The notes under the pieces: model-generated
Told to the model about the DNA's origin: nothing
Seen by the model: only the letters and a program-made list of their open reading frames with translations
Database searches by the model: none
Made by a program: the position numbers and the translations under genes
In this document: positions 1-64,000 of the stretch, piece by piece
Position numbering within the stretch: the stretch's first letter is position 1
How the letters are laid out: each line of letters starts with the position of its first letter
IMG/VR virus record: IMGVR_UViG_3300049001_000080
Coordinates: 1-64,000 of that record
Source of the DNA: a virus
DNA length: 64,000 nt
Direction: 5' to 3' (one strand)

Positions 1-145
1 CGTAGACCTCCTTGCGACGCCGGTCGACGATCTTCCAGGGCGTCATGATGTCGTGGTCGCGGGCGGGGGTCTCCTTGAGGTGCAGGCGCAGCAGCTCGTC
101 GGCGACGGCCTCCAGCTCCTCGCACACCCCGTTGCGCAGCCGCAC
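1..145 (-). CDS. Partial hypothetical protein, runs off the left edge
   Basis: The first 48 codons of a minus-strand reading frame start at a GTG (143-145) two bases from the TGA stop of the next upstream gene, the short coupled spacing seen throughout this genome. The visible residues are charged and look helical (ELEAVADELLRLHLKE), followed by DIMTPWKIVDRRRKEVY. No family is recognised. The frame continues past position 1, so length and function cannot be judged. Confidence 0.5.
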   Translation of the reverse strand, partial: MRLRNGVCEELEAVADELLRLHLKETPARDHDIMTPWKIVDRRRKEVY

Positions 146-146
146 C

Positions 147-812
147 TCAGGCCGCCCTCGCCAGCAGGCTGCCCGACCACCGCTGGCAGGCGCAGCCGGC
201 GGCCCAGCACATGCCGCGGTCGCGCCCGTGCAGGCTGAGCGGGTGGTTGCAGGCCCCCGCCTCCGGCCGGCACAGCGGCTGCCGGCCCCGCGGGTAACTG
301 GCCGGCACCAGGTCGACCTCGAACTCGAACCGGCAGCCGGGTAGCTCGCCGGCCCGGGCCAGCGCCAGCAGCTTCGTGAGGCCGACGGTGGCGTACACGC
401 CTACCGGGTTGGTGCCGGAGATCCCCATCTCCTCGGCCACCTGCCGCTCGAAGTGGCCCTGGTACAGGAACAGGTCGATGGCGTCGCGCATCCGGGTGGG
501 CAGCAGCGACCGGTAGCCGAAGAACCGCTCGACGTCCCAGAGCACCCACTCGCGCCCGGGCGGGGACGGCTCCCGGATGCTCTCGGGCGCCTCCTGAGCC
601 TCGAAGGCCGAGCGCCAGGGCTGGAGGTTGCGGATCAGTCCCCTGAACACGGCGACGGTCTGGGTGCAGCTCGGACAGGTCCACCTGCCGCCGTTCTCGC
701 CCCCGCAGACGGGGCAGCACCTCGAAGCCAACTGGCCCAAGTGCGCGACTGCTCGCTCTCCCCGGCCTCCGGCGGGACCCCTGTAGGCGGGGTAGAGGTC
801 GTCGACCTCCAA
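147..812 (-). CDS. Zinc-ribbon/HTH-like hypothetical protein
   Basis: The frame encodes up to 221 residues. A four-cysteine zinc-ribbon pattern lies near residues 32-48 (CCPVCGGENG then CPSC). It is followed by a predicted helical part containing RQVAEEMGIS, which resembles a sigma-region or helix-turn-helix segment, and a Cys-rich tail (CWAAGCAC). The longest start is a TTG at 810-812 without a clear ribosome-binding site, so the true start may be further in. It is the last complete gene of the leftmost cluster. DNA binding is an inference from the pattern; the exact family is not recognised. Confidence 0.55.
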   Translation of the reverse strand: MEVDDLYPAYRGPAGGRGERAVAHLGQLASRCCPVCGGENGGRWTCPSCTQTVAVFRGLIRNLQPWRSAFEAQEAPESIREPSPPGREWVLWDVERFFGYRSLLPTRMRDAIDLFLYQGHFERQVAEEMGISGTNPVGVYATVGLTKLLALARAGELPGCRFEFEVDLVPASYPRGRQPLCRPEAGACNHPLSLHGRDRGMCWAAGCACQRWSGSLLARAA

Positions 813-856
813 GAAAGACTAGCTCTGCGCGAGCCCTAGCGGCAAGTAATCGCAGG

Positions 857-1558
857 TCAGCGGGGTGTCGTGCTGACCAGCAGGCGGGCGATGCGGTCCA
901 TCGACTTGACCAGCGCGTCGGCCTGCCGGCTGAGGTAGGAGGCGAAGACGGCGAAGTAGCGGCTCTCCGCGGAGCGCATCGTGGCGTCGGCGTTGCAGGC
1001 GTCGATGGTCGCCTTGCTCTTGCCGTTCCGGTCGTCGAAGTAGTGCGCGAACTCCTCCGCCCAGAGCGCCTTGGCGAACATCGCCTCGCCCCAGGCGTCG
1101 CTGGCCCGTTGCTCCCACTCGAACATCAGCGTCGTGATCTTGAACAGCGTCTGCTCGCGCTGCGCCGTCCCGAACAGCGCCCAGTTCTCCACGTACGCCC
1201 CGCCGGCCGTCTTGCGCCACCGCGGCAGCCCGTACTCATCCACCATCAGCTCCCCGCTCTTGGGGTCGACAGCCTGGACGCGGACCGTCCGCCAGACCTC
1301 CTCCATGATCGAGAAGGCGTCGGGGAAGAGGTCGAACACCCGGCCGTGCACGGTCTGGCGGATGCGCTGCATCATGCCGGAGTGGTCATCGGACCACGAG
1401 GTCCGCATCCGAGCGAACCCGAGCCGCTCGAACACCTTGACCCGCTCCTCGGGCAGCACGGCCTCCTCCAGCGGCTCGGTGGCCTCCTGCGCGGCCACCT
1501 CGGCCGCCTCGGTGCCCGGCGTCTTGCCCGACGCCCTGACGACCGCGCGGGCGGTCAC
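857..1558 (-). CDS. Hypothetical protein, 233 aa
   Basis: The GTG start at 1556-1558 overlaps the TGA of the upstream MazG-like gene (GTGA overlap), which indicates translational coupling; the longer open frame upstream of this GTG has no coding character. The product is soluble, about 233 residues, with an aromatic-rich middle (YVENWALFGTAQREQTLF) and a helical C-terminal half. No catalytic motif or known domain is recognised. Its position next to nucleotide-metabolism and recombination genes suggests an early or middle role, but no function is assigned. Confidence 0.6.
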   Translation of the reverse strand: MTARAVVRASGKTPGTEAAEVAAQEATEPLEEAVLPEERVKVFERLGFARMRTSWSDDHSGMMQRIRQTVHGRVFDLFPDAFSIMEEVWRTVRVQAVDPKSGELMVDEYGLPRWRKTAGGAYVENWALFGTAQREQTLFKITTLMFEWEQRASDAWGEAMFAKALWAEEFAHYFDDRNGKSKATIDACNADATMRSAESRYFAVFASYLSRQADALVKSMDRIARLLVSTTPR

Positions 1559-2037
1559 GAGGCGTCCCGGATGATCGCGAGGATGTCCTCGGTCGCCGGC
1601 CGGAAGTCGGGCCCCTTGAGCACCTTGCCGTCGTCGCGGAGCACGGGCCGGCCGTCGACGAGGCGGCTGAGGTTCGCGCGGTGCTTGGCCTCGAACACAG
1701 GGAGGTGCGGGATGCCCCAGTTGAGGAGCGCGCCGTCGACCACGAACTCTAGGTCGACGGACTCCCCGGCCATCCGGGCCGGGCACGGCTCGGCGGGTAT
1801 CCCGTCGACACCGTCCGCGAAGAGGGTGGCCAGCAGCATGTAGTGGTCGGCCGCGTCAGGCAGGCCGGCCAGTAGCTCCTGGACCAGCTCCAGCGCCTCC
1901 TCCACGACCAGCGTGGCTCGAACCCGGCGCACATCGGCCGGCGGCACCGAGGGTCGGTCGGCGATGTGCGCGACGGACGCCTCGTGGAACTGGCGCACCA
2001 TCGCCACGGTGGGCGAGTCCGCCGTGTTGTCATGCAT
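1555..2037 (-). CDS. MazG-like nucleoside triphosphate pyrophosphohydrolase
   Basis: This 160-residue protein matches the all-alpha NTP pyrophosphohydrolase (MazG/PRA-PH-like) pattern: a VVEEALELVQELL helix supplies the EExxE part of the metal site, and a later GESVDLEFVVDGAL helix the ExxD part. The tail, VFEAKHRANLSR with DGKVLKGPDFRP, is typical of phage members. Such enzymes hydrolyse (d)NTPs to monophosphates, so it may adjust nucleotide pools. The start at ATG 2035-2037 is preferred because GGAGG sits nine bases upstream; an in-frame GTG at 2044-2046 lies too close to that site. The 3' end overlaps the next gene by GTGA. Confidence 0.85.
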   Translation of the reverse strand: MHDNTADSPTVAMVRQFHEASVAHIADRPSVPPADVRRVRATLVVEEALELVQELLAGLPDAADHYMLLATLFADGVDGIPAEPCPARMAGESVDLEFVVDGALLNWGIPHLPVFEAKHRANLSRLVDGRPVLRDDGKVLKGPDFRPATEDILAIIRDAS

Positions 2038-2566
2038 ATCTAACACCCTCCGTCGGGGCGCCTAGCCGGCGCACCACGATCCACGCGCCCGGGCGCGGCA
2101 GCGCCTCGGAGTCCTCGCCCACGTACACCTTGGCCGCCCGCTCGTACTCGACCACGCGTGAGTCGTCGCGCCAGATCGTGTGGGTGAGCGCGTCCTCGGT
2201 GGAGCGCACCAGCTTGGAGAGGTCGGGGTACACGGCCGGCCGCAGCGGCGAGGAGGCCTTGAGGACGCCCGCGTTGCGGCCGGACCCGTAGTGCCCGGCG
2301 GGCCGGCAGAACGAGAAGACCATCCGCACGACCAGCGGGCCGTCCAGCAGCACCCAGTCCAGGCCCTCTATGGCGGTCTCGGCCGCCAGCTTGACGTCCT
2401 GGCGCCACGGCTTGACCTTGTCGCTCGACTCCTTCATGACGACCCGTCCTCGGGCCGCTGGGTTCTTGGACTTGATGACGAAGCCGGTCTTCGAGCCCTG
2501 CGGGCCCGGCGTCCCGTACACCTCGATCGCCAGCTCCGGGCGCGCCATGGTGACCAGGTCGGTCAT
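2030..2566 (-). CDS. rusA: RusA-like Holliday junction resolvase
   Basis: The 178-residue product carries the RusA fold pattern: an N-terminal strand (IEVYGTPGPQGSK), a central hydrophobic strand before FCRP, then PDLSKLVRSTEDALT and IWRDDSRVVEYERAAKVY. The PDLSKLVRSTEDAL and DDSRV segments hold the conserved acidic residues that bind metal and the lysine/arginine that contact the branched DNA. RusA enzymes cut four-way junctions symmetrically, which here would resolve recombination intermediates before packaging. The ATG at 2564-2566 overlaps the upstream stop (ATGA). It sits in a recombination cluster with RecA and further nucleases. Confidence 0.88.
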   Translation of the reverse strand: MTDLVTMARPELAIEVYGTPGPQGSKTGFVIKSKNPAARGRVVMKESSDKVKPWRQDVKLAAETAIEGLDWVLLDGPLVVRMVFSFCRPAGHYGSGRNAGVLKASSPLRPAVYPDLSKLVRSTEDALTHTIWRDDSRVVEYERAAKVYVGEDSEALPRPGAWIVVRRLGAPTEGVRYA

Positions 2567-3600
2567 GGTGCCCGCCTCTCAACTCGTCCATCCGGCCAGA
2601 CGGTCGTGATCGGCCGGCGTAGCTGCCTCGCCCTGCGGACCGTGCTCCACGTCCCCGACCTCATCGACTCGGGGCCGCTCGGGCAGGCCACCAGCTCCTC
2701 GGTCTCGCGGAGGATGTCCTCGTTGCGCACCAGGTACGGCCGCGGCTCGCGCCGCTCGTCACCAGCCCTGCCGGCGGCCAGCGACGACTCGGTTGGCGGG
2801 TGCACCACGACTCGGTAGCCGAGGCTCTCGGCGACGTCGTGGGCCTGGTCGTCGAACCCGACGCAGTCCCCGTGGTGCAGCTCGCGGCCCGGCAGCTCGC
2901 GCAGGACCTGGCGCAGCGCGGCGAGCTGCTCGGGCGTGCAGCCGTGCCGGGTGCCGGTCGACCCGACGCGCATGGTCCTGGTCGGGCGCAGCAGCAGGCC
3001 GAGCATCGCCAGGTCCTCGCGCAGCTCCTGCTCGCCGTCGGCGGAGCGAAGGGCGTACGAGGGGTGGTAGGCCGGCAGGTGCACCAGCCCCGAGTCGAGC
3101 GCGCGGGCCATGCCGTGGCACCGGGAGATCGTCGTCCCGCCGGGGTGCAGGACGCGCAGCGGCGTGTTGCCCAGGGTGACCACGACCAGGGGCGCCAGCA
3201 GCTCGACCTCGCGCAGCAGGTACGGCGCCGACTCCCGGACCTCCTCGCCGGTAGGTGTGCGGTTCTTGCCGGTCTCGTCGGGCGGCCGGCGCTTGACGAC
3301 GTTGGTGACCCAGCAGTCCAGCTCGCGAGAGACGCCGGACTCGGCCAGCAGCCGGTCGAGGAGCTGACCGGACCGGCCGACGAACGGCATCCGCTCGCGG
3401 TCCTCGTCCTCGCCGGGCGCCTCGCCCACCAGCACGACGCGCGGGCGGAGCGAGCCCCAGCCCATCACGAACTTGGAGCCCCGGGCGGCCAGCGCGCGCC
3501 ACGTCGGGAGCGCGTCGGCCTCGTGCCACACCTCGCTCAGCGCGGTGATCAGGCCCTGCTGCTCGTCCTCGCTGATCTGCGGGCTCCAAGCGGCGGTCAC
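2563..3600 (-). CDS. Uracil-DNA glycosylase fused to a SLOG (Rossmann) domain
   Basis: One 345-residue frame holds two domains. Residues about 45-205 are a family-4/5-like uracil-DNA glycosylase: motif A is GEAPGEDEDRERMPF (59-73) with GRSGQLLDRLL following, and motif B is AYHPS (177-181). Residues 212-345 match the SLOG/DprA-like nucleotide-binding pattern: TGTRHGCT, HHGDCVGFDDQAHDVA, VVHPP, PYLVRNEDI and RSGTWSTVRRARQ. Glycosylases of this family remove uracil from DNA; SLOG domains bind or cleave nucleotide-derived ligands. The N-terminal cysteine pair of typical Fe-S family-4 enzymes is absent. The GTG start at 3598-3600 overlaps the upstream stop (GTGA). Confidence 0.82.
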   Translation of the reverse strand: MTAAWSPQISEDEQQGLITALSEVWHEADALPTWRALAARGSKFVMGWGSLRPRVVLVGEAPGEDEDRERMPFVGRSGQLLDRLLAESGVSRELDCWVTNVVKRRPPDETGKNRTPTGEEVRESAPYLLREVELLAPLVVVTLGNTPLRVLHPGGTTISRCHGMARALDSGLVHLPAYHPSYALRSADGEQELREDLAMLGLLLRPTRTMRVGSTGTRHGCTPEQLAALRQVLRELPGRELHHGDCVGFDDQAHDVAESLGYRVVVHPPTESSLAAGRAGDERREPRPYLVRNEDILRETEELVACPSGPESMRSGTWSTVRRARQLRRPITTVWPDGRVERRAP

Positions 3601-4421
3601 GGGCACCCCGCCGCGCCGGGGCAGGTCGCCCGCTGCGGTCGCGGACAGGCGCACCGCGGCGGCTGCTGGTCGGCGTACGCCTGTCGCACGTCGAGGTACC
3701 TGGCGGTGATCTCCTCGGCCAGCTCCTCGTCGTAGTCGATGTGGAACTCCCGCATCTCCCAGGGGTTGCCGAGTATCCCGATGGTGACGATGGTGCGCCG
3801 TATCCCGGTCAGGTGCTGGCACCGGATCGCCTGCGCGTAGTAGCCGGGGTAGATCCGTCGGAACTCGTCGGTGTCGAGGTCCTGCAACGCCCTGAGCCGC
3901 TTGATCGCCGGCCAGGTGTGCTCGGCCGCGGTCTTGCCCTCCCACAGGTCCAGGCCGTACCGGTCCGGCAGTGCCAGCACCGCGTCGACGTGGGTCCGCT
4001 CGCCGGTCCGCTCGTCCACGAACCCGGCCTCCTCGCCCCGCGACGAGCACCGGTCGGGAGGGCAGACCTGGCAGGTGTTCAGCTCGGGTGGGCGCAGCCC
4101 CAGCTCGTTCAGGACCCGCTGCTCGAACCGGTGCCACGCGCTGCCGAAGGTGACGCTGAGCCGGGACTCGTAGGTGAGGTGCTCCACCTCGATCCGCTCG
4201 GGATGGGCCAGGTAGGTGTAGAGGGCGCGCTCGGGCCACAGCGGGTGCTGCGACGGGTGGAAGTAGCCGTCGGGCGGGCGGCCCGCCAGGTCGCTGCCGT
4301 CGATCCCCGGCCAGGACAGGTGCGAGGTCGTCTGGATGTAGTTGCGGATGAGGGGCTTGATCAGCAGCCCCTGGGCCGACTGCCGCATCACCGACCCGAA
4401 GTCGATCTCGACGCTAGCCAT
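3597..4421 (-). CDS. PD-(D/E)XK nuclease (RecB/Cas4-like exonuclease)
   Basis: The 274-residue protein has the RecB-family nuclease core: an early RLSVTFGSAWHRFEQ segment supplies the His, THVDAVLAL the Asp, and GLDLWEGKTA the Glu-x-Lys pair, followed by YYAQAIRCQHL. Cysteines near the middle (CQVCPPDRC) and at the C-terminus (CACP, CPGAAGC) resemble the scattered cysteines of Fe-S-bearing relatives, but no cluster is proven. The start is ATG 4419-4421, overlapping the upstream gene by eight bases. The N-terminus VEIDFGSVM is nearly repeated in the ssDNA-binding candidate at 10624-11889. A role in DNA end resection next to RecA is likely. Confidence 0.75.
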   Translation of the reverse strand: MASVEIDFGSVMRQSAQGLLIKPLIRNYIQTTSHLSWPGIDGSDLAGRPPDGYFHPSQHPLWPERALYTYLAHPERIEVEHLTYESRLSVTFGSAWHRFEQRVLNELGLRPPELNTCQVCPPDRCSSRGEEAGFVDERTGERTHVDAVLALPDRYGLDLWEGKTAAEHTWPAIKRLRALQDLDTDEFRRIYPGYYAQAIRCQHLTGIRRTIVTIGILGNPWEMREFHIDYDEELAEEITARYLDVRQAYADQQPPRCACPRPQRATCPGAAGCP

Positions 4422-4920
4422 CGAGGCCGTCCCCGCGGGTCGCGCTCTTGCCGTCGAGGACGTCCGCCAGGTCGGCGGCCAGGTCGCCCGTGCCGACGTC
4501 GCCGTACCGGTCCGGGTACTGCACCTCACCATCACGCACGCGCCTCAGGAGCACCCTGGCGGCGTCCACGGCCCGGGCGGTCTCCAGCAGCCCGCCGAGG
4601 TCGTAGAGGCGCACCACGACGAGGTCGAGGCCCACGGTGAGGCGCTGGTCGTCGTAGAAGCAGAGCGGCACGGCCGGTCGGGCGCCGTGGGCCTGCTCGA
4701 CCAGCTTCGCCCACATCTCGCGGCTGACGCCGATGCTCTTGCCGAGGGTGCTCTTGCCGTCCCAGGCGAACTCGAACTCGCCCCCGTCGTGCGGGGTGCG
4801 GCCGTCCGTCGGGTCGTTGAACTGGTTGCCGCTGCCGCGCGTCTGGCGACCGCCGAGGACCCCAGCGATGCGCTCCTCATGTGCGTCGGACATCCTGCGG
4901 GTGGTGGGTGGCCTCATCAC
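4414..4920 (-). CDS. Possible Hjc/Hje-like PD-(D/E)XK nuclease
   Basis: The 168-residue product contains GSGNQFNDPTDGR, then EFEFAWDGKSTLGKSIGVSRE, a run resembling the resolvase-type PD-(D/E)XK core (invariant Asp, then Glu-x-x-x-x-x-Lys, then a serine and a helix). It is followed by MWAKLVEQAHGARPAVPLCFY, a typical helix-strand ending of that fold. The start is GTG 4918-4920 with a GTGA overlap; ATG 4915-4917 is equivalent. Its location between recA and two other recombination nucleases supports a DNA-processing role. The family call is an inference from short motifs; a structural or DNA-binding role is possible. Confidence 0.5.
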   Translation of the reverse strand: MMRPPTTRRMSDAHEERIAGVLGGRQTRGSGNQFNDPTDGRTPHDGGEFEFAWDGKSTLGKSIGVSREMWAKLVEQAHGARPAVPLCFYDDQRLTVGLDLVVVRLYDLGGLLETARAVDAARVLLRRVRDGEVQYPDRYGDVGTGDLAADLADVLDGKSATRGDGLDG

Positions 4921-5150
4921 TCACCGACCCAGGAGCCGATGGCGCGGGCGTGCTCTGCGGCGTGACCCCAGTCCCTGCCGGCCTGGCCTCGCGAGGCCAG
5001 CCACTGGATCGTCTCGACGCGCTCCCACCAGTCGCCGCCGTTCTCGTCCAGCCCCGGGCCGGCGGCGGCCACCAGCTCGATCACCTTGAGCAGGTCCTCG
5101 TCGGCGGCGGCCATCACCCAGAAGTCGCTGTCCTGCGCCCAGCTAGCCAC
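4917..5150 (-). CDS. Small acidic hypothetical protein, 77 aa
   Basis: This 77-residue acidic, Trp-rich protein (MASWAQDSDFWVMAAADEDLL) overlaps the upstream gene by eight bases and the downstream gene by GTGA, so it is tightly embedded in the recA operon. It is predicted to be helical with no cysteines or membrane segment. No family is recognised. Confidence 0.6.
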   Translation of the reverse strand: MASWAQDSDFWVMAAADEDLLKVIELVAAAGPGLDENGGDWWERVETIQWLASRGQAGRDWGHAAEHARAIGSWVGE

Positions 5151-5613
5151 GGGGCAGCACCCAGACGCAACCCGGCTCCTCGGAGTCGAGCCAGGACAGC
5201 GCGGCGGTCAGCGCCCGGTCGCAGGTGTCGGCGTTGCCGACCATGTACGGCACCACGACGCCGATCTCGCCCTCGGGGTCGAGGCCCACGAGGCGGGCCC
5301 GCAGCACGCGGTCGGCGTCCCAGACGTTCCAGCGGAACCGCATCGAGCTCGGCTCGTGGTCGGCGCCGAAGTCTACGAGCTGCACCTCGAACCGCCGGCC
5401 GCCCGCACGCACCTCGCGGAGAACGTCCTGGAGGACGCAGGTCGCCCACGCGTCCGAGACCAGGTCTCTCCCTCCACCGGGGGGCGCCGGGTCCGCGCGC
5501 CGCACGAGCTGCCGGTGCACCGTGACTATGCGGCCCACCACGTAGCCGACGCCGAACGTCAGGAGCAACGCGACGACGAGGACAGCCTGCTGCTCAGTCG
5601 AGGTCATCTGCAC
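5143..5613 (-). CDS. Hypothetical protein with one N-terminal membrane segment
   Basis: The 156-residue protein has a single hydrophobic stretch at about residues 8-28 (AVLVVALLLTFGVGYVVGRI) followed by positively charged residues, so it is probably an N-in/C-out or anchor-type inner-membrane protein. The rest is a soluble domain with two cysteines and a Trp-rich strand (MRFRWNVWD). The GTG start at 5611-5613 is chosen because GGAGGTGA lies eight bases upstream; ATG 5605-5607 is less well placed. It overlaps recA's 3' end by 20 bases. No function is recognised. Confidence 0.6.
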   Translation of the reverse strand: MQMTSTEQQAVLVVALLLTFGVGYVVGRIVTVHRQLVRRADPAPPGGGRDLVSDAWATCVLQDVLREVRAGGRRFEVQLVDFGADHEPSSMRFRWNVWDADRVLRARLVGLDPEGEIGVVVPYMVGNADTCDRALTAALSWLDSEEPGCVWVLPRG

Positions 5614-6760
5614 CCTGCATCACCTCCAGCAGTCCCTGTGGGTCGGGGTCCTCGTCGCCGCTGCCGTCCACCAGCGCAGCCACAGAGGCCAGCGCGCGGG
5701 CCCGGATCTCCTGCACGAGGTCGGGGTGCTCCCGCAGGTGCCTGAGCAGCGCCGGCTTGCCGTGCAGCTTGGTGCCATCGGAGACGATCAGGTAGCGGCC
5801 GGCGCTGGTCTGCTCGATGAGGCCCGTCTTGTCGCCGAAGTGGGCTGCCTCGTCGACCAGCCCGACGCCGGCTGGGCCGTATGTGTCGGTCCCTCTGTTG
5901 TAGATCCAGAACAGCGCGGTCGGGCCGGCCGGCGCGCACTTGTTCTTCTCGACGCGGGCCGCGACCTCGAAGGCCACGACCTCCTCCTCGCCGTCGATCT
6001 TCATCTTGATCGGGTCGCTGCCACCGCGCCGGAGCCCGACCCGCACGCTGCCCATGTGCGACTGGGCGAACCCGCCAGGGCGGTTGGTCTTCGCGGCCCG
6101 CGGGTTGCCGCCGGCCGCGATGTTCGCGCGCTGCTGGTTGATCAATAGCGTGGTGGTGCCGTTGCGGGCTCCCATCGCGCAGACCTGCTTGACCAGCCGC
6201 GTCATGATCTTCGCGAGGAGGCCGACCGTGGCGTCGCTGGCCCCGTTGTCGATCTCGGCCTGGGGCACCATCGCACCGACCGAGTCGAGGACGACGAGGG
6301 AGCAGAAGCCGCCCTCGACCAGCATGCGGGTCGCATCGGCGACGTTCTCCGCGGAGCCGGGCTTCGACACCACGAGCAGCCGGCCCAGGTCGACACCCAG
6401 GGTGACGGCCCAGCCCGTGTCGAGGGTGCCCTCCGGGTCCACCCAGCCGGCGACCTGCTCCGGGTAGGCCCGCTGGGCGGCTGCGACCGCGAGTAGGGCG
6501 AGCGTCGTCTTGCCAGCCTGCTCCGGCCCGTGGTACTCGATCAGCCGGCCGCGATGGAGGCCGCCGGTGCGCAACGCGTAGTCCAGCGAGATAGACCCAC
6601 TGGAGATGTAGCCGTGGGTCTCGACCTTGTCGGCGTGCACGAGCGCGTCAGCGCCCATGACCTTGGCGAAGTTGGCCTCGAACGCGGCCAGCGCCTTAGG
6701 CGCGGCGCTGTGCGCCTGCCACAGCGACGTGTTGGTGGTCGGCTTCTTATCGGACGCCAC
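5594..6760 (-). CDS. recA: RecA recombinase
   Basis: The 388-residue protein is a full-length RecA: GSISLDYALRTGGLHRGR, the Walker A loop GPEQAGKTT, the Walker B strand LVVLDSVGAMVP, the L2-region sequence LINQQR and the conserved YGP/G region near the C-terminus. It forms nucleoprotein filaments on ssDNA and drives strand exchange. The GTG start at 6758-6760 is preceded by AAGGAG inside the leader CCGCCGGAAGGAG, which recurs before other first genes of units. The acidic C-terminus (GSGDEDPDP, GADDLD) is typical. It precedes nuclease and resolvase genes, forming a recombination module. Confidence 0.96.
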   Translation of the reverse strand: MASDKKPTTNTSLWQAHSAAPKALAAFEANFAKVMGADALVHADKVETHGYISSGSISLDYALRTGGLHRGRLIEYHGPEQAGKTTLALLAVAAAQRAYPEQVAGWVDPEGTLDTGWAVTLGVDLGRLLVVSKPGSAENVADATRMLVEGGFCSLVVLDSVGAMVPQAEIDNGASDATVGLLAKIMTRLVKQVCAMGARNGTTTLLINQQRANIAAGGNPRAAKTNRPGGFAQSHMGSVRVGLRRGGSDPIKMKIDGEEEVVAFEVAARVEKNKCAPAGPTALFWIYNRGTDTYGPAGVGLVDEAAHFGDKTGLIEQTSAGRYLIVSDGTKLHGKPALLRHLREHPDLVQEIRARALASVAALVDGSGDEDPDPQGLLEVMQGADDLD

Positions 6761-6765
6761 GAGGG

Positions 6766-6780
6766 CTCCTTCCGGCGGGG
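6766..6780 (-). promoter_or_regulatory. Extended ribosome-binding leader of recA
   Basis: On the minus strand this reads CCCCGCCGGAAGGAG, five bases before the recA GTG. The CCGCC(A/G)GA part ahead of the Shine-Dalgarno core is shared with leaders at 16447, 22691, 23841, 24987, 28395, 31321 and 61097. Confidence 0.6.
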
Positions 6781-6808
6781 TGTGTCAAGGCAGCTTAACG
6801 CAGCTCGG

Positions 6809-9800
6809 CTAGATGGGGGAGGCGTCGGTGATCGTCACGCCGCGGTCGTCCTTGACCACGACGGCCACCACCAGCGCGTCGGTGCGCAGGTCGCGCTTGA
6901 GCCGCTCCCACGCCGAGGACCAGCAGGACGCGTCCAGCTCGCCGTCCTGCGCGTTGAGCCCGACCCAGGCGTAGTCGCGCCCGCTGCGGTCCACCTTGAC
7001 GGTGGCGCGGGTGACGACGCCGACCACGATGTACCGGCCTGTCGCCCCCTCCTCGACGTCGCTAGCCTTGTGAGCCGCCGCCAGCTCGCGCTCCGGCACG
7101 CGGTCGAACGGCGTGGCGGTGAGGCTGACCCCCAGCAGCGCGCGCTCGCGGGCGCCGATGTCGTCGCGGGTGTAGGGCACGACGGTGGCCGGATCGAGCG
7201 GCGGCGGCTTGAGGTACTGCCGGCAGGCCGTGGTGCACCGTGCCGGCGGCGGCTTGGGCGTGGACGTCCTGGCCTCGCCGCGGCCCTTGGTGACCATCGG
7301 CGGGTCGGGCTCGTGCGCCCAGTCGAAGCCGCAGGGCAGGCCGCCGGGGCCGAGCGCCGACTCGTCCTTGTGCACGCACCTCAGCGCGTCGCCGGTGGTC
7401 TCTCGCTGGAGCTGCTGCTCCAGCGCGCGGCGGTGCGGGTGCATCGAGTCGAACGCCCCCACCGCCACGAGGACGGCCAGGTGGCCGGAGTTGACCTTGC
7501 TCCCCTTCGGCTCCACCAGCCGCGCCGTGAAGTCCTCGACGCCGCCGAAGGGCTGGGCGGCCACGATCAGCGGGCCGCTCTTGGGGCCGAGGCCCTTGAT
7601 GGAGCCGAGCCCGTAGCGGATCACCCCGCCGCCGTCGGTGTCGACGGGCGTCCAGCCCAGCTTGGACTCGTTGACGTCTGGCGGCAGCACGTCGAACCCC
7701 CGCTTCTTGGCCTCGGCCACGAAGTCGGGGACGCGCTCCTCGTCCAAGATGGACAGCGCCGCGGTGATGAACTCCAGCGGGTAGTGGTGCTTGATCCACG
7801 CCGACCAGTACGCCAGCGTGGCGTACGCCCAGGAGTGGCCCTTGTTGAAGGAGTACTGGGCGAAGGTGCGCATCTCGGCCCAGAGCTGGTCGGCCACGGC
7901 TCGGTCGGTACCGCACTCCACGGCGCGCCGCACGAACTCCTCGCCCGCAGCACCGACCTTGTCCACGAGCTTCTTGCCCAGCACCTTGCGCACCTTGCTG
8001 TCGGCCTCGCCGAGGCTGTAGCCGGCGAGCACCACGCAGATCCGCATGATCTGCTCCTGGTAGACGATCACCCCGTAGGTCTCGCCGAGGATCGACTCCA
8101 GCCGTGGGTCGGGGTAGCTGACCTCCTCGACGCCGTGCCGGCGGCGCATGTAGGTCTCGTCCAGCTTGCTCTTCTTCGGCCCGGGCCGGTTCAGCGCCAT
8201 GATCACGCTGAGGTCGGCGACCGACCGCGGCTTGAGGGCGCGGGTCACGTCGCGCCCGGCCTTGGTCTCGATCTGGAAGACGCCCGTCGTGTCGCCCCGG
8301 CAGAGGTCATCCCAGACCGCCCCGTCGAGGTACTCATCGCGCCAGTCGGCCGGCTTGATCTCGATCGCACGACGCTCCCGCACCAGGTCGATGGCCTTCT
8401 GGAGCATGTCCAGCGTGGTCAGCGTCAGGAAGTCGTACTTGAGGTAGCCGAGCATGTCGAGCTGGCGGTAGTCGAACTGGCAGACCTTGGACCCGTCCTT
8501 GTCGAGCCGCTGGGGGAGGTAGGCCAGCGACTCGTCGGTGCTGACGACGACGCCCGACGGGTGCGTCCCGTAGGTGCGCAGCCGGCCGCAGATCCGCTCG
8601 GCCATGTCGAAGATCTCGGGGTTCGCCTTGCGTATCGGGTCCAGCACGTCCGCGTAGAGGCGGAAGAGGTCGTCCCACTTCGGCGGCTGGCCGGCCAGGC
8701 CGGCGGCGTAGGAGTCGACCACCGCCGTGAATCGGTAGAAGTCCGCGTAGTCCGGGACCACGCCCCGCAGCGCGAGGCGCGGGGTGAGCACCCGCCTGGC
8801 GTCGTTGACGGCGCTCTTGACGCGCTCGACCTGGTGCGTCGAGATGCGCAGCACCCGGTCGTCACCCCACCGATCGCGCAGGTAGCCGAGGATGCGGTCG
8901 CGCCATGAGGCAGGGAAGTCGATGTCGAAGTCGGGCATGTCCTTACGCTCGGGGGTGAGGAACCGCTCGACCGGGAGGTCGGCCTCGACCGGGTCGGCGT
9001 CGGTGATGTCGCTGAGGTAGGCCACCAGCGAGGCGACGCAGCTCCCGCGCCCCGGCCCCACGAGGCAGCCCTGGCCCTTGGCCCACCTCACCGCGTCGCT
9101 GGTGACGAGGACGAACCCGCAGAGCTGCTGGGGCACGTACAGCTCGTTCAGCTCGTACAGCAGCCGGTCGACGTACACCTGCTCCGGGAGGCGCTTGCCC
9201 TTGACCTTGCGCTCCCAGTTGGACAGGCAGAGGTCCGTGAGGCGCGCGACGTCGGCCGGCACGGCCTCCTCGACCGGACCGCGGCTGTAGACGGGGTAGG
9301 AGTCCTTCTTGACGATCTTCGCGGCGCACCGCTCGGCCAGCTTGAGCGTGTTGGCCATCGCCTCGACCACCACGTCCTCGCCCAGGTAGGCCAGCGCGGC
9401 GGCCACCTCGTCGGCGGTGTGGTAGTGGTAGAGCTGCTCGCCTCCGAACATGCCGGTGTCCTCGCCCAGCGTCTTGCCAGTCTGGAGAGCCATCCAGGCT
9501 TCGTGCAGCTCGGCGTCCGACCTGTCGGTGTAGTGGCTGTCCGCCGCGGCGATCATCGGCGTACCGGTCTCGCGGGCCAGCGCGGCGAGCTGGCGGTTGA
9601 CGTCCATCTGCTCGGGCAGGTGGTTGACGTGGATCTCGATGTAGAAGCGGTCACCGAAGATCGCGAGGAACCGGCCTAGGAGCTGGCGGGCCTCGTCGAC
9701 GCGACCTTTGAGGATGGCCTGCGACAGCGGGCCGCCTAGGCAGCCCGACGAGGCCATGATGCCGTCGCCGAGGCGCTCTAGGACGTCCCAGTCGATCCGA

Positions 9801-10543
9801 GGGTTGTGGTAGAACCCCGAGACGTGGCCCTCGGTGCTGATCGCCCACAGGTTCTTGAGGCCCTGGTCGTCCATGGCCCAGAGGCAGATGTGGTTGTAGA
9901 GCTTCTCGCCCGGCTTGGCGGGCTCCTTTACGTGGCGGTCGTGGACGAAGTAGGCCTCGATCCCGAAGCCCGGCCTGATACCCACGCGCTCGCACTGGAC
10001 GGCGAGGTCCGGGTGCCCGGTGACGAAGCCGTGGTCCGTCAGCGGCAGGAACGGCGACCCGTCCTCCGCAGCCCGGTCAGCTAGGCCGGCGACGGTCGAC
10101 AGGCCGTCGAGCGGTGAGAACTCCGAGTGCACATGGGTCGGGGCACATATGAGCAGGCCGAGCTGGGCGGCCTCCGGGCGATCAGGCTCCAGCGCGCGGA
10201 GCACGACGTCCTCGTAGGAGGGCGGCTCGCCGAGCCAGGTGGACCAGCCGCGCGGGACCAGGACGCCCTCGTCCGGGCGCTCCTCGCGGTGGGCCTCGAA
10301 GTCGGCGTCGGTGAGGACGCGGTACCGGCCTGGACCGTCCACCACGACCAGCAGGCTGGCGGAGCCCATGCTCGCCTGCGCCCAGGTGCGCAGGCGGATC
10401 GAGCCGGCCTGGTCGGGGTGCAGGAGCAGCACGCCTGCGTCGTCGACGTCCCGCGCCAGGCAGGGCGCGGGGAAGGACCGGCCGGCCACCTCGACGGTGG
10501 TCTGGTCGATCGAGAGGTCCTCGGAGTACTCGTAGCCGGGCAT
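6809..10543 (-). CDS. dnaE: DNA polymerase III alpha subunit (DnaE-type)
   Basis: The 1244-residue protein is a bacterial-type replicative polymerase. About 135 residues of unassigned N-terminal sequence precede the PHP domain (THVHSEFSPLDG, PLTDHGFV, AADSHY). The palm contains the catalytic signature MPDFDIDFP, and the fingers and tandem helix-hairpin region follow (YSFNKGHSWAYA, PPDVNESKLGW, RYGLGSIKGLG). The C-terminus has an OB-fold (ATVKVDRSGRDYAWVGL). It copies the phage genome with the helicase, primase and loader encoded upstream. A GAGGAGGTG site precedes ATG 10541-10543. No clamp or clamp-loader gene is seen, so the host clamp is probably used. Confidence 0.94.
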   Translation of the reverse strand: MPGYEYSEDLSIDQTTVEVAGRSFPAPCLARDVDDAGVLLLHPDQAGSIRLRTWAQASMGSASLLVVVDGPGRYRVLTDADFEAHREERPDEGVLVPRGWSTWLGEPPSYEDVVLRALEPDRPEAAQLGLLICAPTHVHSEFSPLDGLSTVAGLADRAAEDGSPFLPLTDHGFVTGHPDLAVQCERVGIRPGFGIEAYFVHDRHVKEPAKPGEKLYNHICLWAMDDQGLKNLWAISTEGHVSGFYHNPRIDWDVLERLGDGIMASSGCLGGPLSQAILKGRVDEARQLLGRFLAIFGDRFYIEIHVNHLPEQMDVNRQLAALARETGTPMIAAADSHYTDRSDAELHEAWMALQTGKTLGEDTGMFGGEQLYHYHTADEVAAALAYLGEDVVVEAMANTLKLAERCAAKIVKKDSYPVYSRGPVEEAVPADVARLTDLCLSNWERKVKGKRLPEQVYVDRLLYELNELYVPQQLCGFVLVTSDAVRWAKGQGCLVGPGRGSCVASLVAYLSDITDADPVEADLPVERFLTPERKDMPDFDIDFPASWRDRILGYLRDRWGDDRVLRISTHQVERVKSAVNDARRVLTPRLALRGVVPDYADFYRFTAVVDSYAAGLAGQPPKWDDLFRLYADVLDPIRKANPEIFDMAERICGRLRTYGTHPSGVVVSTDESLAYLPQRLDKDGSKVCQFDYRQLDMLGYLKYDFLTLTTLDMLQKAIDLVRERRAIEIKPADWRDEYLDGAVWDDLCRGDTTGVFQIETKAGRDVTRALKPRSVADLSVIMALNRPGPKKSKLDETYMRRRHGVEEVSYPDPRLESILGETYGVIVYQEQIMRICVVLAGYSLGEADSKVRKVLGKKLVDKVGAAGEEFVRRAVECGTDRAVADQLWAEMRTFAQYSFNKGHSWAYATLAYWSAWIKHHYPLEFITAALSILDEERVPDFVAEAKKRGFDVLPPDVNESKLGWTPVDTDGGGVIRYGLGSIKGLGPKSGPLIVAAQPFGGVEDFTARLVEPKGSKVNSGHLAVLVAVGAFDSMHPHRRALEQQLQRETTGDALRCVHKDESALGPGGLPCGFDWAHEPDPPMVTKGRGEARTSTPKPPPARCTTACRQYLKPPPLDPATVVPYTRDDIGARERALLGVSLTATPFDRVPERELAAAHKASDVEEGATGRYIVVGVVTRATVKVDRSGRDYAWVGLNAQDGELDASCWSSAWERLKRDLRTDALVVAVVVKDDRGVTITDASPI

Positions 10544-10558
10544 GACACCTCCTCGCCC

Positions 10559-10599
10559 GCGGCGCCCACTGAGGCAGGGGAGTCCTCAGTGGGCGCCGC
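10559..10599 (-). terminator. Strong hairpin between the ssDNA-binding candidate and dnaE
   Basis: A perfect 16-bp inverted repeat (10559-10574 with 10584-10599) and a nine-base loop form a very GC-rich hairpin after the stop at 10624 and just before dnaE. No U-tract follows, so it may terminate without one, act as an attenuator, or protect mRNA ends. Confidence 0.7.
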
Positions 10600-10623
10600 G
10601 GGGCTAGCGCATCGAGTCGGGTG

Positions 10624-11889
10624 TCAGCCGATGATGACGGCGGGGGCTTCGGACTCGGGCTTGCCCTTGCCCTTGGCTCCGGCCGGTGACACGCCCTTGA
10701 CCACGCGGTCGCGCACGGCCGCCAGGTCGACCTCCGCGGAGGTCGAGGTCGCCGGCTCCTCTGCGGGCGCCTGCTGCGCTGCCGGCGTGTCAGCGTCCGG
10801 CGGGCGGTGCGCCCACGGCGGCTCGTCGTCATCGGCCGGCTTGGGGTCGGGCGCGTCCATCGGCTCCACGCGGGCGCGCAGGGCCTCCAGAGCAGCGCTG
10901 GGCAGGGTGGTGTCCCCGGACGGCGCTGCCGGACCACTGGAGCCGCCTGAGGTCTCGCCCTCACCCGGCACGAAGAAGGTGTTGTAGTAGTCGTCGCTGG
11001 CCAACCGGGTCACGATCGTGCGCAGGTCCGGCAGGTCCGGCAGGTACTTCTTGACGATGCGGGGGTCGGCCAGGTCGAAGAGGATCGGCTGCACCGGCTC
11101 GCCCTCCGGGGTCTCCGGGTTGGGCACGAACTGCTTCGCCTGCTGCGGGCTGACCTTGTACTCGGTGTCGTTCATGCCGGTGCCGGACCGCGTCACCAGG
11201 AACACGGTGTCGGACAGCGACCCCCAGTCCTGGCCCATGCCCCAGAAGGTCGAGTAGAAGTTCTTCCAGGACAGGCTGCACTGCCGGATGTCGGGGACCT
11301 GCGTCGACTCGCCGGTCTCGTTGCCGTCGGCGTCGGTGCGCTTGATCTCCTTCATCTGCGGTTTGAACGACACGACGCGGCCGACCTGGTGCGCGCCGAT
11401 CTGACCGGCCGCGACCATCTCCTCGGTGCCGCGGACGGGCTCCATCACGAGCACCAGCGAGTAGGTCTGGTCGAACGGCCGGACCGACTTCCCCTTGTAC
11501 TTGCCCTCGGCCTCCTTGACGTTGGCGCAGATCCAGCAGTCGCCGAAGGCCAGCTTGAACGGCCCCTCGTTGCGGCACACCGCCGACATGTTGGGTGGCC
11601 ACTTCTTCCCGCTCTTGTAGTCCTTCGGCGCGCGCTTGGTCGGCACGAAGCTGTGGGACTTGACGGTGATCCAGGCCGTCGGCACGCCGGGGTTCGACGC
11701 CACGTCGTTGACGAACATGAAGTACGCGCTCTCCTGGTCCTCCAGCTTGAACGTCCCGAGCCGGTCGAACCCCTGCTTGCGCGCCTTGGCCGCCTGCTCG
11801 GCAGCCGCCCCGCCCATATGTCCGCCGAAGTCGATCTCGACCTCGGCCTCGGCCGTCGCGCCCTGTGTTGATGTCATCGCTGCTCTCAT
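10624..11889 (-). CDS. Probable ssDNA-binding/recombination-associated protein
   Basis: The product is about 421 residues. It begins with a VEIDFGGHM segment, has a globular part rich in aromatic and basic residues with a possible zinc site (CRNEGPF then CWIC), strands such as WKNFYSTFWGMGQDWG, and a long disordered acidic, Pro/Ala-rich C-terminal tail. That layout (core, zinc site, acidic tail) resembles phage gp32-type ssDNA-binding proteins, and it sits directly before dnaE. The assignment is an inference, not a firm family match. The ATG at 11887-11889 overlaps the upstream stop (ATGA); ATG 11875-11877 is an alternative start. Confidence 0.6.
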   Translation of the reverse strand: MRAAMTSTQGATAEAEVEIDFGGHMGGAAAEQAAKARKQGFDRLGTFKLEDQESAYFMFVNDVASNPGVPTAWITVKSHSFVPTKRAPKDYKSGKKWPPNMSAVCRNEGPFKLAFGDCWICANVKEAEGKYKGKSVRPFDQTYSLVLVMEPVRGTEEMVAAGQIGAHQVGRVVSFKPQMKEIKRTDADGNETGESTQVPDIRQCSLSWKNFYSTFWGMGQDWGSLSDTVFLVTRSGTGMNDTEYKVSPQQAKQFVPNPETPEGEPVQPILFDLADPRIVKKYLPDLPDLRTIVTRLASDDYYNTFFVPGEGETSGGSSGPAAPSGDTTLPSAALEALRARVEPMDAPDPKPADDDEPPWAHRPPDADTPAAQQAPAEEPATSTSAEVDLAAVRDRVVKGVSPAGAKGKGKPESEAPAVIIG

Positions 11890-12680
11890 CCTGTTGTCTG
11901 GTGCGCCATCGGCGCTGCGCTCGGTGTGATCACCGCGACGAGGTCGATAGCCCGCGTCGCGTCGTGCTGGTCGGGCCAGTGGTGCTCGTCGACGAGGAGG
12001 ACGTCGACCCGGCCGACCCGTGCGTGCACCCAGGGGTGCGGTGTCTCCCCCTTGATCCCGACGGCCAGTCGGGCGTGGAGCCCCCTCTCGCTGGCGGCGG
12101 AGACGAGGAGCCGCTGCCACAGGGCCAGCAGGCGCTCATCGTCGGAGTCGCTCCGCCACCGGTAGTAGCCGTAGGGGTACCTGGCGGGCGGCGGGGCCTC
12201 ATCATGATGCTCGCAAGCATCCTTGGAGTCAACGGCCTGCGGGCCGTGCAGGCGCACGTCATCTGGACCCCAGCCCATCTGCTCGCCGACCACCGACGCC
12301 AGCTCGCCGTCGGTGAGCCCGACCTGACCGTGCCGGGTCCGCAGCACCCAGCCGGCGAACATGAACTCGGAGTAGTCGGCCTGCTCCTGCGCCTGACGCT
12401 GCTCGGCCAGGTAGGTGTCCTCGAAGCGCTCGTCCGGCGGGGTCCGGTCGTACCGGCGCCGGGTCTCGGGATCCAGGAGCTGGGCCAGGACGTACGTCAG
12501 GCGGGGGGAGGACGGGCCGTCGAGGGCCAGGTAGGCGCGCCGCAGCTCGTCCTTGCCGGCGCGCCAGCCCACCCCCAGCTCGCGGTAGTAGCCCTCGACG
12601 TCCCAGGACCACGGCGGTTCGTAGTGGCCGAGGGGCACGAGGTCGGTGCAGGTGCTGAACAGCACCGGGCCGTCGCCCAC
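11886..12680 (-). CDS. J-domain-like protein
   Basis: About 264 residues. Residues 25-75 read DVEGYYRELGVGWRAGKDELRRAYLAL then LLDPETRRRYD, which follows the DnaJ J-domain layout (helix I, helix II, helix IV with DPxxRxxYD). The HPD loop that activates DnaK is missing; LDGPSS occupies that stretch. The protein may therefore use the fold for protein contacts without stimulating Hsp70. The rest is Trp-rich and soluble. The start is uncertain: GTG 12678-12680 is chosen because a 51-codon gene with a strong ribosome-binding site occupies the region further upstream; the open frame extends to 12896. Confidence 0.6.
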   Translation of the reverse strand: MGDGPVLFSTCTDLVPLGHYEPPWSWDVEGYYRELGVGWRAGKDELRRAYLALDGPSSPRLTYVLAQLLDPETRRRYDRTPPDERFEDTYLAEQRQAQEQADYSEFMFAGWVLRTRHGQVGLTDGELASVVGEQMGWGPDDVRLHGPQAVDSKDACEHHDEAPPPARYPYGYYRWRSDSDDERLLALWQRLLVSAASERGLHARLAVGIKGETPHPWVHARVGRVDVLLVDEHHWPDQHDATRAIDLVAVITPSAAPMAHQTTG

Positions 12681-12693
12681 CCGCCAGGGGCGC

Positions 12694-12849
12694 TCAGGGT
12701 CGCGGCTGCTCTCGATCGCACCGCGGGTCGGGCTGGCCGTCACGACGCGGCTCTCCCGCGTCCTCGGCGTCTCGATCGTCGCCCCGCCGGTCGTCTGGGT
12801 CCGGCTGGTCGGGCAGGACCTGGCCGGTACCGTGCTTGACGATCGCCAC
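12694..12849 (-). CDS. Small acidic hypothetical protein, 51 aa
   Basis: A 51-codon frame starts at GTG 12847-12849 with GAGGAGGAG a few bases upstream. The product starts MAIVKHGTGQVLPDQPDPDD and continues with a very Asp/Arg-rich, disordered tail. It overlaps a possible 5' extension of the J-domain-like gene in another frame, but the ribosome-binding site and protein-like start favour this frame. No function is known. Confidence 0.5.
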   Translation of the reverse strand: MAIVKHGTGQVLPDQPDPDDRRGDDRDAEDAGEPRRDGQPDPRCDREQPRP

Positions 12850-12870
12850 GTCTCCTCCTCGGGTCGCTGA

Positions 12871-13971
12871 TCACGGGCAGTGTCCATCGTGGACACTCTT
12901 GCAGAACCAGCAGCTCAGCGCCTTCGGTGGCTGCCAGAGGCAGGCCGGCACGGCGCCCGCGTACAGCTCCGCGACCGTCAGGTCGTCCATGTCGCCTGGG
13001 TCGGCCGCCCAGGGGCTGTCGACCACCCAGACGTCGGTGTAGGGAGTCAGGCGGTCGATCAGCCCGGGCCTGCGCTGGCGGCCCTCCTGGGCGCCCTGGA
13101 CCGCCTTCCAGCCGGCGTCGTCGTTGTCCATCCACAGCACGACCCGCTTGTGCTCGGCGATCAGACGGACCTGGGCGTCGGTCACCTCGCTGCCGAAGGT
13201 CGCCTCGATGGGCAGGTGGTGCGTGTGCCGCAGCACGCTCATCGGCGACTCGACCACCACGGCGATCCGACGCGCGGGGTCGTAGTTGTAGATCGTGCGC
13301 CCGGCCGGGAACTCGCCGGTGCTGAGGTACTTGGGGCTGCCGTCGTCGTAGAGCCGGCGGGACTGCCAGCCCACCAGGTCGCCGCGCCAGAAGTGCGGGA
13401 AGACGACGCGCTCCCCCGTCCGGCCCTGGTCGTCGAGGGGGAACCGCTCGGCGTACCCCACCCGCAGCGCCCGCACGTTCTCCCTCGGCACACCGCGACC
13501 CTTGGGCACGGCGTCGACGGGGTCGGTGAGGTAGGGGTGGATGAGCATCCACGGCGCGATGGCCCGCTCGCTCATCCTCGGGATCGGCGTCAGCCCGCGG
13601 CGGGGCGCGGCCTCCATCGCGTCGATGATGGACAGCAGCGTGCCGGCGTCCCAGTCCGGCCCTGTACAGGACTTCTGCTTCAGCCACTCCCGGGCCGCCG
13701 GCCCCGGGATGCCGCGGCACGCGGCGATGAACCAGAGCAGACCACCATAACTATTACAACTAAGACAATTGTAGACAAGCTTCTTATAATTTAGGGAGGC
13801 GGACGGTCGGCTCTCGTCATGCCAGGGCAGCACGCAACAGTGCTCCAGCTCACCCTTCTCGTGCCTGACCCTGATCCGCGTAGCGCCGAACTCGGCCAGC
13901 AGCCCGCGGCACATCTCCTCCTTGACCGCGTCCGGCAGGAGCGCGGTCTCGAAGATCGAGGTCTCGGTCAT
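12871..13971 (-). CDS. dnaG: DnaG-type DNA primase
   Basis: The 366-residue protein has an N-terminal CHC2-like zinc-binding region (HCCVLPWHDESRPS then YNCLSCNSYGG) and a Toprim domain (VVVESPMSVL supplying the Glu, VLWMDNDDAG the Asp-x-Asp). It makes RNA primers for replication; the C-terminal helicase-binding domain of bacterial DnaG is absent, as in many phage primases. The ATG at 13969-13971 overlaps the preceding stop (ATGA). The stretch encoding the second half of the zinc site is strikingly AT-rich compared with everything around it (13742-13800). Confidence 0.85.
   Translation of the reverse strand: MTETSIFETALLPDAVKEEMCRGLLAEFGATRIRVRHEKGELEHCCVLPWHDESRPSASLNYKKLVYNCLSCNSYGGLLWFIAACRGIPGPAAREWLKQKSCTGPDWDAGTLLSIIDAMEAAPRRGLTPIPRMSERAIAPWMLIHPYLTDPVDAVPKGRGVPRENVRALRVGYAERFPLDDQGRTGERVVFPHFWRGDLVGWQSRRLYDDGSPKYLSTGEFPAGRTIYNYDPARRIAVVVESPMSVLRHTHHLPIEATFGSEVTDAQVRLIAEHKRVVLWMDNDDAGWKAVQGAQEGRQRRPGLIDRLTPYTDVWVVDSPWAADPGDMDDLTVAELYAGAVPACLWQPPKALSCWFCKSVHDGHCP
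13742..13800. other. AT-rich island within the primase zinc-finger codons
   Basis: About 60 bases with mostly A/T third positions lie in an otherwise GC-rich gene. The patch contains CAATTG, AAGCTT and, on the plus strand, a TATAAT hexamer. It encodes SLNYKKLVYNCLSCNSYGG, so the reading frame is intact. Confidence 0.6.
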
Positions 13972-14297
13972 GACGCCCGCACCCTGGCGCCGTCGTCGTC
14001 CAGCCGACGGCGCGACCCGTCGCGCCACGAGCCGTTCCGCTCGCCCGTGGGGGCCCCGCCGCGGCTCGGCTGGTAGCTAGCGCGCCAGGAGAGCACCTCG
14101 TCGGGGTCGAACAGCCAGGTCGTCTGCCCGCCGACCTCGACTCGCACGCCGCCTGGGAAGCCGTTCGTGGCCCTGCGGCTCAGCCAGGCGTCGGCCTGCC
14201 TGCGGGTGACGCCCAGGAGGGCGGCCACGCTGGAGGTGCCGCGCAGGTAGCGCTCGCCGAGCACCTCGACGTACCTGACGACCTCGGGCGGCCTCAC
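13968..14297 (-). CDS. Helix-turn-helix DNA-binding protein
   Basis: A 109-residue basic protein with RGTSSVAALLGVTRRQADAW at about residues 18-37, a clear helix-turn-helix, followed by a possible wing (VRVEVGGQTTWLFDPDEVLSW), which matches the MerR/excisionase-type winged helix layout. The C-terminal tail is Arg-rich. The GTG at 14295-14297 overlaps the helicase stop (GTGA). Lying between helicase and primase genes, it could be an origin-binding or regulatory protein; this is an inference. Confidence 0.65.
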   Translation of the reverse strand: MRPPEVVRYVEVLGERYLRGTSSVAALLGVTRRQADAWLSRRATNGFPGGVRVEVGGQTTWLFDPDEVLSWRASYQPSRGGAPTGERNGSWRDGSRRRLDDDGARVRAS

Positions 14298-15601
14298 GCC
14301 GGGGCCACCGAGCAGCGCACGGACATCTTGCCGACGTCGATGTGTCGGTTCAGCTCCCAGGCCGCCCCAGGGGGGACGCGACGACCAGCGACCTGCTCGA
14401 ACGTGCACAGGTTGTTGGCCTGCTGCATCCGGTTGGCGTGCAGCGCGAAGGCGAAGGAGCAGGTCCGCTCCACGCCGGAGCCCTCGGCGGCGTGCCGGGC
14501 CTTCGCGTGGCCGTGCTTCTCGATGTACTCCTCGCCCTCGCGGTTCACCTGGTGGATCAGGAGGCAGGGCAGCAGGTGCCGGCCGGTGGAGACGAGGACA
14601 GCCAGCTCCTTGATCGTCCGCCAGATCTCGTCCGGCTTGGTGCCCGCCTTGCGCTCCGTGGTGGGCGACATGAAGGTGAGCTGGTCCAGGATGATCGAGT
14701 CGGCGCCGTAGGCCCTGGCCTGCTGGACGAGCTGGGCCGGCGTCCGCATGTCCTCGTCGGGGTGGAAGATGTGCAGCGGCACGTCGCTCGCGTCGAGCAC
14801 GTCGTGCACCCACGTCTTGAGCTTGTCGTAGTCCTCGGCGTCGAGCTTGCCGTCCTGTAGCTCCTGGATCGAGAGGCCCAGCGCGACGCAGGCGAGCCGG
14901 AGCTGGGTCATCTCGATGCTGTTCTCCATCGTGTAGAGCGCCACCACGCGCCCGCGCTCCCACTCCCTTACCGCCACGAAGTCCGCGAACCATGACTTCC
15001 CTTGCTTCGGAGGAGCCATCACGACAGCGACCTCGCCGTCCCAGACGCCGCGCGTGTGGGCGTCGACCTCCGGCAGGCCGAAGGTCAGGCCGCGGATCGG
15101 GTTGCCGGAGGCGGCCACCCGGTCGTACTCGGCGAGCATGTCCAGGGCGCCGGTGCGCAGGTCGACCGCCGTAGTCCCCGGCTCCAGCTTGGTCGAGATC
15201 ATCGCCAGCTCGGCCGAGTGCGCGGCGATGACCTGACGCCGCTCCTCGGGGGCGCACTCGGCGATCCCGTGCACGAGGCTCCGGGTGAAGCGGGACACCT
15301 CGGAGCGGCCGAAGTCGGCGCGCAGCTCCTCGACCGCCGACTCCATCGTCTCCTCGGGCGGGTGGTGGACGTCGACCTCATGGTCGGACAGGACGTGCCG
15401 GTCGGTCTCCCACCGCCGCACGATCACGTCGGCGGTGGGCGCCCGGTTGCCCTGGCGCAGGTAGCCCAGCGCCCACTGGACGACGGGCCTCAGCCCGGGG
15501 CTGGGCAGCAGCTCCAGCTCCAGCCCCTCGCGGGCCAGGCTCTTAAGGCTCTCGGTGTCGGTGAGCAGGCCGACCACGACCCGCTCGGCCGCAGTGCTCA
15601 C
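14294..15601 (-). CDS. dnaB: DnaB-type replicative helicase
   Basis: The 435-residue protein has an N-terminal alpha-helical region (VSTAAERVVVGLLTD onward) and a RecA-like motor: Walker A APPKQGKS, then VVALYTMENS, Walker B SIILDQLTFMSP and a sensor strand LPCLLIHQVNREG. The first Walker A glycine is replaced by alanine. It unwinds DNA at the fork and works with the neighbouring primase and AAA+ loader. The GTG at 15599-15601 overlaps the loader's stop (GTGA). Motif order and context support the call. Confidence 0.88.
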   Translation of the reverse strand: MSTAAERVVVGLLTDTESLKSLAREGLELELLPSPGLRPVVQWALGYLRQGNRAPTADVIVRRWETDRHVLSDHEVDVHHPPEETMESAVEELRADFGRSEVSRFTRSLVHGIAECAPEERRQVIAAHSAELAMISTKLEPGTTAVDLRTGALDMLAEYDRVAASGNPIRGLTFGLPEVDAHTRGVWDGEVAVVMAPPKQGKSWFADFVAVREWERGRVVALYTMENSIEMTQLRLACVALGLSIQELQDGKLDAEDYDKLKTWVHDVLDASDVPLHIFHPDEDMRTPAQLVQQARAYGADSIILDQLTFMSPTTERKAGTKPDEIWRTIKELAVLVSTGRHLLPCLLIHQVNREGEEYIEKHGHAKARHAAEGSGVERTCSFAFALHANRMQQANNLCTFEQVAGRRVPPGAAWELNRHIDVGKMSVRCSVAPA

Positions 15602-16437
15602 TCGATCACCACGGGGCGCACCAGCCGGAGGTCCCGCTCCTTGAGGCGGCGCAGCCGGACCTCCTCGCGGCGGTCGGGGCCGGAGAACTCCACCAGCTCG
15701 GAGCACTCGTACAGGACCGACATGGTGTGGCCGCCGTACCCCGTCCGGATCTCCTCGGGCGTGAGGTTGGTGGTCAGGATCGTCGGCATGCTCTGCTGCA
15801 CCCGGTGCCGGATGACCTCCTCCAGGGTGGAGTCGGCGATGCTCCTGACCCCCTTGTGCTCGCGGCCCAGGTCGTCGATCAGCAGCACCCCGGCGTTGCG
15901 CACGCGTCGCACGAACCAGGCCCGCTCCGCCTTGTCGGTCCAGCCGCCGGAGAACGAGGAGAGCAGGCTCGCGAAGGTGGTCGAGTACCCGTCGAACCCG
16001 GAGGACACGAGCCGCTTGAGCAGCAGCTCGGCGAACATCGTCTTTCCCGTCCCGCGGCCCTCGCCGTGCAGGATCAGCCCGAGGCCGGAGTCGATGTACT
16101 CGGCGGCGCTCGCGGTGTACCGCTCGGCGAGGTCGAGGTGGGCGACGTTGACGCTGAACTGGTCGACCCAGCTCAGGCGCTGGTAGGCCAGCCCGATGCC
16201 CGAGTAGAGGAAGCGCAGGTGCAGGTACCCCTGGTTGCCCGGCGGGCACTCGTACTCGCCCACCTGCTCCCGCTGGGTCATCGGCGCGTACCAGCGGAAG
16301 GAGCCGGTGCCCCGGCAGGTCACGCAGTGGTCGTGGTCGACGGCCAGCCCGGGGTAGCGACTCTCCAGCTCGTCGAGCTGCTCGTCGGGCAGCGAGAGGA
16401 CGGTGCTGGGAACGGGCGGTAGCTGGAGGAGCGGCAT
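15598..16437 (-). CDS. DnaC-like AAA+ helicase loader
   Basis: The 279-residue protein has an N-terminal CxxC zinc half-site (HCVTCRGTGSFRWY), then an AAA+ core: Walker A GEGRGTGKT, Walker B VLLIDDLGRE, sensor I TILTTNLTPEE, and an arginine-finger region before RRLKERD. These features match DnaC/DnaI-type loaders that place the helicase on DNA. It lies directly ahead of the helicase gene and overlaps it by GTGA. ATG 16435-16437 follows a GAGAGG site inside the conserved CCGCCAGA leader. Confidence 0.85.
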   Translation of the reverse strand: MPLLQLPPVPSTVLSLPDEQLDELESRYPGLAVDHDHCVTCRGTGSFRWYAPMTQREQVGEYECPPGNQGYLHLRFLYSGIGLAYQRLSWVDQFSVNVAHLDLAERYTASAAEYIDSGLGLILHGEGRGTGKTMFAELLLKRLVSSGFDGYSTTFASLLSSFSGGWTDKAERAWFVRRVRNAGVLLIDDLGREHKGVRSIADSTLEEVIRHRVQQSMPTILTTNLTPEEIRTGYGGHTMSVLYECSELVEFSGPDRREEVRLRRLKERDLRLVRPVVIE

Positions 16438-16446
16438 GCGCGTCGA

Positions 16447-16460
16447 CCTCTCTGGCGGTG
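16447..16460 (-). promoter_or_regulatory. Extended ribosome-binding leader of the helicase loader
   Basis: Minus-strand CACCGCCAGAGAGG, ten bases before the ATG at 16437; a member of the CCGCCAGA-AGG leader set. Confidence 0.55.
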
Positions 16461-16482
16461 TGCTGGCGGTGGCGGTGACGAG

Positions 16483-16908
16483 CTAGCGGCGGAGGCGCTC
16501 CGCGATGGGGCCGGCGAAGTCGACGTCAGCGGCCCTACAGAACCTGGTGATCCCCACGGCGCCGGCCCAGTGGCCGTCCTGCGGAGGCGCGAACGCGAAG
16601 CGGGCGATGGGCACCGCCAGCTCGCCCCACTGGCGCAGGAACCGCTTGAATATCGCGGCCTCCCGGGCCGGGTCGCGGCCCTGGATCGGCCCGCGGCGGG
16701 CCTCGACCTCTGCCACCACGTAGTCGCGCAGGTCGCTCCAGGTCCACTGGTCCTGCGGGCGGGCCAGGTAGGAGGCGGCCGTGGACATCGGCGCGCGGCG
16801 GGGGGTGACGGTGACCCGCTGGACGACGCGAGGCACCTCGGTCGTGATCACCAGGCGGACGACCCCGGATGCATCCCGGGCCGTCGTCACCGACTCAGCG
16901 CTCGACAC
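16483..16908 (-). CDS. Hypothetical protein, 141 aa
   Basis: The GTG at 16906-16908 has GAGGAGG seven bases upstream, which fixes the start despite a 14-base overlap with the upstream gene. The product has a basic N-terminus and a helical, Trp-containing body (YVVAEVEARRGPIQGRDPAREAAIFKRFLRQWGE segment, residues about 65-98). No known domain is recognised. It is encoded just before the helicase loader. Confidence 0.55.
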   Translation of the reverse strand: MSSAESVTTARDASGVVRLVITTEVPRVVQRVTVTPRRAPMSTAASYLARPQDQWTWSDLRDYVVAEVEARRGPIQGRDPAREAAIFKRFLRQWGELAVPIARFAFAPPQDGHWAGAVGITRFCRAADVDFAGPIAERLRR

Positions 16909-17446
16909 CGACGACCTCCTCCTCGACGCGGCCGAACTGGTCGCGGAGCACGCTCTGGCGGAACGCCGCCACCACCGGCTCCACCCGGGCGCGGACGCCC
17001 TCCGGCTCGGCCTCTAGGTCGCCGTCGTGGCCGATCACGACGGTGCTCGACTTGTGCACCAGGCAGACCTGGCCGTCCGGCCGGACGAGGGCCCAGTGGT
17101 AGCTGTCGGACCCGCAGACGTAGCCGGCGACCTCGTGCCCGGCCACCAGCGCGGTCACCCTACGGCCCTCGCGGACCGCCCACCCGATCTGACGGTCGGA
17201 CATCCTTGACCCGGCGTGGGGGACCTGCCTTCGAGCACCTGACACGCTGACGCGCCCCCTCACGAAGGAGAGGCCCCGGCACAGCTCGGGCCGGCTGAGT
17301 CGAGCCGGGGCCGGCGGTACGGGGGGCACCACAGAGCTGCCGGTGGAGCTGAGACGTCCTAGCGTGGCGGTCCCGTACCTGCTCCCCGGACCGTAGCACG
17401 ACGAGCCGCTGACCAGCAGTTTCCCGTCGAGGGTGGTCGCCCTCAT
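16895..17446 (-). CDS. Hypothetical protein with uncertain start
   Basis: The conserved-looking part is the last 102 residues, from MSDRQIGWAVREGRR (ATG 17201-17203), with SYHWALVRPDGQVCLVHKSS and an acidic C-terminus. An ATG at 17444-17446 forms the usual ATGA overlap with the upstream exonuclease stop and would add 81 residues, but that extension is Pro/Ser/Arg-rich, has weaker GC bias at third positions, and contains a hairpin (17272-17312). So either the long form is real or the region 17204-17442 is a leader. No function is recognised. Confidence 0.5.
   Translation of the reverse strand: MRATTLDGKLLVSGSSCYGPGSRYGTATLGRLSSTGSSVVPPVPPAPARLSRPELCRGLSFVRGRVSVSGARRQVPHAGSRMSDRQIGWAVREGRRVTALVAGHEVAGYVCGSDSYHWALVRPDGQVCLVHKSSTVVIGHDGDLEAEPEGVRARVEPVVAAFRQSVLRDQFGRVEEEVVGVER
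17272..17312. other. GC-rich hairpin in the leader/5' part of the preceding frame
   Basis: GGCCCCGG (17272-17279) and GCTCG (17284-17288) pair with CGAGC (17301-17305) and CGGGGCC (17306-17312), with a four-base bulge and a 12-base loop. It could be a terminator after the exonuclease gene or a translational control element. Confidence 0.45.
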
Positions 17447-18333
17447 AGCCACGATCCTGCCCGGTCGCCCCACAGCGTCCCCCGCGCGAGGTGCTCCTCG
17501 ATCCGACGCAGCTCGTACCGGCGCAGGAAGCTCACGAGGTGCGGGTAGAGGGCGTCGCCCGGGGCCGTCAGGCGGGTCGGGGGCGGCGTGACGTGCAGCA
17601 GGGTGGACTCCGCCCGCAGGTCCACCAGGCGCAGGCTCAGCTCCACCAGGGCGCGCTCCGCGGCCTCCAGCCCACCCAGCACCTCGGGCCAGCTCCAGCC
17701 GGCGGCCTGGAGCATCTTGGCGGCCCGCTTCGGCCCTACCCCGCGCAGCCCCGGCACCGAGTCGCCGGGGTCGCCCTGGAGGGCCATCGCCATGGCGAGG
17801 TGCTCGGGGCGACAGCCGAGGGCCGTGTACACCCGGGCCTCGTCCCAGCGCTCGGTCGCGTTGCGCCCGGTGCCCACCTTGACCTGCGTGGTGCCCGGAT
17901 CGACGAGCTGGAGCAGGTCGTGGTCGCCAGACACGATGACCACGCGCCCATCATGGGCGCGGACGGCCCGCCAGTACGAGGCGATCAGGTCGTCGGCCTC
18001 CCAGCCGGGCACCTCCGTGTGGAGGATGCCGGAGAGGGTGAGGAACTCCTTGGCCATCGCGAAGGGCGAGTGCTCGCCGTGCTCGCGGCGTCGCTCGCGG
18101 TCCTCCTTGTAGCGGGCGTAGAGGGCGGTCCGGAACTCCGACCGGCCCCCGTCCCAGCAGACCACCACGGACGCCGGCTGCTCCTCGCGGACGTGCCGCG
18201 CGACGCTGTTGATGAACGTCATCACGGCGCCGGTGGGCGCCCCGTCACCGACGAGCCCGGCGTGCTCCATCCCCTTGACCGCCCGCATGAGCACGTTGTT
18301 TCCGTCGATGAGCAGCGTGGGTCCATCGGCCAT
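17443..18333 (-). CDS. 5'-3' exonuclease (FEN/PolA N-terminal type)
   Basis: The 296-residue protein follows the 5'-3' exonuclease layout: LLIDGNNVLMRA, VVVCWDGGRSEFRTALYARYKEDR, GWEADDLIASY, VVIVSGDHDLLQLV and the helix-hairpin-helix GDPGDSVPGLRGVGPKRAAKML. The clustered acidic residues bind the two metal ions. Such enzymes remove RNA primers and 5' flaps, complementing the DnaE-type polymerase, which lacks this activity. ATG 18331-18333 is the natural start. Confidence 0.9.
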   Translation of the reverse strand: MADGPTLLIDGNNVLMRAVKGMEHAGLVGDGAPTGAVMTFINSVARHVREEQPASVVVCWDGGRSEFRTALYARYKEDRERRREHGEHSPFAMAKEFLTLSGILHTEVPGWEADDLIASYWRAVRAHDGRVVIVSGDHDLLQLVDPGTTQVKVGTGRNATERWDEARVYTALGCRPEHLAMAMALQGDPGDSVPGLRGVGPKRAAKMLQAAGWSWPEVLGGLEAAERALVELSLRLVDLRAESTLLHVTPPPTRLTAPGDALYPHLVSFLRRYELRRIEEHLARGTLWGDRAGSWL

Positions 18334-18339
18334 TTCTAC

Positions 18340-18774
18340 CTAGCTCCACATCTCTGAGTACGGCTCACGGGACCGCAGGGCGGCCAGGGTGTACGGGACC
18401 ATGCCGGATGCGGGGAGCAGCAGGAGGGGGAACCAGCGGAGACCATCACACTTCTCGGGCTCGCGGTTGACCGGCTCACCCGTCCACCGAGTGGCCTCGA
18501 AGAACAGAGCCACCCGACTGCCGTCGTCGGTTTTGTGGTGCATGGTATGCACGAGCCGAGGCTCGTGCACGATGATCCCCAGCTCCTCGTGAGCCTCGCG
18601 AACCAGGGTGTGGCTCGCCATCTCGCCGGCCTCTAGGTGCCCGCTGGGCAGGTGCCAGAGCCCAGCCCCGAACGGCAGGTCGCGGGCTCGCAGCCCGAGG
18701 AGCACGGCGCCGTCGCGGCGGAGGACGAGGTGGACGCCCACGACGACCCGGTGCCTCGTGGCGACGGTGCTCAC
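18340..18774 (-). CDS. Nudix hydrolase
   Basis: The 144-residue protein contains a full Nudix box at about residues 43-65: GHLEAGEMASHTLVREAHEELGI fits G-x5-E-x7-R-E-U-x-E-E-x-G-U when read from GHLEAGE. Members hydrolyse nucleoside diphosphates linked to another moiety, so it may clean up oxidised or non-canonical nucleotides. The GTG at 18772-18774 overlaps the upstream stop (GTGA). Substrate cannot be read from the sequence. Confidence 0.85.
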   Translation of the reverse strand: MSTVATRHRVVVGVHLVLRRDGAVLLGLRARDLPFGAGLWHLPSGHLEAGEMASHTLVREAHEELGIIVHEPRLVHTMHHKTDDGSRVALFFEATRWTGEPVNREPEKCDGLRWFPLLLLPASGMVPYTLAALRSREPYSEMWS

Positions 18775-19160
18775 TGAGGGGCCTCGATCTCGGGGATGTC
18801 CAGGTCCTCGTCGGGGGACGGAGGCACCTCGTAGTTGGCGGCGCAGGCGTAGACGACGGCGAGGCAGCGAGCCGCCCGCTGGCCGTCTATCTTGCCCCGG
18901 TCGAGGAGGGCGTAGATCATCCGCTCGACGTCGGCGAAGTGGTAGACCCGGGCCTTGTTCCGCCGGGCCGGCACCTCGCCGAACAGACCGGCCCTCTCGC
19001 GCCAGCGGACCCAGTAGACCTTTCGGGCGAAGAAGACCGTGGCTACCTGGCCGATCTTCCACTCCGGCCCGAAGTCCGGTCGCCCGGCAAAGCGCATCCG
19101 GTCGGGGTCGACGCCCTCGGGGGTCACCACGACGGTCGGGAACGGGTCCCCGGTGGCCAC
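18771..19160 (-). CDS. MerR-like winged-helix DNA-binding protein
   Basis: A 129-residue protein. Residues about 33-90 (WKIGQVATVFFARKVYWVRW, then ARVYHFADVERMIYALLDRGKI) match a MerR/excisionase-type winged helix: recognition helix, a wing, and the YxxxDVER helix. The C-terminus is acidic (DEDLDIPEIEAPQ). GTG 19158-19160 follows GGAGG. Its place before Nudix and exonuclease genes suggests regulation of this block; the target is unknown. Confidence 0.65.
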   Translation of the reverse strand: MATGDPFPTVVVTPEGVDPDRMRFAGRPDFGPEWKIGQVATVFFARKVYWVRWRERAGLFGEVPARRNKARVYHFADVERMIYALLDRGKIDGQRAARCLAVVYACAANYEVPPSPDEDLDIPEIEAPQ

Positions 19161-19167
19161 GACCCTC

Positions 19168-19944
19168 CTACCGGAGGTAGATGGAGGTCGTCGGCGCGGG
19201 GGCGACGACGGCGTGCTCCTGGAGGCGGGCCAGCAGGGACGGGTCCTTGCGCACGGCCTCGGACGCCTTGGCCTTGTCGAAGACGCGGGCGACCACGGGC
19301 AGCGAGGTGAGCGCGAGGTACTCGGCGCGGTCGAAGACGCCGGCCTCATGCGCGGCCAGCAGCCGCGCCGAGTCGACACGCGGCTCGCCCGAGCTGGTAG
19401 TACGCGCCCACCGCTTGCCGCTCTCGGGGTCGACGTGCTCGGTCTTGTCGAGGTAGTGGCCGTCCTTGTCCCGCAGGCTCGCCTTCGCGACCAGCACGCG
19501 CTCGCCGTCGACCTCCTGGTAGACGTCCTCGGGCGTGACGCGGCCGGTCCGCTCGGCGAGGTGGTCCAGGTGGTGCGCGGCGACCTCGCGGACGCCCACC
19601 TCCTTGCGCTCCTTGACCAGCTTGGCCACGAGGTCGAGGACCAGCCGCTCGGCGACCAGCTTGGCGACCTCGTCGTCCGACAGCTCGCGCGAGGTCGCGG
19701 GGGCGACGCGGCCGTAGACGGTGGGGAGCGCCACCAGGGCGGCACGCTGGGCGTCAGTGAGCGGCTTGACCGGCGGCGGGGCGGCCTCGGCCGGCGCCAC
19801 CGAGGAGGACGGCAGGCCGGAGTCGATCAGGTCCTGGAGCATCTGCTCGAAGGTCCGGCCGTCGCGCGCCACGGCGCTCTTGGCCCGGCTGAGCAGGTCC
19901 TGGATGGCGGGGTCCCGGCGTGCGACCTCGTTGCTGGCGGTCAT
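19168..19944 (-). CDS. Hypothetical protein, 258 aa
   Basis: A helical, charged protein with an N-terminal region of phage type (MTASNEVARRDPAIQDLLSR), a Pro/Ala-rich linker near residue 55, and a long helical middle (LSDDEVAKLVAERLVLDLVAKLVKERKE). It is the first gene after the hairpin at 20025-20072 and a possible promoter, so it may head a transcription unit. No domain is recognised. Confidence 0.6.
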   Translation of the reverse strand: MTASNEVARRDPAIQDLLSRAKSAVARDGRTFEQMLQDLIDSGLPSSSVAPAEAAPPPVKPLTDAQRAALVALPTVYGRVAPATSRELSDDEVAKLVAERLVLDLVAKLVKERKEVGVREVAAHHLDHLAERTGRVTPEDVYQEVDGERVLVAKASLRDKDGHYLDKTEHVDPESGKRWARTTSSGEPRVDSARLLAAHEAGVFDRAEYLALTSLPVVARVFDKAKASEAVRKDPSLLARLQEHAVVAPAPTTSIYLR

Positions 19945-19984
19945 GAGGACTACCTCTCGTCGTTCGTACTGGCTCCTGGCTGGG

Positions 19985-20018
19985 GCGTCGGTAGTGTATA
20001 GAATCCTTAGCACTACAC
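19985..20018 (-). promoter_or_regulatory. Possible promoter for the 19944-leftward unit
   Basis: On the minus strand TTGCGT and TATACA are separated by 16 bases, and GTAGTG/CACTAC arms flank the AT-rich centre. It lies between a hairpin terminator and the first gene of a unit, 40-70 bases before the start. Sequence match to the consensus is only moderate. Confidence 0.4.
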
Positions 20019-20024
20019 GCAAGA

Positions 20025-20072
20025 CACCGCCCCGGCGCCGGAGGCTGGTCCGGGGGTCGCGCCGGGGCGGTG
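20025..20072 (-). terminator. Hairpin terminator after the holin-like gene
   Basis: Perfect 14-bp inverted repeat (20025-20038 and 20059-20072) with a 20-base loop, immediately downstream of the stop at 20085. Confidence 0.65.
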
Positions 20073-20084
20073 CCGCTCGATGGG

Positions 20085-20471
20085 TCAGGCGGCGGCGCGG
20101 TGGGCCACCGGCCGGGAGGTGCCGACTCCGACGTCCGCCGTGCGCCGCTCGATCGCCAGCACGGCGGTGTAGCGCAGGGCGCCGAAGTACGCGACCACGT
20201 CGGCCACCAGGGCGTTGATGAAGGCGTTGACGAAGCCGGCCAGGTCGTAGCCGCCGGTGTCGCGGGCCAGGTAGACGATCGAGGCACCGAGGGCGAGGGC
20301 CACGAGGTTGGTGGCGACCTTGACCCAGGGCTCGGCGTAGCGCTTGGTGACCAGGGCGACCAGCAGGGGCACCAGCGCACCCACGAGGTGGACGAGCTGG
20401 AGCGGCTGGAGGGCCACGACCCCCGACTGGAGCGGCTGGAGGACCATAACCCCCGAGCTGAGCACGTACAT
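20085..20471 (-). CDS. Holin-like small membrane protein
   Basis: The 128-residue protein has two to three hydrophobic segments (VHLVGALVPLLVALVTK, VATNLVALALGASIVYLA, and a third amphipathic stretch near AFINALVADVVAYFG) and a charged tail. That layout resembles small phage holins that open the membrane at lysis, though no endolysin lies next to it, so a different membrane role is possible. Residues 7-20 contain a duplicated ten-residue unit (SGVMVLQPLQ, SGVVALQPLQ) from a DNA tandem repeat. ATG 20469-20471 follows GAGAGGAG. Flanking hairpins on both sides make it a single-gene unit. Confidence 0.6.
   Translation of the reverse strand: MYVLSSGVMVLQPLQSGVVALQPLQLVHLVGALVPLLVALVTKRYAEPWVKVATNLVALALGASIVYLARDTGGYDLAGFVNAFINALVADVVAYFGALRYTAVLAIERRTADVGVGTSRPVAHRAAA
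20397..20461 (-). repeat. Approximately 30-bp tandem repeat in the holin-like gene
   Basis: Two near-identical copies containing CTGGAGCGGCTGGAGG encode SGV(M/V)(V/A)LQPLQ twice, producing an in-frame duplication at the protein's N-terminus. Confidence 0.6.
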
Positions 20472-20554
20472 CAGGACTCCTCTCCCCCGACCCCGCCGGG
20501 CGCGGGCTCGGACGACCTCGGCGGTCGGCGCGGGGTGGCGGGCGCAGCACAGAG

Positions 20555-20599
20555 CGAGGCCCCGCGCCTCACCCCTTAGGGCGGCGACGCGGGGCCTCG
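20555..20599 (-). terminator. Hairpin terminator after the DinG-like helicase
   Basis: Perfect 12-bp arms (20555-20566 and 20588-20599) and a 21-base loop, just downstream of the stop at 20611. Confidence 0.65.
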
Positions 20600-20610
20600 G
20601 GCAGGTGGGC

Positions 20611-22683
20611 TCAGATGCCGGCCAGGTACTCCAGCGCGGCATCGCGGTCGACCCGGGTCATGGACGGCATGTCCCGGATGAGCTGGTGCCGGTAGCCCTT
20701 CTTGGCCATCCGGGAGTCGAGGATCGCGACCAGCCCCCGGTCCTGCTTGGACCTGATGAGGCGCCCGGTCCACTGCTGGAGCGTCAGCGACGCGATCGGC
20801 AGGCTGTACTTCCCGAACGAGGCACCGTCGCCGTGGTCGCGGTCGATCCGCTCGCACCGGGCCTCGACCAGCGGCTCCTTGGGCATGGGGAACGCCAGCT
20901 TGGTGACGACCAGCAGGGACAGCGCCTCGCCCTGCACGTCGAACCCGGTGCCGAACGAATTGCTGCCCAGGAGCACTGAGTCCGCCTCGGCCTTGAACCG
21001 GTCGCCCAGGACCTTGTTCTCCAGGTCGCCCTGGACGAGCAGCGGCTGGGTGATGGTGCGCCGGAGGACGGTGGCGGCCCGCTGCATCTGCTTGAGGTTG
21101 GAGAACAGCACGAGCGCGCGCCCGCGCGAGGCACGCACGAGATCCTCGATCTCGGCCACGACGGCGGCCTCCCACTCCTCAGCCTCCGGCCACAAGCTGC
21201 CGTCCCGCCTGGTGCCGCCACCCGGCGGCAGCGGCAGGTCACCGGCGATGTAGAGCCGGCTCTGCGTCGCGTAGTCGAACGGGGTGCCGACGTCGAGGGA
21301 TCGGTGCTCATCGATCCCGAGGCGCCCGGTCACGTAGTCGAACCGCCCGCCCGTCGCGAGCGTCGCGCTGACCAGCGCGACCGGCGTCCTGGCGAACAGG
21401 TGCTGGGCCAGGAAGGGCGCCAGCGAGACGGGGCACGTGTTGATCACCTTGACCTTGCCGCTCCGTGCCGGCTCCGTGCTCACCCAGCGGACCAGGTCCG
21501 GGTCCTCCAGGAACAGTGCCTCGTAGCGCTTGGTCGTGCTGACGACCCGGCCGCTGAGGTACCCGTGCCGGTTCTTGGCCCGGTAGTAGTCCTCGGTCGC
21601 CACCGTCTCCAAGGTCGTGGTGCGCCAGGCCGCGTGGAGCTGCCGGAGGGCCGCGGAGAGCTTCGAGATCATGTCGAGGTTCTCCTCCAGCGTGGCCAGC
21701 CGGACGCGGCCGACCGGGAGGCCGAGTCCGTCGGGGTGGCCACGGGTGGGGGTTGCGTCGAACAGCTCGGCGGCGGCGGCGGTCACCAGGCCGCCGGCCC
21801 GCTCCACGGCCTCGACCACGTCCTCGTCGTCCTGGTAGCGCCGCACCCACGAGCGGGTCTCGTTGGCCAGGGACCGGAAGGTGCCCTCCCGGAGCTGGGT
21901 ACCGATCGTCTCGCCCGCGATCTTCTCGAACTCGTGCGCCTCGTCCAGGACGATCAAGTCGTACGCCCCGAGCATGCCCGCGAAGCGGGCGCCAGCCTCG
22001 GCACGGATCGAGAGGTCGGTGCACAGCAGGGCGTGGTTCACCACGACGATGCTGGAGGCCAGCGCCTTGCGCCGGGCGCGCTCGGCGTAGCACGAGTCGT
22101 CACCGCTGGCGGCCCGCGACTTGCAGCCGGACTCCCGGCACGCGTCGGCCTCCGAGCAGATGCGCGACCACTCGGAGCCCGAGACGTGGATCGGCAGGTC
22201 CTCGCGGGAGCCGTCCCAGTCGGGGTTCTCCTTGGCGTAGGCCAGGATCGACGGGAGGACCAGCGGGACGTCCGAGCCGGCCACCGCCTGCGTGAGGCAC
22301 AGGTACGCGGCCCTGCCCTTGAGCACGGACCAGGTGAACGGGACGCCGAGGTTCTCCTCCAGGAACGGCAGGTCCTTGTTGGAGAGCTGGCCCTGCAAGT
22401 TCTTCGTGGTGACGCTGATGATCACGCGCTTGCCGGACAGCACGGCGGGGATGGCGTACCCCAGCGCCTTACCGGTGCCGGTACCGGCCTGCCCCAGCAG
22501 GTGGGTCGGCGGCCCCTGCTCCGGGTCGTCGGGGTCGAACTCGGCGTGGTCGGCGATGAACCGCTCGATCGCCTCGGCGAGGACGGCCTGCTCGGCGCGC
22601 TCCTCGTAGCCAGGCAGCGTCTCGGCGAGGCGCCGCTGGGCGTCCGCGAAGGTCCGTATGGTCGTCGTGGCCTCAGTAGACAA
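20611..22683 (-). CDS. DinG/XPD-type superfamily 2 helicase
   Basis: The 690-residue protein has Walker A GQAGTGTGKALGY, a DEAH box (VLDEAHEFEK), IVVVNHALLCTDL, motif V/VI GSNSFGTGFDVQGE and LQQWTGRLIRSKQDRG. Cysteines between motifs I and II (YLCLTQ, RICSEADACRESGCKS) match the four-Cys Fe-S insertion of DinG/XPD enzymes. Such helicases move 5'-3' and clear R-loops or recombination intermediates. It heads a unit: ATG 22681-22683 follows the conserved CCGCCAGAGAGGA leader, and a hairpin ends it. Confidence 0.88.
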   Translation of the reverse strand: MSTEATTTIRTFADAQRRLAETLPGYEERAEQAVLAEAIERFIADHAEFDPDDPEQGPPTHLLGQAGTGTGKALGYAIPAVLSGKRVIISVTTKNLQGQLSNKDLPFLEENLGVPFTWSVLKGRAAYLCLTQAVAGSDVPLVLPSILAYAKENPDWDGSREDLPIHVSGSEWSRICSEADACRESGCKSRAASGDDSCYAERARRKALASSIVVVNHALLCTDLSIRAEAGARFAGMLGAYDLIVLDEAHEFEKIAGETIGTQLREGTFRSLANETRSWVRRYQDDEDVVEAVERAGGLVTAAAAELFDATPTRGHPDGLGLPVGRVRLATLEENLDMISKLSAALRQLHAAWRTTTLETVATEDYYRAKNRHGYLSGRVVSTTKRYEALFLEDPDLVRWVSTEPARSGKVKVINTCPVSLAPFLAQHLFARTPVALVSATLATGGRFDYVTGRLGIDEHRSLDVGTPFDYATQSRLYIAGDLPLPPGGGTRRDGSLWPEAEEWEAAVVAEIEDLVRASRGRALVLFSNLKQMQRAATVLRRTITQPLLVQGDLENKVLGDRFKAEADSVLLGSNSFGTGFDVQGEALSLLVVTKLAFPMPKEPLVEARCERIDRDHGDGASFGKYSLPIASLTLQQWTGRLIRSKQDRGLVAILDSRMAKKGYRHQLIRDMPSMTRVDRDAALEYLAGI

Positions 22684-22690
22684 CTCGGGG

Positions 22691-22705
22691 TCCTCTCTGG
22701 CGGGG
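22691..22705 (-). promoter_or_regulatory. Extended ribosome-binding leader of the DinG-like gene
   Basis: Minus-strand CCCCGCCAGAGAGGA ahead of the ATG at 22683; a member of the shared leader set. Confidence 0.55.
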
Positions 22706-22749
22706 TACGAGGGTGCAGCCTAGCACGCTACTGCCAGGGATCTCTAACA

Positions 22750-23835
22750 CTAGCCGACCGGCTCAGCACCACCTAGCGGCAGCGGCGGCTCCAGCGCGGC
22801 CCGGCACCGCTCTACGGCCCTCTCGATCACGCCGGCTGGGTCCTTGGCCCACAGCTCGCCCTGGTCCTCGGTCAGCCCCAGCCACTGGTCCAGCGAGACG
22901 CCAAAGCCGCCACCGAGGTGCCAGCGCTCCACCCAGTCATCCTCGTCCTCGACCTGGGCGTTGCCCAGGACCACCTCGGACACCAGGTCGGGCACGCCGT
23001 CGGGGTAGCCGGCGGCCCAGTCACCGACGGCGCCGGAGAGCGGCCGACCGGGCAGGAGCAGCCCCAGCAGGTGCCGGTAGCCGTCGCCACGCGGCAGGTC
23101 GGCGCGGTGGCGCACCCGGCGGCGGGTCGCCTCGACGTCCTCGCCCGTGATCGGGTTGTGGCCGACCTTGACGTGCTCCTCCCACCACAGGCCGACGCCT
23201 CGGCGCTGCCAGGCGGGCACGTCGTTGATGTTGACCCCGAGGTCGTGCAGCATCTCGTTCTTCTCGCTGGTCGAGGTCCCCTCCAGCGTCCCGGTGGCCC
23301 TGGCCGCACTGGCGCCCCTCCCGCGCAGCGTCCAGTAGGCCCAGCCGTTCAGGCAGCAGCGGAACGCGTCGTCCTGCCGCCACCGGAAGTAGTCGAGCAC
23401 GTCCTCGTCGGTGGCCGCCATCCAGACCCGCGAGTCGAAGGTCGGGTAGTCGGCCGGCGCCGTCGCGTGGATGAACGCGGCCGTGGCGGTGGCGGCCGTC
23501 AGCGAGACGATCTTCTCCAGCTCACGGTCGAACATGTCCCAGCCGCGCGGGAGCAGGATCGAGATCTCGTCGGACTCGGTGTAGGCGTAGACGCCGCCGA
23601 ACTCGGTGAGCAGCCTGGCCGCAGTCGCCTGCATCGCGCTGGCGAACCGCTCGTCGAACGGGCGCTCGTACCCGCGCGTCTCGACGAGCCGGGTGAAGGA
23701 GCGCCCGTCCACCCGAACGATGGTCCACATGCCCTTCGGCACGGTGAGCGAGTGCCACCACTCGCCGGCCCGCATCCGGCGCTCCAGGTCGCTCGCGCCC
23801 TCGCGGCGCGGGATCGGGCTGTAGTCGACGACCAT
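22750..23835 (-). CDS. Thg1-like 3'-5' nucleotidyltransferase
   Basis: The 361-residue protein matches the tRNA-His guanylyltransferase family: VRVDGRSFTRL (first metal Asp), RPFDERFASAMQATA, YAYTESDEISILL (second acidic pair), FDSRVW and EKNEMLHDLGVNIND. Thg1-type enzymes add nucleotides in the reverse 3'-5' direction, classically G-1 on tRNA-His; bacterial and phage members often repair 5'-truncated tRNAs. About 110 C-terminal residues extend past the usual core. No tRNA gene is seen in this window. ATG 23833-23835 overlaps the upstream stop (TGATG) and has the CCGCCGGAGAGG leader. Confidence 0.85.
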   Translation of the reverse strand: MVVDYSPIPRREGASDLERRMRAGEWWHSLTVPKGMWTIVRVDGRSFTRLVETRGYERPFDERFASAMQATAARLLTEFGGVYAYTESDEISILLPRGWDMFDRELEKIVSLTAATATAAFIHATAPADYPTFDSRVWMAATDEDVLDYFRWRQDDAFRCCLNGWAYWTLRGRGASAARATGTLEGTSTSEKNEMLHDLGVNINDVPAWQRRGVGLWWEEHVKVGHNPITGEDVEATRRRVRHRADLPRGDGYRHLLGLLLPGRPLSGAVGDWAAGYPDGVPDLVSEVVLGNAQVEDEDDWVERWHLGGGFGVSLDQWLGLTEDQGELWAKDPAGVIERAVERCRAALEPPLPLGGAEPVG

Positions 23836-24311
23836 CAGGACCCCTCTCCGGCGGGGAGCGCGAGCAGCCGGGGCGGGGCGACACCGGCACGCCAGGCCCG
23901 CTCCACCTCCGCCACCACGCGTGGCCCCACCACCGTGTCGTCAGGCAGGACGAGGTGGGCGAGAAACTCCTCCTCGAACGTGGTGATGCCGGTCTCGACG
24001 GCCTCCAGCTTGGCCTTGATGGCCAGCGCCAGGGCGCGCCACCGGCGCCGGATCTCGCCCTCCCAGGCCGCCTTGCGCGCGCCCTTGTCGGTTCGGACGC
24101 GCCCGCCGGGGGTCGTGGCGAACTGCGAGTCGCCCTCGCTCGGGAGGTCCAGCTCGAAGCGCACCTTGCGCTCGGCGACGATGAACGTGATCATCGCCCG
24201 GTCGCCCTCCCAGCCGTACCCGAACCCACTGGCGCCGTAGCGCCGCAGCGTCTTGGAGATCTCCATCTGCGACTGCTCGGGGCTCACGGTGGTGCCCTCG
24301 GCGTAGCTCAT
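23835..24311 (-). CDS. Conserved-type phage hypothetical protein, 158 aa
   Basis: Sequence features such as SYAEGTTVSPEQSQMEISK, RRYGASGFGYGWEGD, MITFIVAERKVRFELDLP and ITTFEEEFLAHLVLPD are of a type often met in actinobacterial phages and prophages as a soluble protein of unknown role. It is coupled to the Thg1-like gene by a TGATG overlap. The ATG at 24309-24311 follows a leader containing CCGCCAGCGAG. No function is assigned. Confidence 0.7.
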   Translation of the reverse strand: MSYAEGTTVSPEQSQMEISKTLRRYGASGFGYGWEGDRAMITFIVAERKVRFELDLPSEGDSQFATTPGGRVRTDKGARKAAWEGEIRRRWRALALAIKAKLEAVETGITTFEEEFLAHLVLPDDTVVGPRVVAEVERAWRAGVAPPRLLALPAGEGS

Positions 24312-24472
24312 ACTCGTCCCCCACTCGCTGGCGGTCAGGTCCTCAAGGCTGGCACGGCCGCCAGCCGGCTGTCAACTTTCCTTGATACCCCACTCGATGT
24401 ACGTTGCGCGAGCTGGGCCGAAGGTGGTAGGCCTCCCTGCGTCCCTGCTCCAGACGACGTATGGAGGTCCCC

Positions 24473-24739
24473 ATGCTCCGCAAGCTCGCGCTCCGCGCCA
24501 CCGTCGCCCTCGGGCTCACGGCCGGGCTGATCGGTGGCCCCGCGCTCGCCGCCTCCGCGGCCCCCTCCGCACCCGCATCAGCGGTGGCTCCGGCCGTGGA
24601 CGTGTGCGGCACGGTACGGGCCCTGGCGGCCCCGCTGCTGGCCCTCGGCCTGCCGGTCAACACGGTGGTCCAGATCGTGTTCGGGCTCCTGGGCGGCACG
24701 GTCCAGATCCCCGAGATCCGGGCCTGCCTCGGCCTGTAG
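24473..24739 (+). CDS. Small exported protein (only plus-strand gene)
   Basis: An 88-residue protein has a classical signal peptide: LRK, a hydrophobic core (ALGLTAGLIGGPALA) and cleavage probably after AASAA. The mature part is short, hydrophobic, Gly/Leu-rich and holds two cysteines (VCG near 43-45 and ACLGL at the end) that could pair. ATG 24473 has GGAGG five bases upstream. It is the only gene pointing right and converges on a bidirectional hairpin. It may act at the cell surface, for example in superinfection exclusion, but that is speculation. Confidence 0.75.
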   Translation: MLRKLALRATVALGLTAGLIGGPALAASAAPSAPASAVAPAVDVCGTVRALAAPLLALGLPVNTVVQIVFGLLGGTVQIPEIRACLGL

Positions 24740-24783
24740 CCTGGCCGTAGGTCTTCCCCTCGCGGCACCAGAGCCGCACGCAG

Positions 24784-24824
24784 GAGCAGGGCCGTACCGG
24801 GTGGGTGACGGTACGGCCCTGCTC
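24784..24824. terminator. Bidirectional terminator between convergent genes
   Basis: Perfect 16-bp inverted repeat (24784-24799 and 24809-24824) with a nine-base loop, lying between the ends of the plus-strand gene (24739) and the minus-strand 43-aa gene (24852). Confidence 0.8.
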
Positions 24825-24834
24825 GTCTTGCCGG

Positions 24835-24846
24835 GATACTTCTATC
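24835..24846 (-). repeat. GATAGAAGTATC motif, copy 1
   Basis: The minus-strand 12-mer GATAGAAGTATC (GATA and TATC half-sites around GAAG) recurs at 33020 and 61075. Here it sits between the convergent terminator and a gene end. Confidence 0.6.
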
Positions 24847-24851
24847 TTGCC

Positions 24852-24983
24852 CTACCGGGTGGTGGCGGTCTTCGCTCCGCGGTGCACCTGGCGGTCGTGG
24901 ACGGCGGCGAGGAACTCCGCCTCCTTCGGGGGGTGCTCTGCGCTCCCATTGGTCTTGCACGGCTCGCAGTTGACGGTGGCCAT
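24852..24983 (-). CDS. Small CxxC protein, 43 aa
   Basis: The product starts MATVNCEPCKTNGSAEHPPK and ends in a basic tail; one CxxC pair could bind metal as a dimer or be redox-active. ATG 24981-24983 follows AGGAGG within the CCGCCAGGAGG leader, and a good promoter lies 40 bases upstream, so this short gene looks genuinely expressed. No function is known. Confidence 0.65.
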   Translation of the reverse strand: MATVNCEPCKTNGSAEHPPKEAEFLAAVHDRQVHRGAKTATTR

Positions 24984-24986
24984 GGG

Positions 24987-25000
24987 TCCTCCTGGCGGTC
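24987..25000 (-). promoter_or_regulatory. Extended ribosome-binding leader of the 43-aa gene
   Basis: Minus-strand GACCGCCAGGAGGA three bases before the start; a shared-leader member. Confidence 0.5.
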
Positions 25001-25025
25001 TGGCGGGTGCTGGCGGTCGACCCTG

Positions 25026-25054
25026 ACGCTAGGCCGTCTACGGGAGGGTGTCAA
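25026..25054 (-). promoter_or_regulatory. Sigma-70-type promoter for the 43-aa gene
   Basis: On the minus strand TTGACA (25054-25049), a 17-base spacer and TAGCGT (25031-25026) form a good consensus match. The predicted start of transcription leaves a leader of about 35 bases before ATG 24983. Confidence 0.65.
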
Positions 25055-25068
25055 GTTTCTCTGGCAGT

Positions 25069-25120
25069 ATCGGCCGGTCTGGCGGCTAGTCGTCATCGGC
25101 CGGTCTGGCGGCTAGTCGTC
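25069..25120. repeat. Perfect 26-bp tandem duplication at a stop codon
   Basis: Positions 25069-25094 and 25095-25120 are identical. Copy two contains the last codons and TAG stop of the gene ending at 25112; copy one is an untranslated duplicate. Confidence 0.85.
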
Positions 25121-25864
25121 GCCGAGCAGCAGCGACCGCTCGCCCTTCGGGGTGGCGCGCACCTCGTCCCAGTCGACGTCCTCGCGCCGCAGGAGCGCGT
25201 CGACGTCGGAGAGCCGGTACATCGGCACCCGTATCGTGCGACCCCTGGCCATGCCCCGCCCGGAGACCTCCTGGTGCTCGGCGGGCTCGATCCAGCCGCG
25301 CCGCACGACGTGGTCCCAGTCGCTCTTGCGGATGCCCAGCCGGCGCCGGCACTGGCCGGGGTGCAGCAGTGTGCGGGCGGCCCGGCGGTGCGGTCGTTCG
25401 GCCACCACCTCGGCGACGAGGGTCGCCTCCAGCGCGTCGACGTCGGGGGCCGCGAACGCCGGTCGGGCGCCCTCGCGGCGGGGCGGGATCGGCGCCAGCG
25501 CCCCGCGGCGCACCAGCTCCTCGACGTCCTCTGTCCACGCGTCCACGCCCAGCCGCTCGTACAGCCGACGGGAGGCCCAGTAGGCCGTCATCGGGCGGTC
25601 GCCGCCGGCCGCCTCGGGGACGACCTTGGCCAGGATGCCGGCGTGGCCCTCGGCCAGCTCGATCGACCACCGCTCCAAGACCTGACCACTCCGGGCCAGC
25701 GTGGTGCTACGGTCCGGCTCCGGCACGACCCCCGTCCGCCGTCGGGCGGCGGCGAGCTGCCAGCTCGGTACGTCGAGGAGCATCGCGAGCGTGCCGGGGG
25801 TGTAGTAGCCCCGCTCGCGGGCGTGCAGGCGCGCCAGCTCGGGGTCGGTGAGGTCCTCGGTCAC
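25112..25864 (-). CDS. Helix-turn-helix-rich hypothetical regulator
   Basis: The 250-residue basic protein contains at least two helix-turn-helix-like stretches (YYTPGTLAMLLDVPSWQLAAA near residue 20; HPGQCRRRLGIRKSDWDHVVRRG near residue 170), and a C-terminal MYRLSDVDALL strand-helix like that of winged-helix wings. It probably binds DNA. GTG 25862-25864 overlaps the stop of the upstream metalloprotease-like gene (GTGA). Its target is unknown. Confidence 0.6.
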   Translation of the reverse strand: MTEDLTDPELARLHARERGYYTPGTLAMLLDVPSWQLAAARRRTGVVPEPDRSTTLARSGQVLERWSIELAEGHAGILAKVVPEAAGGDRPMTAYWASRRLYERLGVDAWTEDVEELVRRGALAPIPPRREGARPAFAAPDVDALEATLVAEVVAERPHRRAARTLLHPGQCRRRLGIRKSDWDHVVRRGWIEPAEHQEVSGRGMARGRTIRVPMYRLSDVDALLRREDVDWDEVRATPKGERSLLLGDD

Positions 25865-26364
25865 GGGCTCGTCCTGGCTGCCACGCGGGCCGGCGACGCC
25901 GTGACGGGACGCGGCGTGGGCACGAGGGCGGTGGACACCCTGACCCGCCGCTCACGCAGGCTGCCGCGCAGCTCAGCGCGGCACTCGCGACCGATGAAGT
26001 GGTCGACCAGCGCGAGGTAGATGCCACAGAACTCCGGACCGTGGGCGGCGTACTGGTGGTGCCAGGCGAAGACGTGGGCGACCTCGTGCAGGACGATCAG
26101 TCGGTTCCAGGCGAAGGGAGGCAGCACGATGCGGCCGTCTGGCCACGCCGTGGCCGACACCCTCGTCCGCCTCTCGGCGACGGGTACGACCTGCTGGCTC
26201 CACCGGGCCCGCACCCACCTGGACCGGTTGACCTTGGCGACGAACTCCTCGACCTGGGGCCACTCCATGGGCTGGTGCCAGCAGTCGCCGAGGGCGTCCT
26301 CAGCCTCGTAGACACGCTTGCACATGGTGTCACGCGGTGGCTTGCCGTCGAGGGTGGTCACCAC
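25861..26364 (-). CDS. HExxH metallohydrolase-like protein (first of two)
   Basis: About 167 residues with the zinc site HEVAH at residues 93-97, followed by HGPEFCGIYLALVDHFIG where a further metal ligand is expected. The layout matches the SprT-like/TIGR04338-type putative metallohydrolases found in actinobacteria and their phages. The next-but-one upstream gene is a paralogue. GTG 26362-26364 has AAGGA six bases upstream; GTG 26359-26361 gives a GTGA overlap. Substrate is unknown. Confidence 0.75.
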   Translation of the reverse strand: MVTTLDGKPPRDTMCKRVYEAEDALGDCWHQPMEWPQVEEFVAKVNRSRWVRARWSQQVVPVAERRTRVSATAWPDGRIVLPPFAWNRLIVLHEVAHVFAWHHQYAAHGPEFCGIYLALVDHFIGRECRAELRGSLRERRVRVSTALVPTPRPVTASPARVAARTSP

Positions 26365-26582
26365 GGGCCGTCCTTCGTCATCAGGTGGTCCGCGACCTGG
26401 GCGGCCATCCCCAGGCCAGGCATGTTCGCGCCGAGTCGGGCGTGCTCGGCGTGCAGGCTCTCGCCCATGAGCCAGTCCGCGACCTGCGACGCGGGCAGCG
26501 TCAGAGTCACCTCGGAGCTGGAGCGGCGGAGCAGCCGCGCGACGTGGGCGAGCCGCTCGGTGTCGACCCCGTTGACGATCAC
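26358..26582 (-). CDS. Small hypothetical protein, 74 aa
   Basis: A helical protein of about 74 residues (ERLAHVARLLRRSSSEVTLTLP) encoded between the two HExxH genes and coupled to both by four-base overlaps. No known domain. It may function with one of these proteins; that rests on gene order only. Confidence 0.55.
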   Translation of the reverse strand: MIVNGVDTERLAHVARLLRRSSSEVTLTLPASQVADWLMGESLHAEHARLGANMPGLGMAAQVADHLMTKDGPW

Positions 26583-27076
26583 GCCGCCCGCCTCGCCGGG
26601 TGGTCGACCACCAGGGTGTCGACCGGGTGGATGCCTCGCCTCTCCAGCTCCCTGCGGAGCAGGCGCTCGGCGGGGGCGCCGACGAACTTGCGCAGCAGCG
26701 CGAGGTAGACCCCGCAGAACTCGGGGCCGTGCGGCTCGTCGGCGAACTTCGAGGTCGCTCGGTGCGCGATCTCGTGCAGCAGGTAGACCGGACCCCGGGC
26801 GCCGGGCGACAGGTGTATCTCGCCCTTGCCCGTGACGTAGGCGCCCCGGCCGTGCCGCTCCCTCACGGGGGTGGCGTCCAGGCCGGGCCAGCGCTCCTGC
26901 ACCCAGGGGCTGCTCAAGACGTTGTAGACGTACGCCACGACCTCGGGCCAGTCGAGCTGGATCAGCATCAGGCCGCGGACCGTGCCGGGCCGGCCGAGCC
27001 AGAACGCCTCCCGCTCGGCCTCGTACATCCGGGCCTGGACTCTCCCCGGCGCCACCTCCGGCATGGCGGCGGTCAC
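26579..27076 (-). CDS. HExxH metallohydrolase-like protein (second of two)
   Basis: A 165-residue protein with HEIAH at residues 101-105 and EPHGPEFCGVYLALLRKFVG downstream, closely parallel to the protein at 25861-26364 (HGPEFCG-YLAL is common to both). It fits the same SprT-like/TIGR04338-type zinc metallohydrolase pattern. The GTG at 27074-27076 overlaps the upstream stop. The duplication suggests divergence of two related activities or substrates. Confidence 0.75.
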   Translation of the reverse strand: MTAAMPEVAPGRVQARMYEAEREAFWLGRPGTVRGLMLIQLDWPEVVAYVYNVLSSPWVQERWPGLDATPVRERHGRGAYVTGKGEIHLSPGARGPVYLLHEIAHRATSKFADEPHGPEFCGVYLALLRKFVGAPAERLLRRELERRGIHPVDTLVVDHPARRAA

Positions 27077-27360
27077 CGGGCCGCCCGCCTCTCGCGCAGC
27101 CACAGGCCCAGCTCGCCGCCACCGCGGCCGGTGCAGTACGTGACGAGGGCCAGCACCGGCGGCCAGCCGTACCATCCCGGCAGGCCCAGCGTGGACGCTC
27201 CGACGCCCACCCCCATGAGCAGCGGGAACCACCTCACGTACAGCCGGGCTTCCCTCGTTCGATCCTCTGCGCTCCCTGGCTGACGGTAGGCCACGTAGAG
27301 CATGACGAGCGACGACACCGGCACGCTCCAGAGGAGGGCCAGGAGCACGAGCGGCGGCAT
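27073..27360 (-). CDS. Small multi-span membrane protein
   Basis: A 95-residue protein with three hydrophobic stretches (LVLLALLWSVPVSSLVMLYV, FPLLMGVGVGASTLGL, WPPVLALVTYCTG) and an Arg-rich C-terminal tail, so it is probably an inner-membrane protein. ATG 27358-27360 overlaps the upstream stop (TGATG). No family recognised. Confidence 0.6.
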   Translation of the reverse strand: MPPLVLLALLWSVPVSSLVMLYVAYRQPGSAEDRTREARLYVRWFPLLMGVGVGASTLGLPGWYGWPPVLALVTYCTGRGGGELGLWLRERRAAR

Positions 27361-27614
27361 CACGCCTCCCCGTCCGGCGCGAACAGGCGGTCCTGGCACG
27401 CCTGGCACGTGCCGGTGATGCCGTACTCGCGTCGGCTGGCGTCGTCCCTGAACGCGCCCGCCGGCAGGGTCTGTCCGCAGCCGATCGGGGGCGAGACGCA
27501 GCGGCCCTCCGCGGTGGCGACGGGCACCTCGGCCCTGGCGTCCCGCATCTCGGCGAGGACCTGGTCCATCGTGGCCACCATCCAGGCCGGCGCCCTAGGC
27601 TCCACGGCGCTCAC
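27360..27614 (-). CDS. Small zinc-binding-type protein, 84 aa
   Basis: Four cysteines in two groups (RCVSPPIGCG and GTCQACQDRL) suggest a zinc knuckle after a helical N-terminal half. GTG 27612-27614 overlaps the Pycsar-like gene's stop. Likely a small DNA- or protein-binding factor; family not recognised. Confidence 0.55.
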   Translation of the reverse strand: MSAVEPRAPAWMVATMDQVLAEMRDARAEVPVATAEGRCVSPPIGCGQTLPAGAFRDDASRREYGITGTCQACQDRLFAPDGEA

Positions 27615-28027
27615 GGCCGACCTGCCAGCACGAGCGCCGTGAGCGCGAGGGACAGCGCGCCAGCGAGGTAGGAGGCCTGCGTGAGCCGGTACTTCCGCAT
27701 CGCCAGGCGCGACATCAGCCGCAGCGCCACCGTGGCGGTCGCGCCAGCCCGGGCTACGGTGTCCTGCGTCTCGTGGTCGTCCCGAGACGCGGCGTAGGCG
27801 ACGAAGCCGAAGTCGCCGCCCAGCCGGGGGTAGAGCACGGCGCCGGCCAGGACGGCTGTTAGCGCCCAGGCGCAGCCCGCTGCCAGCGCGAGGGGGCCGT
27901 GCGCCGTGCCGGCGAGCACCGTCACGGCCACCGTGGAGAAGCCGACCGCCACCTCCGCCTTGTGGTCGGCGCGGCCGTGCTCGGTCAGCACCCGGGCCAG
28001 CTCGCTGGTGACCGTGATCTCGGACAT
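27611..28027 (-). CDS. Pycsar-effector-like (PycTM/DUF5706-type) membrane protein
   Basis: The 138-residue protein shows the PycTM-type layout: ADHKAE at residues 20-25, two membrane segments (about 26-45 and 46-65), PRLGGDFGFVAY just after the second, an amphipathic linker, SRLAMRKYR at 106-114 and a third hydrophobic segment to the C-terminus. PycTM proteins are membrane effectors of cyclic-pyrimidine anti-phage signalling; a phage copy could block or mimic them. No cyclase gene is nearby. The call rests on pattern recognition. ATG 28025-28027 overlaps the upstream stop. Confidence 0.6.
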   Translation of the reverse strand: MSEITVTSELARVLTEHGRADHKAEVAVGFSTVAVTVLAGTAHGPLALAAGCAWALTAVLAGAVLYPRLGGDFGFVAYAASRDDHETQDTVARAGATATVALRLMSRLAMRKYRLTQASYLAGALSLALTALVLAGRP

Positions 28028-28389
28028 CAGCAGCCACACTCCAGGCTCTCGCGCATCCGGACCGAGTCCGACAGCGAGTGGTCACCCAGCACGGCGGAGG
28101 CTATGCAGGGGGCGCACTGCTGGTCGGCGCCGTAGTGCGCGGTGGCGGACCGGCCGTCGTGGCAGGTCCCGGCGTAGTACTTCTCGCACCCCTGGGACGC
28201 CAGCAGCACGGCGAGCTGGTGGGGAGTGGTCGGCCGCCAGCCGTGCTCTGTCTCCGGCGCGACGCCCTCCCACCCGCACGAGCAGCCGAAGTGCGGACGG
28301 CCGCCAGCGGCGTGGTGGTAGTGCAGGAGCCGGACCAGGTGCTCGGTGTCTTCGTCGCCGGGTGCGGGCGTGGCGGGTTTGTCGTCCAT
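28027..28389 (-). CDS. Cysteine-rich zinc-ribbon-like protein, 120 aa
   Basis: A 120-residue protein with many Cys and His residues (HYHHAAGGRPHFGCSCGWEG, CEKYYAGTC, QQCAPC, ECGC), suggesting one or more zinc sites. ATG 28387-28389 follows GAGGAG inside the CCGCCAGAGGAG leader, and it starts the small operon that includes the Pycsar-like gene. Function unknown. Confidence 0.6.
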   Translation of the reverse strand: MDDKPATPAPGDEDTEHLVRLLHYHHAAGGRPHFGCSCGWEGVAPETEHGWRPTTPHQLAVLLASQGCEKYYAGTCHDGRSATAHYGADQQCAPCIASAVLGDHSLSDSVRMRESLECGC

Positions 28390-28394
28390 GTCAT

Positions 28395-28408
28395 CTCCTC
28401 TGGCGGGG
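28395..28408 (-). promoter_or_regulatory. Extended ribosome-binding leader of the 28389 gene
   Basis: Minus-strand CCCCGCCAGAGGAG, six bases before the ATG; a shared-leader member. Confidence 0.55.
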
Positions 28409-28458
28409 TGCTACTCGCCGCCCCAGTCTAGCAGCGAGTGTCAAGGAATCTATAGAGC

Positions 28459-29772
28459 CTAGCTGACGTCGATGACGCGCACGCGGTCCGGCGTGCGGGG
28501 GTTGACGAGCTGCACCTCCTGGCCGGCAGCCTGCGCGTCGACCAGCCGGTTCAGGAGCGCGACGGCCCGGCGGACGACGTCGGTCTGGCTGGCCTCGAAG
28601 GCCGAGGCCAGCTTCGTCAACGACTCGTGGGTGGTCTCGGAGATGTTGATGGTCAGGCGGCGGGTGCCCTGCGGTCGAGCAGGGCTGCTGGCGGTCTTGC
28701 TACTGACTGGCTGGCGGAGGCTGACACGCCCCGTGAAGGCGTCCAGCTCGACCCGGCCGGCGTGACTCAGCTCGTCCAGACGCACGCTGAGATCCTCGCG
28801 GCCGAGCGCGACGTCCCCGTCAGCCGCGCGGCGAGCCAGCCGGAGCACGACCTCGCCGTACAGGTTCTCCAGGGCGACCCAGGTGCCCCCGGCGGTCAGG
28901 TAGCTGGTGAGCACGCCGAGGATCGCGTCGTCGAGAGCCTCGGGGGAGGGCTTCCCGCCGGGGTACTCGGGCGGCACGAGACGCACCGAGTGCTCGCTGT
29001 CGCCGTGCTGGATGGCGCCGGAGCCGACCAGCACGGCGAGGCGCGCGTAGACGGACGACACGCGGCTACCCAGCCCGTGCAGCTCGTCGAGGACCTCCTC
29101 GACGACCACAGCCGTGCCACGCCAGGTTGGCCCGGCGGCCTCACGGCGTCGCCCGAGGACCTCCAACAGCTTCGCGTCGATCTGCTGGGCCGTGCTGGCG
29201 GCCTCGGGCCTCGGGGACACCCGCTGACGGGCGCGCTCCGCCTGGTCCGTCAGCTGGCGCATCTTGGCGAGGGCGGCGGACGGCTCGGCCTCCTGCGCCG
29301 GGGGGTCGACCATCTTGTAGCCGCCGCCGTGTGGGAGGTCCTTGTCGTAGACGATCCGCCCGGCCGAACCGCGGCGCAGGAGGCCGATCAGCACGTCCTC
29401 GTCGATCTGATCGAAGTCGACGTAGTCCTCGCCACCGTGCTCAGCCAGCCACGCGAACGCGCCGGTGCGCAGCTCGGGGAGCAGGTCGTACGCGGTGATG
29501 GCGTCCGCGCCAGCCCTGATCAGCAAGGCCTGCGTCTTGCGCGTCAGGTAGGCGGCCAGGCTCTGGACCCGCTCGACGCGCTCGGCCACGCGGTGGACCT
29601 CGATGAGCACGGCGTTCGGCGTGGCCCGCTTGGCCAGGAGTCCGGCGGCCTGGTGCGCCAGCACCTCGACGGTCTTGCCGTCGTAGGCGGCGTCGCTCAT
29701 GACCATCAGCACGGCGTCGTCGATCTGAGCGACCGTCGGCACGCCTCCGGTGTAGGGCGGGGTAGCGGGCAT
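28459..29772 (-). CDS. RHH-domain transcriptional regulator
   Basis: The 437-residue protein ends in a ribbon-helix-helix (RRLTINISETTHESLTKLA, then QTDVVRRAVALLNRLVDA, residues about 372-418). Upstream are helical segments with repeated winged-helix-like stretches (IDDAVLMVMSDAAYDGKTVEVLAHQA; LDDAILGVLTSYLTAGG; IDAKLLEVLGRRREA), suggesting three degenerate repeats. It probably acts as a multidomain DNA-binding regulator. ATG 29770-29772 has GAGGAGGAG just upstream, and direct repeats lie upstream of it. Confidence 0.7.
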   Translation of the reverse strand: MPATPPYTGGVPTVAQIDDAVLMVMSDAAYDGKTVEVLAHQAAGLLAKRATPNAVLIEVHRVAERVERVQSLAAYLTRKTQALLIRAGADAITAYDLLPELRTGAFAWLAEHGGEDYVDFDQIDEDVLIGLLRRGSAGRIVYDKDLPHGGGYKMVDPPAQEAEPSAALAKMRQLTDQAERARQRVSPRPEAASTAQQIDAKLLEVLGRRREAAGPTWRGTAVVVEEVLDELHGLGSRVSSVYARLAVLVGSGAIQHGDSEHSVRLVPPEYPGGKPSPEALDDAILGVLTSYLTAGGTWVALENLYGEVVLRLARRAADGDVALGREDLSVRLDELSHAGRVELDAFTGRVSLRQPVSSKTASSPARPQGTRRLTINISETTHESLTKLASAFEASQTDVVRRAVALLNRLVDAQAAGQEVQLVNPRTPDRVRVIDVS

Positions 29773-29775
29773 GGC

Positions 29776-29828
29776 TCCTCCTCGTACAGATATCGTCTGC
29801 ACGATTACCGCACGATCCGCGCACACTC
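29776..29828 (-). promoter_or_regulatory. Promoter/operator region of the RHH regulator
   Basis: The plus strand has two GCACGAT repeats 11 bases apart (GCACGATTACC, GCACGATCCG) and an imperfect CAGATATCGTCTG palindrome; the minus strand has TTGACG about 50 bases before the ATG. RHH proteins commonly bind such short repeats near their own promoters, so autoregulation is plausible. Confidence 0.45.
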
Positions 29829-29829
29829 G

Positions 29830-30345
29830 TCAAGCCCGCGTGCAGGCGGCCAGGAGCAGGCCGGCATAGTGCCAGGCCAGCGCCCACTCAGTGGCCGACC
29901 TAGGCGCCCAGCGCTGGATCTCGCGCACCCACTCGGCCTGGTCCCGGCGACTCAGGGCCTGCACGCGGTACGGCCCGTGCTCCGGCGCCTCCCGCTGGAT
30001 GACCGCGCACACCTCGGCGTCGGTCCGGAGCCCGTCGACGTCCAGGCAGCCTGCGGGGGTGACGACGACCGCGTGCACCCAGTCGACCGCCTCCTCGGAG
30101 CGGTACAGCACGCCGTCCCGCCCGCGGACCATCCGCCCCATCGGGACCGAGCTGCACACCAGCCCGACGGGGTGACTGGAGCGCTCGGACAGCGCCAGCG
30201 CTAGGGCGGCGCACTGGCCGTGCCGGTAGAGCGCGAGCACCTCGTCGTCGATCAGCTCGGGCGACACACGGAGCTGGCCGTCCGGGTCGCGTACGTCGGC
30301 GAAGGCGTCGACCTCGGGCCGGACTGGCGGGATCGCCTCGGTCAT
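29830..30345 (-). CDS. Possible papain/transglutaminase-like protein
   Basis: The 171-residue protein has YRHGQCAALALALSE at residues 40-54 and DWVHAVVVTPAGCLDVDG at about 88-105. A Cys at the start of a helix followed by a His on a strand and an Asp fits the catalytic order of papain-like or transglutaminase-like folds. This is a motif-level inference with no family match. ATG 30343-30345 follows GAGGAGG. Confidence 0.5.
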   Translation of the reverse strand: MTEAIPPVRPEVDAFADVRDPDGQLRVSPELIDDEVLALYRHGQCAALALALSERSSHPVGLVCSSVPMGRMVRGRDGVLYRSEEAVDWVHAVVVTPAGCLDVDGLRTDAEVCAVIQREAPEHGPYRVQALSRRDQAEWVREIQRWAPRSATEWALAWHYAGLLLAACTRA

Positions 30346-30360
30346 CGTGATCCTCCTCGG

Positions 30361-31311
30361 TCAGGCGCTCCAGCTCGCGACGGCGCCGCAGCCGACGGGT
30401 GTGCGGGCTGCCTCCTCGACGATCTCGGCGATGCTCAGGTCCTGACGGAAGGTGTGCCCGACGGTCTGCTCGACGGCGAGGTACTCCTGGGCCAGCTCGG
30501 GGTTGAGCTGGGCAGCTCGCACGAGGGCCGGCTTCGATGACAACACGCAAAAGCAGCAGCTCAGGCGAGGCATGCCGGCGGCGTACGCGGGGTGCACCTC
30601 CAGCTCGCGCGAGCGCAGCCGGTCCCAGACCTGCGCGTCGGTCCAGTCGTGGATCGGCAGCCAGCGGGTGACCTCGCGCTTGCTGTTGCTGGCCGAGTCC
30701 AGGCTCAGCGCCGACTTCTTGGCCCGAGCCGGCGACTCGGCCGCCCGGATGCCGAGGCAGTTGAGGATGCGCACCGGGCGGTCCAGGGCCAGTTCGGCCA
30801 CCAACCGGGTGAGCAGCTTCTTGACCTGGGAGGTCTTCTGGTCGCTGGTGCAGTACCGCGCGGTACTACTCGGCCAGGCAGGCGTGTTGCGCTTCCGAGC
30901 CGCCTGATCCAGCAGACGGTCGTGCTCGGCCCGCTGCCGCTGCGCGGCATCGAGGCTCACGTCGACAGCCGGGACCAAACAGTCCGCCTCGGCCACGTAC
31001 GCAGCGGCTTCGGCGTCCAAGGTGACCCGACGCTGCACGATCTGGTCGAGCAGGTCGCCCTGCGGCCGGCGCACGACCTCGAACCGAATCGGTCCGCCGG
31101 TGGCGTCGTAGCGACGGACCTGCCGCTCGGCCAGCTCGCGGGTGCCCTCCCACTCAACTCGGCCTAGGTCGGCGTGCACGGCGACGATCCGGGACCGCTC
31201 CACCCCCGCGGCGTCGCACCGCTCGACCAGCCAGTCCAGCATCGCCAGAGAGTCCTTGCCGGCGCTGGTGTTGATCAGGACGTAGTCGTAGCTGGTCAGG
31301 TCGACGGTCAT
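30361..31311 (-). CDS. PAPS-reductase-like (adenine nucleotide alpha-hydrolase) protein
   Basis: The 316-residue protein has the PP-loop INTSAGKDSLAML (residues 13-25), VVAVHADLG-type strand, WPSSTARYCTSDQKT, ILNCLGIRAAESPAR and a C-terminal CCFC. These match phage members of the PAPS reductase/DndC-like superfamily, which activate substrates by adenylylation or reduce adenylyl-sulfate. It could act in nucleic acid or sulfur modification; the true substrate is not known. ATG 31309-31311 is preceded by CCGCCAGACAGGAG. Confidence 0.78.
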   Translation of the reverse strand: MTVDLTSYDYVLINTSAGKDSLAMLDWLVERCDAAGVERSRIVAVHADLGRVEWEGTRELAERQVRRYDATGGPIRFEVVRRPQGDLLDQIVQRRVTLDAEAAAYVAEADCLVPAVDVSLDAAQRQRAEHDRLLDQAARKRNTPAWPSSTARYCTSDQKTSQVKKLLTRLVAELALDRPVRILNCLGIRAAESPARAKKSALSLDSASNSKREVTRWLPIHDWTDAQVWDRLRSRELEVHPAYAAGMPRLSCCFCVLSSKPALVRAAQLNPELAQEYLAVEQTVGHTFRQDLSIAEIVEEAARTPVGCGAVASWSA

Positions 31312-31320
31312 CGCTCGCGG

Positions 31321-31349
31321 CTCCTGTCTGGCGGTAAGAGATATCTTAC
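31321..31349 (-). promoter_or_regulatory. Leader plus GTAAGA-N4-TCTTAC palindrome
   Basis: The ribosome-binding leader CCGCCAGACAGGAG (31321-31334 on the minus strand) directly abuts an inverted repeat GTAAGA (31334-31339) and TCTTAC (31344-31349) around GATA. The palindrome resembles a repressor site, and partly resembles the GATAGAAGTATC motif. Confidence 0.5.
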
Positions 31350-31361
31350 AGCAAGGGTCGG

Positions 31362-32537
31362 TCATCTGGCTAGCTGCGGGCGAGCCAGCTCGACTAGGAC
31401 CTGCTGGCTGAGCAGCGCCAGCTCCACGATGACCTCGTCCACGCGGGCAGGTGGCGCGGCGACCTGGGTGGGCACGGCCTCGCGGGGCGCCTCCTGGGCC
31501 CAGCACTCGGCCAGCAGCGCGGCCATCTGCTCGGCGTTGGCCTTGCGGGCCGCCTGCATGCGCTCGAACCACTCGTGGAGCTGCCGCCGGCCGCGGGACG
31601 GGTCGTGCTCCGCCGCCCAGGCCAGGAAGCCCCTGCGCTCGAACTTGAGCCGGGGGTCCCGGAAGTCCCTGACCTCGCGGGCGACGCGGCGCTCGCGGTC
31701 CTGAGCACGGTCCCGGCCGGCGACGAGGGACGGCTCCAGGATCTGCCCCATCAGCCGCAGGACGCCCCTGCCACGAACGGCCAGGCCGGCGCGCTCCATC
31801 CGCTCGGCCAGCCGGCGGGCGGTGGCCTCCGACACGCACAGCAGCTCGCGGACCACCGAGAGCGGGACGTCCAGGAAGTCGTCGTCGGGCAGCTCGCCGA
31901 GGTGGCCGGCCAGGGCCAGGGCCGCCAGCGCCCACCCGTCGGTCCCCACGCACCTCAGGTCGTCGCGCCTGCCCTGGGGCTCCGACCAGACGTCCAGCGA
32001 GGGGTCCAGCACCTGCAAGTCCTCACCGCTCAGAGGTGCCCCAGTAGCATCTTCGCCCCGCTTTTCGCAAGCTTGACCAGGGAGTTCTCTCGCCTCCCCG
32101 CCCTGACAAGTGCTAGAACCCCTACTAGTTAAGATCATCTTGTTAGGCCTAGGAGAGGTACTAGAGGGGGAGATGATCTTCGTCGAGCGGCTGAGAACGT
32201 AAGAGCTACTAGAGGTAGTAGATGTTCTACTGGGGCACCTCTGAGCGGTCGTCGTTATAGACCACTTTGTGAGCCTTGGATCGTCGACGTCGACGCCCTG
32301 GGTGCCCTGCTGGTCGCAGCTCAGCAGGCCTGTGACCTCGCCCGTGGTCCACGGGGCCCAGCGCTGGACGGTGCGCTCGTGCAGGCCGCTGGCCACGGCC
32401 AGGTCGCGCTTGCCCTGGAGGGTGGGGTCGAGGGCGACCGCGGCGGCGATCCTGGCCTGGACGCGCTGCTCCGAGTTCGAGCCAGCGGAGAGGGTCGCGA
32501 TTATGGACCCGAGGGGTGCGCCTACGTTATCCTGCAT
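31362..32537 (-). CDS. Helix-turn-helix protein, candidate replication initiator
   Basis: The 391-residue protein has an N-terminal helix-turn-helix (GKRDLAVASGLHERTVQRW at about 43-61), a Ser/Thr-rich low-complexity middle encoded by the AT-richer repeat segment at 32025-32249, and a C-terminal winged-helix-like region (VVRELLCVSEATARRLAERMERAGL). This resembles phage initiators whose origins lie inside the gene (lambda O style). Replication initiation is an inference; a regulator is possible. The ATG at 32535-32537 has only a weak ribosome-binding site. Confidence 0.6.
   Translation of the reverse strand: MQDNVGAPLGSIIATLSAGSNSEQRVQARIAAAVALDPTLQGKRDLAVASGLHERTVQRWAPWTTGEVTGLLSCDQQGTQGVDVDDPRLTKWSITTTAQRCPSRTSTTSSSSYVLSRSTKIISPSSTSPRPNKMILTSRGSSTCQGGEARELPGQACEKRGEDATGAPLSGEDLQVLDPSLDVWSEPQGRRDDLRCVGTDGWALAALALAGHLGELPDDDFLDVPLSVVRELLCVSEATARRLAERMERAGLAVRGRGVLRLMGQILEPSLVAGRDRAQDRERRVAREVRDFRDPRLKFERRGFLAWAAEHDPSRGRRQLHEWFERMQAARKANAEQMAALLAECWAQEAPREAVPTQVAAPPARVDEVIVELALLSQQVLVELARPQLAR
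32025..32249. other. Repeat-rich segment bounded by 23-bp inverted repeats, candidate origin
   Basis: Arms 32025-32047 and 32227-32249 are perfect reverse complements. Between them the sequence is visibly richer in AT and holds many short repeats: TACTAGAGG twice, AAGATCATCT (32131-32140) with its complement at 32171-32180, and the hairpin AGTAGATGTTCTACT. The segment is 225 bp (75 codons) and keeps the reading frame open. Confidence 0.6.
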
Positions 32538-32670
32538 GCAGCAGATCGCCTTCTGCTCACGGCCTCGGGGTGTTCTCGCACCCGCGGGGCCTTCATCTTG
32601 CCTGGCGGACGTCAGGCTACCCCACGGGTCGCGATCTTCGGAAGGGCCGCGCAGGGATGCTTGACAGGCC
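32538..32670. other. Upstream region of the initiator-like gene
   Basis: No convincing gene. On the minus strand there is a 24-codon frame (MKAPRVREHPEAVSRRRS...) and a CTGTCAAGCATCCC element at about 32651-32665, similar to one at 62598-62610 (CGTCAAGCATCCC). Confidence 0.35.
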
Positions 32671-32952
32671 TCAGCGTCGCGGGGAGTCGATCTCGCGCAC
32701 CGCCGCCGCGCACGGCACGCAGAGGTCCAGCCAGCGGTAGCTGGGCGCGCCTGGCCGCTCGATCTCAGCCACGAACACCACCTCGGCCGCCGCCGGGCAG
32801 CCTAGGCAGGCGTGCTCCCCGGGGCGTCGCTCCACTACGCCGACCACCCAGCGGGTCACCTCGTGGCGCTCCAGCTCGGACAGCAGGGACGGCTCGGCCT
32901 CGATGAGCCGCAGCAGGTCGGTGGCTCGCTCAGGGGTCAGCGGAACGGCCAC
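32671..32952 (-). CDS. Small CxxC protein, 93 aa
   Basis: The product has two CxxC pairs (ACLGCPAA near residue 47 and LCVPCAAAV near residue 77), a zinc-ribbon arrangement, with a helical N-terminus (PERATDLLRLIEAEPSLLSELERH segment). GTG 32950-32952 follows GAGGAGA closely. Role unknown, possibly nucleic-acid binding. Confidence 0.6.
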   Translation of the reverse strand: MAVPLTPERATDLLRLIEAEPSLLSELERHEVTRWVVGVVERRPGEHACLGCPAAAEVVFVAEIERPGAPSYRWLDLCVPCAAAVREIDSPRR

Positions 32953-33019
32953 TCTCCTCGCCGTCTGTAGCGTCCCGGCCCACGGTATCCGAGCCCGAGG
33001 CGGGCCGGATCTCGTCGCG

Positions 33020-33031
33020 GGGATAGAAGTA
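33020..33031 (+). repeat. GATAGAAGTATC motif, copy 2
   Basis: Within GGGATAGAAGTATCT, in the gap between two minus-strand genes; 15 bases are identical with the copy at 61075. Confidence 0.6.
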
Positions 33032-33039
33032 TCTGGGCG

Positions 33040-33354
33040 TCAGGCGGCGACGGGCTCGCTGAGGCCGACGACCCAGCCCAGGTCGACGCCGTGCTCGGTG
33101 GCCGGCGGCGGGCCGACGTAGCGGACCTGGACCAGCTCATCGCGGCACCACAGCTCGGCGTACTCGCCGTCGCCCTGGTGGTCGGCGGGGAACGAGGCGG
33201 AGAAGGCGACGGAGGTCGCGCCCACCTGCCGCTCGGCGGGGACGGTGGTGTCGGCCCACCGGACGGACCAGGGGCCGTGGTCGTGCAGGGAGCGCTCAAG
33301 GAGCCGGGCGTCCGCTACGGCCCCGGCTACCAGGGTGTCCAGCGGCGGTGCCAC
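33040..33354 (-). CDS. Hypothetical protein downstream of tail spikes, 104 aa
   Basis: The GTG at 33352-33354 has AGAGGAGG four bases upstream; the open frame further upstream is not supported. The product begins MAPPLDTLVAGAVADARLLERSL and has a strand-rich body with one cysteine. It is the last gene of the tail operon and may be an accessory structural or chaperone protein, by position only. Confidence 0.55.
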   Translation of the reverse strand: MAPPLDTLVAGAVADARLLERSLHDHGPWSVRWADTTVPAERQVGATSVAFSASFPADHQGDGEYAELWCRDELVQVRYVGPPPATEHGVDLGWVVGLSEPVAA

Positions 33355-33368
33355 CGGCCCTCCTCTAA

Positions 33369-33382
33369 AGGATGCTTGCATC
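33369..33382. promoter_or_regulatory. GGATGC-TT-GCATCC palindrome
   Basis: A perfect 6-bp inverted repeat with two-base spacer between the tail-spike gene and the next gene; resembles an operator. Related GGATGCTTGAC sequences occur near 32655 and 62602. Confidence 0.35.
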
Positions 33383-33440
33383 CCGAGGATGGCATACCGC
33401 ACGGAGCGTGTCCAGCTAGTCGGCCTCGTCCGTATAAAGA

Positions 33441-35174
33441 CTAGGCCAAGAGCCCGAACGCCTGGAGGTCGTCGAGCAGCGAGTTGAGGACCTGCATCGT
33501 CGCCTCGTGCGAGGTGCGGAGGTTCTCGTAGGCCACCCGCAGCGAGTTCAGGTCCGCGAGCTTCGCCTGCCCGTCGGCGGCCCCGGTGTAGGCGCTGGAC
33601 TCCGGGTCGCTGGTGTACGCCGGCAGCACCCGCGCCGCGGTCGAGTAGGTCTGGGTGTAGCCGGCCGGCCGGCTGACCGCCGTCGCCCCGAAGAAGCCGA
33701 CCTGCCCGGAGAGGTGCCGCAGGTTGCCGGCCACCGACACGGCCCCGGTGAAGGCCGCGCCGGCCAGGGCGGCCCGCAGCGCCACGTCGGCGCCGGTGGC
33801 CAGCGTGACCCACGCGCCGCCGTCGTACAGCTCCGCCTGGCCGGTGTCGGTGGCGAACCCGACCGAGCCGCCCACGGCCCGCGGCCGGTCCGTGGTCTCC
33901 CACTCCGGCAGCACCAGGGCCAGGCGCGGGGTGCTGATGGACGGCTGGTAGTTCGAGAGCCACCCGTCCACGCCGCCGTAGGTCGGGCCGCCGGGGTGGT
34001 CGGCGTCGATCGAGCCGCCGTGCCAGGAGAAGAAGTTCGTGTGCTCCAGCCACAGGCCGTACTTCGGGTGCAGGTAGTCGGGGCCGGCGCCGTCGTCGCG
34101 GGCCAGCCCGTAGGCGGTCGCGCACCCCATGAACGAGACGTTGTCGATGGGGGCGCTGCTGGTGCCGCGCACCCGGACCGACGCGTAGGTGGGCGTCACG
34201 GACCCGGCCATGCTGCCGAACCCGTCGCGCCGGAACCGGCACCCCACGAACTGGAGCAGGTAGATCGAGCGGGCGGTGCTGGTCCGGTCGATGTCCACGC
34301 CGTGGCCGCTGTTGGCGTCGGTGGTGACGTCGGTGAACGTCGAGGAGCTGAGGTTGCCCTTGATCCTGATCCCCGGCGACCCGACCGCGATGGGCGTGTC
34401 CTGGTCGGTCGTGTTCCAGCCGGAGCGCTCCACCCGCACGGAGGTGAGGTGCACCTCGCCGCTGTCGGTGCCGCTGTCGAACAGCACGCCGCCCAGGGCG
34501 TTGCTGGCGATCAGGGTGCTCGATATCCAGGTGTCCGACCAGCTATGCGGGTCCAGGCAGCTCATCCCCCAGCCGCCGTTGCCGCCGATGAAGCAGTCGC
34601 TCCAGCGCTGCACGAACAGCCGGCCGGTGACCCCGTCGCCGGAGAACCCGACGACCCCGACCCCGCGCATGATCGCGTTCTGCTCGCCGTCCGGGTCGTC
34701 GAACCGCATCCCGACCTTGCCGACGCCGAGGTGCCCGCCGATCAGGGTGACGTCCTGGACCGACCCGGCCGTGTAGGCCGCCGTGAAGCGCAGCATCTCC
34801 GTATGGGTGGTGCCGGTGCGCAGCACCAGGGCGCAGAGCGCGGGGGGCGAGGAGGCGACGTAGCCCCAGTACCGGCCGGCTGGCTCCGACCCGCGGATGT
34901 GGCAGTACGGCGGCGGCTGGTGCCCCCCGTCGGTCAGGTACCGGCCCGGCGGGAGGAAGAGGACCCCGCCGCCGGCCACCGTGATGGCGCTCAGGGCGGC
35001 CTCGATCGCCGCGGTGTCGTCGTTGACGCCGTCGCCGATCGCTCCATACGCGCGCACGTCGAACACCGGGACGTCGACGCGTGCGCCCAGGCGCTGCACC
35101 TCGGCCACGACGGCGTCCATGTCGCCGGCCGGGTCCGGGTCGCCGGGCCGGCGGAACGGGATGCTCAGCGCCAC
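33441..35174 (-). CDS. Beta-helix tail spike (pectate-lyase-like fold)
   Basis: The 577-residue protein has an N-terminal anchoring segment (MALSIPFRRPGDPDPAGDMD) shared with the next upstream spike, then the pectate-lyase-superfamily start FDVRAYGAIGDGVNDDTAAI, with GGGVLFLPPGRY and many short strand-turn repeats typical of a right-handed parallel beta-helix. The C-terminus has a helical, probably trimeric coiled coil (LNSLRVAYENLRTSHEATMQ). It likely binds or cleaves host surface polysaccharide. Confidence 0.82.
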   Translation of the reverse strand: MALSIPFRRPGDPDPAGDMDAVVAEVQRLGARVDVPVFDVRAYGAIGDGVNDDTAAIEAALSAITVAGGGVLFLPPGRYLTDGGHQPPPYCHIRGSEPAGRYWGYVASSPPALCALVLRTGTTHTEMLRFTAAYTAGSVQDVTLIGGHLGVGKVGMRFDDPDGEQNAIMRGVGVVGFSGDGVTGRLFVQRWSDCFIGGNGGWGMSCLDPHSWSDTWISSTLIASNALGGVLFDSGTDSGEVHLTSVRVERSGWNTTDQDTPIAVGSPGIRIKGNLSSSTFTDVTTDANSGHGVDIDRTSTARSIYLLQFVGCRFRRDGFGSMAGSVTPTYASVRVRGTSSAPIDNVSFMGCATAYGLARDDGAGPDYLHPKYGLWLEHTNFFSWHGGSIDADHPGGPTYGGVDGWLSNYQPSISTPRLALVLPEWETTDRPRAVGGSVGFATDTGQAELYDGGAWVTLATGADVALRAALAGAAFTGAVSVAGNLRHLSGQVGFFGATAVSRPAGYTQTYSTAARVLPAYTSDPESSAYTGAADGQAKLADLNSLRVAYENLRTSHEATMQVLNSLLDDLQAFGLLA

Positions 35175-35193
35175 CTCAGGCCTGCTCTCTGGC

Positions 35194-36954
35194 TCACTTG
35201 GCCACCCACCCGGTAGCGGCGCTGCCGGTCTCCTTGACGTAGATCGCGGTGCCGGCCCCGCCGTCCCGGCGCAGCGCGAGCGACCCGACGGGCGCGGTCA
35301 CCTGGGCCTCGGGGGTCCCGGTGCACTCCCAGATCTCCACCCCGCCGGGGCTCCCGCCCACCCGCACCGGGCCGGTCGCGGCCCCGCCAGAGCCGCGGGT
35401 GACCGAGCCGCCCGAGGCGTCCGTGCCGACGTGGGTCGGGTTGACCAGCCACTGGAGGTTCAGCGGCGCCCCGCCGCGCAGCCGGGTGTCTCGGATGATC
35501 ACGTTAGCCGGCGTCGCGCCGAAGGAGGAGACGCCCGACCCGCCCGGGAAGGTGGCCGACCCGAAGTCCACCGTGTTGCCGTCGTAGGTGACCCCCGCCG
35601 CGCCCAGGTAGATCGGGATCTCCACCAGCGGGCCGACCGCCGCGGTCGTGTACTGGACCGAGCACCCGGAGACGACCCCGTCGGCGTTGCAGGCGATCCC
35701 GATCCGTGCTCCGGAGCCCGTGGAGGCCAGCTCCTGCCGTAGCAGGCAGCCACGCGCCTGGTTGGAGTAGACGTCGGTACCGGTGTTCGAGAGGTCGAGA
35801 CCCCGTGTCACCCAGTCGTGCACCCGGCACCCCTCGGCCAGCACCATGCCGGTGTTGGCGTTGGCGCTGCGGATGCCGTACTGCCCACCCCAGACCTCCG
35901 TGCCGATGATCGTCCCGCCGCGCGCCGGGTCGCCGCCCGCGATGCCCGCGTAGCCGTTGCCGTCGCAGATGATCCCGCTGGCGGTGGTCGCCGCCACCTG
36001 CACCTGGCCGCCGATCACCACCGACCCGTTGGCGGACAGCTCGATGCCCGCGTAGCTGGGGCTCCCCGAGATGCTGGCCCCGACGATCAGCGGCCGGACC
36101 GACACGGCCGAGATCCCCATCAGCCCCGGTCCGGACACCCGGACCGAGCGCATCTGGGTGCCGCGCATGTGCGTCCAGTCCTCGATGCCGATCCGGGCGG
36201 GCGAGACGATCATGACGTCGTCGAGCAGGCAGTCCTTGCCGACGTCGGAGGTGTTGCCGTACCCCGAGAGCCCGTTGCGTGGCGAGCTGTAGCAGGAGAC
36301 GTCCCGGACCACGGTCCGACAGGCCCCGTAGTACGAGTAGAGGGCCGCCTCGCACCCGGTGGCGCGGAGTCGCTCGATGGTGTTCCGGTCGGAGAGCGCG
36401 CCCTTGACGAGCACCACGCTCGCCGTCCGCTGGTACCCCTCGCCGTCCACTGTGGACGGCGGGAAGAGGTTGGTGTAGTTGGCGACGATGTCGGCGAACC
36501 GGCAGTCGGTCGAGTCCTCGACGTGGATGATCGCCGACTCGTCCGCCGGGGTGCCGACGAGGGGGGTGGCCGGCGCGAGGAAGGAGGCGCCGGTGATGGA
36601 GACGCGGCTGCGGCCGTGCACCTGGAAGACGCGGCCGGTCGTGGCGATCGTGCCGGTCGGCGCGGTGCCGACCTGGACGGTGGCGCCGGGCCGGAACTCG
36701 ATCGAGAGCCCGTCCACGCCCACGACGTGGGTTCGGTTCACCACGTAGGCCCGCGCGGGCAGCACGATCCTGCTGCGCCCGCCGGTCAGGGCCGCGTCGA
36801 TCAGGTCGTCGTCGCTCGCGCCGGAGGCGGGCACGACCCAGGTGGACTGGCCGTCGACCAGGCCGCCGACGCGGTTGACCTCGGTCACGATCGCATTGAC
36901 GTCGGCCGCGGGGTCGGCCTCGTCCACGTGCCGGGTGGGGATCGTCAGCGCCAT
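35194..36954 (-). CDS. Second beta-helix tail spike
   Basis: The 586-residue protein begins MALTIPTRHVDEADPAADVN, paralogous to the other spike's N-terminus, which suggests both attach to the same baseplate site. The body contains many G-x-x-I/V and N-x-x-I strand repeats typical of parallel beta-helices (for example GIEDWTHMRG, GIISAVSVRP-like turns). The C-terminal region is Gly/Ser-rich. Receptor binding or polysaccharide depolymerisation is the likely role; catalytic residues cannot be identified. Confidence 0.78.
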   Translation of the reverse strand: MALTIPTRHVDEADPAADVNAIVTEVNRVGGLVDGQSTWVVPASGASDDDLIDAALTGGRSRIVLPARAYVVNRTHVVGVDGLSIEFRPGATVQVGTAPTGTIATTGRVFQVHGRSRVSITGASFLAPATPLVGTPADESAIIHVEDSTDCRFADIVANYTNLFPPSTVDGEGYQRTASVVLVKGALSDRNTIERLRATGCEAALYSYYGACRTVVRDVSCYSSPRNGLSGYGNTSDVGKDCLLDDVMIVSPARIGIEDWTHMRGTQMRSVRVSGPGLMGISAVSVRPLIVGASISGSPSYAGIELSANGSVVIGGQVQVAATTASGIICDGNGYAGIAGGDPARGGTIIGTEVWGGQYGIRSANANTGMVLAEGCRVHDWVTRGLDLSNTGTDVYSNQARGCLLRQELASTGSGARIGIACNADGVVSGCSVQYTTAAVGPLVEIPIYLGAAGVTYDGNTVDFGSATFPGGSGVSSFGATPANVIIRDTRLRGGAPLNLQWLVNPTHVGTDASGGSVTRGSGGAATGPVRVGGSPGGVEIWECTGTPEAQVTAPVGSLALRRDGGAGTAIYVKETGSAATGWVAK

Positions 36955-36957
36955 CTG

Positions 36958-39900
36958 CTACTCCGGCTGGTAGGTGGGCTGGTAGGTGGCGGTGTAGACC
37001 GTCGCGGCCGGGGGCTCCGGCGAGCCGGGGTAGGTCGTGCCGTAGGTGGTGCCGTAGACGCCCTCGACCGGGGGCTCCGGCTCGGGGGCGGGCGGCGGCT
37101 GGGCGACGACGTCGGACCGCAGCGACCCGAACCACCAGCTCGGCACCGGCTGGTGCCACTGCCGCCACATCGGGTCCTGGTGGATCGGCGGGTACCGGTC
37201 GACCGGCGAGGTGTTCGGGCCGACCGGCTCCATCCCGTGCCCGGGCGGCTGCCCGCCCAGCAGGCCCGCGTACCAGGGCCGGATCGCCAGCGCGCTGATC
37301 GAGGCCCCCTGCGCGTAGACGGTGGCCCGCCACCTGAGCTGGCGCCCGGGCTCGGGGAAGGTGAGCACCCCGTCCGGGTCGTTCTTGATGTCCAGCGCGT
37401 CGTACCAGGTCGTGCCGCCGTCCACCGAGAACGACCAGAGGATCGGGTCGTCGAACAGGCTCAGCCTCGTGACGGTGAAGTCGTCGTTCGAGGGCAGCAC
37501 CTGGGCCGCGCGGACGTACACGGCGCCGGTGATCGCGACCGACTCGTGGCTCTCGTAGCTGGTGCCCTCGATGGCCCCGTAGGTACCCAGCGACTCCATG
37601 TCCGCGTAGGTGAGCGTCGAGTGGGCCGAGCCGGGGGTGTACCCGACGTAGAACCGGGCCTCCTCCCCCGGGACCAGCATCCGCCCCTCCTGCGCGAGCA
37701 CGACGTCGCCGTGCGTGGAGACCACCTGGACCACGACGGGCGCAGTGGTCGGGCGCGACGAGCTGACCCGGACCGCGGCGTAGATCCGCCCCCCGTCCGA
37801 CGGCGTGACCGGCAGGGACTGGACGCCGCCACCGGCGACCCCGTCTGACTGCGCGCCCTCCAGCTCCCCGTAGAGGCGGCCCTCCAGCGCGGCGTAGGTG
37901 CCGTACCCCGCGTCGGCCTCCAGCGCCCCGTAGGTCCGCGGGTACCAGCCGCGCACGACCGTCACCGAGCCGGGCTCGTGGGCGAGCTGGGCGTCCCCGT
38001 AGGCCGACCAGTTCGGGGCGAGGTCCGCAGCCAGGAACTGGTCGTCGGGCAGCACCTGGGCGGGGTCGGACTGCTGCGTGGCCACCTGGACGGCCCGGAC
38101 CTGCACCGCGCTGCCGAAGGTCTTGGACGTGGCCGTGCTGACCGCGCTAGCGGCCACCAGGGCGCCGCTCGCGAGGGACATCGCGGACGTCGACTGGACC
38201 CACTGGAGGTCGTCGAACAGGTCGACGTACTGCTCGGTGTCGTCGTCGGTCAGGTAGTCGACCCGCAGCGCCTGGAGCTGGCGCAGCCCGACGAAGAAGG
38301 CGACCCGCGTGCGGTGGTCTACCGTGACGGTCTCGTAGACGTGCCGGGTCGTGGTGGTGAACCGCGGCGCGACCGAGCCGGCGTGCCAGGGCTGGAACCC
38401 CCAGACCCAGCCGAAGCCGGCCACCCGCTCGGCCTCGCTCGGGCTGCCGGAGTACAGCGCCTCGGTGGCCGTGTGCCTCGTGGTGTCCGGCAGCCCGTGC
38501 AGCGCCCCGACGGCGTCCGCGTACCGGCTCACGTCGGCCAGCGCCAGCGCGGTCGGCAGCCCGCCGACGTCCTGCGGGGTGGACGCGCCCGAGGTCATCT
38601 GGGAGAACCTGGCGACCGTGTCGGTGGTGAAGACGCTGACCTGCCTGCGTACCGGCACCAGGCTCTCGTACGGCTCCATGGACAGGCCGGTGAACTCGAA
38701 CTTCCAGAACCGGGCCCTGGTCGGCGGGAGGTGCAGGTACCCCCGACGCAGCACGTAGTCGCGCGCCACCGGGGTCCAGGCCATGTCGGCGTAGCAGTCG
38801 CACGGGCCGCCGAACAGCCCGACGGGCGACGTCTGCGGGTCCGACCGCCAGGGCTCCATCCGCAGCACCGAGTCGTCCGTGGTGCCGGAGTCGTCGGCGG
38901 CGAGCGGGGCCCGGCGCACGTACGCCTGCGGGTCCGCCATGAAGACGCCCAGGTCCGCCGCGGAGGCTGCCACCGCCTTGAGGACGAGCGCCCGCACCGA
39001 GATGCCGGAGACGCCGGGGTCGCCGTCGTCCGGGTAGCCGCCGATCCTGATGACGCCCGGCCGCGTCGTGTCCGGGCGGGCGGCCGTCGTGACCTGCACC
39101 GGCTGGAGGTCGCCGAGCTGGTAGGTCAGCGTCACGCCGGCCGGGAAGTCGTCGGTGTCCCGCGGGGTGTACCCGACCATCACACGCCAGCGCGCGCCGC
39201 GCAGGTGCAGCGGGTCGAGCGGCACCTGCGTCACGACGCCGCCGGCCGTGGTGAACTGGACGGCGCCGGGCACCAGCCTCAGCGTGGCGTCGCCCAGCGA
39301 GAGGATCGGGTGGTCGGTGTCGGCGCCCACGCCGACGTAGCCGTCCGCGGAGTACCAGGGGGTCTCCAGGTCCAGCGCGACCCACCACGGCCCGGCGGTG
39401 TCGAGCTGGACGAAGGCGTTGTCGACGTCCACGTAGGACGGCGTCGTGTGCCCGAAGGCGACGGCCTCGGCGCTGGTGCGCTGCGGCGGCTGCTGCGGGC
39501 TCGGGCTCTCGCCGTGCTGCTGGACGATCGGGTACCCCAGCGGCTGGTCGCGGGCCGGGTAGGAGCCGGCCGGCTCGTCGTCGCTGTAGTAGAGGTTGCA
39601 GTGCACCCCGACGGTGGTCGGGTCGACGAACCAGCGGTCCACCACCTGCCCCTGGCCGTCCGCGTCGCGCAGGTCCGCGTAGTAGCACACCACCGCGTAC
39701 CCGACCGGCTGCGGGTCGCAGCGCCACGCCCGCCCCGGCGCCGGGTCGATCGCGTACCGCGGCGAGTCCTCCTGGATCGAGTAGACGACGCGCGACCCGA
39801 GCAGGTCGGTCGAGCTGGCGAAGTCGTCCTCGTAGGTGGTGACGTCCCCGTACCGCGGCGCGTCGGCGCGCGAGTTGATGCGGTACCCGACCTGGAGGGT

Positions 39901-40434
39901 GCGCGCCCCCAGCGAGTAGGCGGCCGGCGCGCCGAACGGGTCGAGGGGCGCCCCGGTGCTGCCGGCGCGCTGGAGCACGAGCCGGACGGTCCGGGCCACC
40001 ACCGGCAGCACGCGCCAGGAGGTGGGCAGCCAGTGGCCCGGCCCGTGGTGCTGCGCGTGCTCGCCCGGTCGCGTGCTCGCCCGGTCGACGCGCTGCGGTG
40101 TGGAGTCGCCCACCGACCGGACGGCGTCGACGCCGCGCTCCACCTCGAAGGCGACCCACGCCCCCGTGCTCTCGTCCTGGTGCTCCACCCAGGCGTCGTG
40201 GGGGAAGTGCGCCAGCTCCAGCGAGAGGTAGTTGACCAGGCGGGCCTCGCCGAGCCGGACCTGGAGCACCTCCTGCACCTGGCTCGACTGCGGCCGGGCG
40301 GGGGTGGACCAGTACCGGTCGGTGCTGTCGCGGGACGTGCCCAGCGCGCTCGGCTCCCCGAGCCCGGCCGCCTGCGCCTGCGCGGCGACGACCGACGCGA
40401 CGGGCAGCCGGTCCACGAACAGGGGCGAGGTCAC
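36958..40434 (-). CDS. Large baseplate/minor tail protein, 1158 aa
   Basis: The GTG at 40432-40434 overlaps the upstream stop (GTGA); the longer frame beyond it is not coding. The product is a very large, strand-rich, Trp/Tyr-rich protein with lectin-like segments (WWVALDLETPWYSADGYVGV) and a stretch of YGxxE repeats near residues 840-870 (TYGALEADAGYGTYAALEG) and again near 960 (TYADMESLGTYGAIEG). The C-terminus is Pro/Tyr-rich (TATYQPTYQPE). It probably bridges baseplate and spikes, by position. Confidence 0.7.
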   Translation of the reverse strand: MTSPLFVDRLPVASVVAAQAQAAGLGEPSALGTSRDSTDRYWSTPARPQSSQVQEVLQVRLGEARLVNYLSLELAHFPHDAWVEHQDESTGAWVAFEVERGVDAVRSVGDSTPQRVDRASTRPGEHAQHHGPGHWLPTSWRVLPVVARTVRLVLQRAGSTGAPLDPFGAPAAYSLGARTLQVGYRINSRADAPRYGDVTTYEDDFASSTDLLGSRVVYSIQEDSPRYAIDPAPGRAWRCDPQPVGYAVVCYYADLRDADGQGQVVDRWFVDPTTVGVHCNLYYSDDEPAGSYPARDQPLGYPIVQQHGESPSPQQPPQRTSAEAVAFGHTTPSYVDVDNAFVQLDTAGPWWVALDLETPWYSADGYVGVGADTDHPILSLGDATLRLVPGAVQFTTAGGVVTQVPLDPLHLRGARWRVMVGYTPRDTDDFPAGVTLTYQLGDLQPVQVTTAARPDTTRPGVIRIGGYPDDGDPGVSGISVRALVLKAVAASAADLGVFMADPQAYVRRAPLAADDSGTTDDSVLRMEPWRSDPQTSPVGLFGGPCDCYADMAWTPVARDYVLRRGYLHLPPTRARFWKFEFTGLSMEPYESLVPVRRQVSVFTTDTVARFSQMTSGASTPQDVGGLPTALALADVSRYADAVGALHGLPDTTRHTATEALYSGSPSEAERVAGFGWVWGFQPWHAGSVAPRFTTTTRHVYETVTVDHRTRVAFFVGLRQLQALRVDYLTDDDTEQYVDLFDDLQWVQSTSAMSLASGALVAASAVSTATSKTFGSAVQVRAVQVATQQSDPAQVLPDDQFLAADLAPNWSAYGDAQLAHEPGSVTVVRGWYPRTYGALEADAGYGTYAALEGRLYGELEGAQSDGVAGGGVQSLPVTPSDGGRIYAAVRVSSSRPTTAPVVVQVVSTHGDVVLAQEGRMLVPGEEARFYVGYTPGSAHSTLTYADMESLGTYGAIEGTSYESHESVAITGAVYVRAAQVLPSNDDFTVTRLSLFDDPILWSFSVDGGTTWYDALDIKNDPDGVLTFPEPGRQLRWRATVYAQGASISALAIRPWYAGLLGGQPPGHGMEPVGPNTSPVDRYPPIHQDPMWRQWHQPVPSWWFGSLRSDVVAQPPPAPEPEPPVEGVYGTTYGTTYPGSPEPPAATVYTATYQPTYQPE

Positions 40435-41702
40435 CGGTCCGCCCCCGGTCGCGCCCCGGCGTAGGGCGCGGACACCATCACGGCGTCGGAGACCGCGCGC
40501 CCGCGCATGATGGCCTCGGGGTCGGCGATGGCCCGGTCCGGGGTGAGGTCGACCGGGCGCCCGTCCGCCGCGGTGACCCGCTCGTAGTCGACGGCCGAGA
40601 TGACCGCGCCCTGGGTGGACTGAGTGTACGCGGTGACCGACTGGATGTCGGAGTTGTAGGACCACGCCTCGCCCTGGTAGGCCGTGAACGCCGGGCGCGC
40701 CCGGTCGACGGGCGTGGCGGAGGCCTGCGGGTAGTACGCCGCCAGCGACGGCCTCGGCACCACCCGGGTCCGGACCTCCCAGTACGTGGAGCTGGCCGAC
40801 GCGTCGCGGATGTGGGCCGGCGAGTGGACCGCCACCCCCTGGGCGTCGACGGTGAGCAGCGCGCCGGCCGGCTTGAGCCGGTCCAGCACGCGGGTCAGCC
40901 GGTACGCCTCCTCCAGCGTCATCGACCGCAGCGGACGGACCACGAACTCGGCCCGGTTGGACGTGGTGGTCCGACCGAATGACCCGGTGCCGCCCTCGAC
41001 GTCGGCGTAGGTGCCGCCGTCCATCGCCCCGTAGGTGACGAAGTGGGTCTCCACCTCGCCGTAGGTCCGCCCCGCCACCGCCGGTGGGGCGCCGCCAGGG
41101 TTGCCGCCGCCGTTCTCGTCGACCAGCGCCCAGGTCTCGTAGACGCGGCAGTCGACGCTCAGCAGCGCGCGGGCCACCGCGGCCATGCCGGCCGGCGTGC
41201 CCGCCATCGGGATGGCGCGCGAGAACTCGCTCACCCGCGACCGGTAGGCGGCGTCCCTCGCGTCCAGCTCGGCCCACTGCTCGGAGGTCGCGGCCTCGGT
41301 GTAGGGCGACAGGTCGAGCCGCTCGCCGGACAGGCGGGGGAAGCCCAGCAGCGCGCCGTAAAGGCGGTCCAGGTCCAGGTACCTCGTCGTGCTGACGACC
41401 GACCCCATGTGCGCGACCAGGTAGCGGCGCCGGAGCTGGCCGGCGCCGGAGTCGCCGAGCACGGCCTTGAGCAGCCGCGAGAGGTGCGACTCCGGCCGCG
41501 TGTCGTAGAGGTCGGGGAACAGGTGCGCGAGCTGCTCGGCCGAGGGCCGCGCCGGCAGCAGCGGGTCGGTGGTCGTGTCCAGCCGGGTCGAGCGCGGCGC
41601 GCCGCTGGTGGGCGCCTGGAGGGCCAGCAGCACGGCGTCCTGGAGGTACCGCCCGCCCGCGCCCTGGTCGAGCGCGGCCGGGTCGCCGTCGAGGGAGGCC
41701 AT
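40431..41702 (-). CDS. Baseplate protein (gpI-like position)
   Basis: The 423-residue protein lies directly after the baseplate J-like gene, the position of P2 gpI/tail protein I. The N-terminal half is helical with SRLLKAVLGDSGAGQLRRRY and LYGALLGFPRL, and the middle carries the YGxxE repeat TYGEVETHFVTYGAMDGG. ATG 41700-41702 overlaps the upstream stop (TGATG). Family relation to gpI is suggested by order and N-terminal style, not by clear similarity. Confidence 0.65.
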   Translation of the reverse strand: MASLDGDPAALDQGAGGRYLQDAVLLALQAPTSGAPRSTRLDTTTDPLLPARPSAEQLAHLFPDLYDTRPESHLSRLLKAVLGDSGAGQLRRRYLVAHMGSVVSTTRYLDLDRLYGALLGFPRLSGERLDLSPYTEAATSEQWAELDARDAAYRSRVSEFSRAIPMAGTPAGMAAVARALLSVDCRVYETWALVDENGGGNPGGAPPAVAGRTYGEVETHFVTYGAMDGGTYADVEGGTGSFGRTTTSNRAEFVVRPLRSMTLEEAYRLTRVLDRLKPAGALLTVDAQGVAVHSPAHIRDASASSTYWEVRTRVVPRPSLAAYYPQASATPVDRARPAFTAYQGEAWSYNSDIQSVTAYTQSTQGAVISAVDYERVTAADGRPVDLTPDRAIADPEAIMRGRAVSDAVMVSAPYAGARPGADR

Positions 41703-44479
41703 CAGGACACGCCGAACGAGTTGGCGGCCTTGGCCACGTAGTTGATCGAGTAGAGCGCGGGCACCTCGTTGTCGCCGAGCTGCACGTCCGCGGCCCGGGC
41801 CGGCGAGGACCCGGCGGTGATGAAGGAGATGCGGGTCCCGGCCGCGTCCACCCGCTCGATGGCGTAGGCGCCGCCGGTGGTCGGCTCGGCGCTGGTGAGG
41901 AGCCGGATGTTGTCCACGCCCGTCACCTCGTGCGCGACCTGGATGACGTCGGACACCTGCACGGGCGAGCCGAAGTCCTTCGCCGCGAGGAAGACGGCCA
42001 GGGAGGCCTGGAGCGCGGTGGCCACCTGGGCCGGGTCGTAGCCGGGGACGAACATGATCGCGAAGTTCAGCCGCAGTAGCACGCGCTTGGCGGCGTGGGC
42101 CCGCACGTCGGTCGCGACCAGTCGCCACCGCTCGACCCGCTCCTGGACGTCGCGTGGGATGGCGTTGTAGGAGTACTGGAGCGACGCGGCGGCGTTGTTC
42201 GCCGGGTGGTGGGCGGCCAGCCACTCCAGCCCGAACAGCGACCGCGGGCTGTACCCGTACGCCGTGTCGTCGTGGACGACCCAGTAGTCGGTGCCCTTGA
42301 CGTAGGTGTTCCCGCCGATGATCAGCGGGGAGGGGAAGACGTCGATCGGGCCGAACGCGAGCTGCATGAAGATGTTGGCCGCGGTCGGGTGCGTGGAGAC
42401 GGTGCCCTGGCGGACGAACTTGCCGGTGAACAGCGCGTCGGTCGAGCCCGACGTGAACACCCGGGCGGTCCGCATGTACGTCGTCTCGCTGGCGTCGACC
42501 GGCCGGTCCCCGTCCACCCAGACGTCCACCCGGTTGGTGATCCCGGCGGCCGGGTCGTTCCTGCTGGCCGAGCTGTTGTACTCGAAGTCGAGGTCGTAGA
42601 TCGCCCCGTCGGTCAGGCCCACGCCGATCGTGTGCACCTCGGGCGGGATCACGGTGGCGTCGAACGAGTTACCTGTGAAGTAGGTCCGACCGCCTCGGCG
42701 AGCCAGGAAGGTGCCGTTCCGAGTGGTGGGACACCAGATCGGTCCTGCGTAATGACGCAGGCTCTTCTTCATGGGGGCGACGCTTACGTGGCGTACCTTT
42801 TTAATGTTGACGTGATGCATCTGTACGCGGCCAAATGGAGTGTCAAGGACCTTACGGCCTTGGCGTGTCGGGAGGCCAACTAGTGCGCAAAGTGCCTGGA
42901 ATACATCTGCCTGATCGGCACTCGCAGTGCAGAAATACCGAGTACCCGTGCCTGCCCCTCTGACCCCTCCTCCTTGCATTCCCCCGTCACCCTTGATCAA
43001 GGTGTCGATCAACATCTCGCGCTGATGGACAGGTAGGACTGAGATCAGCTCGTAGGTCAGCTTCTTGTCGGGCAAGGCTGATCGGACTTGCCGGGCTAGT
43101 TCACGTGAAAAGGCAAAGATCGTGATGTCGTCGTCGATGTAGGTCTGATACGGATGCCCCAGCCTCTTGAGGAGGAGTCGGATCTCCTCCACCTTCTCAG
43201 GATTGGCGAGGTGACTCTGTCCGATTTTGACTCGAAGCTTCCTTGGCTGCGAGTCGAAGGAGCCGTCGCTAGCGACCCACCCCAGTAGTCGTACAAAATC
43301 ATCGGTATAAATAGATTCGATGGACTCTTCGAGGGGAGCCGTAACCACGATGCCGTCCGACGGCCGCAAGTCATGAGTCTCTCGTAGTATGGCGGGCTGG
43401 CTCGTGCGAATCCGGTGAGCGTTTGTGACCGGCCAACGGTGGTTCGTCGTCACCAAGGCCGAGATGGACCTCCCCTCCATCGATACGAGGGGCTCGTCTA
43501 CTTCCGCTCGGTAAAGATCTGTCACCGGCGTCCATTCAGCGACGCCGCGATCCAGATTCAAGGAGAGAATCTCATCGCCGATCTGGATCTGTCGATGGTC
43601 TACCCAGCCACTGTGTGACAGGGCCTGCGTGTTTTTGTCCACGCAGTAATGTACCCCCAGGGTTAGGATCTGGCCGGCATCGAGGTCGGCGCCCAGGGCC
43701 GGGTTGTCGGCGTAGATGTAGGTCGCGCTGGTGGCGGGGATGGAGCTGGTCGCGTCGCCGGACCCGTCGATCTGGACCTGCTCGCGCCAGTGCGAGGAGG
43801 AGCCGATCACCCTGGCCCGGGTGGCCACCCCGTCGTCGGTGGTGTCGGGGGTGCTGTCCTCCAGCGAGAGGCCCAGGAACATGTCCTCGGTGCCGGCCAG
43901 GCTGCGGAACACCGTCCGCTTGAACCGGTCGATGAGCGCGAGGTCGTCCTCGGAGCTGGTGCCGCCGGTCGTGGGCGAGGAGTTGGTCACGCTGGCGACC
44001 CCGCTGGCCGGCGAGGCGAGCCTGACCAGGGTGTTGGCCGCGAGGTTCCCGGACTGGCCCCCGACGATCGCCTGCACCGGGACGTCCACGCTCGACACCC
44101 CGCGCTGGAGGATCGCGGGAGAGACGGTCGCGAACACAGCGGGGACCGAGGTGGCCGTGGTGACCTGGGTGCCGGCGGCGATCGGGTAGTCCTGGTCGGC
44201 CGGCGTCGGGCGGGCGAACGTGACGACCCCGGTGCCGCGCTGCGCGGCGAACCTGGTGAAGCCGAACACGGCCACGAAGTCGTCGAGGTCGGCGCCGCGC
44301 TTGGAGTCGATGTCGAGCTGGTAGTTCAGCAGGTGCTGGTCGACGTACGCGGCGGCCACCGACTCGGCCACCACGTCGAGGATCTTGCGCACCGGCGTGC
44401 CGACCGAGGTGTCCAGCTCGGGCTCGGAGACGGCCAGGGCCGCGACCATCTGGGCGGCGACGTCGGCGGCGCTGGCCAT
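41702..44479 (-). CDS. Baseplate J-like protein precursor containing an intein
   Basis: The 925-residue frame encodes a gpJ-like baseplate wedge protein (N-terminal DTSVGTPVRKILDVVAES, YPIAAGTQVTTATSVPAVFAT, GQSGNLAANT) interrupted after residue 278 by a 326-residue intein (42668-43645) and resuming at SFDATVIPPEVHTIGVG. After splicing the mature protein would be 599 residues. It joins gp25-like wedge components to the outer baseplate. Overlaps with both neighbours fit the operon. Failure to splice would probably block assembly, so splicing is likely essential. Confidence 0.85.
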   Translation of the reverse strand: MASAADVAAQMVAALAVSEPELDTSVGTPVRKILDVVAESVAAAYVDQHLLNYQLDIDSKRGADLDDFVAVFGFTRFAAQRGTGVVTFARPTPADQDYPIAAGTQVTTATSVPAVFATVSPAILQRGVSSVDVPVQAIVGGQSGNLAANTLVRLASPASGVASVTNSSPTTGGTSSEDDLALIDRFKRTVFRSLAGTEDMFLGLSLEDSTPDTTDDGVATRARVIGSSSHWREQVQIDGSGDATSSIPATSATYIYADNPALGADLDAGQILTLGVHYCVDKNTQALSHSGWVDHRQIQIGDEILSLNLDRGVAEWTPVTDLYRAEVDEPLVSMEGRSISALVTTNHRWPVTNAHRIRTSQPAILRETHDLRPSDGIVVTAPLEESIESIYTDDFVRLLGWVASDGSFDSQPRKLRVKIGQSHLANPEKVEEIRLLLKRLGHPYQTYIDDDITIFAFSRELARQVRSALPDKKLTYELISVLPVHQREMLIDTLIKGDGGMQGGGVRGAGTGTRYFCTASADQADVFQALCALVGLPTRQGRKVLDTPFGRVQMHHVNIKKVRHVSVAPMKKSLRHYAGPIWCPTTRNGTFLARRGGRTYFTGNSFDATVIPPEVHTIGVGLTDGAIYDLDFEYNSSASRNDPAAGITNRVDVWVDGDRPVDASETTYMRTARVFTSGSTDALFTGKFVRQGTVSTHPTAANIFMQLAFGPIDVFPSPLIIGGNTYVKGTDYWVVHDDTAYGYSPRSLFGLEWLAAHHPANNAAASLQYSYNAIPRDVQERVERWRLVATDVRAHAAKRVLLRLNFAIMFVPGYDPAQVATALQASLAVFLAAKDFGSPVQVSDVIQVAHEVTGVDNIRLLTSAEPTTGGAYAIERVDAAGTRISFITAGSSPARAADVQLGDNEVPALYSINYVAKAANSFGVS
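42668..43645 (-). mobile_element. Intein with LAGLIDADG homing endonuclease domain
   Basis: Residues 279-604 of the gpJ precursor. The splice junctions read HY/C and GN/S. The N-terminal block is CVDKNTQALSHSGW, block B is TTNH (344-347), and two LAGLIDADG-type helices are LLGWVASDG (398-406) and LIDTLIKGDG (490-499). The last residues are TYFTGN followed by Ser, with Gly where His is most usual before Asn. The DNA is richer in AT and uses different codons from the flanking gene, supporting later insertion. Confidence 0.88.
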
Positions 44480-44916
44480 CAGCCGCCGGTCCGGGAGGTG
44501 AGGGCGACCTGCTGGCCGTCGACCGTGCGCAGCAGGATGGAGACCTGGACGGTGTCGAAGGTGGCGACCACCTGGACGTCCTGCACCTCGGCCACCACGT
44601 CGGCGGTCTGGTAGCGGCTGCGGGTGGCGGTGAGGGTGTCGCGCTGGATCTTGTCGCGCTGCACCGCGACGTAGTTGGTGATGACCCGCTGCGCCTCCTG
44701 CTCGACCGCGAACCGCGTCGCCTCGTCCAGCGGCACGCCCACCATGTCGAGCAGCCGGGACCCCCAGCCGGGGTGGAACCGGTCGTTGCCCAGCGGCTCG
44801 CCCAGCGCCATCCGCAGGTCCTGGGCGACCTTGGGCGCGCCGTCCAGCATCGCGTACGAGGCGCCCGCCAGCGCCAGGTCACCGTCCACCACGGCCAGCG
44901 TCCGCACCCCGCCCAC
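44479..44916 (-). CDS. gp25/GPW-like baseplate wedge protein
   Basis: About 145 residues with the gp25 pattern: a start strand, LRMALGEPLGNDRFHPGWGSRLLDMVG, and a long helix (EQEAQRVITNYVAVQRDK). In contractile tails gp25 triggers sheath polymerisation at the baseplate. The start is ambiguous among three GTGs (44905-44922); GTG 44914-44916, downstream of GAAGAGGTGGAG, is used. It overlaps the gpJ ATG. Confidence 0.8.
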   Translation of the reverse strand: MGGVRTLAVVDGDLALAGASYAMLDGAPKVAQDLRMALGEPLGNDRFHPGWGSRLLDMVGVPLDEATRFAVEQEAQRVITNYVAVQRDKIQRDTLTATRSRYQTADVVAEVQDVQVVATFDTVQVSILLRTVDGQQVALTSRTGG

Positions 44917-44956
44917 CTCCACCTCTTCCGGCGCCCGGCGCGGGGCCGGGACCGGG

Positions 44957-45292
44957 CTACGTCGTGCCGTCCTCGACCAGCCCGAGGGCCACCAGGGCGT
45001 CCAGCACGGACAGCGTGACGGCGTCCGCGCCCGCCCTGGCCCCCGACACCACCGGCGGCCGTGGGGCGTCAATCATCGCTGACAGCACCCAGGTGTCGCC
45101 GGTCATCCTGGACACCACCCACAGCTCGTCGACGGCCGGCGGCGGGTTCCCCTTGGGGCGGGTCGAGTAGCGGACGACCCGCTCGCGCCCGAGCGTGTCC
45201 CGCACGATGCAGGTCCCGTCCTCCAACACCGAGGTGACCCGGGCACGGGTCGTCTCCAGGCCGGCGGGCGGGCGTCGCGGGTCGAGCGTCAC
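44957..45292 (-). CDS. Small baseplate-region protein, 111 aa
   Basis: The GTG at 45290-45292 overlaps the hub gene's stop (GTGA). The product is strand-rich (RVTSVLEDGTCIVRDTLGRER, ELWVVSRMTGDTWVLSAM), suggesting a small OB- or SH3-like barrel as in phage spike-base proteins, with a helical end. By position it belongs to the baseplate hub. The fold is an inference. Confidence 0.6.
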   Translation of the reverse strand: MTLDPRRPPAGLETTRARVTSVLEDGTCIVRDTLGRERVVRYSTRPKGNPPPAVDELWVVSRMTGDTWVLSAMIDAPRPPVVSGARAGADAVTLSVLDALVALGLVEDGTT

Positions 45293-47697
45293 AGCGCCGC
45301 CCCCCGGGGGAGGCCCTTGATGCCGTCGCGCGGGCCGATCGTGGACCAGCCGATCACCCTGGCCGTGGTGGCGAAGCCGCCGCCGGTCCGGAGGTCGAAG
45401 GTGTGCTCGACCTCCTGGACGTACCCCTGGATGCCGTAGGTCGGCAGCACCACGAGCATGCCGGGGTACAGCTCGGGCATGAAGGTCAGCGGCAGCGACG
45501 CGCTGTACTGCGAGGCCCAGTTGAGCATGAACCGGCTCACGGCGAAGAAGAACTCCTGCCGCGGGCCGGTGATGTCGTCCATCGGCTCCCAGACCGGCCG
45601 CGCGCCGTATCGGCGCAGGAACGCCTTGCCGTTCTCGCGGAACTCGGCCCGGTCGACCTTGAACAACGCGCGCATCAGCGGCGCGAACTCCACGCTCGCG
45701 ATGCCGGCGGTCGAGTACTGCTGGTAGATCGCGGTGGAGTCGCCCAGCCCCTCGACGCCGGTCGTCGAGGACGTCACGAACCAGTGCGTCTTGAGGTTGG
45801 CGTCGCCCTTGGCGACCGAGAAGCCCTGCTGGATCTCGATCGGCTGGATCACCATCTTGGCCGCGGTGCCCCACCAGCCGAAGTAGTCCGGGAACCAGGC
45901 GATGAAGTCGCCGTTGGGCGCCGAGCAGTAGCTACGCAACCCGGCGGCCATCAGCGCGGCGACCGTCTCCATGATCGGCTTGTCGTTCATCAGCGCGCGG
46001 ATGCCGCCGAGCAGGTCGCCGCCGAAGTCGGCGCTGCCGATCCACTGGAAGACGTTGAACAGCGACGCGCCCAGGCTCGGGCTCGACCCACCTGAGCCGG
46101 AGGCCGACGTCGGGTCGCCACCCGCACCCGTGCCCGCAGTGCCGGCGTAGTCGAGGTCCGGCACCAGCCCGGCGTGTGTCCAGTGGTTGGAGGCGAACGC
46201 GAAGATCCCGCACCCGTCCTGGGTGCCGCGCGCCTCCGCAGTGGTGCCGTTGCCCATCGAGACGCCGACGTGGTGGATGGCGCGCGGGTCGCCGTTGTCG
46301 GTGACGAAGACCAGGGCGCCCTTGGTGGTCTGCGCCTGCGAGACGGGGATGGGGCGGCACGCCGCGTACTGGTACTTCGCGCCGTCGACGAACGCGCCCG
46401 CCCCGATCCTGCTATGTGCCCATTTGACTAGCTCACTACAGTCCAAGGCGTCGGGGTCCGGGTCGGCGGCGGAGGCGGTGGCGCCGAAGAGGTACGGGTG
46501 CCCGAGCCGGCACCAGGCCGCCGCGACGTCGGCGAGAGAGGCCGCCGAGCGCTGGTTGGCCAGCGCGGCCCCCAGGCCGGTCGCCAGCGAGGCCCCGGAG
46601 GTGGAGCCACCAGAGGTGACCAGCGAGCCGGTGGCGGTGTCCACGGGCCCCACGGGCATGCCGGAGGGCGCGAAGGCGACGCTCACCTGCCCGCCGCCGG
46701 CCGGCAGCCCGAGCGCCTTGAGCGCGGCCGGGCTGGTGTCGGCGATGTGCGCGGTCGAGGCGTCGTAGTCGACCGGCCCCCAGCCGAGGCCGGCGAGGCA
46801 GACCGCCTTGTTCGTCTTGGGGTTGACGATCAGCATCCGCCGGCCGGTCCACCACGCCCGCGCCCGGCCCTGGTCCACCCCCGGCACGGGGGAGAGCTGC
46901 TGGTCGCCCGGGAACCGGTGCTGGCGGCTCAGGTAGGGCCAGCGCATGGCGACGTAGTACGGGCTCGCCCCGGGGTTGGCCGAGCGCGCGTCGAGGTGGT
47001 CGACCCGCGGGCTGTAGGCGCCGATGGTCCCCGAGATGTCCGGCAGCGCGCCGGTGCCCGGGCCGTCCCCGGCGATGAGCTGGGTGCCGCGCTCGACCGG
47101 CGAGATGCCGGACACGTAGCCGTGGCTGCCGACGTGCGCGACGAGCTGGAGCTTGGTGGCCTCGCCGATCAGGTCCCGCGCGACGCCGGCCACCACGGTG
47201 AACCAGTCGTCGGGGATCGCGCCGATGTGGACCTGGGCCCTCGGCCAGCCGGCGACCTCGGTCAGCAGCCGGAGCGCTCGCTTGGCCAGCCCGCCGTCGG
47301 TGATGTCCGCGCGGTTGGCGACGTCGCCGAGGTAGAGCATCTGGTAGGCGGCCTCGGTGCTCGGGTCCCACTGCCAGTACTGGAGCCGCTTGAGGGTGCA
47401 GCTCGCCGTGAGCACGACGGCGCCCGGCACCGAGGAGAACGCCGGCACCGAGTCCAGGTAGCCGGTGAGGCACAGCAGCCGCTTGATCCTGGTCAGGTAG
47501 ATCACGATCCGGTCCATCGTGTCGAACAGGCCGTCGTACTTGCGGCCGGTGTTCTGGAGCGTCAGCGTGGCCGAGGAGACCCCGTCGACGACACGGGTCG
47601 CACCGCCCATCGTGATGTCGTCGCTGACGTCATAGATCTTGCCGTCGGACGCGGCGATGTGCGCCTCTACCCTCGGCGAGTAAACGAACGTTGACAC
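45289..47697 (-). CDS. Tail hub protein with internal NlpC/P60 peptidase
   Basis: The 802-residue protein has an N-terminal hub-like region (VYSPRVEAHIAASDGKIYDV, ATLTLQNTGRKYDGLFDTMD), an inserted NlpC/P60 domain at about 395-500 with catalytic Cys in DALDCSELVKW (near residue 420) and His in AIHHVGVSMGNG, and a C-terminal strand-rich hub part (LYPGMLVVLPTYGIQGYVQEVEHTFDLRTGG). It would cut peptide bonds of peptidoglycan during injection. The codons around the catalytic Cys are unusually AT-rich for this gene (46411-46441). Confidence 0.85.
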   Translation of the reverse strand: MSTFVYSPRVEAHIAASDGKIYDVSDDITMGGATRVVDGVSSATLTLQNTGRKYDGLFDTMDRIVIYLTRIKRLLCLTGYLDSVPAFSSVPGAVVLTASCTLKRLQYWQWDPSTEAAYQMLYLGDVANRADITDGGLAKRALRLLTEVAGWPRAQVHIGAIPDDWFTVVAGVARDLIGEATKLQLVAHVGSHGYVSGISPVERGTQLIAGDGPGTGALPDISGTIGAYSPRVDHLDARSANPGASPYYVAMRWPYLSRQHRFPGDQQLSPVPGVDQGRARAWWTGRRMLIVNPKTNKAVCLAGLGWGPVDYDASTAHIADTSPAALKALGLPAGGGQVSVAFAPSGMPVGPVDTATGSLVTSGGSTSGASLATGLGAALANQRSAASLADVAAAWCRLGHPYLFGATASAADPDPDALDCSELVKWAHSRIGAGAFVDGAKYQYAACRPIPVSQAQTTKGALVFVTDNGDPRAIHHVGVSMGNGTTAEARGTQDGCGIFAFASNHWTHAGLVPDLDYAGTAGTGAGGDPTSASGSGGSSPSLGASLFNVFQWIGSADFGGDLLGGIRALMNDKPIMETVAALMAAGLRSYCSAPNGDFIAWFPDYFGWWGTAAKMVIQPIEIQQGFSVAKGDANLKTHWFVTSSTTGVEGLGDSTAIYQQYSTAGIASVEFAPLMRALFKVDRAEFRENGKAFLRRYGARPVWEPMDDITGPRQEFFFAVSRFMLNWASQYSASLPLTFMPELYPGMLVVLPTYGIQGYVQEVEHTFDLRTGGGFATTARVIGWSTIGPRDGIKGLPRGAAL

Positions 47698-47700
47698 CGG

Positions 47701-48330
47701 CTACCTCGGGACGTCGCGGCCCGGGCGGGCCGGCTGCTCGTAGGGCGGCACCTCGGTGACGTCCGGAACCGCGCCGGCCGGGGTCGGGTCGTAGAAGGTG
47801 CCCTCCAGGCTCTCCGCGCCGGCCCGCTGGGTGCCGGACGGGTAGAAGTACGGCGCGTCGGCCAGGTCCTTGCTCGCCGGCCGGTAGTACGAGACGCCGA
47901 CCCCCGGCACCGGGTCCTGCGCGCCCTCGAAGCCGAGGTCGACGTGGTAGGCCAGGTCTCCCACCGAGGCGCCGTACACCAGCGGGCCGACGAGGACGCC
48001 GTAGCGGGCGAAGCGTCGGTCGGGCACCTCGACGTAGGCGTACCCGCTCGTGCCGCGCGCCGCCGTGGCCCGCGCCATGTACTCGGTCGCCCAGGCGTTG
48101 AACGCCTCGCGCAGCGACCAGGAGGCGAAGACCGCGGAGACGACGAAGCTGGGCGAGGCCCGGTACATCGGGTAGAGCGACCGGGAGCGGGCCGCCTCGT
48201 CGTCGCGGGCGCTGACCTCGACGCCGTACGACAGCCGGGTGCACATGAGGACCCGGGACCCGTAGCCGCGGACGCTGAGCCGGCAGTTGTAGCCGACCGC
48301 CGCCCCCGGGAACGTCGCGGCCTCAGCCAT
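47701..48330 (-). CDS. Minor tail protein, 209 aa
   Basis: Soluble, aromatic-rich protein (AVGYNCRLSVRGYGSRVLM; FNAWATEYMARATAARG) located between the tube-initiator-like gene and the hub. No known domain; the C-terminus is Pro-rich (VTEVPPYEQPARPGRD). Structural role by position. Confidence 0.65.
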   Translation of the reverse strand: MAEAATFPGAAVGYNCRLSVRGYGSRVLMCTRLSYGVEVSARDDEAARSRSLYPMYRASPSFVVSAVFASWSLREAFNAWATEYMARATAARGTSGYAYVEVPDRRFARYGVLVGPLVYGASVGDLAYHVDLGFEGAQDPVPGVGVSYYRPASKDLADAPYFYPSGTQRAGAESLEGTFYDPTPAGAVPDVTEVPPYEQPARPGRDVPR

Positions 48331-48532
48331 CGAGGCCCCCGGGCGGTCCGTAGCCGCGGCTGAGCAGCTCCTCGCGGTCGACCTCGGTCAGGTCGTGCAC
48401 CAGCCCAGTCGCGATGAACGCCAGCCCGCCCAGGTCGGCCTTGGCCCCGGGGTCCGCGTCGATGGGCTGCGGCATGGAGATCGGCACGTCGGCGCCCCAC
48501 TGGTCCTCGCTCGATCGCCCTGGCGCCGTCAT
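48323..48532 (-). CDS. Small tail-operon protein, 69 aa
   Basis: ATG 48530-48532 overlaps the upstream stop (TGATG) and the 3' end overlaps the next gene by eight bases. The product has an acidic N-terminal half and GLAFIATGLVHDLTEVDREELL. Function unknown. Confidence 0.6.
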   Translation of the reverse strand: MTAPGRSSEDQWGADVPISMPQPIDADPGAKADLGGLAFIATGLVHDLTEVDREELLSRGYGPPGGLDG

Positions 48533-49530
48533 CAGTACCCCACGTAGCGCCGGCCGGCGCGCACCGCGACGACGCCCGGGACCTGGTCGTAGGAGTCGTA
48601 CTTGCTGGTCACGTAGCCGTAGTCGGAGACCAGGTTGTCGACTGGGTCGAGGATGTTGCCGTGCCCGAGCAGCGCGTGCGCGGCGAAGGTGTCGTCGCGC
48701 ATCTGCATCAGGCCCTTGGTCGGGTGGCCGGCCCGGGCGTTGCTGTCGCTGTTGTTGACGGCCTGCGGGTTGCCGCCGGACTCGTGGTCGATGATGATGC
48801 CGATCGCCTGGCGCTCGCTGGCGGTGAACGTGACGCCGAGGACCCGCTGCGCCTCGTCGACCCACCCCTCGACGCCGTTCGGCTGGCTCACGGTCGCCCC
48901 CGATCCCTGCGTCGTAGGCGGGGCGCTGGACACGCCGGCCGCCTGGTTGAACTGCTCGGCGAGGTAGCCGTGGAGGTCGCCGCCGAACGGCGCCAGGGTC
49001 CTGTCCACCTCGGCCTGCGTCATCGGGCCGTTGTAGGCCGACTGCTTCCAGCCGACCCCGCTCATCAGCCGTGAGATGTAGAGGTCCCGGATCCCCGAGA
49101 CCACGCGGCGGGTCGAGTCCTGCACGACGAACAGGACGAGCGTCCAGCTCGGGTTGAACGTCGTGCTGTCGTGCGTGACGGCGGGGCCGTCCGGGCCGGT
49201 GTAGGCGCGCACCAGCACCTGGAGGTCCCACCGGCGGGGCGGGTAGAGGAACCGGATCGGCCGCCCGCCCGACGTCCGCACGGAGGCGTCCACCCAGGAC
49301 TCCACCTGCCGCCGGAACCGCTCCTGGTCCTGCCAGCCGGCGACGTCGCCCCGGGCCCGGTCGCCGTACCCGAACACCCCTGTCACCGTCATGTCGCCGA
49401 GCTGGGTCCCGTACACCTGGACCACGTCCCCGCCGACGGTCCGCTGGTGCGACACCTTCATCTGGAACTGCCAGGAGACCGACCGCGGGTCGATGCGGAA
49501 CAGCAGGTTGCCGAGGCTGGCGATCCCCAC
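48532..49530 (-). CDS. Tube-initiator-like tail protein with lytic transglycosylase domain
   Basis: The 332-residue protein begins with a strand-rich domain like CIS-tube/gp53-type proteins (FRIDPRSVSWQFQMKVSHQR, DMTVTGVFGYG, IRFLYPPRRWDLQVLVRAY), then after a linker a transglycosylase SLT domain: IGIIIDHESGGNP with the catalytic Glu, NARAGHPTKGLMQM and DNLVSDYGYVTSKYDSYDQVPG. It would cleave glycan strands, complementing the peptidase in the hub. Confidence 0.85.
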   Translation of the reverse strand: MGIASLGNLLFRIDPRSVSWQFQMKVSHQRTVGGDVVQVYGTQLGDMTVTGVFGYGDRARGDVAGWQDQERFRRQVESWVDASVRTSGGRPIRFLYPPRRWDLQVLVRAYTGPDGPAVTHDSTTFNPSWTLVLFVVQDSTRRVVSGIRDLYISRLMSGVGWKQSAYNGPMTQAEVDRTLAPFGGDLHGYLAEQFNQAAGVSSAPPTTQGSGATVSQPNGVEGWVDEAQRVLGVTFTASERQAIGIIIDHESGGNPQAVNNSDSNARAGHPTKGLMQMRDDTFAAHALLGHGNILDPVDNLVSDYGYVTSKYDSYDQVPGVVAVRAGRRYVGY

Positions 49531-49531
49531 C

Positions 49532-51982
49532 TCAGTTGCCGGTCGCGTTCGGGTATTCGTAGGGCGTGGACGGGAACGGGGCCGCGGGCACGCCCTGGCG
49601 CCGCGCCTGGTCCACCGTGACGCCGCCGGAGGTGACGATGCCGAGGATGCGCCGCAGCTCGTCGGTGGCGTAGATCGTCACGGTGCCGGTGACGCCGGCC
49701 TGGCTCGGGTCCTTGGAGCCCTTCGGCGCCGCCCTGCCCGACGACGTGACCGCGGCGCCACGGTCGCCCATCTGGCCGGTGGCCTGCGCGACCGTCTCGC
49801 CCGTCTGCTGGATCACCACGTCGCCGCGGCTGAGCTGGTCCTCGAAGCTCTTGAACGCCTCCTCGAAGCTGACGGCCTTCGAGCCATCCTTGGTCTGCAC
49901 GACGAACGACTTGTCCCTGAGCCCCTTCTCGTCGCGCAGCAGCGCCTCCAGGATCGCGCTGCGCTGGCCGGTGCCCGGGTCGGTGACACGCATGTGCGCG
50001 TCCGTCGAGCCCTCCACCCGGCCGAGGTAGGCCTGCCCCGCCTTGGAGAGGTCGCCGACGCTCGACGCGCCCAGCTCCTTGGCGATCTGCCGCTGCTGCC
50101 CGCCGATGGCCCTGGCCGTCTCGCTGTCCCCGCCCTTGACCTGGCGCTGGTCGCGCACCGTCAGGATCTTCTGCCCACCGATGGTCGAGCCGCCCCCGGG
50201 GAGCTGCGGGGTGGACAGCGCCTTGTCGAACCGGAACCCGCCGAGCGCCACCTTGGCGGCGACCTCGTAGACGTTGGCCGGCGTGACGCCGCCGATGCCC
50301 ATGGCCTGCGCGACCGCCATGAACTGGGTCGGGTTGAGCATCCCGCGCTCGGCCATCGTCCGCCCGATGCTGGCCGCGTCGCTCTCGGTGAGCTGGCCGC
50401 CGGTCTGCGCCATCGCGCGCTGGGCCTCGCCGTGCGCGAACTGGAGCGCCGACCCGCCGAACACCGAGTCGCGCACCCGGTCGACCTGGCTCTGGAGGCC
50501 GCGGCCCAGCAGCGACGGGTCGTCCTGCGCCTTGGCCGCGTAGGCCATGGGGCTCATCCCGAGCTGGGAGGCCTGCATCATCATGGCCGGCTGGCTGAGC
50601 ATGCCGGTGAAGTCGAGCTGGCTGCCGAGCAGCCTGCCCTGCTTGCTGACCTCCTGCTGGATGCCGGCGGCGATGGCCGGCGCGGAGCTGCCGCCGGTCA
50701 CCTGCGCCTGGACGGTGCCCAGGGTGTTGGCGAAGGCGCGCTGCACGGTCTGCACGTTCTGGCCGGTCTCGCGGGCGGTCTTCGAGACCTTGTCCAGCGC
50801 GCCGGTCAGCGAGGAGAACTCGGTGACCCCGTTGCGGACGCTGGCCTCGATCAGGGCCAGCGAGTCGGCCACGTCCATGCCCGTCTTGCGGAACTGCTGG
50901 GTCGCGAAGTCCAGCGCCCCCTGGCGCTCACCGCCCTGGAGCCCGGCGGCCGTGGTGCCCAGGTAGAGCGACCGGGCCTCCTCGCCCTGCATGACGCCGA
51001 ACTGGCTCAGCTCGAACCCCATCTGACCGACGCGCTGGCGGAAGCCGGAGGTCGGGTTGGTGAGCGAGAAGTTGTCGCCGCCGGTGATCTGCTGGTAGGT
51101 GCGGTTGGCGTCGCGCTGGCGCTCCAGGAAGCGCGCGCCCAGCATCGCCCCGCCGGCCGCGAACCCGACCGGGCCGGCCACCCGCCCGAGGCCCGGCAGC
51201 GCCGCGCCCAGCGACTCGCCACGCGCCACCGCGCCGGCCGCCGCGAGAGCGTTGGCCCGCGCGTTGAGCACGCGCCCGCGCAGCGGCCCGGCCTGCTCCG
51301 CCGTCGCCTGCCGGCCCTTACCGGACCAGCGGACCCAGGTGTCCTCGCCCTCGACCTGCTCCCAGCCGGACTGGGCCTGCGCGTCCTGGAGCCCCTGCGC
51401 GAGGTGGCCGGCGGCGCGCTGGCCCATCTCCGCGAGGCTGAACGAGCGGAAGGCCTCGCGGGGCGACAGCGAGGACAGCGGGCGCGGGCCCTCCGGGACG
51501 CCGGGCGCCATCTGCTCCAGGGTCGGCGCGTGGCCGGCCGAGACCTGCGACGCTGTGATCGACTCGGGGGCGTCCAGCGGGTGCGGCATCCCCGGCCGGC
51601 CTGGCGCGGCGCCCCGCATCGCGGCGGTGATCTGGGCGGCGGCCTGCTGCACCGAGGCGGCCAGCTCGCGCATCCCGACCCTGATCTCGCGGAAGGACTG
51701 CTCGATGCCGCCGCCCATCATCTGTCCGTGCGTGGACAGGTCGTAGGCCTGGCGCATCTGCTGGCGGATGATCGCCTGCGCCACCGGGTCGCCGGTGATC
51801 TGCGGGGTGAGCCCCGGCACCGTGCCGGCGCCGTAGAGGCCGCTGTCCTGGGGCGAGGGCATCATCAGGCCCGGCGGGAGCAGCGGCAGCCCGCTGGGGG
51901 ACAGTGGCTGCGAGGTCGAGGACTGCACGGTGTTCGGGACCATCGGCTGCCCGTCGGGGCCGGTGGCGTAGGGGCCGGTCAC
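49532..51982 (-). CDS. Tape measure protein
   Basis: The 816-residue protein follows the tail chaperones, the standard place for the tape measure. It has a Pro/Ser-rich N-terminus, long Ala-rich helices (VQQAAAQITAAMRG, ARANALAAAGAVARG), a Gly-rich hydrophobic stretch (GPVGFAAGGAMLGARFLERQR) and helical C-terminal region. It sets tail length during assembly. GTG 51980-51982 overlaps the upstream stop (GTGA); GTG 51986-51988 is an alternative. Confidence 0.88.
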   Translation of the reverse strand: MTGPYATGPDGQPMVPNTVQSSTSQPLSPSGLPLLPPGLMMPSPQDSGLYGAGTVPGLTPQITGDPVAQAIIRQQMRQAYDLSTHGQMMGGGIEQSFREIRVGMRELAASVQQAAAQITAAMRGAAPGRPGMPHPLDAPESITASQVSAGHAPTLEQMAPGVPEGPRPLSSLSPREAFRSFSLAEMGQRAAGHLAQGLQDAQAQSGWEQVEGEDTWVRWSGKGRQATAEQAGPLRGRVLNARANALAAAGAVARGESLGAALPGLGRVAGPVGFAAGGAMLGARFLERQRDANRTYQQITGGDNFSLTNPTSGFRQRVGQMGFELSQFGVMQGEEARSLYLGTTAAGLQGGERQGALDFATQQFRKTGMDVADSLALIEASVRNGVTEFSSLTGALDKVSKTARETGQNVQTVQRAFANTLGTVQAQVTGGSSAPAIAAGIQQEVSKQGRLLGSQLDFTGMLSQPAMMMQASQLGMSPMAYAAKAQDDPSLLGRGLQSQVDRVRDSVFGGSALQFAHGEAQRAMAQTGGQLTESDAASIGRTMAERGMLNPTQFMAVAQAMGIGGVTPANVYEVAAKVALGGFRFDKALSTPQLPGGGSTIGGQKILTVRDQRQVKGGDSETARAIGGQQRQIAKELGASSVGDLSKAGQAYLGRVEGSTDAHMRVTDPGTGQRSAILEALLRDEKGLRDKSFVVQTKDGSKAVSFEEAFKSFEDQLSRGDVVIQQTGETVAQATGQMGDRGAAVTSSGRAAPKGSKDPSQAGVTGTVTIYATDELRRILGIVTSGGVTVDQARRQGVPAAPFPSTPYEYPNATGN

Positions 51983-52862
51983 ACCCACTCACCTACCTCG
52001 GTCGCCATGACGTCCCCGGTGCTGTGCGTGGCGATCCACCGCTCCAGCTCGGCCCGCTCGGTCTCGGACGCCGGCACCCGCCACTCGACGTCGGGCTCCG
52101 CCCGCGGGTCGTCCTCCTCGCCGCCCGCGGGGAACCAGCGGGGGAACAGCGCGCGGACCCGGTCGGGGTGGTTGGCGGCGATCCGCGACCGCAGCTCGTC
52201 GAGGAAGCCGCGGGCCTGGTCACGACGCTCGACCATCATCAGCATCTGGAGCCCCAGCTCCTGCACGCGGGACAGGCTCGCTCCCCGTAGGACGCCGCGT
52301 CGGTCGGCTAGGCGGAGCTGGACCTCCAGCCACGGGTCCACCTCCCCTAGCCGGAAGCTTTTCCCATTGCCTCCAGCACCCTGCGCACGAGCAGCTCCAG
52401 CTCGATGTACTCCTGGTAGACCCGGTCCAGCACCGGCGGGAACCACCGGTCCATCACGTACTGGAAGTTGGTCTCCAGCACGCCCTCCGCCCCGGCGTCG
52501 GAGAGCAGCGGGACACCGGGCAGCGGCCGGCCGTCGGCCGAGACCACGCAGGCCGCGACGATGGCCCCCTGGCAGGCCTTGAGGTACCCATCGGTCTCCG
52601 CGTACCGCTTCGTGATCAGGGACGTGGCCACCAGCTCGCCGCTGCGCAGCGTGCGGATCTTGAACCGGTGCCCGAGCCAGGTGAACTCCTTGGCCAGCGC
52701 GCCCAGGTAGAGCAGCCCGGCGAACTCGTCGCGCCAGCGAGGGTCGAACTCCGGCAGCGGCGGCCCGGGCGTCGGGTCCTCGCTGGCCGGCTCGGTCGGG
52801 CGCGCGGCCTCGGGCGGCTCGTAGCCGGAGTAGAGGGCGTCCTCCAGCGGGTCGTCGCTCAA
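51979..52862 (-). CDS. Tail assembly chaperone GT, -1 frameshift product
   Basis: Slipping back one base at GGGAAAA (52359-52365) joins the first 168 codons of the chaperone to the downstream frame ending at 51979, giving about 294 residues. The junction reads ...LEAMGK/SFRLGEVDPWLEVQ. The extension is charged and helical (ADRRGVLRG, ERRDQARGFLDELRSR). As with lambda gpG/gpGT, the long form is thought to link the chaperone to the tape measure and tube during tail assembly. Confidence 0.85.
52347..52862 (-). CDS. Tail assembly chaperone G (short form)
   Basis: The 171-residue protein, acidic at its N-terminus, has a helical core (FAGLLYLGALAKEFTWLGH, YVMDRWFPPVLDRVYQEYIELELLVRRVLEAMGKASG). 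It lies between tail tube and tape measure genes, and its last codons carry the slippery site that generates the longer GT form. Confidence 0.85.
   Translation of the reverse strand: MSDDPLEDALYSGYEPPEAARPTEPASEDPTPGPPLPEFDPRWRDEFAGLLYLGALAKEFTWLGHRFKIRTLRSGELVATSLITKRYAETDGYLKACQGAIVAACVVSADGRPLPGVPLLSDAGAEGVLETNFQYVMDRWFPPVLDRVYQEYIELELLVRRVLEAMGKASG
52359..52365 (-). other. Programmed -1 frameshift site GGGAAAA
   Basis: The canonical X-XXY-YYZ heptamer lies in frame as G GGA AAA, ten bases before the stop of the short form. The downstream frame continues without a stop to 51979. Confidence 0.9.
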
Positions 52863-52884
52863 CCGGCCCTCCTAGGAGGATGCG

Positions 52885-53385
52885 TCATAGCTTCGTTGTG
52901 TGCGTGTATGCGACCTGGATCTGCTTCTGTACCGATAGAGCACCGATTGATACGGTGTCGCCCGACTGGATGTTGACGACGGTGCAGCGGTGGAACACGG
53001 TCCCGTACCGGGCGCCGTTGGGCGGGTCGATGATCTTCGTGCAGGTGACGTACTGCGGGGTCTGCGCGAGGCGGTCGAAGATCTCGACGATGGTCTTCGT
53101 CCCGGTGAGGCCCTGGAGCTGCTCCCAGACCTGCTGGTTCCACAGCTCGCGGATGCCGAGGGTCAGCACGCCGCCGTCCAGCACGCGCGAGGTGACGATG
53201 TCGATCGGGTGCCGCGAGCCCAGCGGGGTGATGAACTCGAACCCCGGTCCGCCGTTGCTCACCGCGGCCTGGCCGGTGTCGTTGATGATCTCCAGGTAGG
53301 CGATGGCCTTGCCGGCGTAGGTGAAGGTCGTGTAGCCGCTGCCGACGACCCTGACCTTGGCGGTGGTCTCGCTGGGGGACGTCAT
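52885..53385 (-). CDS. Tail tube protein
   Basis: The 166-residue protein lies directly after the sheath gene, the standard place for the tube subunit, and has the expected strand-rich pattern (FTYAGKAIAYLEIINDTG, IDIVTSRVLDGGVLTLGIRELW, VFHRCTVVNIQSGDTVSI). ATG 53383-53385 is the start. The last 25 codons have much lower GC than the rest. Confidence 0.85.
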   Translation of the reverse strand: MTSPSETTAKVRVVGSGYTTFTYAGKAIAYLEIINDTGQAAVSNGGPGFEFITPLGSRHPIDIVTSRVLDGGVLTLGIRELWNQQVWEQLQGLTGTKTIVEIFDRLAQTPQYVTCTKIIDPPNGARYGTVFHRCTVVNIQSGDTVSIGALSVQKQIQVAYTHTTKL

Positions 53386-53410
53386 CGGCTCTGCGGTCCT
53401 CCTCTGGCCG

Positions 53411-54901
53411 TCACGCGGCCACCGTGGCGCTCAGGTCCTCGGTGGTCCCGGTCGCCACGTTGATCGAGAAGCTGACGACCAGGTAGTTCAGGGGGTACGC
53501 CGGCTGGTAGGCGAACTTGACCTCGACCACCGACGGGTCGATGCTGCGCTGTCGGACGGCCAGCCCGGTGTAGCCGACGATCGTGCCGACGATGACCGCG
53601 TGCTCCAGCAGGCCGGAGACCACCGACTTGACCGTCAGCGTGGTGGTCGTGTCGATCGGCTGACCGATCAGGCCGGAGTTGTTCAGGCCGGTCTCGCACA
53701 GCGCCACCAGGGCGTCGCGCGCCCGCACCACCGACAGCTCCTTGGTGTTGATCGAGGTCGTGTCGGTGGTCAGGCTGTGGCGCACCACGAGCTGCCCGGC
53801 CCGGTCGACCTCGACCAGGAGCACGCCCGCCGCGGCGTACTGGTTCTTCGCGCTGGTCGACGGAGCAGTGCCGGACAGGCCCGTGAAGGAGCGCACCAGC
53901 TCGCGCGTCAGCGCCTTCTGCACCGGCAGCGCGGCGGCCCGCCCGGCCAGCGCCGCAGCCAGGTACTGGTGGCCGAGCGAGAGGTACTGGAGCGAGCCGC
54001 CGTTGTAGTAGCTCATCCCCTGCGAGCCGGCGTAGACGAGCGCGAGCCGCTTGCTGCGGAACCCGCCGCCGGAGACCAGGGTGTCCGGGGTCGTGCCCAC
54101 GCCCGCGTCGAACCCGAGCATGCCGGTGCGGAAGTAGCCGTCGGCGGAGGCGGCCGTCAGGTGCGTCGACAGGTCGACGCCGACCCCCGCCGCGTCGGCG
54201 GCGATGACGTCGTCGGTGAGGGGCACGACGACGCTCACCGAGTAGTCGGTCGCGACCTTCGCGTAGGCGGCGCTCAGGGCCGTCTTGCGTGCCGTCGAGA
54301 TGGCCCCAGAGGTGGTCGCGCCGGACCCCGGCGGGGTGGTGGCGCACAGGACCAGCTCGCCGGACCCGTTCTCGAACGCGATCTTCGCGGCCAGGCTGAG
54401 GGGGGAGGTGACGCCCTTGTACCCGACCTGCCCGAGCGACGGCGGCGTGAGGTTGAGCGGCTCGCCGTAGGCGTCCTTGACGTCCTCGTAGCTGCTGTAC
54501 CTGGTCGGGTCGTAGTAGGTCGGCTCGGCGTAGTGGTAGGTCGCGAAGACCGGCGTGTCGCCGCTGAGCGTGCCGCCACCGGCGCGGGTGATGTCGGTGT
54601 AGTAGTCCTGGTTCGTCGACGGCGAGCTGGTCGTGGTGACCACGTAGTCGGACGAGACCACCACGGCGCCGGTGTCCACCCGCGTGATCACCAGCGTGGC
54701 GCCGTCGAGGCCCTTCTTGGCGAACCGCCAGGCCGGCGAGGTCGCCAGCGTGAACTGCTCGCTGCCGGACCGGTAGCCGACCGCGGGTCCGACGATGGCC
54801 ACCAGGGTCGGCGGTAGCCCGGAGGTGGATGCCAGGGGCGTCACGACCTCTTCGATGTACACACCGGGAGCCGTGTACCCATGCGCGAAGTCCTGGACCA
54901 C
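53411..54901 (-). CDS. Contractile tail sheath protein
   Basis: The 496-residue protein starts FAHGYTAPGVYIEEV, the standard sheath N-terminus (PGVY-x-E), contains long strand-rich insert domains, and ends with the conserved sheath core (LVSGLLEHAVIVGTIVGYTGL, FAYQPAYPLNYLVVSFSIN). It polymerises round the tube and contracts on infection. It shows that the phage is a myovirus. Confidence 0.95.
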   Translation of the reverse strand: MVQDFAHGYTAPGVYIEEVVTPLASTSGLPPTLVAIVGPAVGYRSGSEQFTLATSPAWRFAKKGLDGATLVITRVDTGAVVVSSDYVVTTTSSPSTNQDYYTDITRAGGGTLSGDTPVFATYHYAEPTYYDPTRYSSYEDVKDAYGEPLNLTPPSLGQVGYKGVTSPLSLAAKIAFENGSGELVLCATTPPGSGATTSGAISTARKTALSAAYAKVATDYSVSVVVPLTDDVIAADAAGVGVDLSTHLTAASADGYFRTGMLGFDAGVGTTPDTLVSGGGFRSKRLALVYAGSQGMSYYNGGSLQYLSLGHQYLAAALAGRAAALPVQKALTRELVRSFTGLSGTAPSTSAKNQYAAAGVLLVEVDRAGQLVVRHSLTTDTTSINTKELSVVRARDALVALCETGLNNSGLIGQPIDTTTTLTVKSVVSGLLEHAVIVGTIVGYTGLAVRQRSIDPSVVEVKFAYQPAYPLNYLVVSFSINVATGTTEDLSATVAA

Positions 54902-54924
54902 GTCGCCCCCTCCGCGCTCGGACA

Positions 54925-54949
54925 GCCCCTCTACCTCTTCACGAGGGGC
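54925..54949 (-). terminator. Small hairpin before the sheath gene
   Basis: GCCCCTC (54925-54931) and GAGGGGC (54943-54949) form a 7-bp stem with an 11-base loop in the gap upstream of the sheath gene. Confidence 0.4.
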
Positions 54950-54968
54950 CGCCCGCCGCGCGGACAGG

Positions 54969-55580
54969 TCAGACCCAGGGGTCCGGCTCGCCCGGCGCCT
55001 GGCTCTGCACGACCACGCTGGAGATCGGGATCAGCAGCCCGTGCGAGCCGCCGCTGACGAACTCCCCCTGGCAGTCGACCGAGACGGTCATCTCGTAGAC
55101 GACCTCGTCGGTCCCCCACGGGGTCCCCGGCGTCTCGCCCTTCGCGCCCAGGGTGAACTTGTCCCACTGCGCCTGGCAGGGGATCAGGTCGTTCGTCTCG
55201 ATGGTCGTCCGGAACACCGCGGTCTCCGGCAGCTCGCGGCCGAACGCCATGACCCGGACCAGCTCGTCCACCAGCCGGTCGCGCTCCAGCGAGGTGAGCG
55301 CCACGCAGGTCATCTGGAGCACCCCGGCGTAGCGCCACCTGCCCACCCGGTGGAGCTGGCCGGCGATCGTGGCGTCCTCGACGTACTCGGCGTGCCCGAT
55401 CCCGGCCGTCTGGAGGTCGGCGGTGGGCAGGAAGTCGACCCAGACGCCGGGGTAGTTGGCCTTGGCCAGCGGGTACTCCATCGACACCCAGATGCCGCGG
55501 AAGTCGACCTGGGGGTAGTCGGCGTCCAGGGTGGCGCGCCACGCCTCCACCACCAGCGTCTTGAGCGGGACGAGGAACAC
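54969..55580 (-). CDS. Neck/tail-terminator-region protein, 203 aa
   Basis: The GTG at 55578-55580 follows GGGGAG. The product has strands VDFRGIWVSMEYPLAKANYPGVWVDFL and a helical middle (LTSLERDRLVDELVRVMAF). Its place just ahead of the sheath gene matches tail terminator/completion proteins, but no firm family is recognised. Confidence 0.65.
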   Translation of the reverse strand: MFLVPLKTLVVEAWRATLDADYPQVDFRGIWVSMEYPLAKANYPGVWVDFLPTADLQTAGIGHAEYVEDATIAGQLHRVGRWRYAGVLQMTCVALTSLERDRLVDELVRVMAFGRELPETAVFRTTIETNDLIPCQAQWDKFTLGAKGETPGTPWGTDEVVYEMTVSVDCQGEFVSGGSHGLLIPISSVVVQSQAPGEPDPWV

Positions 55581-55582
55581 GG

Positions 55583-56227
55583 CTACTCCCCGCCCAGCTT
55601 GATGAGCACCTGCGGGGTGCCGAGGCCGGCGCCCGAGGCGACCTCCAGCACGGCCCGGTTGATGAACCCCCGCGGCGCCAGGCCGGGGTGGCGCCACCGG
55701 ACCCCGACGTGGCCGGACACCGGGTGCGCGGAGCTGATCCGGCCGCCGTCTCCGCGGGTGGCGATCCGGCCGGGTGCGCCGGGGTAGGAGGCCGGCACCG
55801 AGACCGACGTCTCCTGGCCGGCGACCCGGCGGCGCACGCTCTCGCGCTGCCCGATCCGGGCCGCGCGGCGGAAGATGAGGACCAGCACCCGCCCGTCCGC
55901 GGCCACCTTCGTCTCCGCCTTCGCGTCGTCCCTCCGCAGCTCGCCGGAGGGGTCCGGCACCCACATCGGGATCGTGCGGCCGGCCAGGGACGTCATGGTG
56001 CGCGGGCGCGTGCCGGCCTCCTGGTACCAGACCCTGGCGTCCGCCCAGCGCACGCCGAAGAAGCCGGCGCCCCAGTACGGCCTTATCCGGCGTGCGCTGT
56101 CCCCCGACAGCTTGGGCGCCCGCCGCGCGGCCAGCTTGGCGGCCTGGCGGGCCAGCAGGTGCGCGGACGCCTCGGGCAGGTCCTTGGCGAGCACGTAGGC
56201 GACGCCGGGGCCGGGCGCGCTAGACAA
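55583..56227 (-). CDS. Tail-completion-like protein, 214 aa
   Basis: The very basic protein has an N-terminal helical part (SAHLLARQAAKLAARRAPKLSG) and a strand-rich middle (GRVLVLIFRRAARIG; GHVGVRWRHPGLAPRGFINRA) resembling HK97 gp10/tail-completion layouts. The TTG at 56225-56227 overlaps the upstream stop and is used because no ATG or GTG lies nearby; the site is weak. Confidence 0.55.
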   Translation of the reverse strand: MSSAPGPGVAYVLAKDLPEASAHLLARQAAKLAARRAPKLSGDSARRIRPYWGAGFFGVRWADARVWYQEAGTRPRTMTSLAGRTIPMWVPDPSGELRRDDAKAETKVAADGRVLVLIFRRAARIGQRESVRRRVAGQETSVSVPASYPGAPGRIATRGDGGRISSAHPVSGHVGVRWRHPGLAPRGFINRAVLEVASGAGLGTPQVLIKLGGE

Positions 56228-56918
56228 GGAGCGGCCCCCTGACGCTCTCCCAGGCCGACGGCGTGTCCGACACCAGGTGCGTCCCCGGCGGGACCGTCAG
56301 CGCGACCTGGACGTTCGCGGGGGACGGCGGGATGAGGTACGCGACGCTGGACGGGTCCTCCAGGGTCGCCTGGCTGACGACGCCGGAGATCGTCACCGCC
56401 GCACCAGGGGACTCGAACCCGGAGCGCACCGGCAGCACGTTCATCTCCGCGACCCGGTAGCGGGCGCCGCCGAGCCGGAAGGCGTAGTCGCCGGTGTGCA
56501 GGGTGAAGTCCGAGGTGGTCTCGATGCTCATCGTCGAGTTGACGACCTCGCCCCGCGGCGAGTCGGCCGAGTCCTGCTCCAGGTCCGTCCAGAGCGCGGG
56601 CCGGACGATCCTGGCCCGGTAGCCGCCCTCGAACGTGGTGCCGTAGCAGTCCGGGCACCGGCGTCGGGTGGGCTGGTCGTAGGCGTCGAACGCGCGGCTG
56701 TCCTCGGCCGTGCAGGTCGCGCAGAGGGTGACCAGGCCGGCCAGCAGGTCGTCGGCTCGCCACATCAGCACGAAGATCGAGTACTCGCCGTAGGCGTAGA
56801 TGACGTCGAGATGGGAGTTCAGCACCTGGGCAACCGCCCAGTCCTCGGTGCGGCGCACCCAGAGTGGCTGCTGCCGGCCCGGGTGCGGCTCCTGCGACGG
56901 CGTGAGCGGGGTGGACAC
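56220..56918 (-). CDS. Neck-region protein with zinc-ribbon, 232 aa
   Basis: The product has a Cys4 zinc-ribbon pattern (CATCTAEDS and RCPDCYG), strands before and after it, and a C-terminal jelly-roll-like end (VQVALTVPPGTHLV). It lies between connector-type genes. A role in head-tail joining is inferred from position. Confidence 0.6.
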   Translation of the reverse strand: MSTPLTPSQEPHPGRQQPLWVRRTEDWAVAQVLNSHLDVIYAYGEYSIFVLMWRADDLLAGLVTLCATCTAEDSRAFDAYDQPTRRRCPDCYGTTFEGGYRARIVRPALWTDLEQDSADSPRGEVVNSTMSIETTSDFTLHTGDYAFRLGGARYRVAEMNVLPVRSGFESPGAAVTISGVVSQATLEDPSSVAYLIPPSPANVQVALTVPPGTHLVSDTPSAWESVRGPLLV

Positions 56919-56924
56919 GCCGGC

Positions 56925-57797
56925 CTACCCCAGGATGGCGACGGGGAAGTAGCCCCGCGCCAGCGCCTGGCCGCCGCCGGGCGTGTAGTAGCCCAGGTAC
57001 TGCCCGTACACGCCGCCGGAGACCAGCACCTTGGCCTGCCCCAGCCCCATCGACGCGATCTTGAAGCTGTCGAGCTGCGAGTCGAGGTCCCGCTGCTCGA
57101 TCGCGAGCATCTCCTGCCAGCGCTGCATGTAGTCGCGCCGGTCCAGCCTGGACACCGCGGTGGCCAGGACCACGTCCGGCTGCTCGACGTAGGACCGGAC
57201 CAGGTGCTTGATCACCTCGACGTAGAGCGCCTGCTCGACCAGCGGCCCCCACTGGTCGAACGGGAAGTCGGCGTTCACGGCGTAGCCCTGGTGCGGCTGG
57301 CTGATCGTGTTGAGCCGCCCGACGGCCTGGCGCAGGAGCTGGGCCATCCGGTTCCGGCCGAACCGGGTCTGGGCGTAGACCTGGAGGTTCGGCCCGCCCA
57401 GCGGGCTGTCGAACAGGTCGGCGAAGCGCACCCAGGTCGCCTCCACCACCGCGCGCCAGGACGGGTCCAGCGCGTCGTAGTCAGGCGCGGACGGGCCGAC
57501 CTGTAGCTCGACCACGTAGATGCCGGCGACGCCGGCCACCGCGAAGTTGAACCGGAGGTCCAGCAGGCGTGGCGTCGCGGTGTCGGCGCTGCTCAGCGCG
57601 AGCCCGTACTGGCCGGTGGCGAGGTGCGCCGCGGCGGCGGTCCGGATCGTGCTGGCGGTGGTCGCGTCCAGCAGTGACACGGCGACGCTGTTGCCGTCCA
57701 CGTCGCCGGGGGCGCCCCCGATCATCGCGACGAACCCGACCGTCTCCGCCGCGTACCTGGACAGGTAGCGGCGGTCGAGCGGCAGCGGCGCGGTCAC
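56925..57797 (-). CDS. Head/neck structural protein, 290 aa
   Basis: The GTG at 57795-57797 overlaps the upstream stop (GTGA). The product has a strand-rich N-terminal half (AVSLLDATTASTIRTA, FAVAGVAGIYVVELQVG) and a helical C-terminal half (RLDRRDYMQRWQEMLAIEQRDLDSQLDSF, about residues 205-233). Function by position only. Confidence 0.6.
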   Translation of the reverse strand: MTAPLPLDRRYLSRYAAETVGFVAMIGGAPGDVDGNSVAVSLLDATTASTIRTAAAAHLATGQYGLALSSADTATPRLLDLRFNFAVAGVAGIYVVELQVGPSAPDYDALDPSWRAVVEATWVRFADLFDSPLGGPNLQVYAQTRFGRNRMAQLLRQAVGRLNTISQPHQGYAVNADFPFDQWGPLVEQALYVEVIKHLVRSYVEQPDVVLATAVSRLDRRDYMQRWQEMLAIEQRDLDSQLDSFKIASMGLGQAKVLVSGGVYGQYLGYYTPGGGQALARGYFPVAILG

Positions 57798-58468
57798 AGC
57801 TCGATCGCGACTATCCGGCAGACGTTGGTGGCGTCGGCCCTGACGTAGCTGGTCCCGCCGTAGGTGGCCGAGGAGCGGAGCTGGAAGGAGTAGTTGTAGG
57901 TGCCGGGGCTGACGCCGGTGGGCTCCCAGCCGGCGTAGGAGGCGCCCGGGCCCTGCGCGCCGGCCGACGGGCTGGAGCTGTCGCCGACGATGCCGAAGTT
58001 GCCGACCTGCGGGCCGGTACTGGCGGTGGCCGAGCGGAAGATGCCGCCGACCGCCGCGCCGGAGGTGTTCTCGCCCTTGCCGAAGCTGACGACGATCATC
58101 AGGACCCGCAGCCCGTCGGGGACCACGACGTTGGTCAGGCTGAGGCACACCACGAAGGTGGTCGAGGCGGTGGAGAAGTCCGTCGTGCGCGTGGCCACGG
58201 CCGGGGTACCGTCGGAGCGCCTCAGCACCCCCGCCGGCCCCACCCTCTTAAAGTTCGTGCCGTCCCAGCGCCAGACGAGGCCCGTGTCCGTCTCGGAGAT
58301 CAGCATGCCGGTCTGCGCGGCACCCCAGGCCGGCCGGGTCCCGGCGGTGCAGATCTTATAGCCCGGGTTGTCGTCGATCTTCTGCCAGTTCGACGCGATG
58401 TCAGCCGTCACGTAGGCGTCGCTGGTGCTCGGCTTGAGCAGCCCTAGGCGAGCTGAGGGGGTCGGAAT
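57794..58468 (-). CDS. Head- or neck-associated structural protein with probable ATT start
   Basis: About 224 residues. The first in-frame GTG (58409-58411) cuts off a typical phage structural N-terminus, PSARLGLLKPSTSDAYVTAD. In frame upstream, an ATT at 58466-58468 has AAGGAG seven bases ahead; no ATG, GTG or TTG is available before the stop. The body is typical of phage fibre/decoration proteins (NWQKIDDNPG, WRWDGTNFKRVGP) with a strand-rich C-terminal domain (VLMIVVSFGKGEN, GTYNYSFQLRSSA). Confidence 0.7.
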   Translation of the reverse strand: MPTPSARLGLLKPSTSDAYVTADIASNWQKIDDNPGYKICTAGTRPAWGAAQTGMLISETDTGLVWRWDGTNFKRVGPAGVLRRSDGTPAVATRTTDFSTASTTFVVCLSLTNVVVPDGLRVLMIVVSFGKGENTSGAAVGGIFRSATASTGPQVGNFGIVGDSSSPSAGAQGPGASYAGWEPTGVSPGTYNYSFQLRSSATYGGTSYVRADATNVCRIVAIEL

Positions 58469-58548
58469 GGTGGGGCTCCTTCCCTGTCACCAGCTCGGCC
58501 TGGCGGTACTCACCTCTTCCGCCGGGGCCATCCGGAGGCCGGCAGGGC

Positions 58549-58593
58549 GGAGGGGCGGGTGCCCTCCCACCGCGCTGGGTGCCCCGCCCCTCC
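58549..58593 (-). terminator. Hairpin between structural genes
   Basis: Perfect 11-bp arms (58549-58559 and 58583-58593) and a 23-base loop, after the stop at 58611. Confidence 0.6.
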
Positions 58594-58610
58594 TGGATCG
58601 CCCGGTGGCG

Positions 58611-59027
58611 CTAGCTGCCCCTGCTGCCTGAGCGCCGACGTCGAGCGGTGGCCTGTGCCTCGTCATCCGGGTCGGCCGGCTGTGCTGTCCCGCCGGCAGG
58701 CCCCGCGCCGCGCCGCAGGGCGTCCTCCTGCACCTCGGTGGAGGTGGAGACGCCGCCGTCCCTCAGGTCGTCGGCGCGCCTGTGCAGCGCGGCCTCGGCG
58801 GCCTCCCGCTCGGCCGGGTCGTCGGGCAGGATCACCCGGCTCTGGTCGCCGTCCCGCAGCGCCTGCGACGCCTCCACGGCCTCCCGCTTGGCGGCCACGT
58901 CGAACACGTCGGAGACCTGCCGGGGGCTGCTCGGGCCACCCAGCCCCGTGGTGTCGATCTGCTCGACCATGTCGGTCGGGCTGGGCACGTGGTCGTCGGA
59001 CTCGCGGTACCGCTTGTTGTCTCCCAC
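58611..59027 (-). CDS. Acidic/disordered structural-region protein, 138 aa
   Basis: The GTG at 59025-59027 follows GAGGAGAAG. The product is helical and charged (VFDVAAKREAVEASQALRDGD; PAEREAAEAALHRRADDLRD) and ends in an Arg-rich tail (ARRRRSGSRGS). Such layouts occur in scaffold-like or head-associated proteins; the role is not established. Confidence 0.55.
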   Translation of the reverse strand: MGDNKRYRESDDHVPSPTDMVEQIDTTGLGGPSSPRQVSDVFDVAAKREAVEASQALRDGDQSRVILPDDPAEREAAEAALHRRADDLRDGGVSTSTEVQEDALRRGAGPAGGTAQPADPDDEAQATARRRRSGSRGS

Positions 59028-59038
59028 GACTCTTCTCC

Positions 59039-59587
59039 TCAGCTCTGGACGACCTGGGCCTGCTGCGCCCAGATCTGCTTGGTCTGGCCGTCGCCGGACG
59101 GCACGCTCACCAGGACCAGGGAGGGCGCCAGGTGCTCGTGGGCCTTGCACAGCGGCGGCGCCTGCGGCGCGCCCCGCGGCGGTGCCGGCGAGATGACCTG
59201 GGTGCCGCACTCGCCGGCCCGGCCGCGCTGGCCCGGCCCGACGCAGGCGGCGGCGAGCAGGTCGCGCTCCTGGCGGCGGTCGATGGTCGACTCCACCGCC
59301 AGCAGCGCGGCGGCCCGCTGGGCGTCGCGGATCAGCGGCGGGGTGACCTCGACGCGCAGCTTCGCCAGGTGCGCGGTGACCTCGTCGTCGGGGTCCTCGA
59401 TGGCGATCGACCCGTGCTGGAGCGCCCGGATGAAGCGCAGGTCGTCCAGCACGGTCGAGGGCATGAGCTGGACGTCCTCGCCGTCCTTGGCGCCGGCCGG
59501 CTGCCAGATGAACAGCTCCCGGTCGCTGAGCTGGAGGATCGTCGGCCCCGCCTCGCGGTTCCGCACGCTCAGCATCTGTAGCTCCAC
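59039..59587 (-). CDS. Hypothetical structural-region protein, 182 aa
   Basis: The GTG at 59585-59587 has GGAGGAGGG six bases upstream. The product has a strand-rich beginning (GPTILQLSDRELFIWQPAG), a helical middle and three cysteines in the last third. No family is recognised. Confidence 0.55.
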   Translation of the reverse strand: MELQMLSVRNREAGPTILQLSDRELFIWQPAGAKDGEDVQLMPSTVLDDLRFIRALQHGSIAIEDPDDEVTAHLAKLRVEVTPPLIRDAQRAAALLAVESTIDRRQERDLLAAACVGPGQRGRAGECGTQVISPAPPRGAPQAPPLCKAHEHLAPSLVLVSVPSGDGQTKQIWAQQAQVVQS

Positions 59588-59658
59588 GCCATGCCCTCCT
59601 CCGGGGCACGCGGCGCCCCTCTACCCCTTGGGTGCGCGCGGTGGTCCTGGAGACAGGT

Positions 59659-59682
59659 CAGGGGCCGCCGTAGCGGCCCCTG
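59659..59682 (-). terminator. Hairpin between accessory and structural blocks
   Basis: CAGGGGCCGC and GCGGCCCCTG form a perfect 10-bp stem with a four-base loop. Confidence 0.65.
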
Positions 59683-59732
59683 TCGCCCTCCGCCGGCCCG
59701 GGCTCAGGTGGAGCGCCGGGTGGGTCCGAGCC

Positions 59733-60116
59733 TCAGGCGAGGCGGCCCTCAGGACCGGGAGCGACCCGCGAGGTGTCCGCCGCCACGCCAGCGTACCGCC
59801 GACCTAGAGCGTTGCCCGGCGACGGCATACGCGACCAGCGGCTCGTCGGGTCGTTGTCGTACACCTCGCGCATCAGCGGGATGAGCGGCCGGTACCTGGC
59901 CAGGACACGTGGCGGGAGCGGCTCGCTCGACCTCGCGTTCGGGTGGCCCCAGTGCCAGAGGTCGCACAGCTCGCACCGGAAGCTCTGGCCTCCGGCATCG
60001 GCCGCCTCCAGCTCCAGGCGTGCCGTCTCAGCCAGCTCGCACGTGGGGTACTGCCTCTTCTTGACGCAGCCCCAGACGACGTGCTGCTTCCAGGACTTAC
60101 GGGGCCTCCTGGTCAC
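59733..60116 (-). CDS. Zinc-finger-like basic protein, 127 aa
   Basis: Basic N-terminus (RRPRKSWKQHVVWGCVKKRQYPTC) and a C-x-x-C plus His pair (FRCELCDLWHWGHPN) suggest a zinc-binding nucleic acid protein. GTG 60114-60116 overlaps the upstream stop (GTGA). No family recognised. Confidence 0.55.
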   Translation of the reverse strand: MTRRPRKSWKQHVVWGCVKKRQYPTCELAETARLELEAADAGGQSFRCELCDLWHWGHPNARSSEPLPPRVLARYRPLIPLMREVYDNDPTSRWSRMPSPGNALGRRYAGVAADTSRVAPGPEGRLA

Positions 60117-60682
60117 AGCAGCTCCAGCGGGGCGTCGGGCTCCAGGCAGCGTCGCAGCACCGCGGAGGCGGCCCGGACGTTCAGCGGGTCGTTGTAGGCC
60201 CGGTTGAGGCCCGACGGGTGCGGGATCACGGCGTACTCGAACTCGGTGCCGAGCCGGAGCACGTACCCGTCGCCCTCCATCGGCAGGGTGTTCGCCGGGA
60301 TACGACGCGGCGAGGTGCGCCACTCGAACATCGGCGCCGGCCACGGCAGGCTCAGCGCCGCGGGCAGCCTGGTGCCGAGCAGCACCACCCGGCGCCCGTC
60401 CAGCTCCGCCTCCAGCTCGGCGGCGGCCTCGCGGGCCGGGCCCATCGGCAGCGCGGCGCCCTCGCCCTGCGGCCCGGGGTAGCGCTCCAGCAGGTTGCGG
60501 CACTCGAACGCGGCGACCAGAGGCCAGTACCACTGCCCGTAGCGGGTGCCACCCGGCTGGGGCTCCAGGCCGGCCCAGCGGGCCAGGCGCTCGCCTACGG
60601 CTCCTGAGAGCGGGCACATGAAGTACCTGTCGCCGCTCCTGCTGGGCGCCTCGCCGAGGATGAGGGGGCGTCGGTCAGACAC
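60113..60682 (-). CDS. UDG-superfamily protein
   Basis: The 189-residue protein starts RRPLILGEAPSRSGDRYF, motif A of the uracil-DNA glycosylase superfamily, has VVLLGTRLPAAL in the middle and VIPHPSGLNRAYND as motif B near residues 155-168. It is a second, distinct member next to the UDG-SLOG fusion. It may excise modified or damaged bases; catalytic specificity is unknown because the motif A acid is not clear. GTG 60680-60682 is the start. Confidence 0.75.
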   Translation of the reverse strand: MSDRRPLILGEAPSRSGDRYFMCPLSGAVGERLARWAGLEPQPGGTRYGQWYWPLVAAFECRNLLERYPGPQGEGAALPMGPAREAAAELEAELDGRRVVLLGTRLPAALSLPWPAPMFEWRTSPRRIPANTLPMEGDGYVLRLGTEFEYAVIPHPSGLNRAYNDPLNVRAASAVLRRCLEPDAPLELL

Positions 60683-61091
60683 CGTCCGTGCCCTCCAGCG
60701 GCGCGTCGAGCGGGAGGGCGTAGTCGGCGCGGCGGCGGTACTCGTCCAGCAGCCCGTCCAGCGCGCGGTGCACCTCTGAGCCCCGCGGGACCCACTCGTC
60801 CCGCCGCCGCTTGAGCCACGCCTCGACGTCGCTGCCACGGCGCGGCCGGTGCTGCTCGACCTGGTACATGCCCTCCGGCGCGACCGTGATGCGCGCGTAC
60901 CGCATCTCTCTGTCTAGCGCCTGCCCCAGCGCCTCCGCCTCCGCGTCGGTGGGGGTGCGGAGTATCAGGAGTGGGTGAGCCTCCTGCTCCAGGCGTAGCG
61001 CCTCGACCTCGTCGGCGGAGACGACGCGAGCCGGCCTCTCGACCAGCGTGACCAGCTCGTCTCGCTCTGGCGGGATAGAAGTATCTTCCAC
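60675..61091 (-). CDS. Hypothetical protein, 138 aa
   Basis: A charged, helical protein (ADEVEALRLEQEAHPLLILRTP; LGQALDREMRYARITVAPEG). GTG 61089-61091 follows AGAAGGAG in the CCTGCCAGAAGGAG leader. The first codons are the GATAGAAGTATC motif read on the minus strand (DTSIPP). No family is recognised. Confidence 0.6.
   Translation of the reverse strand: MEDTSIPPERDELVTLVERPARVVSADEVEALRLEQEAHPLLILRTPTDAEAEALGQALDREMRYARITVAPEGMYQVEQHRPRRGSDVEAWLKRRRDEWVPRGSEVHRALDGLLDEYRRRADYALPLDAPLEGTDGV
61075..61086 (+). repeat. GATAGAAGTATC motif, copy 3
   Basis: Within GGGATAGAAGTATCT, overlapping codons 3-6 of the minus-strand gene starting at 61091. Confidence 0.6.
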
Positions 61092-61096
61092 AGTGA

Positions 61097-61110
61097 CTCC
61101 TTCTGGCAGG
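61097..61110 (-). promoter_or_regulatory. Extended ribosome-binding leader of the 61091 gene
   Basis: Minus-strand CCTGCCAGAAGGAG, five bases before the GTG; a shared-leader member. Confidence 0.5.
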
Positions 61111-61159
61111 GTTCCTTGATAGAGGCTAGCACCGCGCCCGGGTAGACCCTAGACGCGAG

Positions 61160-61190
61160 GGCGCCCCCGGAGGCGTGCTCCGGGGGCGCC
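61160..61190 (-). terminator. Hairpin after the exported protein gene
   Basis: Perfect 12-bp arms (61160-61171 and 61179-61190) and a seven-base loop, downstream of the stop at 61224. Confidence 0.7.
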
Positions 61191-61201
61191 GACGTGCCGC
61201 T

Positions 61202-61231
61202 GTGGTGTCTAGCTGAGTGGTGCCTAGCTGA
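61202..61231. repeat. 15-bp tandem duplication at a stop codon
   Basis: Two 15-base units (61202-61216 and 61217-61231) differ at one base; the second contains the stop of the exported protein gene. Confidence 0.6.
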
Positions 61232-62498
61232 CGCGCGTCGTGGAGAGCCGGACGGACGGCGCGACCTTGACCGCCCCGAGCTTGCTCTGGTTGGTCGCCA
61301 CCAGGTCCGCGCCCTTGGCCCACGACAGCGCGCCCGTGGACAACGTGGAGTGCGGCGCGACCGTCAGGGTGGCCAGGACGTGGCCGCCCGTCGTGAAGGT
61401 CAGGACGTGGGTGTAGCGGGTCGTGTTGACGTCCTCGTACCGGCCGGACAGCGTCCCGCGGCACGGGCAGTCGATCGTCATGGTCAGGTGCGGGATCGGC
61501 GGGCAGTTCAGGACGTAGTTGCCGCCGACGCCCTTGTCGACGCTCCAGTTGACGAACCCGACCCGGTAGACGAAGTGGTACTGCTGGCCATCATTGAGCC
61601 CGACGGTGATCGTGCCGCTCTTGCGCGGGCCGACGGTCAGCCCCGGCAGCTTGGTGGTACCGGCGACCAGCCAGCACTGGATGGTGGCGTACGGGTTGAG
61701 GTTGGAGCAGGTGTAGGTGACCGACCCGTGGCCGTCGCAGTCGCCCTTGCACTTCGCGACGACGTGGATGGCCGGCGGGGACAGGCACCCGTGGTTGTCG
61801 CCCACGTAGAAGGCGATCTCGTACGGCTGCGGCTGGCCGGGGCCGCCGAGCACGGCCGGCCAGGCGCCGTTCCAGCCGTTGGAGCGCAGGCCGACGTCGA
61901 ACTGCGCGCAGGGGTTGGTGACGGCCGGGAACCGGAACCGGTGGTGACCGGCGGCTGCGGAGAGCCCCTGCCACGCCGTGGTGGAGACGCGGCGCTGCGG
62001 CCACAGCGGCACGCTCGGGTGGCCGGCGCCGTGCGGGGTGGCGCCGAGGTAGAAGGCGTACGCCGCGCCGGCCCCGGCGAGGCCGACGCCGCGGCACAGC
62101 GGCAGCCGGGTCACGAAGTCCGCGACCCCGTGCGCCCAGTCGACCGCCGTGCCGACGTAGGCCGGGTTCTTGAGGTCTGCCACGGCAAGGCAGGTCTTCG
62201 CCGCCGCGGCGTGCGCCGTGGCACGCCGGACGAGCGCGTGCGGCATGAGGGTCGCGTGGCCGCCGCGCACCGGGCTGGTGGCGCGGTGCACCTGGATCAG
62301 GCGGCCGGCCCGCGTCGGGGTCACCGGGATCAGTGCGCCGATCGCCGTGATGGGCGACGACTTGCTGGTGTGGGCGCCCTGCGCCGCGGAGGCGGAGGAG
62401 TCGCTCGCGGTGGCCGCGATGGTCAGGGCCGCCACGGACGCGGCGACCGCTGTAGTGAGGGCCACACGCAGCGCGCTGGCCAGCTTGATCTTCTTCAT
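61224..62498 (-). CDS. Large exported protein with signal peptide, 424 aa
   Basis: The protein begins MKKIKLASALRVALTTAVAA, with a long hydrophobic core and an A-x-A region near residue 40 (SDSSASAAQ), a clear Sec signal peptide. The mature part is strand-rich and has about ten cysteines (KTCLAVADL, LPLCRGVG, HGCLSPP, KCKGDCDGHG, CSNLNP, NCPPIPH, CPCRGT), suited to disulfides outside the cell. It is a single-gene unit: GGAGAGG precedes the ATG and a hairpin follows. A cell-surface role such as exclusion or host modification is possible. Confidence 0.75.
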   Translation of the reverse strand: MKKIKLASALRVALTTAVAASVAALTIAATASDSSASAAQGAHTSKSSPITAIGALIPVTPTRAGRLIQVHRATSPVRGGHATLMPHALVRRATAHAAAAKTCLAVADLKNPAYVGTAVDWAHGVADFVTRLPLCRGVGLAGAGAAYAFYLGATPHGAGHPSVPLWPQRRVSTTAWQGLSAAAGHHRFRFPAVTNPCAQFDVGLRSNGWNGAWPAVLGGPGQPQPYEIAFYVGDNHGCLSPPAIHVVAKCKGDCDGHGSVTYTCSNLNPYATIQCWLVAGTTKLPGLTVGPRKSGTITVGLNDGQQYHFVYRVGFVNWSVDKGVGGNYVLNCPPIPHLTMTIDCPCRGTLSGRYEDVNTTRYTHVLTFTTGGHVLATLTVAPHSTLSTGALSWAKGADLVATNQSKLGAVKVAPSVRLSTTRVS

Positions 62499-62722
62499 GC
62501 CTCTCCTATCGTTCGGGACTGAGTCGTGCCCGGAGCGCGTGGTATCGCTGGACTTATCCAGGGGCGCGGCGGGGTCTGCCTCGTGATCGTAGTACGAGGG
62601 ATGCTTGACGGCTACGCCGCTCTGGCACCTCTGCCCTCCCGGTGCGGGTTGACCTCCTCCAGCCCCCTCCCGCGCCCCCATCGGCTGACGCCCCTCCAGC
62701 TCGTGGCGGTCTGGCGGCGAGA

Positions 62723-62738
62723 CTTGTCCTAGGACAAG
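62723..62738. promoter_or_regulatory. Perfect 16-bp palindrome CTTGTCCTAGGACAAG
   Basis: Fully self-complementary with no spacer, in the gap upstream of the exported protein gene; a strong candidate operator for a dimeric regulator. Confidence 0.55.
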
Positions 62739-62764
62739 GTGCGGCGGGCGATAGCTGACGACGA

Positions 62765-62798
62765 GGCCCCGACCCCCGTAGTAAGCGGGGCCGGGGCC
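62765..62798 (-). terminator. Imperfect GC hairpin after the RyR-domain gene
   Basis: GGCCCCGACCCCCG and CGGGGCCGGGGCC pair with one mismatch/bulge around a TAGTAAG loop. Confidence 0.55.
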
Positions 62799-62811
62799 GG
62801 GTGGGCGAGGG

Positions 62812-63144
62812 CTAGCTCAGCGCGCCGACGATCGCGCCAAAGAGGTCGTCCTTGCGCCGCTGCGCCAGAGACAGCTCGGCGTACGGCACCAGGTTCGGGT
62901 GCGTCCGAGCGCCCTCGTCCTTGACGGGCCCCGGCACCCAGTCAGCGGCCTCGCGGCGACGGCGCCACGCCTCGTGCCTGTCGGCCGCAGTGGCGCCGCT
63001 CTGGGCGACCCGGACGCCCTCCAGCGCCGACTCGCGGTCCCACTCGGGGGCGTCGTCCCAGGCGGGGGAGACGGGGTCGCCGATCGACTGCTGGTAGGCC
63101 CGCATAGCTGCTCGCGCCACGCGGGCGATCTCCTCGTTCGTCAT
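62812..63144 (-). CDS. RyR-domain protein
   Basis: The 110-residue protein follows the phage RyR-domain layout: MTNEEIARVARAAMRAYQQSIGD, PAWDDAPEW, RESALEGVRV, DRHEAWRRRREAADWVPGPVKD, HPNLVPYAELSLAQRRKDDLF. RyR domains are small helical ligand- or protein-binding modules; their role in phages is unknown. The ATG at 63142-63144 fits the usual domain start; a GTG at 63196-63198 would add 18 residues. Confidence 0.82.
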   Translation of the reverse strand: MTNEEIARVARAAMRAYQQSIGDPVSPAWDDAPEWDRESALEGVRVAQSGATAADRHEAWRRRREAADWVPGPVKDEGARTHPNLVPYAELSLAQRRKDDLFGAIVGALS

Positions 63145-63209
63145 GCCCTGAGCCTGCCCGCGCCCCCGGTCGAGCGGCAGGGGTTGACCGTTGACCACGT
63201 AGACCGGGC

Positions 63210-63857
63210 CTAGGTCGACATGACCCAGGCGCCACCCGCGGCTGCGCCCACCGAGACCACGAGGAACAGGCCGCGCCAGAACCACGCCTGAGCGACCGAG
63301 AGGCGGGCCAGGGAGTCGGCGTCCTGCTCGCCGCCGCGCTGGTACTGCTCGATCGCCGCGCGCACCCCGCCCAGCAGCAGGAGCCACGCCAGCGACCAGA
63401 GCGCCAGCGGTCGCCAGCCGGCGGGCGCGTACCAGGTGAAGGCGCCCAGCGCGGCCACCACGCCGAACGCGAAGCCGAGGCCGAACCAGTTGCGCATCAG
63501 CAGCAGGACGGCGACAAGGCAGGCCACCGCGGCCCACAGCCCGGCGGTCGTCCAGCCGTGGTGCGCCGCCTCCACGGCGGCCAGGCCGAGCAGCGGCGGG
63601 GTGGGGTAGCCGGCGAGCAGGAACAGGACGCCCGTCTGGCCGTCCTCGTCGTCGCGGGCGTCGGTGGTCCCCCCGCCGTTGGCGTGCACGCGGATCGCGA
63701 CCACCCGGCCCGGCGTGAGCCACGTGATCGCGGCGTGGCCGAACTCGTGCAGCGCGGTGACCAGCAGCCCGGCGCCGAGCCACAGGGGGGTGCCGACCAG
63801 TAGGGCGCCGATGGCGAGCCCCACCAAGCCGGTCCCGATGCCCCAGGTCGTACCCAC
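63210..63857 (-). CDS. M50-type membrane zinc metalloprotease-like protein
   Basis: The 215-residue protein has HEFGH at residues 37-41 inside a membrane segment and about five further hydrophobic stretches, the layout of site-2/M50B intramembrane proteases. A later metal-ligand motif is less clear (AGYPTPPLLGL). It might cleave membrane-bound host regulators. GTG 63855-63857 follows GAGGAG. Located after a strong hairpin, it heads a new unit. Confidence 0.7.
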   Translation of the reverse strand: MGTTWGIGTGLVGLAIGALLVGTPLWLGAGLLVTALHEFGHAAITWLTPGRVVAIRVHANGGGTTDARDDEDGQTGVLFLLAGYPTPPLLGLAAVEAAHHGWTTAGLWAAVACLVAVLLLMRNWFGLGFAFGVVAALGAFTWYAPAGWRPLALWSLAWLLLLGGVRAAIEQYQRGGEQDADSLARLSVAQAWFWRGLFLVVSVGAAAGGAWVMST

Positions 63858-63919
63858 TCGTCCGCTCCTCTGCTCGGTTTCCTTGACAGATGGTAGCGGA
63901 GAGGTACGACAGAAAGACA

Positions 63920-63960
63920 GACCGAGCTGCCTCGCGTGGGGATCGCGAGGCAGCTCGGTC
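63920..63960 (-). terminator. Hairpin upstream of the M50-like gene
   Basis: Perfect 17-bp arms (63920-63936 and 63944-63960) and a seven-base loop; it likely ends a transcription unit beyond the window. Confidence 0.75.
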
Positions 63961-64000
63961 CTGGGGGAGGTGGGTCGACGGCTGGCGGGGGTGCTCAGGT

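Follow-up and report, generated by a model that had tools for sequence, protein, structure and literature searches.

The window analysed here, positions 1 to 64,000 of IMG/VR virus record IMGVR_UViG_3300049001_000080 (64,000 of 102,445 bases in total), contains a cluster of contractile-tail genes encoding a hub-like NlpC/P60 protein, a gp25-like wedge protein, the baseplate J protein (gpJ), a DUF7297 virion protein, and a minor tail protein. The gp25-like baseplate wedge gene (44479..45072, minus strand; PHROG 2669, PF04965) is the upstream neighbor of gpJ and the DUF7297 gene (40431..41702, minus strand; PF23970, E 1e-46, and alignment) its downstream neighbor, an order that recurs in Myrna and Pinkcreek. 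A tail sheath gene at 53411..54901 on the minus strand (PHROG 2839, E 5e-71) shows the tail to be contractile. This phage is related to Mycobacterium, Gordonia, and Rhodococcus myoviruses and to a Streptomyces plasmid carrying the same tail genes; it is an actinobacterial-type, contractile-tailed phage. The plasmid, pRLB1-9.1 (L287; 154 kb), encodes ParA, shares the tail gene order of the window, and is apparently a contractile-tail phage-plasmid. Elsewhere in the window, a phosphoadenosine phosphosulfate reductase-like gene (30361-31953, minus strand; PHROG 424, E 3e-31) possibly serves DNA modification or sulfur metabolism.

The gpJ precursor is encoded by an open reading frame of 925 amino acids (41702-44479, minus strand). 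Its two flanking portions match Baseplate_J (PF04865, E 1e-20) and the PHROG 6 baseplate wedge family (E 9e-41), and with its PF04865 domain and its position between the gp25-like and DUF7297 tail genes of a sheathed phage, the host protein is a baseplate J protein, as the initial annotation had read it. The N-extein (43646..44479, minus strand; residues 1-278; PF04865, PHROG 6) is 55% identical to that of an intein-free relative, L090. The C-extein (41702..42667, minus strand; 321 residues and the stop codon, beginning with Ser+1) shows homology to Myrna 136 and L090, among others. Taken together, the exteins are 48% identical to L090 and 42% identical to gpJ of pRLB1-9.1.

Between the exteins lies an in-frame insert of 326 residues (42668..43645, minus strand; precursor residues 279-604), which begins CVDKNTQ, ends RTYFTGN, and is followed by SFDATVIPP. 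Sequence, family, and structural model assign it a HINT splicing domain and a LAGLIDADG endonuclease. The boundaries first proposed for it are exact to the base, from Cys1 to a terminal Gly-Asn and then Ser. Conservation was gauged in 60 relatives found by block B and block F patterns and, as a check, in 53 more found by N-terminal-region or block B patterns. The putative first nucleophile, Cys1 at block A position 1 (43643..43645, minus strand), is invariant in both sets (60/60 and 53/53). Block B reads TTNHRW at intein residues 66-71 (43433..43450, minus strand), supplying the reported TTNH with Thr66 (B:7) and His69 (B:10), as well as Trp71 (B:12). Block F opens with PIWC (42731..42742, minus strand), whose Cys305 (F:4) is likewise invariant in 60/60 and 53/53 relatives, and the end of block G with the +1 residue (42665..42676, minus strand) contributes Thr324 (G:5), Gly325 (G:6), Asn326 (G:7), and Ser+1. 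The core features of an intein are thereby all present, namely an N-terminal nucleophile, a block B TxxH, a C-terminal Asn, and a +1 Ser. Both LAGLIDADG-like helices of the initial annotation are recovered, one acid in each: the first is predicted at residues 115-127 with D127 (helix and following strand, 43256..43303, minus strand; PF14528, 22.4 bits), and the second at 206-220 with D220 (helix and following strand, 42974..43030, minus strand). The penultimate His that is usual, though not obligatory, in inteins is absent, and Gly325 stands in its place. This substitution was correctly noticed at first reading, but it is no oddity: Gly is constant in 60/60 relatives and also occurs in the RDF intein, a class 1 intein for which splicing with a penultimate Gly has been demonstrated (PMC5050341). 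Gly325 as a sign of decay was rejected on the same constancy. Judged by its sequence, a 326-residue open insert with all splicing residues and with homologues that span 80% or more of it is not a product of chance.

Every relative examined joins both gpJ flanks directly where the window has the intein. In the nearest relative, L090 (IMGVR_UViG_3300007790_001540), SPDVHY/SVDLTTMPPK (the slash marking the junction) aligns with TLGVHY/[intein]/SFDATVIPPE, and the smooth joining of LGVHY to SFDATVIPP that had been remarked upon is mirrored by VHY/SVD at the same point. The corresponding junction in Myrna, Pinkcreek, Finch, and RedWattleHog is DY/TF or DY/TW (DY/TF in Myrna), and that of pRLB1-9.1 gpJ is DY/TW. 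A comparison with intein-free gpJ relatives, as originally proposed, bears the reading out: all 39 IMG/VR gpJ loci fetched show both flanks, and none carries the insert, as an intein or as an ordinary domain. These loci were retrieved with alignments as queries, the whole precursor having found no relatives in IMG/VR. In GenBank, the whole precursor matched 498 records, and no intein in gpJ was found among them; one only, Pinkcreek, covers 80% of the precursor at one place, and its intein lies in another gene. No second intein of the same family was found elsewhere in the record from which the window is taken.

Single-sequence searches with the intein gave no match among PDB sequences or NCBIfam, none above threshold among curated intein models, and a Pfam LAGLIDADG_3 score of 22.4 bits, just short of the 22.5 cut-off. 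Since this sub-threshold LAGLIDADG match was the most that a lone sequence yielded, a family profile and a predicted fold were needed. The profile search originally suggested against intein and LAGLIDADG models is weak for this divergent sequence, while 7/60 relatives match the Intein_splicing model. The family profile found its best match among PDB sequences in the class 3 AceL NrdHF intein (E 2e-6). An AlphaFold2 model built with the 60 relatives in the alignment is highly confident (pLDDT 96, pTM 0.93), and its best solved-structure matches in Foldseek are the TliVMA intein (E 6e-16), PI-PfuI, and PI-SceI, all LAGLIDADG-endonuclease inteins; lower-ranked matches comprise free LAGLIDADG enzymes, I-DmoI among them, and again AceL NrdHF. 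The predicted structure thus has the HINT fold. Sequence, modeled fold, clean insertion relative to intein-free relatives, and family membership together support the identification of the insert as an intein.

The insert is AT-richer than its surroundings, as initially noted, with a GC content of 0.574 compared to 0.712 in the 1 kb on either side and 0.719 in the whole window. Together with the metagenomic origin of the record and the lack of a second known copy, this marked change in composition could speak for an assembly chimera. Such an artifact is barely credible, considering that both junctions are codon-exact at the point where the relatives join, that the reading frame holds, and that inteins of this family mostly have a lower GC content than their flanks (67/79 loci). 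A drop as great as that of the window intein occurs in only 4/79 related inteins and would fit a fairly recent arrival in gpJ.

The whole is best explained, with considerable confidence, by a large, self-excising, homing LAGLIDADG intein in gpJ that splices, probably in class 1 order. The intein would have entered the gpJ gene at the boundary of the Tyr278 and Ser279 codons (numbering of the mature protein), and the HINT domain of the translated 925-residue precursor would fold and excise itself. Thr66 and His69 would activate the N-terminal peptide bond for a shift onto Cys1, the acyl group would pass from Cys1 to Ser+1, and Asn326 would then cyclise. Ligation of the exteins would yield a 599-residue gpJ for baseplate assembly, while the endonuclease domain would cleave gpJ alleles lacking the intein in co-infecting phages and so copy the element into them. 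Because the splicing residues and both endonuclease acids are intact, the insert is most likely a splicing intein capable of homing.

We infer, in agreement with the initial annotation, that splicing would be required for virion assembly. A counterpoint comes from the AlphaFold2 model of the intein-free gpJ of L090, which is of moderate confidence overall (pLDDT 72) and of low confidence around the insertion site (residues 268-294). This stretch is perhaps a linker that could tolerate an unspliced insert, in which case a splicing-dead intein might be retained as an extra gpJ domain. We regard that outcome as highly improbable: all family-conserved splicing residues and both endonuclease acids are intact, assembly would probably suffer if a core wedge protein carried 326 additional residues, and the insert was found as a domain in 0/39 gpJ loci.

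The initial annotation overlooked a further feature, the combination of Cys1 with the Trp-Cys-Thr (WCT) triplet of class 3 inteins. Class 3 inteins are defined by a triplet at B:12, F:4, and G:5, with WCT as its signature (PMC3196547; PMC7891396), and have no nucleophile at position 1 (PMC3196547). A Thr at B:7 is typical of class 1, whereas class 3 has no conserved residue there (PMC7891396). The window intein bears the complete triplet in Trp71, Cys305, and Thr324, and it also has Cys1 and Thr66, the position-1 nucleophile and B:7 residue of class 1; with Cys1 present, it is not filed as class 3. Going by sequence marks, the family to which it belongs mixes the two classes. All 60 relatives keep Cys1, Thr B:7, His B:10, Cys F:4, Gly G:6, and Asn G:7; Trp B:12 occurs in 52/60 and Thr G:5 in 57/60, and 51/60 combine Cys1, the complete triplet, and Gly. 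In the further 53 members, Cys1 and Cys F:4 are kept in 53/53 and the full set of marks in 33/53, which brings Cys1 to 113 invariant relatives and the full set to 84 sequences.

The complete triplet may leave room for either splicing class. In a class 3 route, Cys305, set up by His69 and Thr324, would attack the N-terminal bond directly, and Cys1 would be dispensable. Besides the triplet at B:12, F:4, and G:5, which is the class 3 signature (PMC3196547; PMC7891396), this route can draw on the profile match to AceL NrdHF as the best among PDB sequences (E 2e-6). Cys1 and the B:7 Thr are strictly kept, yet class 3 inteins need neither, and the family profile scores 138 bits, over the full length, on the class 1 RDF intein compared to 28 bits on a phage RecB intein read as class 3. 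A class 3 route therefore appears rather unlikely. Inteins with mixed motifs have some precedent in its favor: Tori and Perler reportedly studied three inteins with mixed class motifs in 2011. Given the far higher match to the RDF intein, splicing is probably initiated by Cys1 rather than Cys305, in class 1 order. Class 3 inteins have been proposed to arise in phages from Cys1-plus-WCT progenitors. That the present family represents an extant link between the two classes and is of this progenitor type, with both Cys1 and Cys305 accepting the first acyl group, strikes us as distinctly unlikely.

Comparison with characterized inteins places these marks in context. The mycobacteriophage RDF intein (Bethlehem gp51 type; SargentShorty9 gp54 was compared) shares Cys1, Cys F:4, Thr G:5, the penultimate Gly, and a LAGLIDADG domain with the window intein, but it has Val at B:12, resides in a recombination directionality factor, and is only about 24% identical. 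The class 3 inteins MP-Be DnaB, MchDnaB1, and AceL NrdHF share the HINT fold and the triplet at B:12, F:4, and G:5 (with Met at B:12 in AceL NrdHF), but they lack the position-1 nucleophile, whereas the window intein has both Cys1 and Thr B:7. MchDnaB1 also keeps the penultimate His, in contrast to Gly325.

Members of the family are widespread. A tblastn search recovered 207 GenBank phage records, of which 155 align over at least 80% of the intein length, with identities up to 30% and a best E of 2e-35; IMG/VR inteins reach 41% identity to the window intein. Three partly overlapping IMG/VR scans gave 80, 67, and 25 loci, and a family scan of bacterial and archaeal genomes gave 56. By profile matches or by our reading, the host genes encode portal proteins, terminases, DNA polymerases, RecB-like nucleases, late sigma factors, methyltransferases, and anaerobic ribonucleotide reductase and, among tail components, tape measure and minor tail proteins, a tube-domain protein (L029), and the DUF7297 protein. 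The latter bear on two expectations of the initial annotation. Portal and terminase genes are indeed common hosts, in line with the view that phage inteins usually occupy replication or terminase genes, but other tail genes are hosts too, which makes a tail host uncommon rather than unprecedented. The gpJ site was found nowhere else in the searches. The tube-domain case (L029:1684-2610) is a same-family intein in a contractile injection system tube domain protein (PF19266, 27.3 bits, barely over the cut-off), a further contractile-tail host.

A 70-member tree places the window intein, with an SH-aLRT of 99, beside the terminase-like inteins of IMG/VR contigs L010-L023. These are its closest relatives in sequence (39-41% identity) and match it in length, Cys1, WCT triplet, and Gly-Asn end, but they differ in host gene and insertion site; their host is a Walker-type ATPase/nuclease, read as terminase-like and without a PHROG or Pfam match. 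The DUF7297 inteins of the Pinkcreek type form a separate branch of the same tree. Their host is the next gene downstream of gpJ (L002:4033-6411, which is gp135 of Mycobacterium phage Pinkcreek, annotated only as a hypothetical protein; also L046, L048, and L197). Pinkcreek gp135 and its IMG/VR relatives share with the window intein the family and residence in a tail structural gene of related phages, but gene, site, and branch all differ. A shared insertion site with the Pinkcreek tail intein was rejected, since that intein is in gp135 rather than gpJ and on another branch. Because the two kinds of intein fall on different branches, neighboring tail genes of related phages were invaded separately by inteins, on two occasions. 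The DUF7297 homologue of the window (40431-41702, minus strand) is intein-free at the Pinkcreek-type site, and its C-terminus is apparently shorter than in Myrna, Finch, and RedWattleHog.

Known intein hosts are mostly DNA-metabolism enzymes and packaging proteins. For mycobacteriophage inteins, one survey records as hosts terminases, portal, and DNA-metabolism genes along with hypothetical proteins (PMC5050341), and a 2013 paper names terminases and non-structural genes (PMC3706429). No intein in baseplate J was found in the open-access literature, and gpJ had no match in the roughly 40 extein clusters of related inteins (43 by single linkage at E 1e-8). As far as searched, gpJ is therefore a new intein host, adding a core baseplate protein to the list of intein-carrying genes; because this protein is structural, virion assembly would then include splicing among its steps. 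Inteins with Cys1 and WCT form a large family, but mixed-mark inteins as such are not new; the 84 sequences gathered here with the full set of marks provide material for asking by mutation which cysteine starts splicing, and so how class 3 arose.

The family also extends into cellular genomes. Purple sulfur bacteria and several archaeal and candidate-phylum genomes (L133-L147, L149, L158, L165-L168) carry members that have Cys1 but often Val at B:12, in what we read as an anaerobic ribonucleotide reductase gene. Among L148-L187 (Nocardiopsis and relatives), many genomes have a member in one gene, read as primase-polymerase-like, at GW.DIGY/SFMACAHG.
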